Shown here: one piece after another, positions 1-64,000 of the stretch
How the letters are laid out: every line of letters begins with the position of its first letter
Position numbering within the stretch: position 1 is the first letter of the stretch
Assembly: GCF_021191705.1 (NCBI RefSeq)
Contig: NZ_JAIWPU010000005.1
Span: 62,001-126,000 of the forward strand
Reading direction: 5' to 3'
Source of the DNA: Proluteimonas flavola
GTDB taxonomy: Bacteria; Pseudomonadota; Gammaproteobacteria; Xanthomonadales; Xanthomonadaceae
DNA: 64,000 nucleotides
Notes under the pieces: model-generated
What the model was told of the DNA's origin: nothing
Databases searched by the model: none
The model's input: the letters and a program-made list of their open reading frames with translations, nothing else
Position numbers and translations under genes: made by a program

Positions 1-761
1 CGAACGTCGCCCGCGACAAGGCCGAGCGCGAGTACCGCAAGGCGGAGAACGATCTGGCCACACTCAAGTCCGCGCTGGCGACGCTGCTCAGGAGTGGCGG
101 CGAGGTGCGCCCGGTGTCGCCGCTGTTCGTGTCCAGCGCGCCGCCGCGGCCGGTCGAGCATTTCGAGCAGGCTGCGCTGCGCCAGCAACCCAGGGTGGCC
201 GAGTTGCGGGCGATGCGCGCGCAGGCCGAAGCCGGCATCCGCGTCGAGCAGGCCAAGCTCAAGCCGCAGCTGTTCCTGTTCGGGCAATACGATTTCCGCC
301 GTCGCGACGCATTGATCAACGATCCGGATTGGGCATTCGGCGTGGGCCTGCGCTACACCTTCCTGTCGCCCAGCATGCGCCCGCTGCAGATCAGCGCGGC
401 ACGCGCGCGCCACGAGCAGGCCGATGCCGGCGTGCGCGAGGCCGAGCACCAGGTCCTGCTGGGGACGCGGCGCGCGTGGAACGATCTCGACAGTGCCCGC
501 CAGCAGTTCCTGCTGCTCGACAGCAGCATCGAGCAGGCACGCGAGAACCTGCGCCTGCAGGCATTGGCGTTCCGCGAGGGCCAGGCCACCTCGCTGGACG
601 TGATCGACGCGCGCCTGGCGCTGGGCGGGGCGCAGGTCGAGCGGGCGCAGGCGGCCTACCAGTACGACGTGGCGCTGGCACAACTATTGGAAGTGAGCGG
701 ACAGATGGACCAGTACGAGGCATTCGCCCTCGCCGCAGACCGGGTGATCGACGATGCGTGA
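1..761 (+). CDS. TolC-like outer membrane efflux protein, C-terminal part
   Basis: The reading frame is open to the left edge (first full codon at base 3), so the start lies outside the window. About 250 residues are visible, rich in Ala, Gln, Glu and Arg and predicted to be long helices. The visible portion has the alternating helical and strand layout of the TolC/OEP repeat: a stretch ending in an FLFGQYDF strand, then GLRYTFLSP, then another helical hairpin. Such proteins form the outer-membrane and periplasmic channel of tripartite exporters. The stop overlaps the ATG of the following HlyD-like gene (ATGCGTGA arrangement), so the two are co-translated. This context supports an export cassette. 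The substrate cannot be read from the sequence. Confidence 0.85.
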   Translation, partial: NVARDKAEREYRKAENDLATLKSALATLLRSGGEVRPVSPLFVSSAPPRPVEHFEQAALRQQPRVAELRAMRAQAEAGIRVEQAKLKPQLFLFGQYDFRRRDALINDPDWAFGVGLRYTFLSPSMRPLQISAARARHEQADAGVREAEHQVLLGTRRAWNDLDSARQQFLLLDSSIEQARENLRLQALAFREGQATSLDVIDARLALGGAQVERAQAAYQYDVALAQLLEVSGQMDQYEAFALAADRVIDDA

Positions 762-1776
762 CGGATTGCAGGACGACACGGCAGCGCCGCTGTCACGGAA
801 GCGGCAACGTGCGCTGGGCATCGGGGCGGCGCTGCTGGTGCTGGTCATCGTGCTGGGCATGTGGCTGGCATTCCGCGCGCCCCCGCAGCAGGTGCAAGGC
901 ATGGCGGACGCCGATGTCATCAACGTCTCGGCGAAGATCGCCGCACGCATCGCCACGCTGGAGGTGCGCGAGGGCGATCGGGTCGACGCCGGGCAGGTGC
1001 TGTTCACCCTCGACAGCCCCGAGGTGGCCGCCAGGGAACGCCAGGCCCAGGCGGCCCTGGACGCGGCGCGCGCGGTGGCCGGGAAGGCCGATGCCGGCGC
1101 GCGCGACGAGGAGATCCGCGCCGCCCGCGCCAACTGGCAACGCGCCCAGGCAGGCGCCGAACTGGCCACCAGCACGTATCGACGCGTCGAGACCCTCTAT
1201 GGCGAGGGCGTGATGACCCGCCAGAAACGCGACGAGGCCTGGGCCCAGGCCCGCAGTTCCGAGGCGCTGGCCGAGGCTGCGCGCGCGCAGTACGACCAGG
1301 CGCTGGCCGGCGCGCGCCCGGAGGATCGCCAAGCGGCGCAGGCGCAGGTGCGCCAGGCCGAGGGTGCGATGGCCGAAGTCGAATCCGCGCGTGAGGAAAC
1401 GCGCGGGCGGGCACCGGCGACGGCCGAGGTGGGCAAGCGCATGTCCGATGTCGGGGAACTGGTGCCGGCGGGGTATCCGGTGTTCACCCTGGTCGACATC
1501 GACCGGATGTGGGTGACGGTGAACCTGCGCGAATCGCAGATGCGCGACGTGCGCCCCGGCTACCGGATCGCCGGGGCGATCCCCGCGCTGGACGTGCGGG
1601 ACGTGGCGTTCGACGTGTACTTCGTCAGCCCGGCCGGCGATTACGCCACCTGGCGCGCGACGCGCGAATCGTCCGGTTACGACGTGCGCAGCTTCGAGGT
1701 GCGGCTGCGCCCGGTCGAGCCGGTCGACGGATTCCGACCCGGCATGAGCGTGTTGTTCGAATGGCCGAAGGGCTGA
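754..1776 (+). CDS. HlyD-family periplasmic adaptor (membrane fusion protein)
   Basis: This 340-residue protein has a cytoplasmic N-terminus, one membrane anchor at about residues 21-40, a lipoyl-type half (SAKIAARIATLEVREGDRVD), a long Ala/Gln/Glu coiled-coil hairpin at about 90-215, and the second lipoyl and barrel half with the typical SDVGELVPAGYPVFTLVD segment. This is the layout of adaptors such as EmrA/HlyD/YhiI, which connect an inner-membrane transporter to TolC. It overlaps the end of the TolC-like gene by 8 bases, and its own end overlaps the next permease gene by 16 bases. It therefore belongs to one operon of four genes. The family assignment is firm; the substrate is not known. 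Confidence 0.9.
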   Translation: MRDGLQDDTAAPLSRKRQRALGIGAALLVLVIVLGMWLAFRAPPQQVQGMADADVINVSAKIAARIATLEVREGDRVDAGQVLFTLDSPEVAARERQAQAALDAARAVAGKADAGARDEEIRAARANWQRAQAGAELATSTYRRVETLYGEGVMTRQKRDEAWAQARSSEALAEAARAQYDQALAGARPEDRQAAQAQVRQAEGAMAEVESAREETRGRAPATAEVGKRMSDVGELVPAGYPVFTLVDIDRMWVTVNLRESQMRDVRPGYRIAGAIPALDVRDVAFDVYFVSPAGDYATWRATRESSGYDVRSFEVRLRPVEPVDGFRPGMSVLFEWPKG

Positions 1777-2915
1777 TCCCGCGCCCCGGCTTCAAGACCG
1801 CCTGGCGGGCCGAGTGCGGGTACCTGCGGCGCAGTCGCTGGGATCTGGCCTTCGTCACGGTGTTGCCGCTGGCGGTCCTGGTCGTCATGGCGTGGCTGTT
1901 GTCGGCCGGCGGCATGCGTGCGCTGCCGGTCGCGGTGGTGGACCAGGACCGCTCGCCCGACAGCCGGCTGCTGCTGCGCATGCTCGACGCGAGTCCCGGC
2001 GTGTCCGTGGTTGCCCAGCCCGATACGCCGGATGCCGCGTTTTCCCTGGTGCGACGACTCGACGCGTTTGCGGTGGTCGTGGTGCCGCGGGATTTCACCC
2101 GGCGGATGCGCCGCGGCGAAGCGGTGGCGGTGCTGGTGCACTACAACGCGAGTTACCTGGCCAGCGGCCAGTCGGCGATGCGTGACATCGACGACGCGGT
2201 CGGCGCCTTCAACGCGCGCATGCTGCCCGAGCGGCTCGGCGCGCAGTTGGGGCCTGCGCGATTGCGGGCCGCGCCCATCGCCGCCCAGGCCACCGTGCTG
2301 TTCAACCCGGGGCGTAGCTATGCACTGTTCCTGCTGCCGCTGGTGGCGGCTGCAGTGCTGTCGCTGTGCGGCGTGCTGGCGATGACAGTCGCAACGGGGC
2401 GCGAGCTGCGCGACGGGGGCGCTGCCACCTGGCTGGGTGATCGACCGTTCCCCGCAATCGTCGGCAAGCTGCTGCCCTACGTGCTGCTGTTCTCCGCCTA
2501 TGGCCTGATCTTTGCGCTCTGGGTGGCGCATACGCATGGGCGCGGGCCTGCGGGCAGCGTGGCCCTGCTGGCGCTGGGCCAAGTGCTGTTGCACCTGGCC
2601 GGTGGCGGCCTGGCATTGCTGTTCGTGGGCGTGACCCGTGACCTGGGCTCGGCGCTGTCGGCGGTGGGATTGATGGTGGGCACCGCGCTTGCGTTCACCG
2701 GCACCACGTTCCCGCTGATCGATGCGCCGGCGTTCGTGCGGATCTGGAGCGCAATGCTGCCGCTGACGGCATACCTCGACCTGCAGATGCAGCAGTTGCT
2801 GATGGGCGTGCCGGCGCGGCACGCATGGCGACCGGTGCTGGCGTTGCTGGCGGTGGCGCTCGTGGCCGGCGGTGTGGGCGCGTGGCGCCTGCGCGCCGCG
2901 GTGCGCACGTCGTGA
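1761..2915 (+). CDS. ABC-2 type membrane permease (first of a pair)
   Basis: The start is taken at the ATG inside the end of the HlyD gene (MAEGLIPRPG), giving 384 residues; longer in-frame versions would run far into that gene. The layout is that of ABC-2 permeases of the YhhJ/YbhS/YbhR kind: one membrane helix near residues 30-50, a large external domain opening with LPVAVVDQDRSPDSR, then five hydrophobic helices in the C-terminal half. It is a paralogue of the next gene, which has the same ALPVVVVDQDHS opening. ABC-2 permeases need a separate ATPase subunit, and none is encoded here or downstream. The pair probably forms the inner-membrane channel used by the adjacent HlyD and TolC-like proteins. 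Confidence 0.85.
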   Translation: MAEGLIPRPGFKTAWRAECGYLRRSRWDLAFVTVLPLAVLVVMAWLLSAGGMRALPVAVVDQDRSPDSRLLLRMLDASPGVSVVAQPDTPDAAFSLVRRLDAFAVVVVPRDFTRRMRRGEAVAVLVHYNASYLASGQSAMRDIDDAVGAFNARMLPERLGAQLGPARLRAAPIAAQATVLFNPGRSYALFLLPLVAAAVLSLCGVLAMTVATGRELRDGGAATWLGDRPFPAIVGKLLPYVLLFSAYGLIFALWVAHTHGRGPAGSVALLALGQVLLHLAGGGLALLFVGVTRDLGSALSAVGLMVGTALAFTGTTFPLIDAPAFVRIWSAMLPLTAYLDLQMQQLLMGVPARHAWRPVLALLAVALVAGGVGAWRLRAAVRTS

Positions 2916-4051
2916 CCGGCCTGCGGGACAGTTTTTCGCAGACGCTGCGCGCCATCGCCGGCGATCGCTACGCGATGGTCGCCATGATCGGCGCCGTGCT
3001 GCTGTACTCGGTGTTCTACCCGTCCGCCTACCGTCACCAGGTGGCAGGCAACCTGCCGGTCGTCGTCGTCGACCAGGATCACAGCCGCACCAGTCGCGCC
3101 CTGCTGCAGCGGGTGGACGCGCTGCGCGAGGTGCGAATCACCGCCGGCGCGCCCGATCTGCCGTCCGCGCGTCGCTTGCTGGAGGCGGGCGATGCCGAGG
3201 CCATCGTGCTGCTGCCGCCCGGCTTCGAGCGCGACATCCTGCGGGGCGGGCAAGGGCAGGTGGTGCTGCTGGGCAACGGTGCGTACCTGGGACGCTCGGC
3301 GACCGCGCTGGGCGGCATCGCCGAGGCGGTGACCGCGTTTGCGCGCGAAGCCGCCACCACCCAGGCCGGCTTCATAGGCATACCGGCATCGCCACCGGTA
3401 CAGGTGGTGCACCGGCCGCTGTTCAATACCCGGGAAGGCTACGGCAGCAGCATCGTGTCGGGCGTGTCGGAGTTGATCGTGCACCAGACGCTGCTGCTGG
3501 GCATGGGTGTGCTGCTGGGGACGCGGCGGCAGGCGCTGGGCCGGCGCCTGCAGTTCGCCGGCCGCGCGTTGCTGGGCATGGCGGCCGCGTTCTGGGTGAT
3601 CGGGCTCGGCGGCCTGCTGTTCTATGCCGGCTTTACCGCGTGGGCGCAGGACTATCCACGTGGCGGCAACCTGCCGGGCCTGCTGCTGGCCGGTGGCCTG
3701 TTCGTCGCGGCGACGGTCGCGTTCGGTCTGTGCGTGGGCAGCCTGTTCGACAACCGCGAACGCGCGTTCCAGTACGTCACCGCGGTCTCCATTCCGCTGT
3801 TCTTCCTGTCCGGCCTGAGCTGGCCGGCTGCGATGTCGCCACCGGCGCTGGTGGCGCTGTCCGGACTGTTGCCGATCGCGCCGGGGATGAGTGCGGTGGT
3901 GCGTGCGAACCAAATGGGTGCGTCGTTCGCGGAACTGGCGCCGGACCTGTTGAACCTCGCGGCGTTGACGGTGCTGTATGGCCTCGTCGCCGCCTGGCGC
4001 TTCCGCGTGGCAGCACCGCCAACCGGGGCGACTTCAGGCGGCGCGCGGTAG
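2912..4051 (+). CDS. ABC-2 type membrane permease (second of a pair)
   Basis: The start is a GTG overlapping the TGA of the preceding permease by four bases (GTGA), which favours translational coupling and gives 379 residues. The same architecture is visible: an N-terminal helix (YAMVAMIGAVLLYSVFY), an external domain starting NLPVVVVDQDHSRTSR, and five or six C-terminal helices including the FFLSGLSWP segment common in ABC-2 permeases. Together with the previous gene it should form a heterodimeric channel. The operon appears to end here, because the next gene has its own function and starts 9 bases later. Co-transcription with that gene is possible. Confidence 0.85.
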   Translation: MTGLRDSFSQTLRAIAGDRYAMVAMIGAVLLYSVFYPSAYRHQVAGNLPVVVVDQDHSRTSRALLQRVDALREVRITAGAPDLPSARRLLEAGDAEAIVLLPPGFERDILRGGQGQVVLLGNGAYLGRSATALGGIAEAVTAFAREAATTQAGFIGIPASPPVQVVHRPLFNTREGYGSSIVSGVSELIVHQTLLLGMGVLLGTRRQALGRRLQFAGRALLGMAAAFWVIGLGGLLFYAGFTAWAQDYPRGGNLPGLLLAGGLFVAATVAFGLCVGSLFDNRERAFQYVTAVSIPLFFLSGLSWPAAMSPPALVALSGLLPIAPGMSAVVRANQMGASFAELAPDLLNLAALTVLYGLVAAWRFRVAAPPTGATSGGAR

Positions 4052-4060
4052 CATCGGGCG

Positions 4061-5110
4061 ATGGACTCATTGACCCAGATCGTGCTCGGCGCATCGGTCG
4101 CCGCCGCCATCGTGCCCGCCGCCCATCGACGCGCCGCGCTCGCGGCCGGCGCCGTACTCGGCACCCTGCCGGACCTCGACGGCATTCCGATCGCGCTGAT
4201 GACCGACGATCCGGTCCTGCGGATGACGCTGCATCGCGGGTTGACGCATTCGTTGCTGGTGCTGCCGTTGATCGCCGCCGCGATCTGGTGGCTGTTCAAG
4301 CGATTCGGCAAGGGCCGCGTCGCCGAATCGCCGGTGCGCTGGTTCTGGGCGATCGCGCTGGCGCTGATCACGCATCCGCTGCTCGATGCGTTCACCGTCT
4401 ACGGCACGCAGCTGTGGTGGCCGCTGAAGCCGCCGCCAGCGATGTGGTCGAGCGTCTTCATCATCGATCCGCTCTACACGGTGTGGCTGCTGATCGGTGT
4501 GCTCGTCGCCGCGTTCGCCGGCCCGCGCCTGATCGCCGGCCGTCTGATCGCCGCCGGACTCATGTTGAGCACGGCGTATCTGGGCTGGTCGTTGGTGGCC
4601 AAGACGCTGGTCGACCGCGAGGCCGATCGGGCGCTGGTCGCGATGGGCCTCGGCGACGCGCCGCGGTTCTCGGTCCCGATGCCGGCCAACACCGTGCTGT
4701 GGCGCGTCGTCGCGATGACCGACGATGGCTACGTCGAAGGCTTCCGCTCGCTGGCGGTCGATCGTGGCCCGATGCAGTTCGCCGCGTATCCCTCCGATGT
4801 CGCCGCGCTGCGCGAGAACGCGGGCCTGCCCGCGGTGCAGCGGCTGGCCTGGTTCAACCGCGGCTTCATGGGCGCGGCGGTCGCGGGCGGCACGTTGCAG
4901 CTCAGCGATCTGCGGATGGGCAACGAACCGGACTATTTCTTCCGCTTCGCCGTCGCGCAGCGCACAGGTGAAGGCTGGCAGTCGCTGCCGCCGGTGCAGG
5001 CGCCGATGGCGCGCGACATCGCGGCGACATGGAACGCCACCTGGGCGCGCATCTGGCACGCGCCGGCAGCGCCCGGCTTGGGAGCAGAGGCGGCAGTCGG
5101 TACGCATTGA
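4061..5110 (+). CDS. YdjM-like membrane-bound metal-dependent hydrolase family protein
   Basis: This 349-residue protein opens MDSLTQIVLG and carries PDLD (residues 37-40) and HRGLTHS (58-64), the signature of the YdjM/DUF457 family of predicted membrane-bound metal-dependent hydrolases. Hydrophobic helices follow in the first half (LLVLPLIAAAIWWL, FWAIALALITHPLL, a second ITHPLLDAF metal-type motif, and YTVWLLIGVLVAAFAG). The C-terminal third, after about residue 190, is soluble and less conserved. The E. coli member YdjM is LexA-regulated, but no SOS box was seen here. The biochemical activity of the family is not established. The gene lies 9 bases after the exporter permease. Confidence 0.8.
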   Translation: MDSLTQIVLGASVAAAIVPAAHRRAALAAGAVLGTLPDLDGIPIALMTDDPVLRMTLHRGLTHSLLVLPLIAAAIWWLFKRFGKGRVAESPVRWFWAIALALITHPLLDAFTVYGTQLWWPLKPPPAMWSSVFIIDPLYTVWLLIGVLVAAFAGPRLIAGRLIAAGLMLSTAYLGWSLVAKTLVDREADRALVAMGLGDAPRFSVPMPANTVLWRVVAMTDDGYVEGFRSLAVDRGPMQFAAYPSDVAALRENAGLPAVQRLAWFNRGFMGAAVAGGTLQLSDLRMGNEPDYFFRFAVAQRTGEGWQSLPPVQAPMARDIAATWNATWARIWHAPAAPGLGAEAAVGTH

Positions 5111-5131
5111 AGCGACCGCCGCGCGCAGACC

Positions 5132-5212
5132 CGTGGGAGCGTGCTTGCACGCGAGTCCGGATCGCGCTCCGTCGTGGAGATGCCCGGAATCGCGGCCAAG
5201 GCCGCTCCCACG
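5132..5212. repeat. REP-like palindromic repeat with terminal CGTGGGAGC arms
   Basis: The segment begins CGTGGGAGC and ends GCTCCCACG (perfect terminal inverted repeats). Two inner hairpins lie between the arms: GTGCTTGCAC, and one built on CGCGGCCAAGGCCG. It fills most of the gap between the convergent YdjM-like gene and dusB. The GTGGGAGC core is the one found in REP elements of pseudomonads and xanthomonads, which are thought to be mobilised by RAYT transposases. It could also act as a bidirectional transcription stop, although no T-run is present. Confidence 0.7.
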
Positions 5213-5247
5213 TCAGGTACCTCGCGTGCTTCTGCGGGAAGTCCGCG

Positions 5248-6243
5248 TCAGGCGGCGCGCGCGTCCGCGACATCGCCGGCCACCAGCGCATCGAAGTAGT
5301 CGCGGGTCAGCGCGAGTTGCGCCTCGGCGGTCTCGGCGCGGTTGACCACGCTGCGGAAGGCGGCGTTCTCGGGGCGATCCTTTGCGTACCAGCCCAGATG
5401 CTTGCGCGCGATGCGTACGCCGGACGTCTCGCCGTAGAACGCGTGCAGCGCTTCGAGATGGCCGAGCAGGATGTCGCGGATCTCGGCCAGCGATGGCGGC
5501 GGCAGATGCGTGCCGGTGGCGAGGAAATGCGCGATCTCGCGGAAGATCCACGGCCGGCCCTGCGCGGCGCGGCCCACCATCACCGCATCCACACCGGTCT
5601 GGCGCAGCACCGCCAGCGCCTTGTCCGGCGAATCGATGTCGCCGTTGGCCAGGACCGGAATCGACAGCGCGGACTTGATCGCGGCGATCGTGTCGTACTC
5701 GGCGGTGCCGGTGTAGTGCTGGTCGCGGGTGCGGCCGTGCACCGCGAGCGCGGCGATGCCGGCGTCCTGCGCGATGCGCGCGATGGCCGGGGCATTGCGA
5801 TGCCCGGCGCACCAGCCGGTGCGGATCTTCAGCGTCACCGGCACGTCGACCGCGCGCACCACCGCCTCGAGGATGCGCGCCACCAGCGCCTCGTCCTGCA
5901 TCAGCGCCGAGCCGGCCCAGGCGTTGCAGACCTTCTTCGCCGGGCAGCCCATGTTGATGTCGATGATCTGCGCGCCGTGGTCGACGTTGTAGCGGGCGGC
6001 GTCGGCCAGCATCGCCGGCTCGGTGCCGGCGATCTGCACGCCCACCGGCGCGGGCTCGCCGTCGTGATCCATGCGCCGCAGCGACTTCCCGGTCTGCCAG
6101 AAACGCGGGTCGCTGATCGTCATCTCCGACATCGCCAGGCCCGCGCCCAGCCGCTTGCACAGCTGCCGGAACGGCTTGTCGGTGACGCCGGCCATCGGGG
6201 CCAGGACCACGTTCGGTTCGATGCGGTAGGGACCGATCTGCAT
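5248..6243 (-). CDS. dusB: tRNA-dihydrouridine synthase B
   Basis: This 331-residue flavoenzyme has a TIM-barrel Dus fold and reduces uridine to dihydrouridine in the D-loop of tRNAs using FMN and NADPH. Visible family marks are APMAGVTDKPFR (15-26), DINMGCPAKKVCN with the catalytic cysteine at 100, the KIRTGW segment, VHGRTRDQHYTG, and VMVGRAAQGRPWIF near the phosphate-binding end of the barrel. The GPYRIEPNVVLAPMAG start is characteristic of DusB rather than DusA or DusC. In enterobacteria dusB precedes fis; here fis is absent and the upstream neighbour is a ribokinase-like gene 63 bases away. Confidence 0.95.
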   Translation of the reverse strand: MQIGPYRIEPNVVLAPMAGVTDKPFRQLCKRLGAGLAMSEMTISDPRFWQTGKSLRRMDHDGEPAPVGVQIAGTEPAMLADAARYNVDHGAQIIDINMGCPAKKVCNAWAGSALMQDEALVARILEAVVRAVDVPVTLKIRTGWCAGHRNAPAIARIAQDAGIAALAVHGRTRDQHYTGTAEYDTIAAIKSALSIPVLANGDIDSPDKALAVLRQTGVDAVMVGRAAQGRPWIFREIAHFLATGTHLPPPSLAEIRDILLGHLEALHAFYGETSGVRIARKHLGWYAKDRPENAAFRSVVNRAETAEAQLALTRDYFDALVAGDVADARAA

Positions 6244-6306
6244 GCCGCCATTGTCGCCGATCGGCGGAATGCGGTGATCCGAGTCCGCGCCTGGCCAGTG
6301 GGGCGT

Positions 6307-7263
6307 TCAGCCGCCCGCGGCGAGCCGCGGCATCGCCAGCGCCGCGCCGACATGCTCGGTCGACAGGCCGGCGTAGCGGTTGGCGAAGCGCACATGCTCG
6401 GCGAACGGATGCGCGTGCGCGGCGGCGTAGGCCGCGGCGAGGGCGCCGTTGAACGCATCGCCGGCGCCGGTCGTGTCGACGGGCTCCACCTTGTCGGCGG
6501 CCACGCGATAGAACGGCGTGTCGTCGCCACGCAGCAGGTCTTCGCGGTGCGAGACGAACGCACCGGCGGCGCCGAGGGTGATCACCACGGTACCGCGCGG
6601 CACCAGGGTGCGGCACAGGCGGTGCAGTTGCGCATCGGGCGTGCCGGCGATCGCGTCGCTGTCGATGCGGTGGCTGGTGTGGCGCTCCAGCAGCGCGGCG
6701 AACTCGGTCTCGTTCGGAGTCAGGATGTCGGCCGCGACCAGCAGCTCGCGCAGGCACTGCGCGTTGGCCGGCGCCGGGTTGAGCATCGTGATCGTGCCGG
6801 CCGCGCGCGCCAGGCGCATCGCTTCGAGCACGCTGTCGAGCGGCGATTCCAGCTGCGACAGCAATACGCGCGCGCCGGAGAGCGCCGCGGCCTGGCGGCC
6901 CAGCCACGCGACGCTGAGATCGGCATTGGCGCCGGCGCCGATGACGATGGTGTTGTGGCCCGATTCGTCGACGTAGATGCCGGCGGTGCCGGTCGGCTGG
7001 GCGCTGTCCTGCACGTGCAGGTCGATACCGTCGGCCTCGGCCAACGCACGCGCCTGTCGGCCGCCGTCATCGTTGCCCAGCGCGCACAGGAAGCCGGTGT
7101 CGGCACCTGCGCGCGCGGCGGCGACGGCCTGGTTGAAGCCCTTGCCGCCGGGACCGGTGTGGTAGCGACCGGTCAGCGTTTCGCCCAGGCGCGGCAGCGT
7201 GGCGCAGTTCCAGACATGGTCGACATTGAACGACCCGACGACGACGACATGGCTCACGCGCAC
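6307..7263 (-). CDS. rbsK: Ribokinase-like PfkB-family carbohydrate kinase
   Basis: This 318-residue kinase has the PfkB family marks: GSFNVDHVW near the start, the GG-KGFNQA substrate motif (39-46), LTPNETE, and the DTTGAGDAFNGAL signature, with the catalytic base at D269. It most resembles ribokinase, which phosphorylates D-ribose at O5. The start is a GTG. A second in-frame GTG two codons later is better spaced from the AGGGG ribosome-binding site, so the true start may be base 7257. It follows a CNT nucleoside transporter by 46 bases on the same strand, which suggests uptake of nucleosides and use of the ribose moiety. No nucleosidase is nearby. Confidence 0.85.
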   Translation of the reverse strand: MRVSHVVVVGSFNVDHVWNCATLPRLGETLTGRYHTGPGGKGFNQAVAAARAGADTGFLCALGNDDGGRQARALAEADGIDLHVQDSAQPTGTAGIYVDESGHNTIVIGAGANADLSVAWLGRQAAALSGARVLLSQLESPLDSVLEAMRLARAAGTITMLNPAPANAQCLRELLVAADILTPNETEFAALLERHTSHRIDSDAIAGTPDAQLHRLCRTLVPRGTVVITLGAAGAFVSHREDLLRGDDTPFYRVAADKVEPVDTTGAGDAFNGALAAAYAAAHAHPFAEHVRFANRYAGLSTEHVGAALAMPRLAAGG

Positions 7264-7309
7264 ATTCCCCTGATCCGCATCTGTTCGCGCGACATCCGAA
7301 ACACCGAGA

Positions 7310-8608
7310 TCATGCGCCGACGTAGGTCAGCACGCCGGCGATGGTCGCGGTCATCAGCGTCGCGATCGTGCCGCCGAGCACGGCGCGCAAGCCGAAGCGC
7401 GCGAGATCCTGGCGCCGGTCCGGCGCAAGCCCGCCGATGCCGCCGATCTGGATCGCGATCGAACTGAAATTGGCGAAGCCGCACAACGCGTAGGTCGCGA
7501 TCAGGCGGCCCTGCTCGCTGAGCACCACGCCGTCGACACGGCCGTTGACGATATCGGCCAGTTGCAGGTATGCGACGAATTCGTTGATGACGATCTTCTG
7601 GCCGATCAGCGAACCGACCACCGACGCGTCCTGCCACGGCACGCCGATCAGCCAGGCGATCGGGGCCAGCACGAAGCCGAAGATCGTCGCCAGATTGGTC
7701 GGCTTGCCGATCGCTTCGGCCAGGCCGGTGACTTCGCCGATCCATTCCAGCGGGTAGTTCACCATCGCGATCAGCGCGATGAAGGCCAGCAGCATCGCGC
7801 CGATGTTCAGCGCCAGGCGCAGGCCGTCGCCGGCCCCCGCGGCTGCGGCGTCGATGATGTTGCTGGTGGTCTTCTCGACCTCCATCTTTACCGTGCCGCG
7901 GGTCAGCGGCTCGCCGGTTTCGGGAATCAGGATCTTGGCGATCACCAGCGTCGCCGGGGCGGCCATGATCGACGCGGCCAGCAGATGCTTGGCGTAGAAG
8001 GCCTGTTCTTCCGGATTGCCGCCGCCGAGCATGCCGACGTACGCGGCCAGCACGCCGCCGGCGATGTGCGCCATGCCGCCGATCATCATCGTGATGAGTT
8101 CGGACTCGGTCATGCGCGAGATGTAAGGGCGTACGGTCAGCGGCGCTTCGGTCTGGCCGATGAAGACGCTGGCGCAGACGCTGGTGGTCTCGGCGCCCGA
8201 CACGCGCATCACCCTGGTGATCGCCGAGGCCATGATCCGCACGATGAACTGCATGATGCCCAGGTGGTACATCACGCCCATCAGCGCGGCGAAGAAAATG
8301 ATCGTCGGCAGCACCTGGAAGGCGAAGATGAAGCCGTAGGTCTCGATGTTCATCAGGCTGCCGAAGATGAACTCCGAGCCGGCGTTGACGAACGAAAGAA
8401 TCTTGACGAAGCCGTGACCGAGGGCGTCGAACACCTCGCGGCCACCGGGTACGCGCAGCACGACGGCGGCGAACGCGATCTGCAGCGTCACGCCGGTGGC
8501 GACCAGTTTCCAGTCGACCCTGCGCTTGTTGTTGGAGAACAGCCACGTGATCGCGAGCAGCACGGCCAGTCCGAACAGGCCGAAGCCGATCCGCGTCAAG
8601 TCATCCAT
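7310..8608 (-). CDS. nupC: Concentrative nucleoside transporter (NupC/CNT family)
   Basis: The start is the ATG giving MDDLTRIGFG, preceded by a GGGGG ribosome-binding site, for 432 residues. The protein is almost entirely hydrophobic helices and carries CNT hallmarks: the QVLPTIIFF segment, GQTEAPL (nucleoside-binding helix), and the C-terminal ICGFANFSSIAIQIGG-type segment, here CGFANFSSIAIQIGG. CNT proteins import nucleosides with H+ or Na+. It is the first gene of a leftward unit with the ribokinase-like gene. The exact nucleoside preference cannot be told from sequence alone. Confidence 0.9.
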   Translation of the reverse strand: MDDLTRIGFGLFGLAVLLAITWLFSNNKRRVDWKLVATGVTLQIAFAAVVLRVPGGREVFDALGHGFVKILSFVNAGSEFIFGSLMNIETYGFIFAFQVLPTIIFFAALMGVMYHLGIMQFIVRIMASAITRVMRVSGAETTSVCASVFIGQTEAPLTVRPYISRMTESELITMMIGGMAHIAGGVLAAYVGMLGGGNPEEQAFYAKHLLAASIMAAPATLVIAKILIPETGEPLTRGTVKMEVEKTTSNIIDAAAAGAGDGLRLALNIGAMLLAFIALIAMVNYPLEWIGEVTGLAEAIGKPTNLATIFGFVLAPIAWLIGVPWQDASVVGSLIGQKIVINEFVAYLQLADIVNGRVDGVVLSEQGRLIATYALCGFANFSSIAIQIGGIGGLAPDRRQDLARFGLRAVLGGTIATLMTATIAGVLTYVGA

Positions 8609-8695
8609 CGTGGCCCCCGGGCCATCCGCCAAGTCGCGCAGCCTAGTGCAGCGGGCCGGTCCGGGCAACCACAGCCCCTATGAAAACGCCGTCGT

Positions 8696-9829
8696 TCAGG
8701 CATCACGGGCTTCCACCCGATTGCGGCCGGCGCGCTTGGCCTGCTGCAGGCGGCGGTCGGCGACGCCGAGCAGGGTCGACACGTCGCTGCCATCGGGCGG
8801 GAATGCGGCGAGGCCGGCGCTGAAGCGCAGCGGCAGCGGGCGCCCGTCGCGGTCGATCACCATCGATTCGGTGGACATCTCGCGCCGCAGCCGGTCCAGC
8901 CGTTCCCAGGCGCTGCCGGCAGGGCAGCGCAACAACAGCACGAACTCCTGGCCGCCGATCCGCGACAGCGACTCGTCGGCCTCCAGCATCGTCTGCAGGC
9001 GCAGCGCGATGCCGCGGATCGCGCGGTCGCCGGCGCGCGGCCCGGCGTCGGCATTGATCCGGCGGAAGCCGTCGAGGTCGAGCAGGCCCAGCGTCAGTGA
9101 GCGCCCCTCGCGGCGCGAATCGGCGAGTTGCCGCGGCGCGTGCTGCAGAAGCCAGGCGCGGTTGGGCAGGCCGGTCAGGCCGTCGCGTCCGGACAGATCC
9201 ACGAGCCGCTGCATGCGATAGACGACCGCGCAGGCGACCACCGTCATCATCGCCAGCAGCAACAGACGCTCGACCTGTCCGGCGACCGAGGCCACGCCGT
9301 AGCCCAGCGACGCCGGGCGCGCCTCGCCTGTGCCGGCCATCAGCGCGATCGCCAGCACCGCGTACTGCACGACCGCCAGCCCGCCGACATACAGCGCCAG
9401 ACGGCCGTCGTTGCGCAGCGCCGTGAGCGCGATCGCCAGCATGTAGAAGTTCCACACCACCACGCTGTTGAGCGCGGCCGCCGGTTCGTGGGTCGCCAGC
9501 AGCACCAGCACCAGGGTGGTCATGCTGATGTCGTAGCTGGCGGTGGCGTAGGGCAGCCAGGGATGTCGACGCCGGCGCCGCGCGAGCGCCAGCCACACCT
9601 GGGCCATCAGATTGGCGAACACCGCCAGCGTGAGCCCGACCACGACGGTGCGGGTGCCGCGACCGCCGCCTGCAGCGATCAACGGCAGCAACAGGATCAA
9701 CAACGAGAGCGCCGCGCGCACGCGCGCGACCAGCAGTTCGCCGCCGGCGCCGAGTTCGAGCATCACCTCGTCGGCGCGTCCGAACAGTGTGGCGACGACG
9801 CCCTGCCGGGTGCGTTGCGGTGCGCGCAT
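8696..9829 (-). CDS. Membrane-anchored GGDEF-domain protein with altered GGQEF motif
   Basis: This 377-residue protein starts at MRAPQRTRQG. Residues about 37-205 hold roughly six membrane helices, and residues about 215-377 are a GGDEF domain, with DLSGRDGLTGLPNR, then LDLDGFRRIN (metal and guanine site) and RIGGQEF at 289-296. In active diguanylate cyclases the third motif position is Asp or Glu and helps bind the catalytic metal; here it is Gln. The inhibitory I-site RxxD that normally precedes the motif reads ExxE. I infer a GTP-binding or effector role rather than a proven cyclase. The upstream boundary is set by the divergent aldo/keto reductase gene. Confidence 0.85.
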   Translation of the reverse strand: MRAPQRTRQGVVATLFGRADEVMLELGAGGELLVARVRAALSLLILLLPLIAAGGGRGTRTVVVGLTLAVFANLMAQVWLALARRRRRHPWLPYATASYDISMTTLVLVLLATHEPAAALNSVVVWNFYMLAIALTALRNDGRLALYVGGLAVVQYAVLAIALMAGTGEARPASLGYGVASVAGQVERLLLLAMMTVVACAVVYRMQRLVDLSGRDGLTGLPNRAWLLQHAPRQLADSRREGRSLTLGLLDLDGFRRINADAGPRAGDRAIRGIALRLQTMLEADESLSRIGGQEFVLLLRCPAGSAWERLDRLRREMSTESMVIDRDGRPLPLRFSAGLAAFPPDGSDVSTLLGVADRRLQQAKRAGRNRVEARDA

Positions 9830-9925
9830 CGAGAGGGTCCCTGTGGCAGCTGCAGCAGCATAGCGCGGGCGATCGCTGGCGGACGGCGGGCATACTTCCG
9901 CATTCCGACCGTTCCAGGAGTTGCC

Positions 9926-10897
9926 ATGCAGTACCGCCGCCTCGGCTCGTCCGGCCTGCAGCTGTCCGCGTTGTCGTTCGGCGCCTGGGTCACCTTCGGC
10001 AGCCAGATCGGCCGCAGCGAGGCGCGCAACCTGGTCGCGGCCGCGTGGGACCACGGGGTCAACTTCTTCGACAACGCCGAGGGCTATGCCAACGGCGCGG
10101 CCGAGCAGGTCATGGGCGATGTCATCGCCGATCTGCGCCTGCCGCGCGACGGCTACTGCGTGTCGAGCAAGGTGTTCTTCGGCGCGGCCGCCGATCCGCG
10201 CCCCACGCAGCGCGGCCTGTCGCGCAAGCACGTGCGCGATGCCTGCGACGCGGCGCTGAAGCGCCTGCGGGTCGAGCACCTCGATCTGTATTTCTGCCAC
10301 CGGCCCGATCCCGACACCCCGGTCGCCGAGACCGTGTGGGCGATGGATGCGCTGATCCGCCAGGGAAAGGTGCTGTACTGGGGCACGTCCGAATGGCCGG
10401 CCGCGCTGATCCGCGAGGCCGCACAGATCGCACGCACGCACCATCTGCACTGCCCGACGATGGAGCAGCCCGAATACAACCTGCTGCGGCGCGAACGCGT
10501 GGAGCTGGAGTACGCACCGCTGTATGCCGAACTCGGACTCGGCGCGACGATCTGGTCGCCGCTGGCCTCCGGCCTGCTGACCGGCAAGTACGCCGACGGC
10601 GTGCCGGCCGACAGCCGCCTCGCGCAACCGCAACTCGAATGGCTGCAGGGCAGTGTGCTGGGCGACGCGAACGCCAACCGCGTCGGGCGGGCAGGGCGAT
10701 TCACTGCATTGGCCGCCGAACTCGGTGTGTCGCCTGCGCCGCTCGCGATCGCGTGGTGCCTGACCAACCCGCACGTCTCGACGGTACTTCTGGGCGCGAG
10801 CAAGGTGTCGCAGCTGCTCGAGAACCTGCAGGCGCTGGAATTGCTCGGGCGTTTCGACGACAGCGTCTGGCGGCGGGTGGAGGCGGTGACGGGGTGA
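9926..10897 (+). CDS. Aldo/keto reductase, voltage-gated K+ channel beta-subunit-like
   Basis: This 323-residue NADPH-dependent oxidoreductase has the AKR tetrad visible as D49 (FFDNAEGY), Y54, K82 (SSKVF) and H125 (YFCHRPD). The opening MQYRRLGSSGLQLSAL and GTSEWP, plus the C-terminal LLGASKVSQLLENL cofactor segment, place it with the Kv-beta/YghZ-like AKR branch. These enzymes reduce aldehydes and ketones, including methylglyoxal-type toxins. The start has a CCAGGAG ribosome-binding site. It is divergent from the GGDEF gene with a short shared regulatory region and appears monocistronic. Confidence 0.9.
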   Translation: MQYRRLGSSGLQLSALSFGAWVTFGSQIGRSEARNLVAAAWDHGVNFFDNAEGYANGAAEQVMGDVIADLRLPRDGYCVSSKVFFGAAADPRPTQRGLSRKHVRDACDAALKRLRVEHLDLYFCHRPDPDTPVAETVWAMDALIRQGKVLYWGTSEWPAALIREAAQIARTHHLHCPTMEQPEYNLLRRERVELEYAPLYAELGLGATIWSPLASGLLTGKYADGVPADSRLAQPQLEWLQGSVLGDANANRVGRAGRFTALAAELGVSPAPLAIAWCLTNPHVSTVLLGASKVSQLLENLQALELLGRFDDSVWRRVEAVTG

Positions 10898-10949
10898 GCG
10901 AATCTTTTAGAGGCGTTCGCTTGGCGCAACACTGATCAAGTCTGCCTGT

Positions 10950-11038
10950 GTCGTCATTCCCGCGAAGGCGGGAATCCAGTGCCTTTTCTTTCAATGGCTT
11001 GAAAGCCTCTGGATTCCCGCCTTCGCGGGAATGACGAC
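10950..11038. repeat. Inverted pair of 30-base REP units (BIME-like)
   Basis: Two 30-base arms (10950-10979 and 11009-11038) are exact reverse complements, separated by 29 bases. Each arm is itself a hairpin built on ATTCCCGC-GAAG-GCGGGAAT. This is the classical arrangement of a bacterial interspersed mosaic element. A degraded single arm of the same family occurs at 63409-63434. It lies downstream of the aldo/keto reductase and may also stop transcription. Confidence 0.8.
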
Positions 11039-11103
11039 TTTTTCAGCGTTGCCTCGGTTGACCCCGGCAAGCGCGATCTATTTAGCGCGCGATGCTGCTC
11101 AAA

Positions 11104-11281
11104 GCCCTCCCCCGCGCGCGCGGGGGAGGGTTGGGTGGGGGCGACCATCGGCTCGCACCGATGTCTGGCATCGCCCACGTCCCGAGGCATCGCATTTCAA
11201 CGGCTGGGCCAAGCTCGAAGTCGGAGTGGAAATCACCCGATCGTTCGCCCCCACCCAGCCTCCCCCGCAGGCGGGGGAGGA
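11104..11281. repeat. Two inverted copies of a CCCTCCCCCGC / GCGGGGGAGGG repeat
   Basis: Bases 11104-11141 form a GC hairpin followed by GGGTTGGGTGGGGGCGA. Bases 11246-11281 hold the same unit in reverse orientation (TCGCCCCCACCCAGCC, then the hairpin). The 104 bases between them show no gene. Two more copies of this unit occur at 15691-15730 and 17234-17272. Together with the REP pair just upstream they fill the 480-base gap between the aldo/keto reductase and hemP. Confidence 0.75.
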
Positions 11282-11323
11282 GCGAAACGTCAAGGTCGGT
11301 CCCTTTCCAAATGACATCCGCCC

Positions 11324-11353
11324 TTGACTGGCGAATGGGAATCAATATCATCT
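11324..11353 (+). promoter_or_regulatory. Fur-box-overlapped promoter of the heme locus
   Basis: TTGACT at 11324-11329 and TATCAT at 11346-11351, with 16 bases between, make a good sigma-70 promoter. The segment 11334-11353 (AATGGGAATCAATATCATCT) matches 16 of 20 positions of the AATGAGAATCATTCTCATTT-type Fur box and covers the -10 element. Binding of Fe-Fur here would block the polymerase. This fits iron-repressed expression of hemP and the receptor gene that follow. Confidence 0.75.
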
Positions 11354-11378
11354 GAATCCCCTTCCGGAGGATCCCGAC

Positions 11379-11585
11379 ATGCGCGTGTCCCAGTTTCAGG
11401 ATGCATCCGCTCCCCGCGACGCCCACGACGCCGGCAACGTCCATCCGTTGACCCGCGCTCCCGAGGTCATCGAACTCGACAGCGTGCAGTTGCTGCGCGG
11501 CCAGCGCGAACTGCGCATCCGCCATGGCAACGAGATCTACCGCCTGCGCCACACCCGCAACGACAAGCTGATCCTCACCAAGTAA
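11379..11585 (+). CDS. hemP: Hemin uptake protein HemP
   Basis: This 68-residue protein ends RLRHTRNDKLILTK, with LRGQRELRIRHGNEIY before it. This is the conserved HemP/DUF3832 C-terminal pattern (repeat of the type LL-G-RELxIxHxGxxYRLRxTRxGKLILTK). HemP proteins are small and cytoplasmic, encoded directly upstream of heme receptor genes; in other bacteria they have been reported as regulators needed for heme receptor expression. The ribosome-binding site is CCGGAGGATCCC. The gene lies just behind a Fur-box promoter and 141 bases before a TonB-dependent receptor. Confidence 0.93.
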   Translation: MRVSQFQDASAPRDAHDAGNVHPLTRAPEVIELDSVQLLRGQRELRIRHGNEIYRLRHTRNDKLILTK

Positions 11586-11726
11586 TCCCGATTGCGCGTC
11601 GCCGCATGGTCCCGACGGATCGTGCGGGCGGCGCGATGTGTTGCCCTTCTCCTCTCCAGAGGCTGCCCGCCCGCGCGACCCTCCTGCGCCCGCCAGCTTG
11701 CCGATCCCCACTTTTCGCGAGCGCCC

Positions 11727-13958
11727 ATGCGTCCCAGCCTGCTGTCCGTGTCCCTGGCCCTGTGCCTGTCGTCCACCGCCGTCATCGCCGCGCCCGAAGG
11801 CGACCCGCGCGACTTCGACCAGATCGTCGTCACCGCCACCCGCACCGAGCGGGCGATCAGCGACGTGCCCAATACCGTCGACGTGATCGACCGCGCGCGC
11901 ATGGACACGCTGCTGGTGCGCGACATCGCCGACCTGTTCCGCTACGAGCCGGGCATCACCGTCGGCAGCAGCTTCGGCCGCTTCGGACTCAACGACATCC
12001 GCATCCGTGGCCTCGGCGGCAACCGCGTGCGCATCCAGACCGACGGCATCGCGGTGCCGGATGCGTTCGCGATCGGCAGCTTCTCCAGCGCCAACCGCAA
12101 CTTCGTCGATCTGGAAACGCTCAAGCGTGTGGAAGTGGTGCGCGGACCCACGAGTTCGCTGTACGGCTCCGACGCGCTCGGCGGCGTGGTCTCGTTCGTG
12201 ACCAAGGACCCGTCCGACTATCTGCGCGACGGTGAGACCGCGCACTTCGGCACCAAGATCGGTTTCGAAAGTGCGAATGAAGGCCTGTTCGCCGGTGCGA
12301 CCGCGGCCTTCGGCGGCGAGCGCTGGTCGGGCCTGGTCGCGGTGAGCCACCGCCAGGGCAAGGAGACCGAGAACATGGGCGAGGTCGGCGGTGAAGGGAG
12401 TGCGCGCACCCAGGCCAACCCGCAATCCAGCAACGGCCGCAGCGTGCTGGGCAAGGTGGTCTTCGCGCCCAGCGAAACACAACGCTTCAAGCTGACGGTC
12501 GAGGGCAAGGAGGACGATGTCGAGACGGACGTGTTGAGTTCCTACGGCCTGCAGACGCTGACAGGTGCGACCAACACGCAGGTTCTCGGCAACGATCATC
12601 AGTCGCGTGCGCGCATCACCTTCGGTCACGAGATCGACGGCCTGTCCTTGGTGCTGGCCGACAGCGTGGACTGGCAAGTCTATCGCCAGGACAGCCGCAC
12701 GCAGCAGGACAGCGTGGAAGTGCGTCGCGTGCCGTCGGGCGGCACCGTGATCCGTGACCGGCGCGAGCGCGAGTTCTATTTCGACCAGCGCAGCTACGGC
12801 CTGCAAGCCAATGCGCGCAGGACGTTCGCGACAGGTAGCGTGCAGCACGCGCTCGCCTACGGCATCGATGTCGAGCGCACCGAGACGAAGCAAAACCGCG
12901 ATGGCCGCCGCATCTTCCTCGACACCGGGGTCGTCACCAACGTCATGCTGCCCGACGTGTTCCCGGTACGGGATTTCCCGATCAGCGACACGACCAAGGC
13001 CGCGCTGTACGTCCAGGACGAGATCAGCTTCGCCGATGGTGCGTTCCGGCTGGTGCCGGCGCTGCGCGTCGATCATTACAGGCTGTCCCCCGACGTCGAC
13101 ACCATTTTCCGTGAGGACAACCCGACCACCCAAGTCGCCGAACTCAGCGAAACCAGCGTGTCGCCGAAGCTCGGGTTCGTGTGGAAGTTCTCCGATGCCT
13201 GGTCGCTGTTCGGCGGCTATGCGCGCGGGTTCCGGGCCCCGCCCTACAACGACGTCAATATCGGTTTCACCAATTTCATGTTCGGCTACACCGCGATCCC
13301 CAACCCGGACCTGAAGTCGGAAACCAGCGACGGCCTCGAACTGGGCCTGCGCTTCTCCAGCGACATCGCGTACGCGAGCCTCAGCGCCTACTACACCGAA
13401 TACGACGATTTCATCGAGTCGACGCGCTACATCGGCAACGATCCGGTGACCGGGTTGATGGTCTACCAGTCGCAGAACGTCGACGACGCCCGCATCCATG
13501 GCGTCGAATTCAAGGGTGGGCTGTACTTCGACACGTTTGCACCGGCGCTCGAAGGCTGGTCGCTGCAGGGCGCGGCGGCCTGGTCGCGCGGCGAGGACCG
13601 CACGACCGGCGATGCATTGAGTTCCGTCGATCCCCTGACGGCCTCGCTCGGCGTCGCCTTCGAGCGCGACACCTGGGGCGCCGAACTCGTCGGCCGGTTC
13701 GCCGGTCGTCGTGATCGCCTGCCCACCGCACCGGCCGGCACCGCGTACTTCGAAAGCCCCGGCCATGCCGTGCTCGATCTGTACGCCCACTGGACCTTCG
13801 CGCCCGGCACGCGCCTCAATGCAGGCGTGTTCAATCTCGCCGACCGCAAGGTCTGGCAGGCGGGGCTGGTCCCGTTGATCGCCGCGAGCAGCGCCACGCT
13901 CGACCGCTACACCGCCCCCGGCCGCAACGTCGCGGTCAGCCTGTCGGTCGACTTCTGA
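11727..13958 (+). CDS. TonB-dependent heme/hemoglobin-type outer membrane receptor
   Basis: The start at MRPSLLSVSLALCLSS gives a 743-residue precursor with a signal peptide ending near AVIAA. A TonB box (DFDQIVVTATRTER) follows, then the plug domain (DLFRYEPGITVG, the LGGNRVRIQTDGI segment, VEVVRGPTSSLYGSDALGG) and a 22-strand-type barrel ending in the terminal aromatic of SLSVDF. It belongs to the hemoglobin/transferrin/lactoferrin receptor class. The FRAP and NPDL motifs that frame the heme loop are present (FRAPPYND ... IPNPDL), but no histidine lies between them. Classical HemR proteins use an axial His in that loop, so ligand binding may differ. Likely iron-repressed with hemP. Confidence 0.88.
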   Translation: MRPSLLSVSLALCLSSTAVIAAPEGDPRDFDQIVVTATRTERAISDVPNTVDVIDRARMDTLLVRDIADLFRYEPGITVGSSFGRFGLNDIRIRGLGGNRVRIQTDGIAVPDAFAIGSFSSANRNFVDLETLKRVEVVRGPTSSLYGSDALGGVVSFVTKDPSDYLRDGETAHFGTKIGFESANEGLFAGATAAFGGERWSGLVAVSHRQGKETENMGEVGGEGSARTQANPQSSNGRSVLGKVVFAPSETQRFKLTVEGKEDDVETDVLSSYGLQTLTGATNTQVLGNDHQSRARITFGHEIDGLSLVLADSVDWQVYRQDSRTQQDSVEVRRVPSGGTVIRDRREREFYFDQRSYGLQANARRTFATGSVQHALAYGIDVERTETKQNRDGRRIFLDTGVVTNVMLPDVFPVRDFPISDTTKAALYVQDEISFADGAFRLVPALRVDHYRLSPDVDTIFREDNPTTQVAELSETSVSPKLGFVWKFSDAWSLFGGYARGFRAPPYNDVNIGFTNFMFGYTAIPNPDLKSETSDGLELGLRFSSDIAYASLSAYYTEYDDFIESTRYIGNDPVTGLMVYQSQNVDDARIHGVEFKGGLYFDTFAPALEGWSLQGAAAWSRGEDRTTGDALSSVDPLTASLGVAFERDTWGAELVGRFAGRRDRLPTAPAGTAYFESPGHAVLDLYAHWTFAPGTRLNAGVFNLADRKVWQAGLVPLIAASSATLDRYTAPGRNVAVSLSVDF

Positions 13959-13960
13959 CC

Positions 13961-14560
13961 GTGGCCACCGTCCTGTCGCCGTCCACTGCATGCGTCGTCC
14001 CCACGCCGTCGCAGCTGGCGGCGCTGGGCACGGTGCTGTGTCTGCATCGCTCGGGCGCCGCCCGCGAACTCGGCGGCTGGTCGGCGGCGCGCCGCGCGCA
14101 AGCGCATGCCGGCCTCGACTTCGACGGCATGCACGAGAGCCTGCGTTTCTTCGATGCCGACGATGCCTGTTGCTGGCAGCTGCATCTGTTGCCCGACAGC
14201 GATTTCCTCGCCTGGGAACGCTTGGCCGGCAATCTGCCGCGCTGCAGCGACGTCGCACCCGGTGGCATCGGCGAGCGCCTGTGGCGCAGCCTCGCGCAGC
14301 GCATCCGCGGGGGCGCCTGGGAAGCCAGCGTGCTGCGCTTCCAGGCCGTGCCGGCGGCACCGGAGGAGGGCGGCCCGATGCTGGTCGCCAGTCTCGGCAC
14401 GCTGTCGCCGCTCGGCATCGACTGCGCGCGCCGCATCGCACGCGGCCATGGCATCGCCCCGGCGTCCTCGCTCGACGACTGCTGCTGCCGGCGCGCCGCC
14501 GCGGCCGCCGGCAGACCCGCGTCGCCCGATGCGTACCGCCACCTGATCCATCTCTCCTGA
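13961..14560 (+). CDS. Uncharacterised protein of the heme locus
   Basis: It starts with GTG two bases after the receptor stop codon and encodes 199 residues without a signal peptide or membrane helix. Seen in the sequence are LGTVLCLHRSGAARELGGW near the N-terminus, a central DDACCWQLHLLPDSDFLAWERL, and a cysteine triplet (C174-176) close to the C-terminus. The tight spacing after the receptor and the position between two exported proteins suggest a cytosolic heme-handling role, comparable in position to HemS/ChuX/HutX genes of other loci. I do not recognise the family with certainty. This functional idea rests on context alone. Confidence 0.6.
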   Translation: MATVLSPSTACVVPTPSQLAALGTVLCLHRSGAARELGGWSAARRAQAHAGLDFDGMHESLRFFDADDACCWQLHLLPDSDFLAWERLAGNLPRCSDVAPGGIGERLWRSLAQRIRGGAWEASVLRFQAVPAAPEEGGPMLVASLGTLSPLGIDCARRIARGHGIAPASSLDDCCCRRAAAAAGRPASPDAYRHLIHLS

Positions 14561-14588
14561 CGTTTCCCGACCACGAGGTTCCACCGAC

Positions 14589-15536
14589 ATGACACCGCAA
14601 GCGACCGCGCTGGCACTCGCCGCCCTGCTGGCTTCCACCGCCGCGATGGCTGCCACCCGCACGCCCGCCACCCCGCCCGAGGCCGACCGCAACGCGATCC
14701 TCGGCATGCAGGGCGAATACACCGTGCGTTTCCTGTTCGACGAAACCGTCGTCCTCGCACCTGGCTACACTCGCCAGGAGCCCAAGCGCAGCGGCGGCGA
14801 CGAAGTCGTCATCGTCGTCGAGGACTCGCCGACGAAGATCGTGCTGCAGCACCTGCTGCTCGACGTCAAAAGCGGTCATGTGATCAAGCACTGGCGCCAG
14901 CACTGGACGTTCGAGGCACCGACGCGCTGGGAGTTCGCCTCCGATCAGACCTGGCGGCAGCGCGAGGTGCCTGCCGATCTCGTGCAGGGAGGCTGGACCC
15001 AGTGCGTATTCGAAGTCAGCGACGCGCCGCGCTACTGCGGCAGCGGCCGCTGGGTGCATGCCAACGGCGCATCGACGTGGACGTCCGACGCCGGCTGGCG
15101 CCCGCTGCCGCGCCGCGAATACACCACGCGCGAGGACTACAACGCGCTCGCGGCGGTCAACCGCCACACCATCGTGCCCGGCGGCTGGACCCACGAGCAG
15201 GACAACCGCAAGGATGTCCGCGATGCATCCGGCTTGGTCACCTCCAGCATCGTCCGTGAGACCGGCTTCAACGATTACGTGAAGACCGATGCGATCGATT
15301 TCACCCCGGCCTACGACTACTGGAAGGCGACGCAGGGCTACTGGGCACGCGTGCGTGCGCGTTGGGATGCGCGACTGTCCGCGCCGGCCGGCGTGCACCT
15401 GAAGACCAAGGTCGACGGCATGGCGTTGATCGTTCCGTTCTTCGAGCAGGCGCAGACCGTGCAGGATGGCGGCAGCGTCAGCGACGCGCAGATCGACGCC
15501 GTGTTCGCCGAGTGGGTGGACACGCCGCGCGACTGA
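14589..15536 (+). CDS. Exported DUF6607-like protein of the heme locus
   Basis: This 315-residue precursor has a signal peptide (TALALAALLASTAAMA, cleavage near residue 22). The mature part is hydrophilic and rich in Trp (HWRQHW, RWEFASDQTW, GGWTQCVFEVSD, WKATQGYW), with two cysteines close together around CVFEVSDAPRYC that could form a disulfide in the periplasm. I place it tentatively with the DUF6607 family, whose function is unknown. It lies 28 bases after the preceding gene, is preceded by CCACGAGG, and probably belongs to the same iron-regulated transcript. A periplasmic carrier or receptor accessory is possible but unproven. Confidence 0.65.
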   Translation: MTPQATALALAALLASTAAMAATRTPATPPEADRNAILGMQGEYTVRFLFDETVVLAPGYTRQEPKRSGGDEVVIVVEDSPTKIVLQHLLLDVKSGHVIKHWRQHWTFEAPTRWEFASDQTWRQREVPADLVQGGWTQCVFEVSDAPRYCGSGRWVHANGASTWTSDAGWRPLPRREYTTREDYNALAAVNRHTIVPGGWTHEQDNRKDVRDASGLVTSSIVRETGFNDYVKTDAIDFTPAYDYWKATQGYWARVRARWDARLSAPAGVHLKTKVDGMALIVPFFEQAQTVQDGGSVSDAQIDAVFAEWVDTPRD

Positions 15537-15690
15537 CGCTGATCTGCTTCTTCCCCCGCGCGCGGGGCATTGCGCCCTTTACGGGAAGGTCGGGATGGGG
15601 CAAACCCTCCGACCTCTGGATCACCGGACTTGGGAGCGGTTGTGGGCAACCGCTGACCGCTCACGGCTGCATCGGCTGAAGCCTGACGGT

Positions 15691-15730
15691 TCGCCCCCAC
15701 CCAACCCTCCCCCGTTGCACGGGGGAGGGC
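15691..15730. repeat. Copy of the CCCTCCCCCG hairpin repeat
   Basis: TCGCCCCCACCCAACCCTCC followed by CCGTTGCACGGGGGAGGGC is the same unit as at 11246-11281 in the same orientation. It lies in the 277-base gap between the heme locus and the SPFH gene; the remainder of that gap shows no gene. Confidence 0.75.
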
Positions 15731-15813
15731 TTCTGTCTGCCGGTCGGTTCGCGACACCCTGCGCCTATACTTGGACTCAGCGGCATCGGCCGCCCGCAAA
15801 GAGGGAGCGATCA

Positions 15814-16779
15814 ATGGGAACCGGACTGTTTCTCGCCGTGGTGCTGGCACTCGCCGGCGTCATCGTGCTGTTCAAGACCGTGCGCATGGTGCCGCAGGGA
15901 TTCGAGTGGACCGTCGAGCGCTTCGGCAAGTACACGCATTCGATGGCCCCGGGCCTGCACTTCCTAGTGCCGGTGGTCTACGGCGTCGGCCGCAAGATCA
16001 ACATGATGGAGCAGGTGCTCGACGTGCCCAGCCAGGAAGTCATCACCCGGGACAACGCGGTGGTCCGCGTCGACGGCGTGGTGTTCTTCCAGGTGCTGGA
16101 CGCGGCGAAGGCGGCGTATGAGGTCTCGAATCTGGAGATCGCGACCATCGCCCTGGTGCAGACCAACATCCGCACCGTGATCGGTTCGATGGATCTCGAC
16201 GAATCGCTGAGCAACCGCGAGCGCATCAACGCGCAGCTGCTCAACGTCGTCGACCATGCGACCAATCCCTGGGGCATCAAGGTCACGCGCATCGAGATCC
16301 GCGACATCCAGCCGCCGCGCGACCTCATCGATTCGATGGCCCGGCAGATGAAGGCCGAGCGCGAGCGCCGTGCGGTGATCCTCGAGGCCGAAGGCCACCG
16401 GCAGTCGGAGATCCTGCGCGCCGAGGGCGACAAGCAGTCGGCGATCCTGCAGGCCGAGGGCCAGAAGGAAGCCGCGTTCCGCGAGGCCGAGGCCCGCGAG
16501 CGGCTGGCCGAGGCGGAGGCGCGGGCGACCGAGATGGTGTCCAACGCGATCGCCAACGGCGACGTGCAGGCGATCAACTACTTCGTCGCGCAGAAGTACG
16601 TGGAAGCGTTCAAGGAACTCGCGACGGCGCCGAACCAGAAGTTCGTGCTGATGCCGATGGAGACCAGCGGCCTGATCGGTTCGATCGCCGGCATCGGCGA
16701 ACTCGCACGCGAAGCGCTGTCGGGCAAGCCGACGCCGCCCGCGCCGCCGCCGGTCCAGCGTCCGCGCACCGGAGCCTGA
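15814..16779 (+). CDS. qmcA: SPFH/band-7 (stomatin-like, QmcA-type) membrane protein
   Basis: This 321-residue protein has an N-terminal membrane helix (LFLAVVLALAGVIVLF) and the SPFH domain from about residue 22 to 180. Its marks are MVPQGFEWTVERFGKY, DVPSQEVITRDNAVVRVDGV and the NIRTVIGSMDLDESLSNR segment. After it comes a long charged coiled coil (AERERRAVILEAEGHRQSE onward), then a proline-rich tail. The start is set by GAGGGAG nine bases upstream. These proteins organise membrane microdomains and membrane-protein quality control. It forms a two-gene operon with an NfeD-type partner three bases downstream, the usual pairing. Confidence 0.92.
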   Translation: MGTGLFLAVVLALAGVIVLFKTVRMVPQGFEWTVERFGKYTHSMAPGLHFLVPVVYGVGRKINMMEQVLDVPSQEVITRDNAVVRVDGVVFFQVLDAAKAAYEVSNLEIATIALVQTNIRTVIGSMDLDESLSNRERINAQLLNVVDHATNPWGIKVTRIEIRDIQPPRDLIDSMARQMKAERERRAVILEAEGHRQSEILRAEGDKQSAILQAEGQKEAAFREAEARERLAEAEARATEMVSNAIANGDVQAINYFVAQKYVEAFKELATAPNQKFVLMPMETSGLIGSIAGIGELAREALSGKPTPPAPPPVQRPRTGA

Positions 16780-16782
16780 GCC

Positions 16783-17223
16783 ATGGACTGGATGCGCTGG
16801 GATGTCGCGGGGTGGGGCGCGCTGGCCCTGCTGTTGATGGCGGCCGAGACGCTGGTGCCCGGCGCCTTCCTGTTGTGGATGGGCTTCGCCGCCGCGGCGG
16901 TGTTCCTGATCGCGCTGTTCGCCCCCGGGCTGACGCTGCTCGCCCAGGTCGCGCTGTTCGTCGTGCTGAGTTTCGTCTCGGTGCTGATCTACCAGACGTT
17001 CTTCCGCAAGCGCGCACGCCAGAGCGACCAGCCGCTGCTCAACCGGCGCGCGCAGCAGCACGTCGGCCGCGTGCTGCCGCTGGAGCAGGGCATCGTCGAC
17101 GGCCGCGGCCGGATCAAGATCGGCGACGCGTTCTGGGTCGTCGAAGGCCCCGACCTCGCCAGCGGCACGCCCGTGCGCATCGTCGGCACCGACGGCGTGA
17201 ACCTACACGTCGAAGCGGCCTGA
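16783..17223 (+). CDS. NfeD-like membrane protein
   Basis: This 146-residue protein has two to three membrane helices in its first 80 residues and a C-terminal OB-fold NfeD domain (about 90-146). The domain shows QQHVGRVLPLEQGIVDGRGR, GDAFWVVEGPDL and the VRIVGTDGVNLHVE ending typical of the short NfeD1b type. It lacks the ClpP-like protease domain of the long form. It lies directly behind the SPFH gene, its expected partner. The two are thought to act together in membrane quality control. Confidence 0.9.
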   Translation: MDWMRWDVAGWGALALLLMAAETLVPGAFLLWMGFAAAAVFLIALFAPGLTLLAQVALFVVLSFVSVLIYQTFFRKRARQSDQPLLNRRAQQHVGRVLPLEQGIVDGRGRIKIGDAFWVVEGPDLASGTPVRIVGTDGVNLHVEAA

Positions 17224-17233
17224 GTTGCGTGAC

Positions 17234-17272
17234 GCCCTCCCCCGCAAGCGGGGGAGGGTTGGGTGGGGGCGA
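17234..17272. repeat. Copy of the CCCTCCCCCGC hairpin repeat
   Basis: GCCCTCCCCCGCAAGCGGGG and AGGGTTGGGTGGGGGCGA form the same unit as at 11104-11141 in the same orientation. It starts 10 bases after the NfeD stop codon and may serve as the operon end. The remaining 128 bases before gcvT contain a possible -10 element GATAAT at 17367-17372. Confidence 0.75.
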
Positions 17273-17400
17273 ACCATCGTGCGGGTGATCGCACCACCAG
17301 GCGAAGCGTCCTGGACTTCGGCACATATCTGCGACCGGTCCCCCGCGGCCGGCATGACCAACCTGCGATAATCCCGGCTTTCCGCTTGCGAGCCGGCCAG

Positions 17401-18498
17401 ATGACGCAGAAGACGATCCTCAACGATGCCCACCGTGCGCTCGGCGCACGCATGGTCGATTTCGGCGGCTGGGACATGCCGCTCAACTACGGCTCGCAGA
17501 TCGAGGAACACCACCACGTCCGCCGCGCCGCCGGCATGTTCGACGTCAGCCACATGACCGTCGTCGACCTGCGCGGCGCGGGCACGCGCGATTTCCTGCG
17601 CCGCCTCGTCGCCAACTCGATCGACAAGTTGAAGGTGCCGGGCAAGGCCCTCTACACCTGCATGCTCACCTTGGAGGGCGGCATCGTCGACGACCTGATC
17701 GTCTACTTCATGGCCGACGACTGGTTCCGTCTTGTCGTCAACGCGGCGACCCGCGAGAAGGACCTGGCGTGGATCGCCGCGCAGGCGGCCGACTTCGATG
17801 TCGCCGTCACCGAACGCCCCGAACTGGCGATGATCGCCGTGCAGGGCCCGCAGGCGCGCGACACGGTCGCCGCGCTGCTCGGCGACACGGATGGCAAGAC
17901 CGTCGCCAAGCTCGGCCGGTTCGCCGCCGCCGCGCTCGAAGGCACCGCGTTCGGCGATCTGTTCGTCGCCCGCACCGGTTACACCGGCGAGGACGGTTTC
18001 GAGATCGTCGTCGGCGAAGCGCACGCGGCTGTCCTGTGGGGCGCGCTGCACGATGCAGGCGTCGCGCCGGCGGGCCTGGGCGCACGCGACACGCTGCGCC
18101 TCGAAGCCGGCCTCGCGCTCTACGGCCAGGACATGGACGAGACCGTGTCGCCGTTCGAGGCCGCGCTGGGCTGGACCGTCGCCCTCGATGGAGACCGCGC
18201 GTTCAACGGCCGCGCGCTGCTGGAGTCGCAGGCCGACGGCGCGCCGCGGCAGATGATCGGTCTGGTGATGGACGACAAGGGCGTGCTGCGCCACGGCCAG
18301 ACGGTGGCGACTGCGAACGGCGCCGGCGAGATCCTGTCGGGCACGTTCTCGCCGACGATCGGCAAGGCGATCGCGTTCGCGCGCGTGCCGGCCGGTGAGC
18401 CGGGTGAGGTCACCGTCGACATCCGCGGCCGCCAGGTGCCGGTGCGCGTGGTCAAGTTCCCGTTCGTGAAAAACGGCCGGCCCGCCGACGGCGTCTGA
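17401..18498 (+). CDS. gcvT: Aminomethyltransferase, glycine cleavage T-protein
   Basis: This 365-residue T-protein takes the aminomethyl group from the lipoyl arm of GcvH, releases ammonia and forms 5,10-methylene-tetrahydrofolate. Visible marks are [20 protein letters not shown] at the start, AGMFDVSHM, the folate-domain segment [48 protein letters not shown] and the C-terminal barrel with [17 protein letters not shown]. The length is that expected. gcvH follows 69 bases later in the same direction; the P-protein gene is not in the window. No glycine riboswitch was recognised in the short leader. Confidence 0.96.
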
Positions 18499-18567
18499 TG
18501 CGCGCCGCTCGGCATCGTCGTTACACTAGCGCCACCTTCCCGATCGAACGTTTCCCCGGAGCCGACC

Positions 18568-18963
18568 ATGAGCGAAATCCCTGGTGACCTGAAATTCCTG
18601 AAGTCCCACGAGTGGGTCCGTATCGAAGGCGACGGCAAGGTCACCGTCGGCATTTCCGACCATGCCCAGGGCCTGCTCGGCGACTTGGTCTATGTCGAAC
18701 TGCCCGCCGTCGGCGACGACGTCCAGGCCGGCACCGGCGTGGCCGTGGTCGAGTCGGTCAAGGCTGCGTCCGATGTCTACGCACCGGTCTCGGGTACGAT
18801 CACCGCCGTCAACGAAGCGCTGGCCGACAAGCCGGAGACGATCAACGAAGACGCTTACGGCGAAGGCTGGCTGTTCGTCGTCGAGCTGAGCGAGCCCGAC
18901 CAGCTCAACGAACTGCTCGCGCCCGACGACTACGCCGAACTGCTCGAGGGCGAAGAGGACTGA
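18568..18963 (+). CDS. gcvH: Glycine cleavage system H-protein
   Basis: This 131-residue lipoyl carrier has the pattern [20 protein letters not shown], then [14 protein letters not shown], and the lipoylation site [14 protein letters not shown] with the modified lysine at 65. It ends with the usual acidic tail. It shuttles the aminomethyl intermediate between the P, T and L proteins. A CCCCGGAG ribosome-binding site precedes the ATG. It lies 69 bases downstream of gcvT and is followed by a strong terminator. TACACT at about 18521 may be part of its own promoter. Confidence 0.97.
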
Positions 18964-18993
18964 CCTTCCCCGCTTCATCCGTCGCGCACATCG

Positions 18994-19031
18994 ACCGGTG
19001 CGTTCCGCGAGGAACGCGCCGGTTTTCGTTT
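18994..19031 (+). terminator. Rho-independent terminator of gcvH
   Basis: A 13-base-pair stem (ACCGGTGCGTTCC with GGAACGCGCCGGT, one wobble pair) closes a GCGA loop. It is followed by TTTCGTTT, 31 bases after the gcvH stop codon. Confidence 0.9.
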
Positions 19032-19809
19032 CCGCCGTAGCGATCCGACGACGTGACGGCGGCGTCGTGCGAGGCGGTCGCGGCATGACCGTCCACGTAC
19101 CTCGATGCACGATCCGAACGTCGATCGACGCGTTCGAAGGCCGCGCATTTTTCGCGCAAACCGATCCCGCAACCGCGCAAACACGTCGCGCGCGGTACGG
19201 ATGGATTTACGTTGCGGTCGGGTGGGTGATTGTTTTTTCACCACGCCGGAAATGCCGTCGTGCGCTTCGCGAAAATGCATGCCGTCAACGCACGTCGATG
19301 CATTGATGCCTTTTTTTATGATGTTTTCCGAAAGCGTTTCGCGAGCGATGCTCGCGGCTGCGTGTCGCATCGCGCTGCATGCATGGCATCGCGGCGATGC
19401 ATCGTCCGGCATGTGCGCCGACAGGCCCGAAAGAAAAATGCGACGACCTGTTGACAGTGGAAAAGACCGTGATTAGGTTTCGCCGCAACACACGTCGCAA
19501 CGAAACGAGTGAGTCGAATCACGACACCAGCGCGCAGCACAACGCGAACCTCTGCCAGGAACATCACATGGTGGATGCGGGCATCGTCTCCGCTGCGAAA
19601 TCCCCGACCCTTTTTCCGACCTTCGCGACAGTTCTGGCGCGTGCGGGTCTTCGCTTCACAGGGGCGACGTCGTGCAGTCGACGACCCACCCTTCGAATCC
19701 GGTCCGATGCGCGGTGCGCGTCGGCGGTTGTGCGCGGGTCCGACTCCCGCGTGCCGTTTGAGAACTGGGCCGCTGTACATGCAAGTCCACTGACGAGGAG
19801 AGCCATTCC
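19032..19809 (+). other. Long non-coding stretch ahead of the H1-like gene
   Basis: This 780-base stretch has no convincing gene: short open frames exist on both strands, but their translations are low-complexity or Arg/Ser-rich and lack ribosome-binding sites. Composition is less GC-rich than the neighbourhood, with T-runs near 19226 and 19312 and several GATGCAT/GCATGCAT motifs between 19258 and 19410. It ends in a promoter-like pair at 19451-19479, so the following gene would have a leader of roughly 320 bases. The leader could hold a structured regulatory RNA, but no known class was recognised. Confidence 0.5.
19451..19479 (+). promoter_or_regulatory. Candidate sigma-70 promoter of the H1-like gene
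   Basis: A perfect TTGACA at 19451-19456 is followed after 17 bases by TAGGTT at 19474-19479. It is the best promoter-like pair in this gap and points toward the H1-like gene. Confidence 0.55.
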
Positions 19810-20298
<489 letters not shown>

Positions 20299-20323
20299 CG
20301 TCGCCACACGTCGTCATCGAAAG

Positions 20324-20363
20324 CGCTTCCTCCGCGTGCCCAGGCGGAGGAGGCGTTTTTTTT
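20324..20363 (+). terminator. Rho-independent terminator of the H1-like gene
   Basis: The stem CGCTTCCTCCGC / GCGGAGGAGGCG (one wobble) has a seven-base loop and is followed by eight T residues. This is one of the clearest intrinsic terminators in the window. Confidence 0.95.
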
Positions 20364-20600
20364 CGACTCGTCGGCAGGCATAGGCCATGCCGTTTCAGAC
20401 GGACGAGGCCGGCAGAATGTCAGGCAGGCGCGCGCCACTTCGCCGGATCGCCGCTACGCAGGAGCGGTAGAGCGAAGCGGAACCCATCGCCCCGGTTCGA
20501 TGGCGCACGTCGTAGGCAGTCCCTTGGTCCAGCCGACCGAGGCGAAAGAACCCATATAGCCTCGAAGACACCGCGCGTGCATAGACGGGCGCTGACGCAG

Positions 20601-20627
20601 AACGAACAAGGCCGCCCAGAGGCGGCC
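20601..20627 (-). terminator. Intrinsic terminator of the beta-lactamase-like gene
   Basis: Read leftward, GGCCGCC-TCTG-GGCGGCC forms a perfect 7-base-pair stem followed by TTGTTCGTT, 26 bases after the stop codon at 20653. Confidence 0.75.
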
Positions 20628-20652
20628 CGTCCTCCTCGAATCCCGAACGCGT

Positions 20653-22080
20653 TTACTCCGGCGTCGCCGCCGCGCGGTGGGTCGTGCTGCCCGACGACGA
20701 CGGCGGCGAAGCCGGCGCATGCATGCGCTGGGCGTGCAGCGTTTCGAGGTTCGGATCGACATCCAGCCAGCGCTGCGGCGGCAGGCCGATCGCGCGGTCG
20801 AGGATCGTCGGCAGCAGGCCCGAGGGCAGGCTGCTCTCGCTGTTCCACAGCACGACCATGCCGAAGTCGCGGTCGGGAATCATCGCCATCAGCCCGCGAT
20901 AGCCCTGCACGGCGCCGCCGTGGAAGACCACGCGCTGGCCGGCGTAGTCGTAGACGCGCCAGCCCAGGCCGTAACCCGCGGCGTCGAGACGGTCGCGACG
21001 CCACGACGAATTGCGCATTTCCGGCGGCGTGCCGACGATCGGCGCCTGCAGCGTCGCCAGCAGCGGCGCGGGCAGCACGTCGGGACGATGGCCGGTCTGC
21101 GCGACCAGCCACTGCGCCATGTCGCTGATGCTGGCGTTGACGCCGGCAGCCGGCGCCAGGCGGTAGTAGGTGGGCTTGGGCATCAGCGATGTCCAGCCGC
21201 CACCGGCGCGCACGTGCGGCTTGGCCCAGCGCGTGCTGGCCTGGATGCCGTCGAGCCCGTAGCTCGCATCGTTCATGCCGAGCGGTTTGAAGATCCGGCG
21301 CGACACCGCTTCGCTGAAGAACTGGCCGGAGGTCGCGAACACCACGTCGCCGACCAGGCTGAAGGCGACGTTCTGGTAGGCGTAGCAGTTGCCCGGCTGG
21401 CAGCTCATCGGCGCGGCGGCGAGACGCTGCACGAGATCGTGGTAATCGGCGTTGCGTTCGATGTCGCGGTCGTAGGTGTTGCGGCCGAGGCCGACACGAT
21501 GGCTCAACACGTCGGCGACGGTGAGCTGCTGCGCGGCCAGTGGATCGGAGAACCGCAGCGACGGCAGGTAGTCGACGATGTGGCTGTCCCAGCGCAGCGC
21601 GCCTTCGGACACGAGCATGCCGGTCACGGTGCCGGCGAACGACTTCGACAGCGACGCGAGCCGGAACACGGTGTGCGCGTCGACCGGTTCGGCCGCCTTG
21701 ACGTCGGTGATGCCGTAACCGCGTGCGCTGAGGACCTGGCCCTTGTGCACGATCGCCATCGCCAGGCCCGGCACGCGCTGGTTGGCGACGAGATCCTGCG
21801 CCATCGCTTCGAGCAGCGTCACGTCGAACGTGGACGCCAGCGGCTTGTCCTGGCCGGGCACGCGCGGCTGCGGTTTGACGGCGTCCTCGCGACTGACGAT
21901 GGCCGACCGGTTGGCCTGCTCGTCGAGCGGCACGATCGCGGTGATCTCGTCTTCGCTTTCGTTCTCCACGATATCGGCGGATGTCGGGGCCTGCGCGGCG
22001 GAGCCCAATGCGGCAGGCAGCAGCAGGCCGATGAGGCCCAGCCGGACGAGCGGCCGGCGGGATGGATATCGGCTTTTCAT
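20653..22080 (-). CDS. Exported serine hydrolase of the class C beta-lactamase / esterase family
   Basis: The start MKSRYPSRRP, with an AGGGGGC ribosome-binding site, gives a 475-residue precursor with a signal peptide (LVRLGLIGLLLPAALGSAAQA). An acidic linker follows. The catalytic domain has all three motifs of the family: S143-L-S-K146, Y235-Q-N237 and H387-G-G (in place of KTG). The HGG form is more usual in esterases and peptidases of this fold (EstB, AmpH-like) than in true beta-lactamases. A cell-wall or ester hydrolase in the periplasm is therefore more likely than antibiotic resistance. The gene is monocistronic and divergent from lemA. Confidence 0.85.
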   Translation of the reverse strand: MKSRYPSRRPLVRLGLIGLLLPAALGSAAQAPTSADIVENESEDEITAIVPLDEQANRSAIVSREDAVKPQPRVPGQDKPLASTFDVTLLEAMAQDLVANQRVPGLAMAIVHKGQVLSARGYGITDVKAAEPVDAHTVFRLASLSKSFAGTVTGMLVSEGALRWDSHIVDYLPSLRFSDPLAAQQLTVADVLSHRVGLGRNTYDRDIERNADYHDLVQRLAAAPMSCQPGNCYAYQNVAFSLVGDVVFATSGQFFSEAVSRRIFKPLGMNDASYGLDGIQASTRWAKPHVRAGGGWTSLMPKPTYYRLAPAAGVNASISDMAQWLVAQTGHRPDVLPAPLLATLQAPIVGTPPEMRNSSWRRDRLDAAGYGLGWRVYDYAGQRVVFHGGAVQGYRGLMAMIPDRDFGMVVLWNSESSLPSGLLPTILDRAIGLPPQRWLDVDPNLETLHAQRMHAPASPPSSSGSTTHRAAATPE

Positions 22081-22162
22081 CGGGCCTGCCCCCTGCGTAT
22101 GCTCTGGTGCTGCGGCGATGATAGCGCCTGTGTCATGGATTGCATGAACAAGGGGAAGTTTG

Positions 22163-22768
22163 ATGGCTAGCGCGTTGATCCTGCTCATATTGCTCGTGGT
22201 CGTTGCCGCGGGTCTGGCGCTGTGGGGCGTCGGTATCTACAACGGGCTGATCACTGCCCGCAACGCATACAGGAATGCGTTCGCCCAGATCGACGTGCAG
22301 TTGCAGCGCCGTTTCGACCTGATCCCGAATCTCGTCGAGACGGTCAAGGGCTACATGCGCCACGAGCGCGAGACGCTCGAAGCCGTGACCCATGCGCGCA
22401 ATCTGGCGCAGGCCGGCCTGTCCGCGGCCAAGGCCGATCCCGGGGATCCGGCGGCGATGGCGCAGCTCGCGCAGTCGCAGGGCATGCTCAATGGCGCGCT
22501 CGGTCGTCTGCTCGCCGTGTCGGAGGCCTATCCCGACCTCAAGGCCAGCCAGAACATGATGCAGCTCACCGAGGAGCTGACCAGCACCGAGAACAAGGTC
22601 GCGTTCGCGCGTCAGGCCTACAACGACTCGGTGATGGCCTACAACAACAAGCGCGAGGTGTTTCCCTCCAGCGTCCTCGCCGGCATGTTCAACTTCAAGG
22701 AAGCGGCGCTGCTCGACATTCCCGCGGACCGCGCCGAAGTACGCGAGGTGCCGAAGGTGAGTTTCTGA
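22163..22768 (+). CDS. lemA: LemA-family protein
   Basis: This 201-residue protein has one N-terminal membrane helix (LILLILLVVVAAGLALWGVGIY) and a soluble helical domain with the LemA marks NAYRNAFAQIDVQLQRRFDLIPNLVE (split here by reading), VKGYMRHE, and the C-terminal YNDSVMAYNNKREVFPSSVLAGMF pattern. The ATG is preceded by AGGGGAAG; a TTG one codon earlier is an alternative start. LemA proteins have unknown molecular function but are commonly encoded beside M48 peptidases or TPM-domain proteins. That is the case here, with an M48 gene 146 bases downstream. Confidence 0.92.
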   Translation: MASALILLILLVVVAAGLALWGVGIYNGLITARNAYRNAFAQIDVQLQRRFDLIPNLVETVKGYMRHERETLEAVTHARNLAQAGLSAAKADPGDPAAMAQLAQSQGMLNGALGRLLAVSEAYPDLKASQNMMQLTEELTSTENKVAFARQAYNDSVMAYNNKREVFPSSVLAGMFNFKEAALLDIPADRAEVREVPKVSF

Positions 22769-22771
22769 GAC

Positions 22772-22908
22772 GCCGTGATTGGTGATTCGGGATTGGTGAT
22801 TCGAAACGGCAACGGCGAAAGCGGGGTGCCCACAGTGTGCCGCCATGCGCGGCGTCGACCCGGGTTCCCGCTTTTCCGAATCACCAATCCCGAATCACTA
22901 ATCACGGC
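22772..22908. repeat. Long inverted repeat between lemA and the M48 peptidase gene
   Basis: Two 32-base arms (22772-22803 and 22877-22908) are reverse complements with one mismatch. Each contains the tandem motif GATTGGTGATTCGG, and a 73-base spacer separates them. The structure resembles a small mobile palindromic element inserted between two genes that normally sit close together. It ends seven bases before the peptidase start, so it forms most of that gene's leader and may affect its translation. Confidence 0.75.
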
Positions 22909-22914
22909 TCCGGC

Positions 22915-24807
22915 ATGAACTTCTTCGAACGCCAGGCGCAGGCACGGCGCAACAGCACGCGGTTGATCGTGCTGTTCGCGCTCGCGGTGCTGGGCATCGT
23001 GCTGATGGTCGGCGTGCTGGTGCTGCTGATCGTCGGGCCGCGCCCCGGACCGCTGCTGGCGGCAGCGGTGGCGACGCTGGCGGTGATCGGCCTGGGTTCG
23101 CTGTTCCGCATCTCGTCCCTGCGCAGCGGCGGCGAGACGGTGGCCCGGCAGCTCGGCGGCGTGCCGGTGGCGGAGGACACGCGCGATCCGCAACTTCGGC
23201 GGCTGCGCAATGTGGTCGAGGAAATGTCGATCGCGTCCGGCGTGCCGGTGCCGAAGATCTACGTGCTCGAGCAGGAGGCCGGCATCAACGCGTTCGCGGC
23301 CGGCTATTCCACGTCCGATGCCGTGGTCGCGGTGACGCGGGGCGCGCTCGACCGGCTCAATCGCGACGAACTGCAGGGCGTGGTCGCGCACGAATACAGC
23401 CACATCCTCAACGGCGACATGCGGCTCAACATCCGCCTGATCGGCGTGCTGTTCGGCATCCTGATGATCGGCATCATCGGCCGCAAGATCCTGATCCACG
23501 GACGCGGCTTCCGGAACAGCGCGACGCTGGTGGTGATCGGCGGCGCGCTCGCGGCGATCGTCGTCGGCAGCCTCGGCATGTTCTTCGGCCGCATGATCAA
23601 GGCCGGCGTCAGCCGCTCGCGCGAAGTGCTGGCCGATGCGTCGGCGGTGCAGTTCACCCGGCAGACGGCCGGCATCGCCGGTGCATTGAAGAAGATCGGC
23701 GGGCTCGACAGCGGCTCGCGCCTCGCGCACCGCGAGGATGCCGAAGAAGTCAGCCACATGCTGTTCGGCGATGGCGTCGGCCTGAGCGGCCTGTTCGCCA
23801 CGCACCCGCCGCTGATCAAGCGCATCCAGGCGCTGGAGCCGGGCTTTCGTCCCGAGCAGCTGACGCGTCTGCAGCAGCGGTGGATGACGAATCCGCCAGA
23901 CGGTCTGCAGGAAGACGTGGCGCTCGGCCTGGTCGCGCCGGGCGATGCACTGCCGCACAAGGACCGCGCGCTGGCGGTGACGCCACCGATGGTCGCCGCG
24001 CAGGTCGCGCATCCGCACGACGACGACTATGCGCGTGCGCATGCGCTGGTCATGGCGATCAGCGATCCGCTGCACGATGTCGCCACGCATCGCGAGGCGG
24101 CGATGCCGCTGGTACTGGCCCTGCTGCTGGACGACAGCGAGGCGGTCCGCCGCAAGCAGCACGTCGAGATCGTCGCCCGCATGGGCGCGTCGGTGGCGAC
24201 GGAAGCGGCGCATCTGCGCGAAACCCATCTGCTGGAGCTGCATCCGATGCTGCGCATGCCGCTGGCGGCGTTGGCGTTCCCGGTGCTGCGCCGGCGCCCG
24301 CGCCCGGAACTGGCGACCTTCCTCGACACCGTGCACGCGGTGGTGCATGCCGACCAGCAGGTGTCGCTGTTCGAGTACTGCCTCGGCCGGCTGCTCGAGG
24401 TGCAACTGCGCGAAACGCTCGACCCCGGTCGTCATATCCGCTTCGGCCGTCGCAAGCCCGGCAACGTGAAGCAGGAATTCGCGACGCTGCTCGCGATCGT
24501 CGCGCAGGCCGGCAATCCCGGCGACAAGGCCGCCGCGCAGCGTGCATATCTCGCCGGCATGCAGCGCGTGCTGCCACGCGACCACGTGCCTTACGCACCG
24601 CCCGCGGGCGGCGTGCAGGCGCTGGACGCTGTGTGGCAACCGCTCGACGCACTCGACCCGCTGGCCAAGCAGGTCATGGTCGAGGCGATCACCGCGGCCG
24701 TCAGTCACGACGGCCAGGTCAGCGTGGCCGAGTCCGAACTGCTGCGCACGATCTGCGGCGTGCTGCACTGCCCGTTGCCGCCGACGCTGGAGCAACTGCC
24801 GCACTGA
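22915..24807 (+). CDS. M48-family membrane metallopeptidase with helical C-terminal extension
   Basis: This 630-residue protein has two membrane helices at about 17-62, then an HtpX-like M48 domain with the zinc motif H159-E-Y-S-H163, the third ligand E237 (SREVLADASA), and two further helices between (about 175-225). HtpX is usually near 300 residues; here about 300 more follow. The extension contains two segments, DTVHAVVHADQQVSLFEYCL and VSHDGQVSVAESELLRTICG, that look like TerB-type helical repeats. The domain pairing and the lemA neighbour suggest a role in membrane-protein surveillance. The ribosome-binding site is weak because a repeat sits directly upstream. Confidence 0.88.
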   Translation: MNFFERQAQARRNSTRLIVLFALAVLGIVLMVGVLVLLIVGPRPGPLLAAAVATLAVIGLGSLFRISSLRSGGETVARQLGGVPVAEDTRDPQLRRLRNVVEEMSIASGVPVPKIYVLEQEAGINAFAAGYSTSDAVVAVTRGALDRLNRDELQGVVAHEYSHILNGDMRLNIRLIGVLFGILMIGIIGRKILIHGRGFRNSATLVVIGGALAAIVVGSLGMFFGRMIKAGVSRSREVLADASAVQFTRQTAGIAGALKKIGGLDSGSRLAHREDAEEVSHMLFGDGVGLSGLFATHPPLIKRIQALEPGFRPEQLTRLQQRWMTNPPDGLQEDVALGLVAPGDALPHKDRALAVTPPMVAAQVAHPHDDDYARAHALVMAISDPLHDVATHREAAMPLVLALLLDDSEAVRRKQHVEIVARMGASVATEAAHLRETHLLELHPMLRMPLAALAFPVLRRRPRPELATFLDTVHAVVHADQQVSLFEYCLGRLLEVQLRETLDPGRHIRFGRRKPGNVKQEFATLLAIVAQAGNPGDKAAAQRAYLAGMQRVLPRDHVPYAPPAGGVQALDAVWQPLDALDPLAKQVMVEAITAAVSHDGQVSVAESELLRTICGVLHCPLPPTLEQLPH

Positions 24808-24816
24808 CCCAGCCGG

Positions 24817-26421
24817 TCAGCCGGCGCGGATCAGGTCCGCAGCACGCTCGGCGACCATGATCACCGGCGCATTGGTGTTGCCGCCCGGCAGGCTCGGCAT
24901 CACCGACGCATCGACGACGCGCAGGCCGTCGATGCCACGCACGCGCAGCTGCGGATCGACCACCGCGCCGTCGTCGACGCCCATGCGGCAGGTGCCGACC
25001 GGGTGATAGACGGACTCCGCCTTCGCGCGGACGAACGCTGCCAGTTCTGAATCGCCCAGATCGTTGCGCGCGGGAAAGATCGGCGCGCCGCGGATACCTT
25101 CGAACGCGGCCTGCGACAGGATCGTCCGCGAGATGCGCGCGCACTCGACCATCATCTTCAGATCGAAGCCGTCCGCATCGCTGAGGTAGTTGGCCTCGAT
25201 GCGCGCCTTGTCGCTGACGCGGTTGCTGACCAGCGTGACGCGGCCGCGGCTGCGTGGTCGCAGGAAGCACGCGTGCAGCGTGTAGCCGTCGCCGGCCAGA
25301 CGATTGCGGCCGTGGTCGTCGAGCATCGCCGGCACGAAATGGAACTGGATGTCGGCGCGGTCGTCGGGTGCGAGCGGCGAGCGGTAGAAGCCGCCTGACT
25401 CGGCGATGTTGCTGGTGCCGGGGCCGCGACGGCCACGCACGAAGTAGTCCCACGCGATCGCGACATCGCTGGCGCGGTCGTAGGTGATGCGCTGCGTGGC
25501 ATGGAACAGCGTGCAGATGTCGAGGTGATCCTGGAGGTTGCCGCCGACGCCGGGCGCATCGTGCACGACCTTCAGGCCCTGCCGGCGCAGATCGTTCGCC
25601 GGACCGATGCCCGACAGCATCAGCAACTGCGGCGTGTTGATCGCCCCGCCGCACAGCAGCACTTCGCGCGTCGCCGGCTGGTGGAACGCGCCGCGCGCGG
25701 TCGCATACACCACGCCGGTCGCGCGCCCGTGTTCGAAGGTCACGCGGCTGGCGAGCGCGCCGGTCTGGATCGTCAGGTTCGGTCGCGCGCGCGTCGCGCG
25801 ATCGAGATACGCCGTCGCTGCCGAACACCGCGCGCCGTCGCGCTGGGTGACCTGGTACAGGCCGACGCCCTGTTGCCGCGGTCCGTTGAAGTCGTCGTTC
25901 GCCGGCAGCCCGGCCTGCTGCGCGGCGTCGATGAACATGCGCGAGAGCGGATTGACGTAGCGCAGGTCGGACACCGTCAGCGGGCCGTCGCCGCCATGCA
26001 GTGCATCGCCGCCGCGCGCGTTGCCTTCGCTGTGGCGGAACCACGGCAGTACATCATCCCAGGCCCAGCCGTCCGCACCCTGCGCAGCCCAGTCGTCGTA
26101 GTCCGCCGGCACGCCGCGGGTGTAGCACATGGCATTGATCGAACTCGACCCGCCGAGCACCTTGCCGCGCGGCCACCACAGGGCGCGGCCGTCGAGCTGC
26201 GGCTCGGGCGCGGTGTCGTAGTCCCAGTTCACGCCCTTGCGGTTGACCAGCTTCGCCAGGCCCGCGGGCATGTGGATGAAGGGATGCGTGTCGTTCGGGC
26301 CCGCTTCGAGCAGCAGCACGCGCACGTCGGGATCGGCGCTGAGCCGATGGGCGAGCACGCAGCCGGCGGAACCGGCGCCAACGATGATGTAGTCGTAGAC
26401 AGGAGCAGGGCGGGGAGGCAT
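24817..26421 (-). CDS. GMC-family FAD oxidoreductase, choline dehydrogenase-like
   Basis: The start MPPRPAPVYD gives 534 residues, the usual length. The FAD-binding motif YIIVGAGSAGCVLAHRLS lies at 11-28, the GMC signature WWPRGKVLGGSSSINAM follows, and LLCGGAINTPQLLMLSGIGP is the second GMC signature. The C-terminus has the catalytic-site segment VYHPVGTCRMG and the NTNAPVIMVAERAADLI end. Such enzymes oxidise alcohols (choline, alkanols, polyethylene glycol). No betaine aldehyde dehydrogenase or BetI-like regulator is adjacent, so choline as substrate is not supported by context. It is convergent with the M48 gene (9-base gap). The start codon choice is uncertain because no clear ribosome-binding site is seen. 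Confidence 0.9.
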   Translation of the reverse strand: MPPRPAPVYDYIIVGAGSAGCVLAHRLSADPDVRVLLLEAGPNDTHPFIHMPAGLAKLVNRKGVNWDYDTAPEPQLDGRALWWPRGKVLGGSSSINAMCYTRGVPADYDDWAAQGADGWAWDDVLPWFRHSEGNARGGDALHGGDGPLTVSDLRYVNPLSRMFIDAAQQAGLPANDDFNGPRQQGVGLYQVTQRDGARCSAATAYLDRATRARPNLTIQTGALASRVTFEHGRATGVVYATARGAFHQPATREVLLCGGAINTPQLLMLSGIGPANDLRRQGLKVVHDAPGVGGNLQDHLDICTLFHATQRITYDRASDVAIAWDYFVRGRRGPGTSNIAESGGFYRSPLAPDDRADIQFHFVPAMLDDHGRNRLAGDGYTLHACFLRPRSRGRVTLVSNRVSDKARIEANYLSDADGFDLKMMVECARISRTILSQAAFEGIRGAPIFPARNDLGDSELAAFVRAKAESVYHPVGTCRMGVDDGAVVDPQLRVRGIDGLRVVDASVMPSLPGGNTNAPVIMVAERAADLIRAG

Positions 26422-26538
26422 CGCGGCACGGTAGGCAAGGGGGATAGAGCATATGCTGCGCGCACCGGACCGTGCTGGCGATGTGCTGGTCGCGGTCATG
26501 GTGTTGCGTTAACGTGCCGCGTCCGCCAGGAGCCCGCC

Positions 26539-27906
26539 ATGCGCCCCCTCGTCATGACGCCGCCACGCCCGCGGCTGCGCGCCGCGCTGGCGGAGTCGCC
26601 GCCGCTGTGGTGGGCGCTGCTGTATTTCTTCTGTCTGCTGTGCGGCTATTACGTGCTGCGCCCGGTGCGCGATGCGATGGGCGCATCGTCGGATGCATCC
26701 GCGGTGTTCCCGGCGTTCCTGCTGGACTGGGCCGCGGCGCGCGGCGTCGCGCTGGGGGAGTTCACGTTGCAGGCGCTCTTCAGCGGCACCTTCGTGGTGA
26801 TGCTGGTGCTGCAGCCACTCTACGGCGCGCTGGTGTCGCGCTTCCCGCGCCGGGTGTTCCTGCCGGTGGTGTATCTGGCCTTCATCGTCTGCCTGCTGGG
26901 CTTCCGCTGGGCCTTCGATACCGATCTGCAGGGCCGCGGTGCGCTGTTCTTCATCTGGATCGCGGTCTTCAACCTGTTCGCGGTCACGGTGTTCTGGAGC
27001 TTCATGGCCGACGTGTTCGACAACGAACACGCCAAGCGTTACTACGGCTACATCGGCGCGGGCGGCACGATCGGCGCGTTCGTCGGGCCGTTCATCACCA
27101 CGATGCTGGTGGAGCGGATCGGCGTGGCGAACCTCACGCTGGTGTCGGCCGGCTTCCTGTGCGTGTGCCTGCTGTGCATCCTCAAGCTGCGCGGCTGGGC
27201 CCGGCGCAACGAAGGGCTGCGCGCCGATCAGGACGAGCAGGCGATCGGCGGTTCGATCTGGGCCGGCCTGAAACTCATCGCCGCCGATCCGCTGTTGCGC
27301 GGCCTGGCGCTGCTGATGTTCTTCGGCGTCGGCGTGGGCACGCTGCTCTACAACGAGCAGGCCGCGCTCGTGCGGCGCCTGTATCCCACCGCCGAGGCGG
27401 CGACGCGCTACTACTCGATCATCGACTGGGCGGTCGCCAGCCTGACGATCCTGGTGCAACTGCTGCTGACGCGCTGGCTGCTGCGTCGCTACGGCGTGGC
27501 GCCGTTGCTGCTGCTGCCGGCGGTGGCGATCCTGATCGGTTTCGCGCTGCTCTCGGCCTCGCCGCTGCCGCTGCTGATCGCGACGGTGCAGGTGATGACC
27601 CGCGCCAGCGAGTTCTCGCTGGCCAAGCCGGCGCGCGAGACGCTCTATACCCGGGTGAGCCGCGAATCGCGCTACAAGGCAAAGGCGGTCATCGACACCG
27701 CGGTGTATCGCGGTGGCGACGTGACCTTCGTCTGGGTGCACAAGGCGCTGTCGGCGCTGGGCTCGCAGCTGGTGTTCGTGGCCGGCATCGGCATCGCGCT
27801 GGGCATGACCTTCGGCGCATGGCGGGTGATCCGCGCCGAGCGCAGGCTTCCGGAAGAGGCGGTCCCCGGCCGGCCGCCGGAACACAGCCATGGCAAGCTG
27901 TCGTGA
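26539..27906 (+). CDS. ATP/ADP translocase-like (TLC/NTP-NDP exchanger) MFS transporter
   Basis: This 455-residue protein has about twelve membrane helices. The motifs YYVLRPVRDAMG near the start, NVFWSFMADVF-like (here TVFWSFMADVFDN), KRYYGYIGAGGTIGAFVGP and ETLYTRVSRESRYKAKAVID match the bacterial members of the nucleotide antiporter (Tlc) superfamily as I recall it, rather than sugar MFS proteins. Obligate intracellular bacteria use Tlc proteins to take host ATP; free-living members have no settled substrate. The CCAGGAG ribosome-binding site supports the ATG used. Its last 17 bases overlap the remnant gene that follows. Confidence 0.75.
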   Translation: MRPLVMTPPRPRLRAALAESPPLWWALLYFFCLLCGYYVLRPVRDAMGASSDASAVFPAFLLDWAAARGVALGEFTLQALFSGTFVVMLVLQPLYGALVSRFPRRVFLPVVYLAFIVCLLGFRWAFDTDLQGRGALFFIWIAVFNLFAVTVFWSFMADVFDNEHAKRYYGYIGAGGTIGAFVGPFITTMLVERIGVANLTLVSAGFLCVCLLCILKLRGWARRNEGLRADQDEQAIGGSIWAGLKLIAADPLLRGLALLMFFGVGVGTLLYNEQAALVRRLYPTAEAATRYYSIIDWAVASLTILVQLLLTRWLLRRYGVAPLLLLPAVAILIGFALLSASPLPLLIATVQVMTRASEFSLAKPARETLYTRVSRESRYKAKAVIDTAVYRGGDVTFVWVHKALSALGSQLVFVAGIGIALGMTFGAWRVIRAERRLPEEAVPGRPPEHSHGKLS

Positions 27907-28162
27907 GTTCCTCGCCCACGGCCTGACCGCCGCGGCCCTCGCGGCCTTTCCTGCTGGCGTGTTCGCGTCGACCCGGCGCGCCGCGCGTCCGATGACGCTG
28001 CTGGTCCTCGGCGGCACCGGCTTCCTCGGCCCGGCCGAACGACGCGCCGCGGCGAAGTCAGGGCTGACGCCGCAGCGCGAGGCCGACGTGCTGGCCGCAT
28101 GGCACGCACGCAGCGCCCGGCGCGCCGCTGCTCTTCTGTGGGAGCGCGCTTGCGCGCGATGA
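27890..28162 (+). pseudogene. Remnant of an exported NAD-dependent epimerase/dehydratase with the middle missing
   Basis: The open frame reads as an export-type N-terminus (CREFLAHGLTAAALAAFPAG), then LLVLGGTGFLGP, the first Rossmann strand and glycine motif of an SDR-family epimerase. It then passes directly to GLTPQREADVLAAWHAR, which resembles the extreme C-terminus of the same family. As I recall the family (roughly 350 residues), about 270 central residues are absent with the frame preserved. The Tat-like twin arginine reads Cys-Arg. The 3' end runs into a REP doublet that supplies the stop codon. I interpret it as an internal deletion scar. The start overlaps the transporter gene by 17 bases. 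Confidence 0.7.
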
Positions 28163-28205
28163 GCTTTGCCGGGAACGCCCCATCGCGCGCGAGCGCGCTC
28201 CCACA
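28137..28205. repeat. REP doublet with TGTGGGAGCGCGC arms
   Basis: Two 25-base arms (28137-28161 and 28181-28205) are reverse complements with one mismatch, separated by 19 bases. Each arm is TGTGGGAGCGCGCTTGCGCG followed by CGATG, very close to the TGTGGGAGCGGGCTTGCTCG REP type of fluorescent pseudomonads. It lies exactly between two decayed genes. Confidence 0.85.
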
Positions 28206-28214
28206 AACACCATG

Positions 28215-28585
28215 TCAGCGCAGGGCGCCGACGGTAAACAGCAACGCGCCGACGCCGAACGCCACGCTCAGCCCGTGCATCGTGCCGGTGGCTTTCTTCA
28301 GGTACTCGACGGTCATGCCCTTCCGAATCCAGCGCATCGACGCCGGGATGCTGACGTCGGTCGTCACTCCGCCTTCGGCCAGGTTGCACAATGCGATCGC
28401 ATGCACGGTGCCGATGTGGTTCGTCACCGCGCGGCGATGGCGCATCGTCGCCTCGCCATGGCCGACGCGCAGCACGATGATCCGCGGCGCGATGCTGGCG
28501 AAGCAGGGCGCCTTGCGGCAGACGAGGACGCCGAACAGCCAGGCGCCGCCAGGCCGTTGCGCAGCGTCAGCAGTGGCACGGTCAT
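28215..28585 (-). pseudogene. Decayed DUF4442 (hotdog thioesterase-like) gene
   Basis: An ATG at 28585 opens MTVPLLTLRNGLAA. The family-like sequence then continues in another frame as PGGAWLFGVLVCRKAPCFAS, onward to MRHRRAVTNHIGTVHAIALC and PASMRWIRKGMTVEYLKKAT, typical of DUF4442 proteins. A frameshift near base 28545 separates the two parts. A short gap in the NLAE--GG region and a hydrophobic tail (SVAFGVGALLFTVGAL) replacing the expected C-terminal half indicate further damage. The family has a hotdog fold related to acyl-CoA thioesterases. Position next to fadE fits a lost fatty-acid function. Confidence 0.7.
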
Positions 28586-28617
28586 CGCTTTAGGGTGCGA
28601 ACCGGAATAGCGGATAC

Positions 28618-28647
28618 GACAACGGCGGGACAGGCCCGCCGTTGTCG
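28618..28647 (-). terminator. Hairpin downstream of fadE, probable terminator
   Basis: GACAACGGCGGG-CCTGT-CCCGCCGTTGTC read leftward is a long perfect stem 22 bases after the fadE stop. The following TATCC is only weakly T-rich, so termination efficiency is uncertain. Confidence 0.55.
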
Positions 28648-28668
28648 GAGTCACATGGCGCGCGTCGC

Positions 28669-31146
28669 TCAGGCCGCTTCGCGCGACTCGCTCGACGGCT
28701 GCGTCGGCGCGCGGTAACCCGCCGAACGCAGTTCCCCGGTGTCGAAGTCGTCGACGGTGATCGCGTCCAGCGTGAGCTCACGCAGCTCCACCAGCAACAC
28801 GCGCTCCTCGGCGGTGATGTGGCCTTCGCGCACGGCTTCGTCCAGCTGCGCGTCGTAGTCCAGCGCCTCGATGCCCTTGCTCTTCATCGCCTTGAGGAAC
28901 TTGCGCTCCACCGGCTCCGCGGCGATCGCCTTGGCCAGATAGCTGTCGATGCGGCCGCCCGGATTGTTCTCGCAGGGCGTCATGAACACACCCTCGGCCA
29001 AGCGCGAACGGGCTTCGTTGGGCGCCATCAGCAACGCTGCGACGCGACGCGACAGGCGATCGCCCGGCGCTTCGGCACGACGGCCCCACGGGAAGATCAG
29101 CAGCCACATCAACCAGCCGACCGGACGGATCGGGAAGTTGCGCAGCGCAGCCGACAGCGCGAGTTCGATCTTGTGCACGCTGTCGTGGAAGGCCCACGCG
29201 AGCAGCGGCTGGTCGGCCTGCGGCGCGCCTTCGTCGTGATAGCGCTTGAGCATCGCGCTGGTCATGTAGACATGGCTCAGCACGTCGCCGAGGCGACCCG
29301 ACAGCGATTCCTTGAACTTCAGCTTGCCGCCGAGCGTCAGCATCGACACGTCGGCCATCAGTGCGAGATTCGCGGAGTAGCGATCCAGCTTGCGGAAGTA
29401 GCGACGCGTGTAAGCGTCGCCGGGCGCCGCACCGATCTTCGCGCCGGTCAGGCCGAACCAGAACGAACGCACGGCGTTGGAAATCGCGAAGCCGATGTGG
29501 CCGAACAGGTTGCGGTCGAATTCCTCGAGCCCGCGTTGCGTGTCCGGGTCCTGCGCCGCCTTCATCTCCTTCATGACCCACGGATGGCACAGGATTGCGC
29601 CCTGGCCGAAGATCAGCAGGCTGCGCGTCATGATGTTCGCGCCTTCGACGGTGATCGCGATCGGCGCCGCCTGCCAGCTGCGGCCGGCGAAGTTCTTCGG
29701 GCCGAGGATGATGCCCTTGCCGCCGACGACGTCCATGACGTCGCTGATGACCTCACGGCTCATCGAGGTGCAGTGGTACTTGGCGATCGCCGACGGTACC
29801 GACGGCACGTCGCCGCGATCGACAGCTGCAGCCGTCGCCTGCGACAGCGCGCTGATCGCGTAGGCCTTGCCGCCGATACGCGCGAGCGCTTCCTCGACGC
29901 CCTCGAAGCGGCCGACCGACAGACCGAACTGCTTGCGGATGCGCGCATATGCACCGGTCACGACCGCGCCGGCTTTCGCGCCGCCCGAGGCGGTGGAGGG
30001 CAGTGTGATGGAGCGGCCCACGGCCAGGCATTCGTTGAGCATGTTCCAGCCCTTGCCTGCCATCTCCGCGCCGCCGATCAGCTGGCTCAGTGGAATGAAA
30101 ACGTCCTTGCCGTGGATCGGGCCGTTCTGGAACGGCGAGTTGAGCGGGAAATGACGACGGCCGATTTCCACGCCCGGCGTCTCGCGCGGCAGCAGCGCCA
30201 GCGTGATGCCGATGTCCTGGGTGTCGCCGATCAGGCCGTCCGGGTCGTACATGCGGAACGCGAGACCGACCAGCGTCGCCACCGGCGCCAACGTGATGTA
30301 GCGCTTGTCGAAGGTCAGGCGCACGCCGAGCACGTTCGCGCCGTTCCACTCACCCTTGCAGACGATGCCGTAATCGGGAATCGAGGTCGCATCGGAACCC
30401 GCGAACGGACCGGTCAGGCCGAAGCACGGCACTTCCTGGCCGATCGCGAGGCGCGGCAGGTAGTGATCCTTCTGTTCCTTGGTGCCGTAGTGGTTGAGCA
30501 GTTCGCCGGGGCCGAGCGAGTTCGGCACGCCGACGGTCGAGCTGACGACGCTCGACATCGAGGCCAGCTTCTGGATCACCTTGTGGTGCGCCAGCGCCGA
30601 GAACCCGAGGCCGCCGTATTCCTTCGGAATGATCATGCCGAAGAACCTGTTGGCCTTGATGTAGTCCCACAGTTCCGGGGGCAGATCGGCGTGGACGTGG
30701 GTGATCTCCCAGTCGTTGATCATGCTGCAGAGTTCCTCGACCGGCCCGTCGAGGAACGCCTGCTCTTCGCCGGTGAGCTGCGGCTTGGGATAGTCGAGCA
30801 GCTTCTGCCAGTCCGGGTCGCCGGTGAACAGTTCGCCTTCGAAACCGACCGAGCCGGTTTCCAGCGCGATGCGCTCGGTCTGCGACAGCGGTGGCAGCAC
30901 CTTGCGGAAGAACTTCATCAGCGGCGTGGTCACCAGCGACTTGCGCACCGACGGGATCAGCAGCGGCACCGCAATCGCGGCCACCAGCAGCGCGGCGATG
31001 ACTGTGGCGACGCCATTGGCGCCGAGCAGCCAGCACGCGAGCAGCACAGTGACCGTGATCGCCGCCCAGTAGACGAGACGAAGACGGTGGTAGGCGGCGA
31101 AGGCACCCACCAGCAGGAAGGCGAGAAAGGGGATCGCGACGCTCAT
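28669..31146 (-). CDS. fadE: Acyl-CoA dehydrogenase FadE
   Basis: This protein of about 825 residues is the long FadE type: two N-terminal hydrophobic segments (IPFLAFLLVGAFAAYH, ITVTVLLACWLL and onward), then the acyl-CoA dehydrogenase domains from about residue 120. Marks include FFGMIIPKEYGGLGFSALAH, GTKEQKDHYLPRLAIG, CFGLTGPFAGSDA (FAD and acyl site) and SREVISDVMDVVGGKGI. A C-terminal DUF1974-type region follows (RNFPIRPVGWLMWLLIFPWG). It carries out the first step of fatty-acid beta-oxidation at the membrane. GGAG lies six bases before the second of two tandem ATG codons, so 31146 is preferred over 31149. It is divergent from a TetR-type regulator. Confidence 0.95.
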   Translation of the reverse strand: MSVAIPFLAFLLVGAFAAYHRLRLVYWAAITVTVLLACWLLGANGVATVIAALLVAAIAVPLLIPSVRKSLVTTPLMKFFRKVLPPLSQTERIALETGSVGFEGELFTGDPDWQKLLDYPKPQLTGEEQAFLDGPVEELCSMINDWEITHVHADLPPELWDYIKANRFFGMIIPKEYGGLGFSALAHHKVIQKLASMSSVVSSTVGVPNSLGPGELLNHYGTKEQKDHYLPRLAIGQEVPCFGLTGPFAGSDATSIPDYGIVCKGEWNGANVLGVRLTFDKRYITLAPVATLVGLAFRMYDPDGLIGDTQDIGITLALLPRETPGVEIGRRHFPLNSPFQNGPIHGKDVFIPLSQLIGGAEMAGKGWNMLNECLAVGRSITLPSTASGGAKAGAVVTGAYARIRKQFGLSVGRFEGVEEALARIGGKAYAISALSQATAAAVDRGDVPSVPSAIAKYHCTSMSREVISDVMDVVGGKGIILGPKNFAGRSWQAAPIAITVEGANIMTRSLLIFGQGAILCHPWVMKEMKAAQDPDTQRGLEEFDRNLFGHIGFAISNAVRSFWFGLTGAKIGAAPGDAYTRRYFRKLDRYSANLALMADVSMLTLGGKLKFKESLSGRLGDVLSHVYMTSAMLKRYHDEGAPQADQPLLAWAFHDSVHKIELALSAALRNFPIRPVGWLMWLLIFPWGRRAEAPGDRLSRRVAALLMAPNEARSRLAEGVFMTPCENNPGGRIDSYLAKAIAAEPVERKFLKAMKSKGIEALDYDAQLDEAVREGHITAEERVLLVELRELTLDAITVDDFDTGELRSAGYRAPTQPSSESREAA

Positions 31147-31220
31147 CATCAACTCCGGCAAACGGCATTACAGAGAACGGGGCCGGCGCTGGGCCGGCTG
31201 CACGGGCGGATCCCGATGCT

Positions 31221-31232
31221 GACCGTACGGTC
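31221..31232. promoter_or_regulatory. Perfect 12-base palindrome between fadE and the TetR-type gene
   Basis: GACCGTACGGTC is its own reverse complement and lies in the 186-base divergent region, about 75 bases from the fadE start. TetR-family regulators that sense acyl-CoA commonly bind such palindromes. It is therefore a candidate operator for the adjacent regulator; this is inferred from position and symmetry only. Confidence 0.5.
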
Positions 31233-31332
31233 GAGTATGGTGACGGTTTCAGGTGGTGTCAATGCTGCCAGTCGGCCTGTGTCCGGCATGTCGATACTGT
31301 TGCGGATGGATGCGTATGGATAGACTGTCGCG

Positions 31333-31950
31333 ATGAGCAGAGCCCCGAAATCCGCGGTGACCGCCCAGTCGGGCGACGCTTCGCCCGCCGAACGGCCAAC
31401 CCGCCTGAGCGCCGATGACTGGGCCCAGGCCGCGCTGGACCTGATCGCCGAGACCGGCGTGCAGGCGGTGGCGGTCGAACCGTTGGCGCGCCGACTCGGC
31501 GTGACCAAGGGCAGCTTCTACTGGCACTTCCCGTCGCGCGATGCGCTGCTGCAGGCCGCGCTCGAGCGTTGGGAAAACGTCGAGCAGGAGGCGCTGTTCG
31601 GTGCGCTCGAAAAAGTGCCCGACGCCCGCGAGCGTCTGCGCGCGCTGTTCCACATGGTCGCGCGCGAGTACAAATCGCACGTGATCTACAGCGCGCTGCT
31701 CAAGGCACAGGATCACCCGACCGTGCACCCGGTGATCGAACGCGTGTCCAAGCGCCGTCTCGACTATCTGACCGCCTCGTTCCGCCAGGCCGGCCTCGGC
31801 CGCGAAGACGCGCAGCACCGTGCGCGCCTGACCTATGCCGCCTACGTCGGCTTCCTGCAGCTCAATCTGCAACTCCACCAGGCGCGCATGCAGCAGGACG
31901 AGTTCGACGCCTATGTCGAGCACCTGGCGCAGACGCTGGTGCCGGCCTGA
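31333..31950 (+). CDS. TetR/AcrR-family transcriptional regulator
   Basis: This 205-residue protein has a TetR N-terminal DNA-binding domain after a 25-residue tail: DDWAQAALDLIAETGVQAVA, then the helix-turn-helix VEPLARRLGVTKGSFYWHFPSRDALL (in parts, residues 48-73). The C-terminal ligand-binding half is all-helical and not assignable to a ligand. Divergence from fadE and the palindrome in the shared region suggest control of fatty-acid degradation, as with PsrA or FadR-type TetR proteins. This is inference from context. An unrelated ligand remains possible. Confidence 0.88.
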   Translation: MSRAPKSAVTAQSGDASPAERPTRLSADDWAQAALDLIAETGVQAVAVEPLARRLGVTKGSFYWHFPSRDALLQAALERWENVEQEALFGALEKVPDARERLRALFHMVAREYKSHVIYSALLKAQDHPTVHPVIERVSKRRLDYLTASFRQAGLGREDAQHRARLTYAAYVGFLQLNLQLHQARMQQDEFDAYVEHLAQTLVPA

Positions 31951-32619
31951 CGCCGAAGATCGATTCCGGTCGTCCATGTCGGTGGGTCGAAGCTTGTATT
32001 CGATGTCATCGGTCACTTGAAGCTGGCCCCGCCCGACAGGCGATCATCTGCCGGGGCTTCGGAATCGGACCGGCGGAGGCGAAGCCGCGGTCCAGCGCAT
32101 GGGTTCATCTTGCGCCTATCGTGACACCGGGTCGTGGGTGTGCCCGGCGTGCTCGCGCTCCAGTGCAGGGCATTTTCATGACAGACCTTTGCGCCGCCGG
32201 AGATGCCAGCACCTGCCGATCTCGGTGATAGCCTTCGGCAAGCGCCGCGGGCTGGCGGTGCCCTCCACGGGACCCCGATAACCTGCCGGCACCGTAAATG
32301 TCGGCCGGTATTCGGTCATACCGCAGCGGACGTCGATCTGCCAGTCGCCTCGAAAGCCAGTTGGACAACAGGCCTCGGCAGGCAACACGCCACGTTCGCC
32401 GTGATCGTGCCGCGTGTGGACCTCGCGAGCCGGAAGTGGACCGCACGCTGGCCGGCATCGGTTAACCTCGCCCCGGTGGCATTGGCTGCGGCCGAGTATC
32501 CTGGCAGTGACGGTGATGGTCCGGTCGAATGCATCACCATGGCAAGCCATGCATCCGATGCGTGGCTTGGCATGACTAGAATGCTGGGATACGTCCTGGG
32601 GACACACTGGATCACGAAC
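31951..32619. other. Gene-free stretch before the hydroxylase island
   Basis: No gene is supported in these 669 bases. Open frames exist on both strands, but they are GC-driven, lack ribosome-binding sites and have no recognisable domains. A short leftward reading near 32150-32320 (MTEYRP and onward) faintly recalls the start of REP-associated transposases but is not carried further. The stretch marks the left border of a less GC-rich island. Confidence 0.5.
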
Positions 32620-33894
32620 ATGGCCGACTCTATCGCTGAACTGGTGAGGGCGGCGGGCGCCGCGGCAACCGCAGGCCGCTGGCAGGAGGCCGAGCGCACT
32701 TGGGGACAGGTCCGTACGCTCGATCCCGGCAACGTGCAGGCATTGTTTAGTCTTGGCGTGCATGCGTTTCAGCGCGGTGACGCGAAGGGCGCGCTGGAGC
32801 TGCTGCAGACGGCGCGTGCGCGAGCCCCCCGGGATCCGATGATTCCCATGACGGTGTCCCGGGTCTTTCGCGAACTTGCTCAGCCGGAGCAGGAGTGGGG
32901 GTCGATCGTCGACGCGCTTGAGATCGATGCGTACTTTCTTCCAGGCCTGCTCGGCAAGGCGGAGTTTCTCGAACGCCAGCGCCGGCCCCGGATAGCTGCC
33001 GCAGCATTTCGTGATGCGCTGAAGGTCGCGCCCGAGGAGCCACAATGGCCGTCCGCATTGCGGCGGCGACTCGAGCACGCCCGCGACGTGGTTTCCAACG
33101 ACACGGAAGACTTGGTTGCGTATCTTGCACATCAGGTGGCGGCGACACGCGCCACGGTCCATGCGGCCGTGGCCGACCGCTGGGATGAGGCGGTCTCGAT
33201 CCTCGCCGGCAGGAGCCGGCCCTACCATTCGGAGTGCCACCAACTGCACGTGCCGCGCCTGCCGGCGACCACGTTCTACGACGAGGCACTCTTCCCTTGG
33301 ATAGGTGAGCTCGAATCGCGCACCGACGCGATCAAGTCGGAACTGCAGGACATGCTTGCCAGCTGCGGCGATGCGTTCGTCCCTTATATCCAGTACGGCC
33401 CCGGCGATCCGGTCAACCAGTGGGACAAGCTCAACCATTCGCGCAATTGGAGTGGCTTTCATCTCTACGCGCATGGCAAGCCGGTAGACGAGCATCTGTC
33501 GCAATGTCCGCGCACCGCCGAGGCGTTGGCATTGGTCGACAGTGCGGAGATTTCCGGCCTGTGTCCGAACGCGATGTTCTCCGCTCTGGCGCCCGGCGCG
33601 CATATCCCGCCGCATACCGGAGAGACCAACGCCCGGCTGGTCGCCCACCTGCCACTAGTGGTGCCGGACAGGTGCCGCTATCGGGTCGGCTACGACTGGC
33701 GGGAATGGCGCGAAGGCAAATGCTGGGTATTCGATGACACCATCGAGCACGAGGCGCGTAATGACAGCGACCATGTGCGGGTGATCCTGATGTTCGATGT
33801 ATGGAATCCTCTGCTCAGTCTGGAGGAACGCGAAATGGCGACTGCGCTAGCGGGTGCCATGCGCGATTGGCGTACCGCTAGCGCCGAAGTGTGA
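32620..33894 (+). CDS. TPR protein with aspartyl/asparaginyl beta-hydroxylase domain
   Basis: The start MADSIAELVRAAG gives 424 residues; an ATG 13 codons earlier is an alternative. Residues about 5-160 are TPR helices (AGRWQEAERTWGQVRTLDPGN, ALFSLGVHAFQRGDAKGALEL). The C-terminal domain, about 220-424, matches the AspH/LpxO family closely: PHTGETNARLVAHLPL, WREGKCWVFDDTIEHEA and VRVILMFDVWNPLL. The iron and 2-oxoglutarate residues are expected at H332, H343, H377 and R387. Human AspH hydroxylates Asp/Asn in disulfide-bounded EGF domains and also carries TPRs. Here the gene heads a four-gene rightward run facing a TonB-dependent receptor. The substrate is unknown. Confidence 0.88.
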   Translation: MADSIAELVRAAGAAATAGRWQEAERTWGQVRTLDPGNVQALFSLGVHAFQRGDAKGALELLQTARARAPRDPMIPMTVSRVFRELAQPEQEWGSIVDALEIDAYFLPGLLGKAEFLERQRRPRIAAAAFRDALKVAPEEPQWPSALRRRLEHARDVVSNDTEDLVAYLAHQVAATRATVHAAVADRWDEAVSILAGRSRPYHSECHQLHVPRLPATTFYDEALFPWIGELESRTDAIKSELQDMLASCGDAFVPYIQYGPGDPVNQWDKLNHSRNWSGFHLYAHGKPVDEHLSQCPRTAEALALVDSAEISGLCPNAMFSALAPGAHIPPHTGETNARLVAHLPLVVPDRCRYRVGYDWREWREGKCWVFDDTIEHEARNDSDHVRVILMFDVWNPLLSLEEREMATALAGAMRDWRTASAEV

Positions 33895-33928
33895 GCTGCT
33901 GGGTTATCTTGGCTGTTCGGCCGACTGG

Positions 33929-34396
33929 ATGATGCTGATGCGCTTTTTCCTGACCTTGCTTCTACTGCTGCTCGCGTCGCCGGTGGCTGCGCAGCAGAAC
34001 CCCCATGGTTGTGCAAACGTCGGCGAAGCCGCAGCGCGACTGGCCTGCTACGACAGGGCGTTTCCACCCTCACCGGAAGTCCTCGAGGCTGCAGCCGAAA
34101 AGGGGCGTGCGGACTTCGGTCTGAACACGCCACGAGACCCGTTGCGCAACCCGGGACAGACGGGTGAACACGCCAACCCGGAGCGCATTGAAAGCCGGGT
34201 GATCAAGGTTGATTACGGCCACAGCGGGCGACGTGACTTCACGCTCGAGAATGGACAGGTCTGGATGCAGACCGAAGCGCGCAGCAGCGGTCATGTGCAG
34301 GTCGGCGATGTGGTGCAGGTGCGCACCGGAATCTTGGGTGGCTATCAGTTGATCACGTCGGCTGGCGTAGCCTTGCGCGTACGTCGCGCGCGTTGA
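33929..34396 (+). CDS. Small exported protein of unknown function
   Basis: This protein of about 155 residues has a clear signal peptide (MRFFLTLLLLLLASPVAAQQ); in-frame ATG codons at 33929, 33932 and 33938 are all possible starts and no strong ribosome-binding site decides. The mature protein opens CANVGEAAARLACYDRAFP, a Cys-x-CYDR pattern seen in many small periplasmic proteins of proteobacteria. Its second half has beta-strand character (RDFTLENGQVWMQTE, GDVVQVRTGILGGYQL). It lies between two oxygenase genes and ends seven bases before the second one, so it is probably co-transcribed. No function can be assigned. Confidence 0.75.
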   Translation: MMLMRFFLTLLLLLLASPVAAQQNPHGCANVGEAAARLACYDRAFPPSPEVLEAAAEKGRADFGLNTPRDPLRNPGQTGEHANPERIESRVIKVDYGHSGRRDFTLENGQVWMQTEARSSGHVQVGDVVQVRTGILGGYQLITSAGVALRVRRAR

Positions 34397-34403
34397 GGGG
34401 CAG

Positions 34404-36101
34404 GTGGCTGCGCTTTCTCCTCAGCCGCTGAATCTGGCGCAGGCGGAGCGCTTCAAACAGGCTCTGAATCTGTTGCAATCCGGGCAACATGCGCAGGCAT
34501 TGTCCATTGCCGAAACCTTGGCCAAGCAGTCGCCCCAGGCGGCAGATGCATGGCAGCTGCTGGGCATGTGTCTGGCGGACAGCGGACGTCCGGTGCAATC
34601 CGATGCGGCGTTCGAACATGCAATGGTCCTGCTGCCCGGCAATGCCATGGTGTCCCGCAACTACGGCATGTGCCTTGCACGGCGCGGCAAGACATTGCGG
34701 GAGCAGGGCCAGTTTGAAGCGGCGGAGCCTGTGTTGCGCAAGGCGCTTGAATTGTCTTCGGAACAGACATCCGCATGGGTGGATCTGGGCGCGGTGCTGC
34801 GTTTTCTGGGGCGCATCGACGAAGCGCTGGCTGCGTTTGAGCGAGCGGAGAAAATGCTGGTTCAACGCGGCGCCAGCACGATAGAAGTGCAGGATGCCAT
34901 CAACGGTGTATTGGCTGATGCTGGTCGCCCAGCGGAAGCGCTGGCATGCGCACGCCGGCTCGTGGCTCGGCATCCGGATCATGTGCCCGCTCACGAAACG
35001 TTGAGCAATCTGCTGTGGGAACACGGGCCGGAGCATGCACCAAGCGAAGACCCGCTGGGTATGTTCCGTACCGCAGCGCGGGCGCAGCCAGGAAACCGCG
35101 CGTTGCAATTGGCGCTTGTGCGAATGTTACTCGCCGCCAAGCATGCGGAAGAGGCTCTTGCGTTGCTTCATCCGCTGCGCAAGCGTGAGCCCGGCAACGC
35201 GTTGCTGGACTGGTTCGCTGCAGACGCACTAGACGCGCTTCAGCAGCGTGAGCAGGCCGCACTACTTTATGAAGCAGCATCACGTGGAGGGCTGGCAGAG
35301 CTGCCGGAGTTTCTCAATGCGCGCGCGCGGCATGCGTTCCGTACGCAGAGATTTGACCTGGCCGCAAGTTGCGCGGCAAGTGTGGTCAAACTCGATCCAG
35401 GCAACCAGGAAGGTTGGTGCCATCAGGGGACGGCATGGCGGCTGACCGGTGATGAGCGGGAACACTGGTTGTGCGACTACGAAGCGCTGGTGGGCTATGT
35501 AGAAGTCGCGCCGCCACCAGGCTACCAAGATGTCTTCTCGTTCCTTCAGGCACTGGAAGCCACACTGGAAGTCATGCATAGCGCCAAGCGGGAACCTGTG
35601 AATCAAAGCGTGCGTGGCGGCACGCAGACTTCGGGTCAGCTGTTTGGACGTGAGGATGCAGTCATTCTTGCGACAGAGTGCGCATTGCGAACAGCTGTCG
35701 AGAACTGGTTGGCCACGTTATCCGTCAGCGCGACCCATCCATTCCTGTCGCGGAACCAGCGCAGCGTGCACTTCGTCGGATCATGGTCCGTGCGGCTCAA
35801 GGCAGCGGGCCGTCATTCCAATCATCTTCATCCGAAGGGTTGGGCAAGTTCCGCGTTCTACGTCGCGCTCCCCGGCAGTGTGCTTGAGCCGGAATCCGCA
35901 TCTCACGCCGGATGGCTTCAGCTTGGACAGCCGTTGGAAGACCTGGGGCTCGACCTGCCACCGCATCGACTCATACGACCGAAGCCGGGTCATCTCGCGC
36001 TGTTTCCGTCTTACATGTGGCACGGCACCGTCCCATTCCATACGCATGATTCACGATTGACAGTCGCCTTTGACATGCAGCCGAAAATAAAGAGCGCCTG
36101 A
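34404..36101 (+). CDS. TPR protein with 2OG-Fe(II) oxygenase domain (2OG-FeII_Oxy_5 type)
   Basis: This 565-residue protein starts at a GTG preceded by TGAGGGG. Residues about 10-340 are TPR-type helical repeats (LLQSGQHAQALSIAETLAKQ, AADAWQLLGMCLADSGRPVQ and so on). Residues about 395-565 form a putative 2-oxoglutarate and iron-dependent oxygenase of the PF13759 kind: NHLHPKGWASSAFYVALP (candidate ligands H474/H476), PKPGHLALFPSYMWHG (H540) and RLTVAFD with the 2OG arginine at R551. Enzymes of this group are frequently encoded beside TonB-dependent receptors. With the AspH-like gene 0.5 kb upstream, it makes a two-hydroxylase cassette. The target is unknown. Confidence 0.85.
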   Translation: MAALSPQPLNLAQAERFKQALNLLQSGQHAQALSIAETLAKQSPQAADAWQLLGMCLADSGRPVQSDAAFEHAMVLLPGNAMVSRNYGMCLARRGKTLREQGQFEAAEPVLRKALELSSEQTSAWVDLGAVLRFLGRIDEALAAFERAEKMLVQRGASTIEVQDAINGVLADAGRPAEALACARRLVARHPDHVPAHETLSNLLWEHGPEHAPSEDPLGMFRTAARAQPGNRALQLALVRMLLAAKHAEEALALLHPLRKREPGNALLDWFAADALDALQQREQAALLYEAASRGGLAELPEFLNARARHAFRTQRFDLAASCAASVVKLDPGNQEGWCHQGTAWRLTGDEREHWLCDYEALVGYVEVAPPPGYQDVFSFLQALEATLEVMHSAKREPVNQSVRGGTQTSGQLFGREDAVILATECALRTAVENWLATLSVSATHPFLSRNQRSVHFVGSWSVRLKAAGRHSNHLHPKGWASSAFYVALPGSVLEPESASHAGWLQLGQPLEDLGLDLPPHRLIRPKPGHLALFPSYMWHGTVPFHTHDSRLTVAFDMQPKIKSA

Positions 36102-36267
36102 TCTGGGCTGCGCTTTTCTGCCGTCCTTGCCGCAATGGATAATGCCGTGTAATCCTCTGCGCAGGATGCGCCTGTCTGCTGCGCGCGCCTTCGATTTCAC
36201 GAGTGCGCGAGATATGATGTCCTATGGGTCTTTATGCAGGTTCCCCAGCTCTTTCGAGGCATACGCT

Positions 36268-36615
36268 ATGCACATCGATTCTGATGGTTCGATCCCTTTG
36301 TCCAAGTATTCCCTACCCAGTGCCTCATGGCAGCGCCGCATTCGCCACCTGTCGCTTGCTGCCCTGCTCACCGGGCTGCTGTCCGTCGGGCATACAACGG
36401 CCCAAGAGGCTGAACAGCCCGCCGCCGCGCAGGCCGTCGCGCCAAACAATCCTGGTAGAAATGGCAAGGTATGCCGTTCTGAGGACGTCACCGGCAGTCG
36501 GATGCGCAAGCGGGTTTGTTACACGCCAGAACAATGGGACGCCCGCCAGCGGGCAGCGCGTGAGGCGGTGCGCAACTTGGACAACAGGCCAGTAGGCAAG
36601 ATCGGCGAAGGGTGA
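36268..36615 (+). CDS. Small exported two-cysteine protein with VTGSR motif
   Basis: The start MHIDSDGSIP, with GAGG nine bases upstream, gives 115 residues. A long n-region is followed by a hydrophobic stretch (LSLAALLTGLLSVGHTTA) and a probable cleavage site near residue 46. The mature peptide is about 70 residues: a low-complexity linker, then CRSEDVTGSRMRKRVC with cysteines at 69 and 84 and VTGSR at 74-78, then a charged helix (TPEQWDARQRAAREAVRNL). The C-x-x-x-D/E-VTGSR-C-T-EQW pattern is, as I recall, common in small proteins of sphingomonads and caulobacters with no known role. It could be a hydroxylase substrate. A terminator follows. Confidence 0.75.
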   Translation: MHIDSDGSIPLSKYSLPSASWQRRIRHLSLAALLTGLLSVGHTTAQEAEQPAAAQAVAPNNPGRNGKVCRSEDVTGSRMRKRVCYTPEQWDARQRAAREAVRNLDNRPVGKIGEG

Positions 36616-36689
36616 TTTCCCGGCAGCTGGGGCAGGTCTCCAGCCGTCAACCATCGCTGTGTGCGACAAGGCGGTAGGCGGATATGCAG

Positions 36690-36726
36690 AAAGGCGGCGG
36701 GCCGAAACCCGCCGCCTTTCTGTTTG
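36690..36726 (+). terminator. Intrinsic terminator between the small exported gene and the convergent receptor gene
   Basis: AAAGGCGGCGGG and CCCGCCGCCTTT form a perfect 12-base-pair stem with a six-base loop, followed by CTGTTTG. The A-run on the left side lets it act in both directions, serving the receptor gene that ends at 36743 as well. Confidence 0.88.
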
Positions 36727-36742
36727 TTGCGTCCTGAGTCGA

Positions 36743-39661
36743 TCAGAACTTCAGCGCAATGCTCCCGAAGATGTAACGACCGACTTGGTCGTAGCCACCG
36801 AGGGCGTTGGCATTGGCCGATAGACCACTGTCACCCGAGAACGGCGGTTCCTTGTCCAACACATTGTTAACGCCAAGGCTCAACGTGGCAGCGCCGAAGC
36901 TCACGCTGCCGTTCAGGTCGAGGTAGTTGTACGAGCCTACCCCATTGTCGAGCCAGATCACGCGATCATCATCGGTGAGTGGGCTTCCATCCACGTCCTT
37001 GTAATCCATGCCGTCGATATAGCGCCAGCGCAAGCCCAGCGCGTAACGGTCCCATGCATAGCGCACCGAGGCAATGCTGCGGATCTCCGGCGTCTGGCAG
37101 AGGTAGGTTTCGTTGACCAAGCCCGTGCAGTCGTACCCGGTGCTCGGCTGCGACGAAAGTGTCTGGGTGTAGTCATCGAGAACGTAGTTGGCTGCCAGGC
37201 TGGTGCTCAGGCGGCCCGGGCCGAGGTTGAAGGAATAGTTCGCCGCGAAGTCGAGACCGGAGCGCTTGTAGATGCCGATGTTGCCGGGCAGATTGTTGAT
37301 GTGTCCGGTCAGGGGGTCGGAAGACAGGCCCACCCACAGGTCGTACTCGCCCGAGCGTGCATCACGGTTGATTCGGTCGCAGTACAGATTCTGCTCCATG
37401 CAGAGGATCTGGATCGTGTTGTACCCGATGCCGCCGATCGCGCCTTCAATCTCGACCCTGTACCAGTCGATCGACAGGTTCAGATTGTCGATCGGCTCAA
37501 TCGCAAAGCCGAGGGTATAGGTATCAGCCTCTTCGGGCTCTAGGCTGGGGTTGCCGCCCGTCATGTTGTAATACTGGTTGGCTGGGTTGCTGGGCACGTT
37601 GCCATACGCAGCCAACGGAACGCCTGCGCGCGCGCACTGTTCCGCGCTGTAGCTGGGGTTTGCGCCGGCACAGAGGTCGGTACCACCACTGTTTAGGGCG
37701 ATGCGCTGGGTGTAGTACAGATTATTCAGGCCGGGAGCGCGGACGGCGCGGTTGTAGCCGGCGCGCACCAGCAGCCTGTTGTCCCAGAACATGCTGCTCA
37801 GGCCGGCCTTGTAGGTATTGTAGTTGCCCGAGGTCTCGTCATCCGAGTATCGGAAGCCGAGCGAGGCATCCAAGCGGTTGAACGCACCACCACCCACATA
37901 GATCGGCAGCGCAGCTTCGAAGAAGAAGTCGTTCACCGTGTTGGAGGCGTTGACGGGGAGGCTGGCTGCACCGGCACCGGCAAAGTTGCCTGCCGCGGAA
38001 TCGCTGTCGTATTCGGTTTCGAAGGAATAGTCGCGACGCTCCATGCCGATGGCCAAGCCGATTTCTTCGCCGTCTGCGCTGGGGAAGCCCCAGCCGAGGA
38101 AGCCGTTGGCTTCGGCGGAGAACGCACGATAGCTGGTCTTGTAGACGCTGAAGCTGGTGCCGGCCATCGCCGCTGCCGCGTCCGCGTCGATCTGGTCTGT
38201 CCAAATGTCGTACGGCAGGCAGCCTTGGAAGGTGCCATACGTGGGGTCATTACAGCCGAGGGACGCAGCCGCGATGCGGGAGATCAAGAAGTCGTTCTTG
38301 CCGACTTCGACGGTCTTGGTCTTGCCGGAGACCAGAGACGCATCGTAGGTCCACGACGAGTCGAAAAAGGCGCCCCGGACACCTGCGGTGATGCGGTGGG
38401 TGCTGTCGTCGGAGCTGCTGATGCGCGGTCCCCCCTCGACGTTGCGCTTCCACATCGTAATGCGGGCCATGTCGGTGGTGACGCCGGCGTCGGTACACAG
38501 GGTGCCGATGAGCGGGTTGGCGCAATTTACATTGATCGGCACGCCGAACGCGCCGGATTCTGCGATCTGGACATCGGAATTGCGCTCCAGAAACAGCGCC
38601 TCGATATACGGCTCGAAGTACTCGTTGATCTCGTAGCTGCCCATGAAGCCAGCAGTGATGCGCTTGTCAGGACGCTGGTAGAAGTTGATAGGCGCGTAGT
38701 TGTAGACGTAGGTGCCGTTCTCGTAGCCGCTGCCATTCCAGACGTAATTGGCATTCGTGCCTTGCGGCCACGGGATGACGCCACCAGCGCCGTCGTTGAG
38801 GGTGGGATCCCACCGGTTGACCGTGAAGCGGCCTGGGTTGGCCGTGCCAGAGCCACCGCATTGCGGTGCGTCATACCACACCGAACAGTAGGAGTAGTCG
38901 CGTTGTCCATGATAAAGAGCGTCGTTCTCACGCCAAGTCAGCCAGCCCACGGCGTGGCCCCTGTTGTCGGCGAAACTCCCACCGATCACGAGATCGGCGT
39001 TGCGGCTGATGCCGTCGAAGCCAGAGTTACCGCTCGGGGCCTGATAGCCCGCCTCTTCGTTGAGGCCTTGCCAGTACCCGTTGTCGTTGTCGTGCTGGTA
39101 AGCGGAATAACCGAAGTTGAGGTGGACGCCCTCGAACTTGTCATCGAGCACGAAATTGACCACGCCGGCCACGGCGTCCGCGCCGTAAACCGCTGAGGCG
39201 CCGCCGGAGAGAATGTCGACGCGCCTGATGAGCGCTGCTGGGACGATGGATGGATCGGTGATCTCGTTGCGACTGGCGGGCAGGCGGCGACCGTTGACGA
39301 GTGTCAACGTCCGCTGCGGCCCAAGGCCACGCATGGAGACCGTCGCATGACCGTACGAGCCGTTGTTCTCGAAATTGTCGAAGCTAAGATCGACCTGTGG
39401 GTACTGGTTGACGAGATCCTCGACCGTCGTGGCACCGTACTGTGTGAACTCCTCTGCGCTGATCTCCGTGACGGGGCTGGAGGCGGTGAACGTCTGGCTC
39501 TTGATGCGTGAGCCGGTGACCGTGATCGTGTCGAGTTCGGTGGCGCTGGTGGAGGCTTGCGTGTCTTGGGCAAGCGCAACGCCAGTGCCGGCGACGCTGG
39601 TCACGCCCGCAATGAGTGCGAACGTGATCGCATCTCGCAGCTTGTTAGTCTTCAAAATCAT
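36743..39661 (-). CDS. Large TonB-dependent receptor of the hydroxylase island
   Basis: This 972-residue precursor has a signal peptide ending near GVALAQ (residue 32). The N-terminal DTITVTGSRI (44-53) combines a TonB-box-like segment and VTGSR, and the plug follows (EEFTQYGATTVEDLVNQYP, VSMRGLGPQRTLTLVNGRRL, VDILSGGASAVYGADAVAG). A long barrel ends in the C-terminal Phe of FGSIALKF. It belongs to the large DTITVTGSRI receptor group abundant in xanthomonads and alteromonads, thought to import peptides, glycans or iron chelates. The ribosome-binding site is GGAGAG. It faces the two-hydroxylase run across a bidirectional terminator. Base composition is lower in GC than in flanking housekeeping genes. 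Confidence 0.92.
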   Translation of the reverse strand: MILKTNKLRDAITFALIAGVTSVAGTGVALAQDTQASTSATELDTITVTGSRIKSQTFTASSPVTEISAEEFTQYGATTVEDLVNQYPQVDLSFDNFENNGSYGHATVSMRGLGPQRTLTLVNGRRLPASRNEITDPSIVPAALIRRVDILSGGASAVYGADAVAGVVNFVLDDKFEGVHLNFGYSAYQHDNDNGYWQGLNEEAGYQAPSGNSGFDGISRNADLVIGGSFADNRGHAVGWLTWRENDALYHGQRDYSYCSVWYDAPQCGGSGTANPGRFTVNRWDPTLNDGAGGVIPWPQGTNANYVWNGSGYENGTYVYNYAPINFYQRPDKRITAGFMGSYEINEYFEPYIEALFLERNSDVQIAESGAFGVPINVNCANPLIGTLCTDAGVTTDMARITMWKRNVEGGPRISSSDDSTHRITAGVRGAFFDSSWTYDASLVSGKTKTVEVGKNDFLISRIAAASLGCNDPTYGTFQGCLPYDIWTDQIDADAAAAMAGTSFSVYKTSYRAFSAEANGFLGWGFPSADGEEIGLAIGMERRDYSFETEYDSDSAAGNFAGAGAASLPVNASNTVNDFFFEAALPIYVGGGAFNRLDASLGFRYSDDETSGNYNTYKAGLSSMFWDNRLLVRAGYNRAVRAPGLNNLYYTQRIALNSGGTDLCAGANPSYSAEQCARAGVPLAAYGNVPSNPANQYYNMTGGNPSLEPEEADTYTLGFAIEPIDNLNLSIDWYRVEIEGAIGGIGYNTIQILCMEQNLYCDRINRDARSGEYDLWVGLSSDPLTGHINNLPGNIGIYKRSGLDFAANYSFNLGPGRLSTSLAANYVLDDYTQTLSSQPSTGYDCTGLVNETYLCQTPEIRSIASVRYAWDRYALGLRWRYIDGMDYKDVDGSPLTDDDRVIWLDNGVGSYNYLDLNGSVSFGAATLSLGVNNVLDKEPPFSGDSGLSANANALGGYDQVGRYIFGSIALKF

Positions 39662-39929
39662 CTCTCTACTCTCCAGTGAGTCGTGGGATATCCCCGGCGA
39701 GACCCGCCGCAGTCGTCAAGAAAGACGCCAAAAGCGGCAAAGCCGAGCCCGATACTAGCGAGGCTCGAAAGAAAATTAAAGTGGTGTTAAAAAAAGATGT
39801 GGATCGCGTGAATTCAGTGCGGTCGGCGCGCGAATTTCAAACGCGGTCGGTACGCTTGAGACCGCGGATCTTGCGAGTCCAAGGCTGCGCGGGGTTGACC
39901 GGTTTTACGCGAGGCTGAGCAGAAACGGA

Positions 39930-40781
39930 TCAGAGATCTTGCTGATACCGGATATACGGCACCGCACCCTCGTCGTCCGCGTTCTCGGTCATCTTCGAGA
40001 ACGGGTTCTTGCCGCGGGTGATGACGTTGTCGGCGCCAACCGTGAGCTGGCCGCTCCACGGGGTGCGCCAGCTGACGCCGAGGCCGACGCCTTCCCATTT
40101 CGGGAGGCCGGGGGTGTCGACGACCTGGCCGACGATGTTGGCACTGAAACGGCCGATGCCACCGCCGATGCTGAGGCTGCGGCTGGTCCAGTGGTCGCTG
40201 AGCGTGGCGGGCGCGGCCGATGTCGGAATCAGCGTGGCCTTGGCCAGGGTGCCGGCGAGTGAGACGTAGGCGTCGTCGCCGATGTCCTTCTTGGCGAAGA
40301 CGGTGAGGTCGTGGAGATCGACCTGGCCAGCGGAGCCGACCCGCGAGGGGCTGAGAAAGCCGGGCAGGGTGTCGCGGCCTTCCCCGAGGGTCAGGCCGAC
40401 GCCGCCGCCGGGGCGGCTCATGCTCGCGGTGGCGCTGGCACGGCGGGCGCCAGGGGTGTTGTCGCCGACCGAGGCCAACTGGCAGTTGCGCGCCAGGCTG
40501 CTGACCGCGCCGTTGAAGCTGCTGCCGGGGCTGCACAGCAAAGCCAGGGAGCTGCCGGATTCGAGGCCGAATGCGGTATCGAACTGGCTTTCGCCGAAGC
40601 GCCAGCGGCGGCTCGACTGGTTGGCGGTCGCGGGCTCGAGGACCAGGAAGGCCTCGACATTGCCGGACGTGTCGAGCACGGGCAGCACGGTCTGGTTGCG
40701 TTTTTCCTGCGCGGCCGCGCCCGAGGCCGCCGCGAGGGCGAGACCGAGGGCAAGGACGAGGCGTGTGACAGGCAATCGCAT
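39930..40781 (-). CDS. Exported protein of unknown function, possible outer-membrane barrel
   Basis: This 283-residue precursor has a signal peptide (LVLALGLALAAASGAAA, cleavage before QEKRNQ). The mature protein shows a Ser/Gly-rich middle (SLALLCSPGSSFNGAVSSLA, with Cys residues 20-odd apart) and alternating strands toward the C-terminus (VGLGVSWRTPWSGQLTVGAD, VPYIRYQQDL), which would suit a small barrel or autotransporter-like fold. I do not recognise the family. It lies 268 bases upstream of the receptor gene on the same strand, separated by an AT-rich region. It may therefore be expressed separately. A palindrome in its own leader is noted at 40826. Confidence 0.65.
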   Translation of the reverse strand: MRLPVTRLVLALGLALAAASGAAAQEKRNQTVLPVLDTSGNVEAFLVLEPATANQSSRRWRFGESQFDTAFGLESGSSLALLCSPGSSFNGAVSSLARNCQLASVGDNTPGARRASATASMSRPGGGVGLTLGEGRDTLPGFLSPSRVGSAGQVDLHDLTVFAKKDIGDDAYVSLAGTLAKATLIPTSAAPATLSDHWTSRSLSIGGGIGRFSANIVGQVVDTPGLPKWEGVGLGVSWRTPWSGQLTVGADNVITRGKNPFSKMTENADDEGAVPYIRYQQDL

Positions 40782-40825
40782 GGCCGATGTGACCCGGGCT
40801 CAGCCCGGAAGTTCCCCTATCGTTC

Positions 40826-40835
40826 GTTCCGGAAC
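40826..40835. promoter_or_regulatory. Palindrome GTTCCGGAAC in the leader of the unknown exported gene
   Basis: GTTCCGGAAC is a perfect 10-base palindrome, flanked by further GTTC/GAAC half-sites at 40822 and 40844. It lies beside an AT-rich stretch (40844-40862) that may hold the promoter of the leftward gene. A regulator site is plausible, but the regulator is unknown. Confidence 0.35.
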
Positions 40836-40886
40836 TCTAGAACATTTATATTTCTTTAACAATCGGTGCCGGGCGACCGGATGCCG

Positions 40887-41789
40887 TTACTGCAACCGCT
40901 CCGACACTTCCACGTCGACTTCGGGCGTTTCGAGCAGTTGATCGATCTCTTCGGCACTGAATCCGTAGGACTGTCCACAGAACTCGCAGATCACCCTGGC
41001 CTCCCCATCGACGATCGCGGCGCGGGCCTCGTCGGCGCCAAGCGACACCAGCATCTCTTCGACGCGACCCCGGGAGCAGGAGCACCCGAATGCCAGCGGT
41101 CGTTCCCCGAGCAACTGCGGTGCGTCTTCCGGGAACAGGCGCGACAGCAGCGTCCCGGTGGACCATCGAAGCAATTCGGCTGTCGACAGGGTGTCAAACA
41201 GGACGCTGACGCGATTCCAGCCGTCGTCATCCCCTTCGTCGCCCGGCAGCTTCTGCAGCATGAGGCCGGCGGCCTCGTCCCCGTCGACCGCCAGCAGCAC
41301 CCGCGTGGGCAGTTGCTCGGACTGGCGGAAGTAGTCCTCGAACGCGCCCGACAGCGATTCGGCCGTCAGCGCGACCAGGCCCTGATAGCGGTTGGGCTCG
41401 CGATGCGGCGAGGGGTTCTCGATCGTGATCGCGAGCAGCGCGTGGTCGCCGAGCGCGCGCAGGTCGCGCGAGACGTCCGCGCCGTCGCCGTCGAACCGGG
41501 CGATGCCGCGGATCGTGCCGGCAGCCGTGCATTCGGCGAACAGCGTGCGCAGTGGGCCCGGGGTGCGCAGTTGCACCGACAGGCGGCCGTCGACCTTGGC
41601 GTGACCGGTGAACAAGGCGGACGCCACGCAGGCTTCGCCCAGCATCTCTTCGATCGTCGGCGGGTAGGAGCCATTCGCGCGCACGGCCTGCCAGGCCTCG
41701 CGCAGATGGACGCGCACGCCGCGCACGCCGGCGGTCTGCAGGAGGAAGCGTGACAGGCGGTCGCTGTCGGGCTGGGCGATGTCGGTCAT
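40887..41789 (-). CDS. hslO: Redox-regulated chaperone Hsp33
   Basis: The start MTDIAQPDSD gives 300 residues. The N-terminal domain carries SRFLLQTAGVRGVRVHL, the GEACVASALFTGHAKVDGRL segment and IARFDG. The C-terminal redox switch is intact, with C236-x-C238 and C268-x-x-C271 arranged as in the zinc centre of Hsp33. Oxidation releases the zinc, forms two disulfides and activates the holdase, protecting proteins under oxidative stress. No hslR-type partner is adjacent. The gene is divergent from mtgA with a 59-base shared region. Confidence 0.96.
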   Translation of the reverse strand: MTDIAQPDSDRLSRFLLQTAGVRGVRVHLREAWQAVRANGSYPPTIEEMLGEACVASALFTGHAKVDGRLSVQLRTPGPLRTLFAECTAAGTIRGIARFDGDGADVSRDLRALGDHALLAITIENPSPHREPNRYQGLVALTAESLSGAFEDYFRQSEQLPTRVLLAVDGDEAAGLMLQKLPGDEGDDDGWNRVSVLFDTLSTAELLRWSTGTLLSRLFPEDAPQLLGERPLAFGCSCSRGRVEEMLVSLGADEARAAIVDGEARVICEFCGQSYGFSAEEIDQLLETPEVDVEVSERLQ

Positions 41790-41848
41790 GTCGGCTCGCA
41801 AGGGATTTCGATTGGCGGCATTAGGAAGCGACCGATAGAGTGGCCGCC

Positions 41849-42607
41849 ATGGAACAACCGGCTCTCCGACATGGGGACGGCGCTGCCGTCCCGCAAGCAC
41901 GCACCTCGTTCACCCGCCGCTGGCTGCGCCGGCTGCTGTGGCTGGGCGTGCTCCTCGCTGTGCTGCCGGTGTTGCAGGTGCTGATCCTGCGCTTCATCGA
42001 TCCGCCGTTTTCGACCTTCATGGCGATCCGGCAGGTCGAGGCTTGGACGGGCGGCGAGCGCGATTTCAACCTGTATTACCAGTGGCGCGATCTCGACCGC
42101 ATCGCGTCGTCGCTGCCGGTCTCGGTGATCGCCGCCGAGGACCAGAATTTCGCCCAGCACCGCGGGTTCGATCTGGACGCGATCGAGAAGGCGCGCGCGC
42201 ACAACGCGAGTGGCGGTCGCATGCGCGGCGCCAGCACGATCAGCCAGCAGACCGCGAAGAACCTGTACCTGTGGGGCGGGCGCAGCTGGGTGCGCAAAGG
42301 GCTGGAGGCCTACTACACGCTGCTGATCGAGACGCTGTGGCCGAAGACGCGGATCCTCGAGGTCTACGTCAACGTGGCCGAGTTCGGCGATGGCATCTAC
42401 GGCGCGCAGGCCGCGGCGAAGCGGCACTTCGGCAAGGACGCAGCGCAACTGAGCGCTGGCGAAAGCGCGCGGCTGGCGGCGGTACTGCCGAGTCCGCGAC
42501 GTTACAGCGCCTCGCGTCCCGGCCCCTACGTGCAGCGACGCGCGCAATGGATCCAGCGCAACGCGCGCCAGATCGGCGGCGAGTCGTATCTGGAGGCGCT
42601 CGAGTGA
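41849..42607 (+). CDS. mtgA: Monofunctional biosynthetic peptidoglycan transglycosylase
   Basis: This 252-residue GT51 glycosyltransferase has one N-terminal membrane helix ([19 protein letters not shown]). The catalytic motifs are intact: [15 protein letters not shown] with the catalytic glutamate at 97, [29 protein letters not shown] and [20 protein letters not shown]. There is no transpeptidase domain. It polymerises lipid II into glycan strands. A GTG three codons upstream is an alternative start. Its TGA overlaps the next gene's GTG start, so the two are translationally coupled. Confidence 0.96.
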
Positions 42608-43584
42608 GTGCGCGCGATCGGCTGACCATCGTCATCGCCGCGTTCGACGAGGCCCATGCGCTGCCGGTCCTGCATCCGCGCATCGCCGCGGTCATGGAGA
42701 CGCTCGCCGCGGACGGGATCGAGGCGCGTGTGCTGTACGTCGACGACGGCAGTGGCGATGCGACCTGGCAGGTGCTGCAGGGCATCGCGGCCGGCGACGC
42801 GCGCGTGGCGCTGCTGCGGCTGTCGCGCAATTTCGGCAAGGAAGTCGCGCTGACCGCGGGCCTCGACATGGTGACCGAAGGTGCGGCGATGATCCTCGAT
42901 GCCGATGGGCAGGATCCGCCGGAACTGATTCCGCAGTTCGTCGCGCATTGGCGTAATGGCTACGACGACGTGCACGGCACGCGCATGAGTCGCGAGGGCG
43001 AAAGCTGGCTCAAGCGGTCGACCGCGCATCTGTTCTATCGCGTCATCCAGCGTCTGGCCAAGACGCCGGTGCCGGCCGACACGGGCGACTACCGCCTGCT
43101 GTCGCCCCGTGCGCTCGACGGCCTGCGCCAGTTGCGCGAGCGCCATCGCTTCATGAAAGGCCTGTTCGGCTGGATCGGCTTCAACCGCATCGCGGTGCCG
43201 TATGCACGCGAGCAGCGGATCGCCGGGCAGACCAAGTTCGGCTTCTGGCGGTTGTGGAATTTCGCGCTGGACGGCGTGACGAGTTTTTCGACCGCGCCCC
43301 TGCGATTGGCAACCTATGTCGGCGTGTTCACCGCGTGTGGCGCGTTCGCGTTCGCGCTCTACGTGATCGGCAAGGCCCTGATGTACGGGGACCGCGTCGC
43401 CGGCTGGCCGACGATGATGGCGGTGATCCTGTTCCTGGGCGGCGTGCAACTGGTCGCGCTGGGCGTGATCGGCGAGTATCTGGGCCGCCTGTACGAAGAA
43501 TCCAAGCAGCGCCCGCTCTATCTGGTCAGTGTCTGGCAGCCGGCACCGGCGCCGGCTGTATTGAACACGCCGCCAGACATCTGA
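42604..43584 (+). CDS. GtrB-like polyprenyl-phosphate glycosyltransferase (GT2)
   Basis: This 326-residue protein begins with GTG overlapping the mtgA stop (GTGA). The GT2 catalytic domain has [31 protein letters not shown] and [15 protein letters not shown]. After [14 protein letters not shown] and [19 protein letters not shown] come two C-terminal membrane helices ([38 protein letters not shown]) and [16 protein letters not shown]. This is the layout of GtrB/DPM1-type enzymes that load a sugar on undecaprenyl phosphate. No GtrA-type flippase or second transferase is adjacent. Coupling to mtgA suggests a link with envelope synthesis. Confidence 0.9.
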
Positions 43585-43588
43585 TCGC

Positions 43589-45559
43589 CTACTTCGCGTA
43601 AGACCCGCCGCAGCCGCTGTCCTCGCCACCGCCCAGTTCCAGCGTCGCCAGCAGCGCCGCCGGTGGTGCGATCGAACCGAGTGCGAGCGCGATCGCACCG
43701 CGCAGCCCGAGGCGGGCGAGATCGGGTCGGAAGCTGGGCGATGCGAAGGTGCCGCCGATCGTCAGCGGCGTGCGCAGGGCGAGGATGCTGCGGTCCTTGG
43801 GGCGCGGCCGCAGCAGCAGGTCCAGCTGCTCCTCGCCCAGGTCGATCGTGCCTTCGCCGAGAATGATGGTGTCGGTGGTGTCGAACGCGAACGCGCGGCT
43901 TTCCATCACACCGCGCTGCACCCCAAAATCGGCGAACGCGCAGCGCACCGGGATCTGCTTGTCCTTGCCGATCAGGTACTTCAGTGCCTCGTAGATGTCG
44001 ATGCCGGCCAGTTCGACCAGCAGATTGCTGACGCGCCCGGCGCCCATGCCGATCGCGACGTCCCCGTTGGCGCTGCCGAGCATCGCGGCAACCGAATTGC
44101 CGGTGCCGGTGAGATTGAAATCGCCGCCGATCCGGCCGACGGCTTCGCCGGCGAGTGTGTCGGGCGGAAACAGTCCCCCCAGGCTGATGCGGCGCACCGA
44201 GGCCTGCAGACGGGTCTGGATGGTGTCCTGGCGCGCATCGAGCCGGATGGTGGCGTGGATGTTGCCGCCGGCGACGCCGAAGTTCAGCGGCTGGAGGTGC
44301 AACAGGCCGGCATCGAGCTTGAGATGGGCGTCCATGTCGTCGATCGGCAGCTTCGGTGCGTTGATGCGCTGCGCGCGCAGGCGCACGTCGGCATCCATCG
44401 CCCGCAGTTTCGCGAGGTCGTAGGGCGTATCGGGCAGGACGCGACCCTTCGCGGCGAGCGCGCGTTCGCGTTCGACGAGCTCTGGATCCAGCGCCTCGCC
44501 CTCGGCATCGGGCGTGCCGCCGATGAAGCCGGCGAGATCGTCGAAGTCGAGGCGCCTGGAGACCAGGTCGGCCTTCAGGAATGGGCGCTCGCCGCCGAGC
44601 GTGATCGCGGCCGAACCGCCGAGATCGCTCTGGCCGACCTTGCCGGTGAAGCCGTCGTAGTGCCAGGTCGTGGCGTCACGCGTCAGGCGACCGTCGAGCG
44701 CGTAGGGCGGCGTGTCGGGCAGGGCGACGCCGACGAGCGGAAACAGGTCGGCGAGATTGCGGCCCGACAGTGCGAACTGCAGATCGAAGTCGCGCAACTG
44801 GAACGGCGCGACCAGCGAGCCGCGCACATGGGCGCGGGTTGCGCCGGCGCGGGCGCGCAGATCGATGCGGTAGGGCTTGTCGGTGTCCTGCAAAGCGAGC
44901 GGCGATTCGGCCACGCCTTCCAGCGTGAACCGGTTTTGGGTCCAGCTGCCGCCGCCTTCGATTCCGATCGCCGGCGCGGCATCCTCGCCGCCGCGCGATT
45001 CGCGGCTGGCCAGACGCACATCGATATCGGTCTGGCCCGGCACATCGAGATAGCGCAGACGGCCGTCCTCGACCCAGAGGCGACGGATCTGCGGCGGCGG
45101 ACCGTCGCCACCGCCACCGAATGCGATGTCCCAGTTGCCGGTGCCGCCATCGGGATTGGTCTCCAGCCGCAGGATCGGTTTGACCAGCCGGATTTCGGGC
45201 AGCCGCACTTCGCGCTTGAACAGCAGGGGGAAGACCTCGACCTGGATTTCCAGCCGCTCGACCGAAGCCATCGTCTGCGACTCGGACCAGTCGGCATTCG
45301 CGAACCGCAATGCGTCTGCGCGGACGGTCGTCGTGCGTCCGAGATCGACGTCGAGATCGCCGCCGATCACCAGCGCGCGGCCGGTACGTGCTTCGACGAT
45401 GCGTTCGACCGGACCCTTGAACCAGTTCCAGTCCCAGAGCGCTACCAGCACCACGATCGCGATCAGCAGCGCGAGTGCGACGACGCGCAGCGGTCGCGAC
45501 GATGCGAATCGCCGGAAGCGCGGACGGGACGATGCGGGAGATGGGGGCGTGGTCGTCAT
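43589..45559 (-). CDS. AsmA-family envelope protein
   Basis: This 656-residue protein has an N-terminal membrane helix (VVALALLIAIVVLVALWDW) followed by ARTGRALVIGGDLDVDLGRT, the standard AsmA opening. A long beta-rich periplasmic body follows, with the C-terminal AsmA repeat GTGNSVAAMLGSANGDVAIG, LLVELAGIDIYEAL and GVMESRAFAFDTTDTIILGEG. AsmA-like proteins (TamB, YhdP, YicH) form lipid-conducting grooves between the membranes. The start MTTTPPSPAS has an AAGG ribosome-binding site six bases upstream. It is convergent with the glycosyltransferase gene, five bases apart, and shows no visible co-operon partner. Confidence 0.9.
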   Translation of the reverse strand: MTTTPPSPASSRPRFRRFASSRPLRVVALALLIAIVVLVALWDWNWFKGPVERIVEARTGRALVIGGDLDVDLGRTTTVRADALRFANADWSESQTMASVERLEIQVEVFPLLFKREVRLPEIRLVKPILRLETNPDGGTGNWDIAFGGGGDGPPPQIRRLWVEDGRLRYLDVPGQTDIDVRLASRESRGGEDAAPAIGIEGGGSWTQNRFTLEGVAESPLALQDTDKPYRIDLRARAGATRAHVRGSLVAPFQLRDFDLQFALSGRNLADLFPLVGVALPDTPPYALDGRLTRDATTWHYDGFTGKVGQSDLGGSAAITLGGERPFLKADLVSRRLDFDDLAGFIGGTPDAEGEALDPELVERERALAAKGRVLPDTPYDLAKLRAMDADVRLRAQRINAPKLPIDDMDAHLKLDAGLLHLQPLNFGVAGGNIHATIRLDARQDTIQTRLQASVRRISLGGLFPPDTLAGEAVGRIGGDFNLTGTGNSVAAMLGSANGDVAIGMGAGRVSNLLVELAGIDIYEALKYLIGKDKQIPVRCAFADFGVQRGVMESRAFAFDTTDTIILGEGTIDLGEEQLDLLLRPRPKDRSILALRTPLTIGGTFASPSFRPDLARLGLRGAIALALGSIAPPAALLATLELGGGEDSGCGGSYAK

Positions 45560-45632
45560 GGGGGGCCTTGTGCAGCCCCACCATCGACGCGTCGCGGTCA
45601 ATTGCGGGTGAATGTTCCGTTGCGATGCGGAC

Positions 45633-46013
45633 TCACGACGCGGCTGCCGGCAGCGCGGTGTCGCTGCAGCGCACGGTGCGGCCGTTGTCCTGCGAGAGCT
45701 CGGCGCCGTCGTCGGTGGTGACGAACCGCAGGCCGACTTCCGACCACACCGGCGGCTGGCTGCCGCGGATCACGCCGAGATTGACGATGCGGCCATCGGT
45801 CATGCGCAGGCGGGCGAAACGACCCTGGCGGATGATTTCCACGACGCCGGCGCTCGGGCAGTCGTAAGTGGCGGTCACGGTTTCCGGCGTTGGCGCAGGC
45901 GTGGCAGGCGGCGGGATGGGGGCGGCCACCGGTGCGGGCGGGGCCGGCGGTTCGGCGGAACAGGCAGTCAGCGTGACGACGGCGAGTGCGGACAACATCT
46001 GGACGGATCGCAT
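45633..46013 (-). CDS. Small lipoprotein resembling MliC-type lysozyme inhibitors
   Basis: This 126-residue precursor has a lipobox LTAC with the lipidated cysteine at 18 and a GGAG ribosome-binding site six bases before the ATG. After a proline/alanine linker the mature domain opens TATYDCPSAGVVEIIRQG. It continues FARLRMTDGRIVNLG, then WSEVGLRFVTTDDGAELSQD, and closes with a cysteine in TVRCSD. This spacing (Y-x-C, dG-x-v-x-l, final C) is what I expect of the MliC/PliC domain that blocks C-type lysozymes. The key Ser-Gly-x-x-Tyr loop reads differently, so inhibition is not certain. It is transcribed toward the AsmA gene and lies downstream of the hemolysin-III-like gene. Confidence 0.65.
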   Translation of the reverse strand: MRSVQMLSALAVVTLTACSAEPPAPPAPVAAPIPPPATPAPTPETVTATYDCPSAGVVEIIRQGRFARLRMTDGRIVNLGVIRGSQPPVWSEVGLRFVTTDDGAELSQDNGRTVRCSDTALPAAAS

Positions 46014-46069
46014 GCGGAGCTCCGGCGTGGACGACGACGGGTCGATTGTCGCGACGCGCGCACCGGCGA

Positions 46070-46726
46070 TCAACGCGCCGGCACGACCTGGGCCAGTACG
46101 GCGACGTAGTGACAGACGCTGCCGCCGATGCAGAACAGGTGCCAGATCGCATGCGCGTACGGAATCGAATCGCGCATGTAGAAGAAGGTGCCGAGCGTAT
46201 AGAACACGCCGCCGGCGATGAGCCAGCTCAGCGTCCAGGTATCGAGCGCCGCGGCGACCGGGCCGATCGCGATGACCACCAGCCAGCCCATCGCCACGTA
46301 GATCGCGGTCGACAGCCCGCGGAAACGGCCGGTGTAGAACAGCTTGAACACCACGCCGGCCAGCGCCAGCGTCCAGATGATGCCGAACAGCCACCAGCCC
46401 AGCGTGCCGCGCAGGCCGATCAGCGTGAAGGGCGTATAGGTGCCGGCGATCAGCAGGTAGATCGCGCAGTGGTCGAAGACTTTCAGGCGGCCCTTGGCCA
46501 CCGGATGTTCGACCGCGTGGTACAGCGTCGACGCCAGATACAGCAGCAGCAGCGAGACGCCGAACACGATCGACGCGCCCAGCTGCCAGCCGTTGCCGTA
46601 CAGCGCGGCCAGGGTGATCAGGACCGCGCCGCCGGCCAGCGCGGCAGTCGCGCCGAGGCCGTGGGTCAGGGCGCTGGCAAGCTCTTCACGTTTCGCGCGG
46701 AGCGAACGGGGCGGGGCGGTGGTCAT
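46070..46726 (-). CDS. Hemolysin III / YqfA-family seven-helix membrane protein
   Basis: This 218-residue membrane protein has seven hydrophobic helices. The family marks are SALTHGLGATAALAG near the start, YLASTLYHAV, the FDHCAIYLLIAGTYTPFTL segment, and AIWHLFCIGGSVCHYVAV at the end. His, Asp and Ser residues of the PAQR-type metal site are in place (SALTHG, STLYH, DH, WH). The name hemolysin III comes from the Bacillus cereus protein; bacterial members are now seen as PAQR-like membrane proteins of uncertain function (YqfA-type). It is separated from the upstream prfC by 76 bases. Confidence 0.92.
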   Translation of the reverse strand: MTTAPPRSLRAKREELASALTHGLGATAALAGGAVLITLAALYGNGWQLGASIVFGVSLLLLYLASTLYHAVEHPVAKGRLKVFDHCAIYLLIAGTYTPFTLIGLRGTLGWWLFGIIWTLALAGVVFKLFYTGRFRGLSTAIYVAMGWLVVIAIGPVAAALDTWTLSWLIAGGVFYTLGTFFYMRDSIPYAHAIWHLFCIGGSVCHYVAVLAQVVPAR

Positions 46727-46802
46727 CGACGTCCGGGCGGGGGAGTGGACTGCCGCGAAGTATGACCGCCTGCCCGTGTCCTGTCAGAGATCGCGGCGCG
46801 GA

Positions 46803-48407
<1,605 letters not shown>

Positions 48408-48478
48408 GCGGGCGGCCGCGCGGGTGCGCGCAGGCGGGAATCGGGAAGCCGCCGATTATACGACGCCGTGCGGCGGGC

Positions 48479-49393
48479 TCAGGGCGGGGCCGGGTCCGCA
48501 CCCGCCTGCACCTGTCCGAAGCGCAGCGCGCCGTCCGGCCCGGCCATCCGAAACGGCAGCGATTCCAGGCGCATGCCGCGGTTGGCCTGGACGACGAAAT
48601 GCAGATGCGGCGCGGCGCTCAGGCCGGTGTTGCCGGAGAAGCCGATGATCGTGCCGCGCAGCACGCGCGCGCCGGGCGCGACGACGACGCCGGCGTGCTG
48701 CAGGTGGGCGTAGAGCGCCATCGTGCCGTCGTCGTGGAGGATGCGGATGAAGTTGCCGCGGACGCGGTCATCGGCGGGGTCGAACGCGACGCGTGGGTCG
48801 AGGCGCGCGGTCGCCGCGGATTCGACCTGCATCACCATGCCATCGCGCGCAGCCAGTACAGGCGTGCCGGAGGCCACCGCGAAGTCGACCGCGTGCCGGT
48901 TCTCGGCGTCGGCATGGCTGAAGCCGCCGCCGAAGCCCTGGGCGATCCGCAGCGCAGCCTCGCGCAGCGGATAGAGGTATTCGACATCGCGGGGACGTGC
49001 GGACGGCAGGCCGGGGATGGCCACGAGTCTCAGACGTGTGCCCGCGGCGCCATCCTGCAACTGCGTCACCAGGATGCGGCTGCCGGCGGACACGGTGGCG
49101 CGTACGGGCAGAGCCGGCTGGGCGAGCGGTGGCGGGCCGTCCGCCAGCAGCGTCACTTCCACCGGCCCGGCGAGATGGTTGATGGCGGTCGCCTCGGTGC
49201 CGCCGAAGCGCGGGTGCAGTTCGAGTTCGACGCTGCGGTTCTGGGCGGATGCGGTGACGGGTTCGTACGAAGCAGCGGGTGGAGCCGTCAACGTGCCCGG
49301 CCAACTGCCGCTCGAAGGCGTCTGCGCGAGCGCAGTGCCCGATGCGCACATCCCCAGCAGCGCGAGCGCGGCCTGCCATCGATCCCCGGGCAT
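48479..49393 (-). CDS. Exported M23-family (LytM-type) peptidase
   Basis: This 304-residue precursor has a signal peptide (QAALALLGMCASGTALA). The N-terminal half is a beta-rich domain of unknown role. The C-terminal half is the M23 domain: FSHADAENRHAVDFAVASGT provides the first His and Asp metal ligands, GNFIRILHDDGTMALYAHL is the central strand, and the final HLHFVVQAN carries the catalytic and metal histidines. M23 enzymes cut peptidoglycan cross-links. All expected catalytic positions are present, so activity is likely. The start ATG has only a weak ribosome-binding site. Confidence 0.9.
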   Translation of the reverse strand: MPGDRWQAALALLGMCASGTALAQTPSSGSWPGTLTAPPAASYEPVTASAQNRSVELELHPRFGGTEATAINHLAGPVEVTLLADGPPPLAQPALPVRATVSAGSRILVTQLQDGAAGTRLRLVAIPGLPSARPRDVEYLYPLREAALRIAQGFGGGFSHADAENRHAVDFAVASGTPVLAARDGMVMQVESAATARLDPRVAFDPADDRVRGNFIRILHDDGTMALYAHLQHAGVVVAPGARVLRGTIIGFSGNTGLSAAPHLHFVVQANRGMRLESLPFRMAGPDGALRFGQVQAGADPAPP

Positions 49394-49401
49394 CTGCGGT
49401 C

Positions 49402-50039
49402 TCAGCGGCTGCAATCGGGATCGAGCTGCAGCGCGGTCGCGACCTCTCGCAGATCGAACGCGACCATCGCGGCGTCGTCATCGACCGCAAACAGCGCACC
49501 TGCCGGGAAGCGCGCGGTGGGCGCGGGATGCAGCGCGATGCCGTCGGTCGCGGCGACGTGCGCGCCGGTGAACCTGCCGGCGGGCGTCAGGCGCATGCGA
49601 TCGAACACGCGGAACACGGTGTGCGGCCGCAACTGCTCGGCGACGATCCGAACACCTGCACGCGGTGGTTGTCGCGCTCGGCGACGAAGGCCAGGTCACC
49701 GTGCACCGCGATGCCGTTGGGCCGGTCGAACGTGCCGGGCATGGCCCCGCGGGCACCGACGGTGCGCAGCACCGCGCCGGTATCGGCATCGAACACGCGC
49801 AGCTGATGCGTGCGCTTGGCCGTGGCGATCAACCAGGTGCCGCCCTCCGGCGTCGGCCAGGTGGCGAGCCAATCCAGTTCGTCGTCGGCATGCGCGGACG
49901 AGCGCCAGGCTTCGACGATCACGGGTCGATCGGCCGCCGCCACGCCGGGCGTGGAATCCGCCTCGGCTTCGATGGGACGTGTGGGAACGGCGGTGCAACC
50001 GGCCAGCAGGGCGGCCGCGAACAGGAGGGCGATGCGCAT
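49402..50039 (-). pseudogene. Remnant of an exported phytase-like beta-propeller, middle lost and frame shifted
   Basis: The 5' part, from base 50039, encodes a lipoprotein signal (LLFAAALLAGCTAV) and the first propeller blades (DELDWLATWPTPEGGTWLIA, RPNGIAVHGDLAFVAERDNH, RVQVFG), then hits an out-of-frame stop at 49587. The 3' part, in another frame from about 49632, reads TVFRVFDRMRLTPAGRFTGA and TDGIALHPAPTARFPAGALF, then FDLREVATALQLD, which I recognise as the C-terminus of the same family. Intact members are about 350 residues; the two parts together give about 210. I infer an internal deletion that joined the ends out of frame. No product of normal length can be made. Confidence 0.72.
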
Positions 50040-50120
50040 CGCCGGATTATGCCGAGGGCCGGGCCGCATGCGTCACCGGTTGCATCGGAAATTGTCCATC
50101 GCTGCATCCGGATGAAGCGA

Positions 50121-50149
50121 TTGACATCCCGGAATGGTGCTGGCAACCT
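50121..50149 (+). promoter_or_regulatory. Promoter of the SAM riboswitch-metX operon
   Basis: A perfect -35 TTGACA at 50121-50126 is followed after 16-17 bases by a weak -10 (CAACCT or GCAACC around 50143-50149). Transcription would start close to 50155, exactly where the riboswitch begins, which supports the assignment. Confidence 0.6.
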
Positions 50150-50153
50150 GCAC

Positions 50154-50286
50154 GCATCCATCGAGACCGGCGGAGGGGCAGGCCCTTTGATGCCGGGGCA
50201 ACCTGATGGGATCCGCGCTTCGCGCGGCGTCCATCGCGGTGCCAAGTCCTGCGGGGACCTGTGTGTCCACCGGAAGATGGTGATGC
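50154..50286 (+). promoter_or_regulatory. SAM-I (S-box) riboswitch
   Basis: The P1 helix pairs GCATC at 50154-50158 with GATGC at 50282-50286. The conserved core CGGAGGGGCAGGCCCTTTGA, then TGCCGGGGCAACC, and later GGTGCCAAGTCCTGCGGGG fit the SAM-I consensus (GAGGGA-GGCCC-GAUGA-CCCGGCAACC ... AAGGUGCCAAUUCCUGC). It sits between a good -35 and metX, so S-adenosylmethionine should repress the methionine operon. The aptamer is about 133 bases. This is the most secure regulatory RNA in the window. Confidence 0.9.
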
Positions 50287-50289
50287 CGT

Positions 50290-50307
50290 ATCGGCGTTCG
50301 CGCCGAT
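50290..50307 (+). other. UUCG hairpin just after the SAM-I aptamer
   Basis: ATCGGCG-TTCG-CGCCGAT is a perfect seven-base-pair stem with a stable UUCG tetraloop, three bases after the aptamer. No T-run follows, so it is not a classical terminator. It may be part of the expression platform, acting on translation or on Rho-dependent termination. Confidence 0.5.
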
Positions 50308-50383
50308 GCCGTGTTCCGCCGAGAGGCGACTTCCGGTGATTCCCGCCAGACGCGATGGCCCAGTCCATCCGGAATCCCGTGCC

Positions 50384-51439
50384 ATGAGTCTCGTCGACAC
50401 CGCCGCCTACCGCCCCGAACCCACGCCCGATGCGGCGTACGTGCATGCGCTTGCCGCCGATGCGCCGACCGCGCACGACGTCACGCGCGGCAGCATCGAA
50501 GTGCTGCTCGCCACCCGGCACGCCGGCATGCGCCGTGTCGTGCTGCGCTACCAGGTACAGGGGCCCGCGTCGGCGCCGGCGGTCTTCGTCGCCGGCGGCA
50601 TCTCCGCGCACCGGCATCTGGCTCCGAATGCCGCGCATTCCGAAGCCGGCTGGCTGGAGGATCTGGTCGCACCGGGCCGCACCCTCGATCCGGCGCACCT
50701 GCGCCTGCTGGCCTTCGATTTCGTCGGCGCCGATGGCGCACTCGACGCGCCGATCGACACCACCGATCAGGCTGATGCGATTGCCGCGCTGCTCGACGCG
50801 CTCGGCATCGCGCGCCTGCATGCCTTCGTCGGCTATTCCTACGGCGCACTGGTCGGCCTGCAGTTCGCCGCGCGCCACGCGAGCCGGCTGCAGCGGCTGG
50901 TCGCGGTCAGCGGGGCGCATCGCGCGCATCCCTATGCGGCCGCATGGCGCGCGCTGCAGCGGCAGGCCGTCGCGCTGGGCCAGTTGCAGTGCGCCGAGCG
51001 CCAAGGCCTGTCGCTGGCGCGCCAGTTCGCGATGCTCAGCTACCGCACGCCGGAGGAATTCGCCGAGCGTTTCGACGCCGCGCCGGAAGTCGTCAACGGC
51101 CGCGTGCGCGTCGCCGCCGAGGACTATCTCGACGCCGCCGGCGCGCGCTACGTCTCGCGCACGCCGGTCACCGCGTGGCTGCGCCTGTCGGAATCCATCG
51201 ATCTGCACCGCGTCGATCCGCGCGAGATCCGCGTACCGACGACCGTCGTCGCCGTCGAAGGCGACCGCCTCGTCCCGCTCGCCGATGCGGTGGCGCTGCT
51301 CGAAGGCCTGGGCCCGAACGGCCAGCTGCGCGTGCTGCGCTCGCCCTACGGCCACGACGCCTTCCTCAAAGAAACCGACCGCATCGATGCACTGCTCGCG
51401 ACCGCGTTGCGTGCCCCCACTTCCGGAGACCAAGCATGA
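50384..51439 (+). CDS. metX: Homoserine O-acyltransferase MetX
   Basis: This 351-residue alpha/beta-hydrolase-fold enzyme has the nucleophile elbow FVGYSYGALVG with Ser152, the acid in VEGDRLVPL and the histidine in YGHDAFLKE. It activates homoserine with an acyl group for methionine synthesis. MetX proteins of this lineage are, as I recall, often succinyltransferases rather than acetyltransferases; the sequence does not let me decide. It is shorter than most MetX proteins. Its stop overlaps the metB start (ATGA), and a SAM-I riboswitch precedes it. It is the first enzyme of a three-gene operon. Confidence 0.9.
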   Translation: MSLVDTAAYRPEPTPDAAYVHALAADAPTAHDVTRGSIEVLLATRHAGMRRVVLRYQVQGPASAPAVFVAGGISAHRHLAPNAAHSEAGWLEDLVAPGRTLDPAHLRLLAFDFVGADGALDAPIDTTDQADAIAALLDALGIARLHAFVGYSYGALVGLQFAARHASRLQRLVAVSGAHRAHPYAAAWRALQRQAVALGQLQCAERQGLSLARQFAMLSYRTPEEFAERFDAAPEVVNGRVRVAAEDYLDAAGARYVSRTPVTAWLRLSESIDLHRVDPREIRVPTTVVAVEGDRLVPLADAVALLEGLGPNGQLRVLRSPYGHDAFLKETDRIDALLATALRAPTSGDQA

Positions 51440-52677
51440 GCATCCACGCCCCGACCGACGACGCCTGCCAGCCCGCGACCCGCGCCGTGCGCGCCGGCAT
51501 CGACCGCGATCCAGCCTATGGCGCGGTGACGCCGCCGATCGTGCTGTCGAGCAACTTCAGCTTCGCCGGCTTCGGCGAGAAGCGGCAGTACGACTACACC
51601 CGCAGCGGCAATCCCACGCGCGATCTGCTCGGCGAGGCGCTGGCCGAACTCGAAGGCGGCGCGGGCGGTGTGGTCACGCCGACCGGCATGGCCGCGATCA
51701 CCCTGGTGCTCAATGCGCTGCTCGAGCCCGGCGATCGTCTGGTCGTGCCGCACGATGCCTACGGCGGCAGCTGGCGCCTGTTCGACGCGCTGGCCCGCAA
51801 GGGCCACTTCGAACTCGTGACCGCCGATCTCACCGATCCGCGCGCACTGGCCGAGGCACTGGCCACGCAGCCCAAGCTCGTACTGCTGGAAACACCGTCG
51901 AACCCGCTGCTGCGCATCACCGACCTGCGCTTCGTCATCGAGGCCGCGCACCGCGCCGGCGCGCTGGCGGTGGTCGACAACACCTTCCTGTCGCCGGCGC
52001 TGCAGCGCCCGATCGAATTCGGCGCCGACGTGGTGCTGCATTCGACGACCAAGTACATCAACGGCCACAGCGACGTGGTCGGTGGCGCGGTGATCGCGCG
52101 CGACGCCGGACTGCACGCGCAGCTCGCCTGGTGGGCGAACGCGCTGGGCATCACCGGCTCGCCGTTCGACAGCTTCCTGACCCTGCGTGGCCTGCGCACG
52201 CTGGACGCACGTCTGCGCGTGCACCAGGAGAATACCGCCGGCGTGGTCGCGCTGCTCGACGCGCATCCGGCGGTCGCGCGCGTCCACTACCCGGGCCTGG
52301 TCGATCATCCGGGCCATGCGATCGCCGCGCGTCAGCAGTCGGGCTTCGGCGCGATGCTCTCGTTCGAACTCGCCGGCGCGCCCGGCGTGGCGCAGGAAGA
52401 CGTGGTGCGCGCATTCGTCGCCGGGCTCCAGCAGTTCACCCTGGCCGAATCGCTGGGCGGCGTGGAAAGCCTGATCGCGCATCCGGCGACGATGACCCAT
52501 GCGGCGATGACGCCGGATGCGCGCGCCGCGGCCGGTATCTCCGATGGCCTGCTGCGGCTGTCGGTCGGCATCGAGGCCCTGGACGATCTGCTGGTCGACA
52601 TCGAGGCCGGCCTCGCCCGCGCCGCAACCGTGCTGGACGCGGCCACGCGCCCGTCCCGTGCCGGCGTCGAAGCATGA
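51436..52677 (+). CDS. metB: Cystathionine gamma-synthase / O-acylhomoserine sulfhydrylase-type PLP enzyme
   Basis: This 413-residue PLP enzyme of the Cys/Met metabolism family shows TPPIVLSSNFSFAGFGEKRQ, YTRSGNPTRDLLGEALAELE, the PLP lysine K206 in STTKYINGHSDVVGG, and QQFTLAESLGGVESLIAHPA. It condenses acylhomoserine with cysteine (or sulfide) to make cystathionine (or homocysteine). Its start overlaps the metX stop by four bases, and its own stop overlaps the start of the homoserine dehydrogenase gene. The overlaps imply translational coupling under control of the upstream riboswitch. Which sulfur donor it uses cannot be read here. Confidence 0.93.
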   Translation: MSIHAPTDDACQPATRAVRAGIDRDPAYGAVTPPIVLSSNFSFAGFGEKRQYDYTRSGNPTRDLLGEALAELEGGAGGVVTPTGMAAITLVLNALLEPGDRLVVPHDAYGGSWRLFDALARKGHFELVTADLTDPRALAEALATQPKLVLLETPSNPLLRITDLRFVIEAAHRAGALAVVDNTFLSPALQRPIEFGADVVLHSTTKYINGHSDVVGGAVIARDAGLHAQLAWWANALGITGSPFDSFLTLRGLRTLDARLRVHQENTAGVVALLDAHPAVARVHYPGLVDHPGHAIAARQQSGFGAMLSFELAGAPGVAQEDVVRAFVAGLQQFTLAESLGGVESLIAHPATMTHAAMTPDARAAAGISDGLLRLSVGIEALDDLLVDIEAGLARAATVLDAATRPSRAGVEA

Positions 52678-53762
52678 GTACCGTCGTGCAGTTGCGGCAG
52701 GGCCGCCGCGCGCAACCGCGGCCCGCACGCCTGGCGTTGCTGGGTACCGGTACCGTCGGCTCCGCATTCGTCGAACGCTATGCCCGACTCGCCGCGCAGG
52801 GCGTCGCGCTGCCCGAGGTGGCGTGGCTGTGCAATTCGCGCACCCAGGTCGGCGGTGGCGACGATCTGCAGGCCGCGCTCGTGCAGGCGCGCGCTGCCGC
52901 GCGGCGTCGCGCCGGGTTTCCGCCGTGGGCCGAGGGCGAAAGCCCGAAGCCGGGCGACATCGTCGTCGACGCGACCGCGAGCGAAACCGTTGCCGACTGG
53001 CATCCCGAATGGCTGACCCGCGGCGTGCACGTGGTCACCGCGAACAAGCTCGGCACCGGCGGCGATCTCGGTCGCGCGTTGTCGATCGGCGACGCGCGCG
53101 CGATCGGCGGCCGCTATGGCGACAGCGCGACGGTCGGCGCAGGCCTGCCGCTGTTGCGCAGCCTGCGCGCGCTGATCGACGGCGGCGATCGCATCCACGC
53201 GATCGAGGGCGTGCTGTCGGGCTCGCTGGCGTGGCTGTTCTCCCACCATGACGGCAGCCGTCCGTTCTCGGACCTGGTGCGCCAGGCGAGTGCGGCGGGC
53301 TACACCGAGCCGGATCCGCGCGTCGACCTGTCCGGCGAGGACGTGCGGCGCAAGCTGCTGATCCTCGCGCGGGCCGCGGGCATCGCACTGCCGGCGCACG
53401 AAGTGACGGTGGAATCGCTGGTGCCGGACGTGCTCGCACGCGCCGCGGATACGGATGTCGACCAGGCGCTGGGCGCGCTCGACGATACGCTGGAAGCGCG
53501 TCGCGCGGAGGCTGCGGCGACTGGTGCGCGCCTGTGTTTCGTCGGGCGTTTCGATGCCGATGGCGCGCGCGTCGGTCTGCGTGCATTGCCGGTCGGGCAT
53601 CCGCTGTGCGCGGGCCACGGCACCGACAACCGCGTCGCGATCCACAGCGATCGCTACAGCGCGCAGCCGCTGGTGATCCAGGGGCCGGGCGCAGGCGCGG
53701 AAGTCACGGCTGCAGCACTGCTCGACGACGTGCTGGCAATCACGCACGCGCAGGTCGACTGA
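52674..53762 (+). CDS. hom: Homoserine dehydrogenase
   Basis: This 362-residue enzyme has the NAD(P)-binding opening LALLGTGTVGSAFVERYARL, the ATASETVADWHPEWL and VHVVTANKLGTGG segments, GAGLPLLRSLRALIDGGDRI, GVLSGSLAWLF and GYTEPDPRVDLSGEDVRRKL. The pattern is that of the C-terminal half of the bifunctional ThrA/MetL enzymes, without an aspartokinase or ACT domain. It makes homoserine, the substrate of MetX. Its start overlaps the metB stop by four bases. A methionine-dedicated copy under a SAM riboswitch is a sensible arrangement; a feedback-regulated ThrA would be expected elsewhere in the genome. Confidence 0.93.
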   Translation: MSTVVQLRQGRRAQPRPARLALLGTGTVGSAFVERYARLAAQGVALPEVAWLCNSRTQVGGGDDLQAALVQARAAARRRAGFPPWAEGESPKPGDIVVDATASETVADWHPEWLTRGVHVVTANKLGTGGDLGRALSIGDARAIGGRYGDSATVGAGLPLLRSLRALIDGGDRIHAIEGVLSGSLAWLFSHHDGSRPFSDLVRQASAAGYTEPDPRVDLSGEDVRRKLLILARAAGIALPAHEVTVESLVPDVLARAADTDVDQALGALDDTLEARRAEAAATGARLCFVGRFDADGARVGLRALPVGHPLCAGHGTDNRVAIHSDRYSAQPLVIQGPGAGAEVTAAALLDDVLAITHAQVD

Positions 53763-53887
53763 CGTCGGGACGGGGTCGGAGTTTTCCGACTGGGGCCAAC
53801 CCTAGATCGGGTCCGCCCCGGTGTTGTGCGTCGCCCATGCGCGCTGGAATGACGGCATTCAGTTTTCATCCAGCCAGGGGCGATCCC

Positions 53888-54643
53888 ATGACCGACAACC
53901 TCAGCATCTCCGTCTCCCTCAACATCAGCGGCCAGCTGCCGGCCGTGCAGAGCGCCGCCAGCACGCAGCGCACCGCCGACGGCCGCGTGCAGTTCGAGAA
54001 TGAGAACTACCGCATCACCGCAGGCGACAACGACGAAGTCGTCGTCTTCAACAAGGGCACCGGCGAGAACTACCGGATCTGGGGCGACCCGCATGTCGAG
54101 ATCGACGGCAAGCACGCCTTCGATTTCTGGGGCCAGACCACATTCCAGCTCGACGATGGCACCAAGGTGACGATCGAGACCACGCCGTGGGACAAGGGCG
54201 GCAACGGCGCAACGGTCGCCTCTGTGGTCACCATCACCGACGGCGACTACGGCGTGCAGATCAGTGGCGTGGACAGCAATACCTACGGCGATCTGTCGTT
54301 CCAGGAGTTCGCCGGTGGCGGCCGCGTGCTCGATGCCGCGGTGCGCGACGGCAACGTGCTGCTGGAGAACGAACACGGCAGCGGCTTTATCGCCGTCGAC
54401 CGGAACGGCAACCTCCAGAACGTCGACCAGGCCTTCATTCTCGCCACCGACGAACTGAAGAACGGCGGCCCGGATTTCCTCGCCCACTTCGCCGAGATCT
54501 TCTCGTTCTTCACCGGCCTGATGGCGATCAGCTTCAACGGCGGCCTCGCGCTCGGCAGCGACAACGCCCACCGCGACCCGGAGCCCGTCGCCAAGCCGGC
54601 AGTGCCGTGGCAGTTCAGCCTGACGTTGTCGATGAACGCCTGA
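53888..54643 (+). CDS. DUF1521 protein with predicted metal-induced autocleavage site
   Basis: This 251-residue protein with an AGGGG ribosome-binding site shows the DUF1521 pattern: YRITAGDNDEVVVFNKGTGE, then YRIWGDPHVEIDGKHAFDFW and TTFQLDDGTKVTIETTPW. In the NopE1 effector of Bradyrhizobium and a Vibrio homologue, this domain cuts itself between Asp and Pro of GDPHVD when calcium is present; here the site reads GDPHVE with D67 and P68. No signal peptide or membrane helix is visible, so export, if any, is by an unknown route. The C-terminal part is helix-rich with a hydrophobic segment. It is monocistronic and closed by a terminator. Confidence 0.82.
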   Translation: MTDNLSISVSLNISGQLPAVQSAASTQRTADGRVQFENENYRITAGDNDEVVVFNKGTGENYRIWGDPHVEIDGKHAFDFWGQTTFQLDDGTKVTIETTPWDKGGNGATVASVVTITDGDYGVQISGVDSNTYGDLSFQEFAGGGRVLDAAVRDGNVLLENEHGSGFIAVDRNGNLQNVDQAFILATDELKNGGPDFLAHFAEIFSFFTGLMAISFNGGLALGSDNAHRDPEPVAKPAVPWQFSLTLSMNA

Positions 54644-54660
54644 TTCTGCGCACAGTGCCC

Positions 54661-54697
54661 AACGGCGTACCGCTGATGCGGTGCGCCGTTTTCGTTC
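54661..54697 (+). terminator. Intrinsic terminator of the DUF1521 gene
   Basis: AACGGCGTACCGC and GCGGTGCGCCGTT pair over 13 bases with one wobble around a four-base loop, followed by TTCGTTC, 18 bases after the stop codon. Confidence 0.88.
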
Positions 54698-54771
54698 GAA
54701 GGACAGGCGATGCCGTCGTTGCCGTCAGAGATCGCGCGACGCTGGCTGCAGCGCGCCGGCCTGAGGCGCCT

Positions 54772-56154
54772 TCAGCACTCGATGACGTTGACCGCCAGCC
54801 CGCCGCGCGAGGTTTCCTTGTACTTGTCGCGCATGTCGCGGCCGGTGTCGCGCATCGTGCGGATCACCTTGTCGAGGCTGACCTTGTGCTTGCCGTCGCC
54901 GCGGAAGGCCATGCGCGAGGCGTTGATCGCCTTGACCGCGCCCATCGCATTGCGCTCGATGCACGGGATCTGCACCAGGCCGCCGATCGGATCGCAGGTC
55001 AGGCCGAGGTTGTGTTCCATGCCGATCTCGGCCGCGTTCTCGATCTGGCTGGGCGTGCCGCCGAGTGCGGCGGTCAGGCCGGCGGCGGCCATCGAGCAGG
55101 CCACGCCCACTTCGCCCTGGCAGCCGACTTCCGCGCCCGAGATGCTGGCGTTCTCCTTGTAGAGGATGCCGACGGCGGACGCGGTCAGCAGGAAATCGAA
55201 GATGCCCTGCTCGGTGGAGTTCGGGCAGAAGCGGTCGTAGTAATGCAGCACCGCAGGCAGGATGCCGGCCGCGCCATTGGTCGGCGCGGTGACGACGCGG
55301 CCACCGGCGGCGTTTTCCTCGTTCACGGCGAGTGCGTAGAGATTCACCCAGTCGAGCACGGTCAGCGGATCGCGCATGCCGGCTTCGGGCTTCGACGACA
55401 GTTCGGCATGCAGCGCCGGCGCACGGCGGGTGACGTGCAGGCCGCCGGGCAGGGTGCCGGTCTGGCGGATGCCGCGCGCGACGCAGGACTGCATCGCCGC
55501 CCACAGTTCGCGCAGGCCTTCGCGGATCTCGTCCTCGCTGCGCCAGACCTTCTCGTTCTCCAGCATCAGTTTGGCGATGCTCAGGCGGTGCGTGTTGGCC
55601 TGCGCGATCAGCTCGTCGCCGCTCGAAAACGGATAGGGCACGTCGGTGGTGTCGGCGACGATGCGGTCTTCCGCGGCCTCGTCCTCGTTGACGACGAAGC
55701 CGCCGCCCACCGAGTAGTAGTCGCGCGTCGCGATGACCGCGCCTTGGGCGTCGTAGGCGGTGAAGCGCATGCCGTTGGTGTGGAAGGGCAGCTTCTGCCG
55801 CTTGTTCATCACCAGGTCCGATTTCTCGTCGAACGCGATCTCGTGCGTGCCGCCGAGGCGGATGCGCTTCCCGCCGCGGATGCGGACCAGGGCGTCGGGA
55901 ATGATGTCGGGGTCGATCCGGTTCGGCATATGGCCTTCGAGGCCCATCATCAAGGCCTTGTCGGTGCCGTGGCCGCGACCGGTCAATGCCAGCGAACCGA
56001 AGACCTCGGCGCGTACGCGGAACACATCGTCCAGCCGTCCCGGCACTTCGAGCCAGCGGCGCACGAAACGCGCGCCCGCGCGCATCGGCCCGACGGTATG
56101 GGAGGAGCTCGGGCCGATGCCGATCTTGTAGAGGTCGAAGGTGCTGACTGCCAT
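54772..56154 (-). CDS. sdaA: L-serine ammonia-lyase (iron-sulfur type)
   Basis: This 460-residue enzyme deaminates L-serine to pyruvate. It has the beta-domain opening [20 protein letters not shown], the [12 protein letters not shown]-like segment ([16 protein letters not shown]), the FCPNSTEQG cysteine, and [20 protein letters not shown] carrying cysteines of the [4Fe-4S] cluster, ending NVIEC with the C-terminal Cys that caps the iron. This is the single-chain SdaA/SdaB type. Serine here connects with glycine cleavage and methionine synthesis, but the genes are not linked in an operon. It is divergent from a glutaredoxin-like gene. Confidence 0.96.
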
Positions 56155-56203
56155 CGGGCTATTCTACGGACCGCGCCTGCATGCAGGCCCGCCGCGACGC
56201 GAC

Positions 56204-56440
56204 ATGACCGCTCCGACCCTGATCCTGTACCAGCGCGACGACTGCCACCTGTGCGACCTGGCGCTGGACGTCCTCGCCAAAGCCGGCGTGCCGGCGTTCG
56301 ACAGCGTCTTCATCGACGGCGACGACGCCCTCGAGGACCGCTACGGCGTGCGCGTGCCGGTACTGCGCGACGCGCGCGACGGGCGCGAACTCGACTGGCC
56401 GTTCGATGCGGACGCGGCGCGGCGCTGGCTGCGCTGCTGA
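56204..56440 (+). CDS. Glutaredoxin-like (DUF836-type) protein
   Basis: This 78-residue thioredoxin-fold protein opens TLILYQRDDCHLCDLALDVL with a C14-H-L-C17 active site. It continues VFIDGDDALEDRYGVRVPVL, including the cis-proline in RVPVL, and ends in a short helix. Proteins of this kind are small thiol oxidoreductases without a known partner. It is divergent from sdaA with 49 bases between the starts. The ATG at 56204 was chosen because the upstream extension overlaps the sdaA start region. Confidence 0.85.
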   Translation: MTAPTLILYQRDDCHLCDLALDVLAKAGVPAFDSVFIDGDDALEDRYGVRVPVLRDARDGRELDWPFDADAARRWLRC

Positions 56441-56455
56441 CCGCGCCGCGCTGAC

Positions 56456-57013
56456 TCACTTTGCCGGCTGCAGATAGACCCGGGTGCTGACTGCGATCTC
56501 ATTGGGGATCGTGCCGGTGTCGGCCCACTCGCCGCCGCCGACGCCGAAATCGAGGCGGCGCACCGTCGCGCGGCCCGACAGCAGGGGGCGCGCGCCGTTC
56601 GTCCAGGTGAAGGTCAAGGTGACCGGCTTGCGCACGCCGCGCAGTTCCAGCGTGCCGTCGGCCGCGTACTGGCCGTTGCCGAGATCGCGGAAGCCGGTCG
56701 CGGTGTAGGTCGCCTGCGCGAACTTCGAAGCGTCGAAGAACGCGTTGCCGCGCATCTCGGTGTCGTAGTCGGCGTTCTGCGTGGTCGCAGTGGCAAGCGG
56801 AATGGTGACCGCCAGCGTGCCGGCCGCCAGATCGGCGGGATCGAAGCTGACCGTGGTGCGGAAGCCGGGAAACGTGCCGGAGAACGTTTCGCCCTGGTAC
56901 TTGCCGGCGAACGCCAGCGAGGAGCCGGGCGCCTGCACGTAGTCGGCGGCGAAGGCGGGCAAGGCGAGCGCGGCGGTCAGAGCGCCGAGGGCGAGGAAGC
57001 GGATCGTGCGCAT
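56456..57013 (-). CDS. yceI: YceI-family periplasmic lipid-binding protein (first copy)
   Basis: This 185-residue precursor has a signal peptide (FLALGALTAALALPAFAA). The YceI lipocalin-like barrel shows SLAFAGKYQGETFSGTFPGF, ATTQNADYDTEMRGNAFFDA, TLELRGVRKPVTLTFTW and RLDFGVGGGEWADTGTI near the end. Such proteins bind long isoprenoid or amide lipids, and the E. coli homologue is linked to cytochrome b561. The gene starts four bases after the b561 stop in the same operon. An AGGAC ribosome-binding site is visible. Confidence 0.92.
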   Translation of the reverse strand: MRTIRFLALGALTAALALPAFAADYVQAPGSSLAFAGKYQGETFSGTFPGFRTTVSFDPADLAAGTLAVTIPLATATTQNADYDTEMRGNAFFDASKFAQATYTATGFRDLGNGQYAADGTLELRGVRKPVTLTFTWTNGARPLLSGRATVRRLDFGVGGGEWADTGTIPNEIAVSTRVYLQPAK

Positions 57014-57017
57014 GGCA

Positions 57018-57602
57018 TCAGTCCTGAAGAGAGGAAGTCGGAGTACGGGCGCGCAGCCAGCCACGCGGCAGCATGCGCGCCAGCGTGTCGTCGCGCTGGA
57101 CGATGTGGTGGTAGAGCGCGGCGGCCGCGTGCAGCAGCGCCAGGCCGACCAGCGTCCAGAACAGCAGTTCGTGCACGTTGCCGGCGAGCTGGCGCAGATC
57201 CGCGTTGCGAGAGACCAGCGCCGGCAGATTGACCAGTTTGAACCACTGCAGCGGATAGCCCGCGGCGGAATTGAACGTCCAGCCGCTGAGTGGAATCGCG
57301 AACAGCAGGCCATAGAGCAGCCAGTGCGTGACCGAGGCGACCCTGTCCTGCCAGCGCGGCGTACCGGGCACCGGCCGCGGTGCGCCGGCGTACAGACGCC
57401 ACAGCAGACGCAGCGTCGCCAGGGCGAGAATCGTCAGGCCCAGCGACTTGTGCAGCGCGTAGATCTCGATCTTGGTGGGGCTGTTGCGCATGTCGCCCAT
57501 GACCAGCCCCAGGATCCCGGTCGTCAGGATCAGCGCCACGACCAGCCAGTGCAGCAGTTGGCTGACGCCGCCCCAGCGGTCGGGCGGATTGCGGAGCGTC
57601 AT
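57018..57602 (-). CDS. Cytochrome b561-type membrane heme protein
   Basis: This 194-residue protein has four membrane helices with histidines placed to ligate two b-type hemes: QLLHWLVVALILTTGILGLV, IYALHKSLGLTILALATLRL, VTHWLLYGLLFAIPLSGWTF and VHELLFWTLVGLALLHAAAA. It resembles the YodB/CybB branch. Proteins of this type reoxidise quinol or transfer electrons in the inner membrane. It is the middle gene of a YceI, b561, YceI operon and overlaps the first gene's stop codon by four bases. Confidence 0.93.
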   Translation of the reverse strand: MTLRNPPDRWGGVSQLLHWLVVALILTTGILGLVMGDMRNSPTKIEIYALHKSLGLTILALATLRLLWRLYAGAPRPVPGTPRWQDRVASVTHWLLYGLLFAIPLSGWTFNSAAGYPLQWFKLVNLPALVSRNADLRQLAGNVHELLFWTLVGLALLHAAAALYHHIVQRDDTLARMLPRGWLRARTPTSSLQD

Positions 57603-58306
57603 GGCGTCGGCTCCGTCTGCGGGGTCGCAGGGGTGTCTTCAACAGGCACGTCGGGCGCCGGGAGTCCGGCATCGGAGGCGTTGTCCGCGGCATCCGGTTC
57701 GTCGCCTGCATCGGCGTCGCCGCGGCTGCGCGTGGCTTCCACTTCGAGCCGCAGTTCGACGGCGTCGCCGATCACCGACTTCCACGCATCGATGCCGAAT
57801 CCGGCGCGCGACAGCGCCGCGGTTGCGGAGAAACCCACGGTGCGACGGAACGGCGGCAGCGGATGGCGCTTGAGGCCGTTGCGCACGACCTGAAGCGCGA
57901 CCTCGCGGGTTTCCCCGCGCAGGGTCAGGTTGCCGTGCACGATCGCACGTTGTGGATCGAGCGGCTCGATGCGCGTGGAGACGAACGTCGCGACCGGATG
58001 GCGTTCGACGTCGAGCAGGTTGCGCGCCAGCGTCGCCCGGTTCCATTCCGCATCGCCCAGATCGACGCGCGCGATCGGGATCGACACCTCCACGCGCGCG
58101 GTGCTCCAGTCGTCGGGATCGAACACGATCGTGCCGGTGCTGCCCGACACCGTGCCGATCGCCTTTGAAAAACCGGCATGGTCGATCGCGAACTGCACCC
58201 GGGTATGGACCGGATCGAGTGCGTATTGCGCCGGCGCGGCCCAGGCGGGCGCGCCCATGCCGAGCAGCAGGATGGACGACAGGAAGAGCTGGCGCGGCAG
58301 TCGCAT
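57599..58306 (-). CDS. YceI-family protein (second copy, acidic C-terminal tail)
   Basis: This 235-residue precursor has a signal peptide ([17 protein letters not shown]). The YceI domain shows [60 protein letters not shown] and [20 protein letters not shown]. Unlike the other YceI of the operon, it ends in a 45-residue Asp/Pro/Ala-rich tail ([20 protein letters not shown] and onward). This gene is transcribed first, and its TGA overlaps the cytochrome ATG. The tail may tether or localise the protein but has no recognised domain. Confidence 0.9.
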
Positions 58307-58457
58307 CGGAGGGTCCGGATGGCCAGCGGAGCGGGCGGTCGTGCCGATTCTAGGCGCGGGCCGTCGGTGCGGCGCAACTTGCGGTGGCAACGCAGCGTTG
58401 CGAGGATGCCATCCGGGACGCGCGGCCAACGCGCGGCGGTGTTGTTCGGGGAACGGG

Positions 58458-62036
<3,579 letters not shown>

Positions 62037-62214
62037 CCGCGAGCGCTGGGATGCTTCGCGGCGGCTGAAAGGCGCGCACGCCGCTCCGGCCCGCAGGGCG
62101 GCCGCAACGCGGCCACGCGATGTGCGTCGGGATCGTGAGCAGGTTCTCACATGCCGCGACGGCGCGGTCGCAGGCTTGGCGCCTCCTGCACAAGCCGCTC
62201 TCCAGACTGCGCCC

Positions 62215-63216
62215 ATGGCCCTCGCGTCCAACGATCTGATCCAGCTGCGCCCGGAAGGGTTGTACTGCCCTGCGGGCGATTTCCATATCGACCCGTGGCG
62301 CCCGGTGCCGCGCGCGGTGATCACGCATGGCCATGGCGACCACGCCCGCACGGGGATGGGCGCGTATCACACGACCCGGATCGGGCTGCCCATCCTCGAA
62401 TGGCGACTCGGCGAGCAGATCTACGCGGCGCACGAATACGGCGCGCCGTTCGAGATGGGCAGGGCCACCGTGTCGCTGCATTCGGCCGGACACGTCCTGG
62501 GCTCGGCGCAGGTGCGGGTCGAGGTCGACGGCGAAGTCTGGGTGGCGTCGGGCGATTACAAACGCCAGCACGATCCGACCTGCGACCCGTTCGAGGTCGT
62601 GCGCTGCGACACCTTCATCACCGAGGCGACGTTCGGGCTGCCTGTCTATCGCTGGCCCGACACGTCCGAAGTCGCGCGCGACATCGTCGCCTGGCGCGAC
62701 CGCTGCGCCGAACGCGGCGAGGCGGCGATTCTCTACTGCTACGCGCTCGGCAAGGCGCAGCGCGTACTGGCCGAACTCGCGGTGCACACCGACGAACCCG
62801 TGCTGTTGCATGGCGCCGTCGCGACCGGCGTCGAGGTGTATCGCCGCGCTGGCGTGTCACTGATCGACACATTGCCGGTGGCCGATACCGACAAGGCCGC
62901 CGACTTCGCCGGCAAGCTCGTCCTCGCGCCGCCGTCCGCCGCAGGCAGTTCCTGGATCCGCCGTTTCCGCCGTGCGCAGCAGGGGTTTGCCTCGGGCTGG
63001 ATGCAGATCCGCGGCAACCGGCGCCGCCGCAACTACGACCGCGGTTTCGTCGTGTCCGATCACGCCGACTGGCCGGACCTGATGCGCACCGTGCGCGAGA
63101 CCGGCGCGTCACGCGTGATCGCTACGCATGGCAACACCGACGCGATCATCCGCGCGCTGCGCGAGGACGGGATCGCGGCCGAGGCGTTCCGGACCGATTT
63201 CGGGGGTGAGGAATGA
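62215..63216 (+). CDS. Ligase-associated MBL-fold DNA exonuclease
   Basis: This 333-residue metallo-beta-lactamase-fold nuclease has the metal motif THGHGDHAR (H38-x-H40-x-D42-H43), HSAGHVLGSAQVRVEVDG, GDYKRQHDPTCDPFEVV, AILYCYALGKAQRVLAEL, and the C-terminal FVVSDHADWPDL and ATHGNTDAIIRAL. These features match the mRNA 3'-end-processing-factor-like exonuclease that is encoded next to an ATP-dependent DNA ligase and an Lhr-type helicase in a bacterial DNA-repair cluster. The ligase gene begins 280 bases downstream. The helicase, if present, lies beyond the window. Confidence 0.9.
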   Translation: MALASNDLIQLRPEGLYCPAGDFHIDPWRPVPRAVITHGHGDHARTGMGAYHTTRIGLPILEWRLGEQIYAAHEYGAPFEMGRATVSLHSAGHVLGSAQVRVEVDGEVWVASGDYKRQHDPTCDPFEVVRCDTFITEATFGLPVYRWPDTSEVARDIVAWRDRCAERGEAAILYCYALGKAQRVLAELAVHTDEPVLLHGAVATGVEVYRRAGVSLIDTLPVADTDKAADFAGKLVLAPPSAAGSSWIRRFRRAQQGFASGWMQIRGNRRRRNYDRGFVVSDHADWPDLMRTVRETGASRVIATHGNTDAIIRALREDGIAAEAFRTDFGGEE

Positions 63217-63408
63217 TCGATGGCGGCCTTGCTTCCGCTTCGCTCGGACGTTGCTCTGGCGTTCGCTCTTCGCTTTTGATCTCGAATCGAGTGGTAGAGC
63301 GGGCCGGGCATCGCAGGGCGGCGGGGTCGACGAGCAGCCCAAACGCGCTGCGCTCGGACATGGGCAGATCTTCGGCCCCGCCGGATTCCGGTGCTCGATC
63401 CCTGGCCA

Positions 63409-63434
63409 GTCATTCCGGCCTTCGCGGGAATGAC
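63409..63434. repeat. Degraded single REP arm of the ATTCCCGC family
   Basis: GTCATTCCGGCCTTCGCGGG followed by AATGAC is close to the arm at 11009-11038. The opposite arm is decayed (GGATTCCGG near 63382). It lies within the 280-base gap between the exonuclease and the ligase genes; the rest of that gap shows no gene. Confidence 0.6.
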
Positions 63435-63496
63435 GGGTCGAGAGAACTGCATGGCAGCGCAACAGAGCGCGGCAGCCCGGCAGGACAGGCACGAGC

Positions 63497-64000
63497 ATGA
63501 AGCGCTTCGCCCAACTCTACCGCGAACTCGACCAGAGCACCGCCACGCTCGACAAGCGCGCCGCGCTGATCCGCTATTTCCGCGAAGCGCCGCCGCGCGA
63601 TGCGGCGTGGGCGCTGTACCTGCTGTCGGGCGGCAAGGTCGCCAGCGCGCGCAGGAAGATCGCCAACACACGCGAACTGCGTGAGTGGATCGCGGTCGAG
63701 TCGGGAACGCCCGACTGGCTGGTCGACGACAGTTACGACCAGGTCGGCGATCTGGGCGAGACGCTGGCGCTGTTGCTCGACGATCCGGTCGAGTCGTCGC
63801 CCGATGTCGCATTGGCGGACTGGATCGAAGCGCGTCTGCTGCCGGTCGCCAACAGGGATGCCGGGATCCGCCGCGCGGTCGTCGTCGAGGCCTGGCGCAC
63901 GCTGCGCTTCGATGAGCGATTGCTGTTCAACAAGCTGCTGACCGGCGCGCTGCGCGTCGGTGTGTCGCAGCGGCTGGTGCAGCAGGCGCTGGCGGAACTC
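63497..64000 (+). CDS. ATP-dependent DNA ligase, N-terminal part
   Basis: An ATG at 63497 opens a frame that runs off the right edge, with 168 residues visible. MKRFAQLYRELDQSTATLDK, then RAALIRYFREAPPRDAAWAL and YLLSGGKVASARRKI, followed by the RFDERLLFNKLLTGALRVGV segment, match the helical DNA-binding domain at the start of bacterial ATP-dependent DNA ligases of the LigB/cisplatin-damage-response type. The catalytic KxDG lysine lies beyond the window. Placement after the MBL exonuclease supports the assignment. These ligases act in DNA repair beside the NAD-dependent replicative ligase. Confidence 0.9.
   Translation, partial: MKRFAQLYRELDQSTATLDKRAALIRYFREAPPRDAAWALYLLSGGKVASARRKIANTRELREWIAVESGTPDWLVDDSYDQVGDLGETLALLLDDPVESSPDVALADWIEARLLPVANRDAGIRRAVVVEAWRTLRFDERLLFNKLLTGALRVGVSQRLVQQALAEL

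What the first reader, a model, noticed from the sequence alone, without database searches (positions are those of the whole stretch)
32620..39661. Two TPR-hydroxylases, two small exported proteins and a TonB-dependent receptor form a possible modification/uptake system
Seen: an AspH-type hydroxylase and a 2OG-Fe(II) oxygenase, each with N-terminal TPRs, alternate with two small exported proteins and face a 972-residue TonB-dependent receptor across one terminator; the stretch is less GC-rich than its flanks. Known: AspH hydroxylates Asp/Asn in disulfide-bounded domains; PF13759-type oxygenases often lie beside such receptors. Inference: the hydroxylases modify the small exported peptide or the receptor, tuning uptake or signalling.
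Basis: partly seen in the sequence, partly recalled or inferred. Interest (0 to 1): 0.82.

Follow-up and report, generated by a model that had tools for sequence, protein, structure and literature searches.

The report
Outer-membrane receptor with dedicated tailoring enzymes
Two enzymes that look able to add oxygen to proteins sit beside one outer-membrane uptake receptor in a gene neighbourhood shared by many bacteria, and in related versions extra enzymes that look able to add sulfate to tyrosine come and go together with single tyrosines of that receptor, which suggests these bacteria chemically edit their uptake receptors.

Summary
In detail: a TPR-AspH hydroxylase, an exported small protein, a TPR-PF13759 oxygenase, a second exported small protein and a convergent 972-residue TonB-dependent receptor (TBDR). 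In this family it fills a chromosomal slot between hsp33 and pckA: of 86 slots read, 83 hold a receptor, 75 a receptor plus a modifying enzyme (TPR-sulfotransferase, AspH, PF13759, methyltransferase), none an enzyme without a receptor. PF13759-TPR genes also abut TBDR genes in Halieaceae, Woeseiaceae and some Alphaproteobacteria.

What is modified? Two TPR-sulfotransferase subtypes of these loci are each paired with one receptor tyrosine. Over 69 receptors, Tyr at window position 402 occurs in 31 of 31 with subtype B and 1 of 38 without; Tyr at 280 in 24 of 25 with subtype A and 1 of 44 without. The window has neither sulfotransferase and neither tyrosine.

Best reading: a receptor-tailoring cassette, here reduced to two hydroxylases. 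Receptor sulfation is strongly inferred; receptor hydroxylation rests on linkage, since no AspH or PF13759 site was found.

The parts
32620..33894 (+). TPR + aspartyl/asparaginyl beta-hydroxylase-like enzyme (PF05118), 424 aa
   Evidence: 2OG-oxygenase residues H332, R339, H377, R387 invariant in 11 homologues and aligned to human AspH 5apa, E 1.7e-23; roles of these residues recalled
33929..34396 (+). small exported protein 1 (sml1): signal-like N terminus, 'RLACYD' helix region, C-terminal six-strand sheet
   Evidence: model pLDDT 83, no PDB fold match at E <= 0.001
34404..36101 (+). TPR + 2OG-Fe(II) oxygenase (PF13759), 565 aa
   Evidence: H474, H476, H540 and R551 invariant in 12 homologues; catalytic part matches uncharacterised 3bvc, E 5e-5
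36268..36615 (+). small exported protein 2 (sml2): C-x14-C with a TGSR motif; tandem duplicate in a relative (L060)
36686..36723 (.). hairpin between the convergent gene ends (probable shared terminator)
   Evidence: not listed by the consensus scan
36743..39661 (-). TonB-dependent receptor, 972 aa, proposed substrate
   Evidence: model pLDDT 55.7 only, best PDB fold match PfeA
38456..38458 (-). receptor codon 402 (Thr here): the position that is Tyr in relatives with sulfotransferase subtype B
38822..38824 (-). receptor codon 280 (Thr here): the position that is Tyr in relatives with sulfotransferase subtype A
39930..40781 (-). conserved exported-looking protein (OM283) that borders the slot; no Pfam family
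   Evidence: found in 146 of 149 family genomes
40887..41900 (-). Hsp33, outer border of the slot
   Evidence: PF01430
31333..31950 (+). TetR-type regulator, other border of the slot (pckA, usually between it and the cassette, is missing in this genome)
   Evidence: PF00440

Best explanation
The cluster is a receptor-tailoring cassette. Enzymes without export signals, most of them carrying TPR repeats that probably grip an extended polypeptide, modify the TonB-dependent receptor encoded beside them in the cytoplasm before it is exported and folds into the outer membrane. Relatives carry different enzyme sets: TPR-sulfotransferases of a tyrosine-sulfotransferase-like family (subtype B for a tyrosine three residues before the [KR]RNVEGGPR motif, subtype A for a tyrosine after the conserved CGGS segment), AspH, PF13759 oxygenase, methyltransferases. 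The window has the two-hydroxylase version; its receptor has lost both tyrosines. Shown: conserved linkage and the enzyme-residue co-variation for the two sulfotransferases. Inferred: that the tyrosines are sulfated, that they lie in extracellular loops, and, by extension only, that AspH and the PF13759 oxygenase hydroxylate the same receptor. The effect is most likely on ligand choice or on escape from phages and bacteriocins that use the receptor; this is a guess.
For: Slot: hsp33-OM283-[cassette]-pckA-TetR; of 86 slots 83 hold a receptor, 75 receptor plus enzyme, 8 receptor only, 3 empty, 0 enzyme only. 35 of 59 family AspH matches lie within 20 kb of the slot. Of 12 strong PF13759-TPR genes 10, of 13 strong AspH genes 10, and of 11 strong sml1 genes 11 lie beside this receptor type. 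Across the 80 best relatives 64 have a receptor in the locus, 54 within 2 kb, 35 within 500 bp. Tyr402 with subtype B: 15 of 15 against 0 of 20 in the discovery set, first of 2104 column-residue pairs (p 3e-10, next 9e-7); 24 of 24 against 0 of 31 after adding 20 distant receptors, first of 2733 (4e-16, next 4e-10); both traits change 8 times on the receptor tree, Pagel test p 3e-7. Tyr280 with subtype A: 18 of 19 against 1 of 36, first of 2733 (2e-12), Pagel p 8e-6. Receptor-first set: B 7 of 7 against 1 of 7; A 6 of 6 against 0 of 7. Subtype B matches solved protein-tyrosine sulfotransferases (8w5z E 5e-13). One slot (G132) holds a relative of Rickettsia PKMT1 (5dnk, E 6e-70), an enzyme family that methylates outer-membrane proteins (PMC11784438, abstract and passages).
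Against: No mass-spectrometry or biochemical evidence. The same scan finds no site for AspH (best 1.6e-4, or 1.4e-5 for its absence), none chemically sensible for the methyltransferase (Thr825, 4e-8) and has no power for PF13759 (only 4 receptors lack it). In the more diverse receptors of the other slots (75 receptors) no clean tyrosine appears (best 11 of 30 against 0 of 45). L306 has Tyr402 with no sulfotransferase in sight; L303 and two receptors of L312 have it too but were not fully readable; L232 and L255 are exceptions at 280. 16 of the 80 loci show no receptor, 9 of them with flanks over 7 kb on both sides (L214, L231, L238, L250, L252, L259, L269, L271, L276), and in G038 and G074 the oxygenase sits elsewhere. 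Fisher values ignore shared ancestry.
Confidence: 0.6

Rival explanations
1. The enzymes tailor a small secreted or ribosomally made peptide (small protein 1 or 2, or an unseen precursor), and the receptor takes it up or senses it; the receptor tyrosines would then read the sulfated peptide rather than be sulfated.
For: sml1 is tied to this receptor type in Lysobacterales (11 of 11 strong matches in 149 family genomes). Sulfotransferase and aspartyl beta-hydroxylase clusters with consecutive numbers to a lasso-peptide B2 protein and PqqD are listed for Pontixanthobacter (PMC10040529, passages).
Against: Small proteins missing in G047 and in the G090, G116, G138 loci, and mostly missing in distant loci. 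Ligand reading does not predict a clean one-enzyme-one-tyrosine match, twice. Short ORFs under 50 residues were not searched systematically.
Confidence: 0.2
2. The enzymes make or alter a siderophore-like small molecule that the receptor imports (PF05118 also holds lipid and amino-acid hydroxylases).
For: The AspH domain also matches OlsC and LpxO models weakly, far below their cut-offs; the receptor model is nearest by fold to siderophore receptors.
Against: The receptor-sulfotransferase residue pairing; tyrosine-sulfotransferase homology; TPR arms on AspH, PF13759 and sulfotransferases; no biosynthetic genes such as NRPS were noted among the slot contents, although unlabelled ORFs were not all annotated.
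Confidence: 0.1
3. Co-location is a side effect of a shared slot and shared regulation; the hydroxylases act on unrelated targets and the tyrosine match reflects ancestry.
For: Many receptors of the family carry no enzyme; the hydroxylases show no matching site; AspH and PF13759 homologues occur without a receptor in some loci.
Against: Eight coincident changes on the receptor tree, repeated in distant orders where the slot does not exist, and enzyme never without receptor in 86 slots.
Confidence: 0.1

Closest known systems
Outer-membrane protein lysine methyltransferases (Rickettsia PKMT1/2 on OmpB; KmtA on AtaA)
   Same: A dedicated enzyme modifies surface outer-membrane proteins at many sites; a PKMT1-like enzyme occurs in one slot of this family. 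Source: PMC11784438, abstract and passages.
   Different: Targets there are autotransporter-type adhesins, chemistry is lysine methylation, one enzyme; here TonB-dependent receptors with up to five enzyme types, and single sites for the sulfotransferases.
RaxST / RaxX of Xanthomonas (tyrosine sulfation)
   Same: Bacterial tyrosine sulfation of an exported polypeptide (PMC4216712 and PMC6637879, search listing only).
   Different: Substrate is a small secreted peptide with its own exporter; no TPR receptor-linked enzyme; no hydroxylases in the described cluster (recalled).
Human AspH (TPR + hydroxylase)
   Same: Same catalytic family and TPR-hydroxylase layout; iron and 2OG ligands conserved.
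   Different: Human enzyme works in the ER on disulfide-bounded EGF-like domains (recalled; PMC9293771 listing); here no export signal and no such domain in the neighbours.
Protein-tyrosine sulfotransferases TPST1/2
   Same: Sequence match of the subtype-B catalytic domain (8w5z, 3ap1, 5wri).
   Different: TPR arm, no Golgi anchor, bacterial receptor as proposed substrate; not present in the window itself.

Membership tests
Aspartyl/asparaginyl beta-hydroxylase (PF05118) | PF05118 domain above the curated cut-off | tested here: met
   147.3 bits against 22.6
Aspartyl/asparaginyl beta-hydroxylase (PF05118) | iron-binding His pair and 2OG-binding Arg | tested here: met
   H332, R339, H377, R387 invariant in 11 homologues and aligned to human AspH; functional roles recalled
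Aspartyl/asparaginyl beta-hydroxylase (PF05118) | hydroxylates Asp/Asn of a protein | not testable with these tools
   no receptor Asp/Asn column follows AspH presence (best p 0.0035 for Asp/Asn)
PF13759 2OG-Fe(II) oxygenase | domain above the curated cut-off | tested here: met
   74.7 bits against 27
PF13759 2OG-Fe(II) oxygenase | known substrate | not testable with these tools
   3 papers hold the family name; listing only, none about such a locus by title
TonB-dependent receptor | Plug and barrel domains | tested here: met
   PF07715 77.5 bits, PF00593 93.9 bits; fold nearest PfeA/FepA
Cell-surface signalling receptor (FecA type) | N-terminal signalling (STN) domain and neighbouring anti-sigma/sigma pair | tested here: not met
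   no STN domain in the Pfam scan; bordering genes are TetR, acyl-CoA dehydrogenase, OM283, Hsp33
Outer-membrane protein modification system (PKMT type) | cytoplasmic enzyme acting on an outer-membrane protein | tested here: inconclusive
   linkage and residue co-variation only
Outer-membrane protein modification system (PKMT type) | PKMT methyltransferase present | tested here: not met
   no methyltransferase in the window cassette; one PKMT-like enzyme among 86 slots
RiPP / lasso-peptide tailoring cluster | precursor peptide and leader-processing genes | tested here: inconclusive
   none recognised in the window cluster; ORFs under 80 aa and under 50 aa (scripts) not examined

The most novel reading that the evidence does not exclude
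TonB-dependent receptors of many Gamma- and some Alphaproteobacteria are post-translationally edited by swappable cassettes of cytoplasmic enzymes, one enzyme per site: tyrosine sulfation at two loop positions, plus hydroxylation and methylation elsewhere. Cassette turnover in a fixed chromosomal slot would diversify receptor surfaces without changing the receptor gene much, for ligand choice or escape from phages and bacteriocins.
Probability: 0.45. Interest if true: 0.92.

Novelty: new variant of a known kind. Interest (0 to 1): 0.8.

Why it matters
If true, it would be a dedicated route by which bacteria modify nutrient receptors in the outer membrane, with tyrosine sulfation of an integral outer-membrane protein and a site code readable from genomes. 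It gives an orphan enzyme family (TPR-PF13759) and bacterial TPR-AspH proteins a concrete protein substrate to test, and gives a direct mass-spectrometry prediction (+80 Da on one named tyrosine). Modified loops would change how receptors meet ligands, phages and bacteriocins. My ten literature searches of the open-licence library showed no description of such a system in their listings; subscription papers and preprints are not held there.

Tried and rejected
Small exported proteins as the core substrate: set back because they are missing from many enzyme-bearing loci. sml1 fold search: no PDB match at E <= 0.001. Receptor site for AspH, methyltransferase and PF13759: scans by residue, residue class and gaps gave nothing clean; a 369-371 segment (ESGAF/ESGTF) leans with AspH but has several exceptions. 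Repeat of the tyrosine test on 75 receptors of the other slots: no clean site; there AspH presence even ranks a tyrosine first (10 of 16 against 0 of 59), which I take as clade effect. Signalling-receptor reading: no STN domain. Promoters: 1 match, below the shuffle mean of 1.7.

How the test was made: nine feature/residue classes were scanned first and Tyr402 came out of that; subtype labels were then set by BLAST. For the distant loci the prediction was written down before the sulfotransferase tree was seen, but the tyrosine context and presence of some sulfotransferase were already on view. L223 was added to subtype B afterwards as sister to that clade (without it 8 of 8). L265 was left out and later typed as subtype B from a partial gene; it counts. 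L303, L310, L311 and both receptors of L312 were not counted (sequence on one side only); L313 and L314 lack the motif. Slot counts use my own HMM thresholds and allow AspH up to 2.5 kb beyond OM283. PEPCK positions of G120 and G135 were left out when pasting (110 of 112 used).
Full report
What is in the window. The five genes are as described: a TPR-AspH enzyme, small exported protein 1 (sml1), a TPR-PF13759 oxygenase and small exported protein 2 (sml2) on the plus strand, and a 972-residue TonB-dependent receptor on the minus strand ending against them. A strong hairpin separates the two gene ends. GC is lower than in the flanks. The genome has a single PF05118 and a single PF13759 match, both here, and 52 TBDR plug matches. 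The host is probably a Luteimonas (Lysobacteraceae): the same-genus genome G028 has a contig of the same length (275,493) as the named Luteimonas sp. J29 record L225; this is an inference.

The neighbourhood is conserved in the family. In 149 family genomes the receptor type (E <= 1e-150) occurs in 15, and 12 of these have cassette enzymes beside it; G077, G104 and the partial receptor of G107 do not. Strong PF13759-TPR genes: 12, of which 10 lie beside this receptor; strong AspH genes: 13, of which 10; strong sml1 genes: 11, of which 11. G038 and G074 carry the oxygenase without a receptor, and G090, G116 and G138 carry AspH beside a different receptor of about 31% identity.

The neighbourhood is a slot. 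Hsp33 and an unknown conserved protein (OM283) border one side; pckA, a TetR regulator and an acyl-CoA dehydrogenase the other. OM283 was found in 146 of 149 genomes, PEPCK in 112. Of 89 genomes with both on one contig, 86 have them within 25 kb on opposite strands, with 0.15 to 18.7 kb between. I read all 86: 83 hold a receptor (TBDR or Oar-like type), 75 a receptor plus at least one of sulfotransferase, AspH, PF13759, methyltransferase or PKMT; 8 hold a receptor only, 3 are empty, none holds an enzyme without a receptor. 35 of the 59 AspH matches lie within 20 kb of the slot. So the window cassette is one of several alternative contents.

Beyond the family. The 80 best relatives of the TPR-PF13759 protein (551 found, list cut) include Halieaceae, Woeseiaceae, Kordiimonas, Hyphomonadaceae and a Sphingomonadales MAG. 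64 have a receptor in the locus, 54 within 2 kb, 35 within 500 bp, 19 directly downstream of it on the same strand; among the 41 most distant, 32 have a receptor and 26 within 500 bp. For comparison the window genome has one TBDR per about 81 kb. 16 loci show none, some cut short by contig ends, 9 with more than 7 kb on both sides. Several Halieaceae and Woeseiaceae loci have the order receptor, oxygenase, sulfotransferase, then a convergent AspH. sml1-like hits occur in 4 and sml2-like hits in 2 of those 41, so the small proteins are not the core.

Which molecule is modified. I asked whether any residue of the receptor follows the presence of an enzyme. In 35 receptors of the window's type, sulfotransferase subtype B (15 loci) goes with Tyr at window position 402 in 15 of 15 against 0 of 20, the best of 2104 column-residue pairs by more than three orders of magnitude. 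Tyr at 280 follows subtype A (11 of 12 against 0 of 23; tied second in its list). I wrote down the prediction that distant loci would obey the same rule by subtype, then built the sulfotransferase tree. It held: subtype B 9 of 9 against 0 of 11, and subtype A 7 of 7 against 1 of 13, in 21 distant receptors less L265. Together: B 24 of 24 against 0 of 31, first of 2733 pairs; A 18 of 19 against 1 of 36, first of 2733. On the receptor tree both B and Tyr402 change eight times; the Pagel test for dependent change gives p 3e-7 (B) and 8e-6 (A). A receptor-first set, not chosen through the oxygenase, gave B 7 of 7 against 1 of 7 and A 6 of 6 against 0 of 7. A second alignment of all counted receptors gave B 31 of 31 against 1 of 38 and A 24 of 25 against 1 of 44. 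Exceptions: L306 (Tyr402, no sulfotransferase seen), L232 (tyrosine two residues later), L255 (Tyr280, no subtype A seen, locus ends at a contig end); L303 and two receptors of L312 have Tyr402 but could not be read on both sides.

Why this points to sulfation of the receptor. Subtype B's catalytic domain matches solved protein-tyrosine sulfotransferases, and both subtypes carry PF13469 with TPRs. In the receptor model (mean pLDDT only 55.7) positions 280 and 402 fall in the long connectors 247-331 and 363-418, which alternate with short turns, so they should face outwards; the fold search puts the model with PfeA and FepA. Both are inferences from a weak model. Ligand recognition by those tyrosines is the rival; two independent one-enzyme-one-tyrosine matches favour the tyrosines as acceptors.

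What the window's own enzymes do. The window receptor has Thr at both positions and the locus has no sulfotransferase, as the rule predicts. For AspH no receptor residue follows its presence convincingly, and only four receptors of this type lack the PF13759 enzyme, so there is no power. That AspH and the PF13759 oxygenase act on this receptor therefore rests on their place in the cassette, on intact active-site residues, on TPR arms shared with the sulfotransferases, and on the rule that enzymes never occupy the slot without a receptor. I put this lower than the sulfotransferase claim.

Tests that did not support the reading. In 75 receptors of the other slots, with mixed sulfotransferase types, no clean tyrosine emerged. 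The methyltransferase scan peaked at a threonine. Fisher values ignore kinship, and close relatives are counted separately.

Known relatives. Outer-membrane protein lysine methyltransferases are the nearest established kind: PKMT1/2 on OmpB and KmtA on AtaA (PMC11784438, abstract and passages), and one slot holds a PKMT1-like enzyme next to two TPR-sulfotransferases, AspH and a receptor. RaxST sulfates a small exported peptide (listing only). A Pontixanthobacter table lists sulfotransferase and aspartyl beta-hydroxylase clusters numbered next to lasso-peptide genes (PMC10040529, passages), the best precedent for the peptide rival. Searches for the combination in print found nothing that describes it (mostly listings, two papers checked by passages).

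Verdict. Observation confirmed; interpretation partly supported, with the receptor rather than the small peptides as the likely substrate; new variant of a known kind (dedicated modification of outer-membrane proteins), with a testable site code.

Noticed in passing
window 39930-40781 (-): OM283, an exported-looking protein with no Pfam family, is found in 146 of 149 family genomes beside Hsp33 and borders the slot; function unknown.
   Followed up: partly
window, whole genome G000: No PEPCK match in this genome, although pckA borders the slot in most relatives; several same-genus genomes lack it too.
   Followed up: no
L116, L152, L112, L125, L161, L159: Other slots hold Oar-like receptors (carboxypeptidase-regulatory domain plus TonB barrel) with TPR-sulfotransferases; 21 of 86 slots have this receptor type, one of them together with a TBDR.
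   Followed up: partly
L063:4722-5909: ISL3-family transposase inserted between receptor and sulfotransferase A in Luteimonas sp. J29 (G028).
   Followed up: no
L069, L070 (G038, G074): TPR-PF13759 oxygenase without receptor, beside genes for a large, oxidoreductase-looking protein (not annotated by a family search).
   Followed up: no
L138 (G067), L111, L154: Slot empty (about 150 bp); in G067 the cassette with receptor lies on another contig (L066), so the cassette can move.
   Followed up: no
L060:7299-8466: Two tandem copies of small protein 2 in a relative.
   Followed up: no
L305 (G559): The oxygenase gene appears only as two weak fragments beside AspH and the receptor; possibly decayed.
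   Followed up: no
L243: Record titled Klebsiella pneumoniae MAG carries a TBDR-oxygenase locus like those of marine Gammaproteobacteria; the label is probably wrong.
   Followed up: no
receptor 365-372 (window TBDR): Segment QIAESGAF/QIAPSGTF leans with AspH presence (Thr371 10 of 14 without AspH, 3 of 38 with) but with several exceptions.
   Followed up: partly
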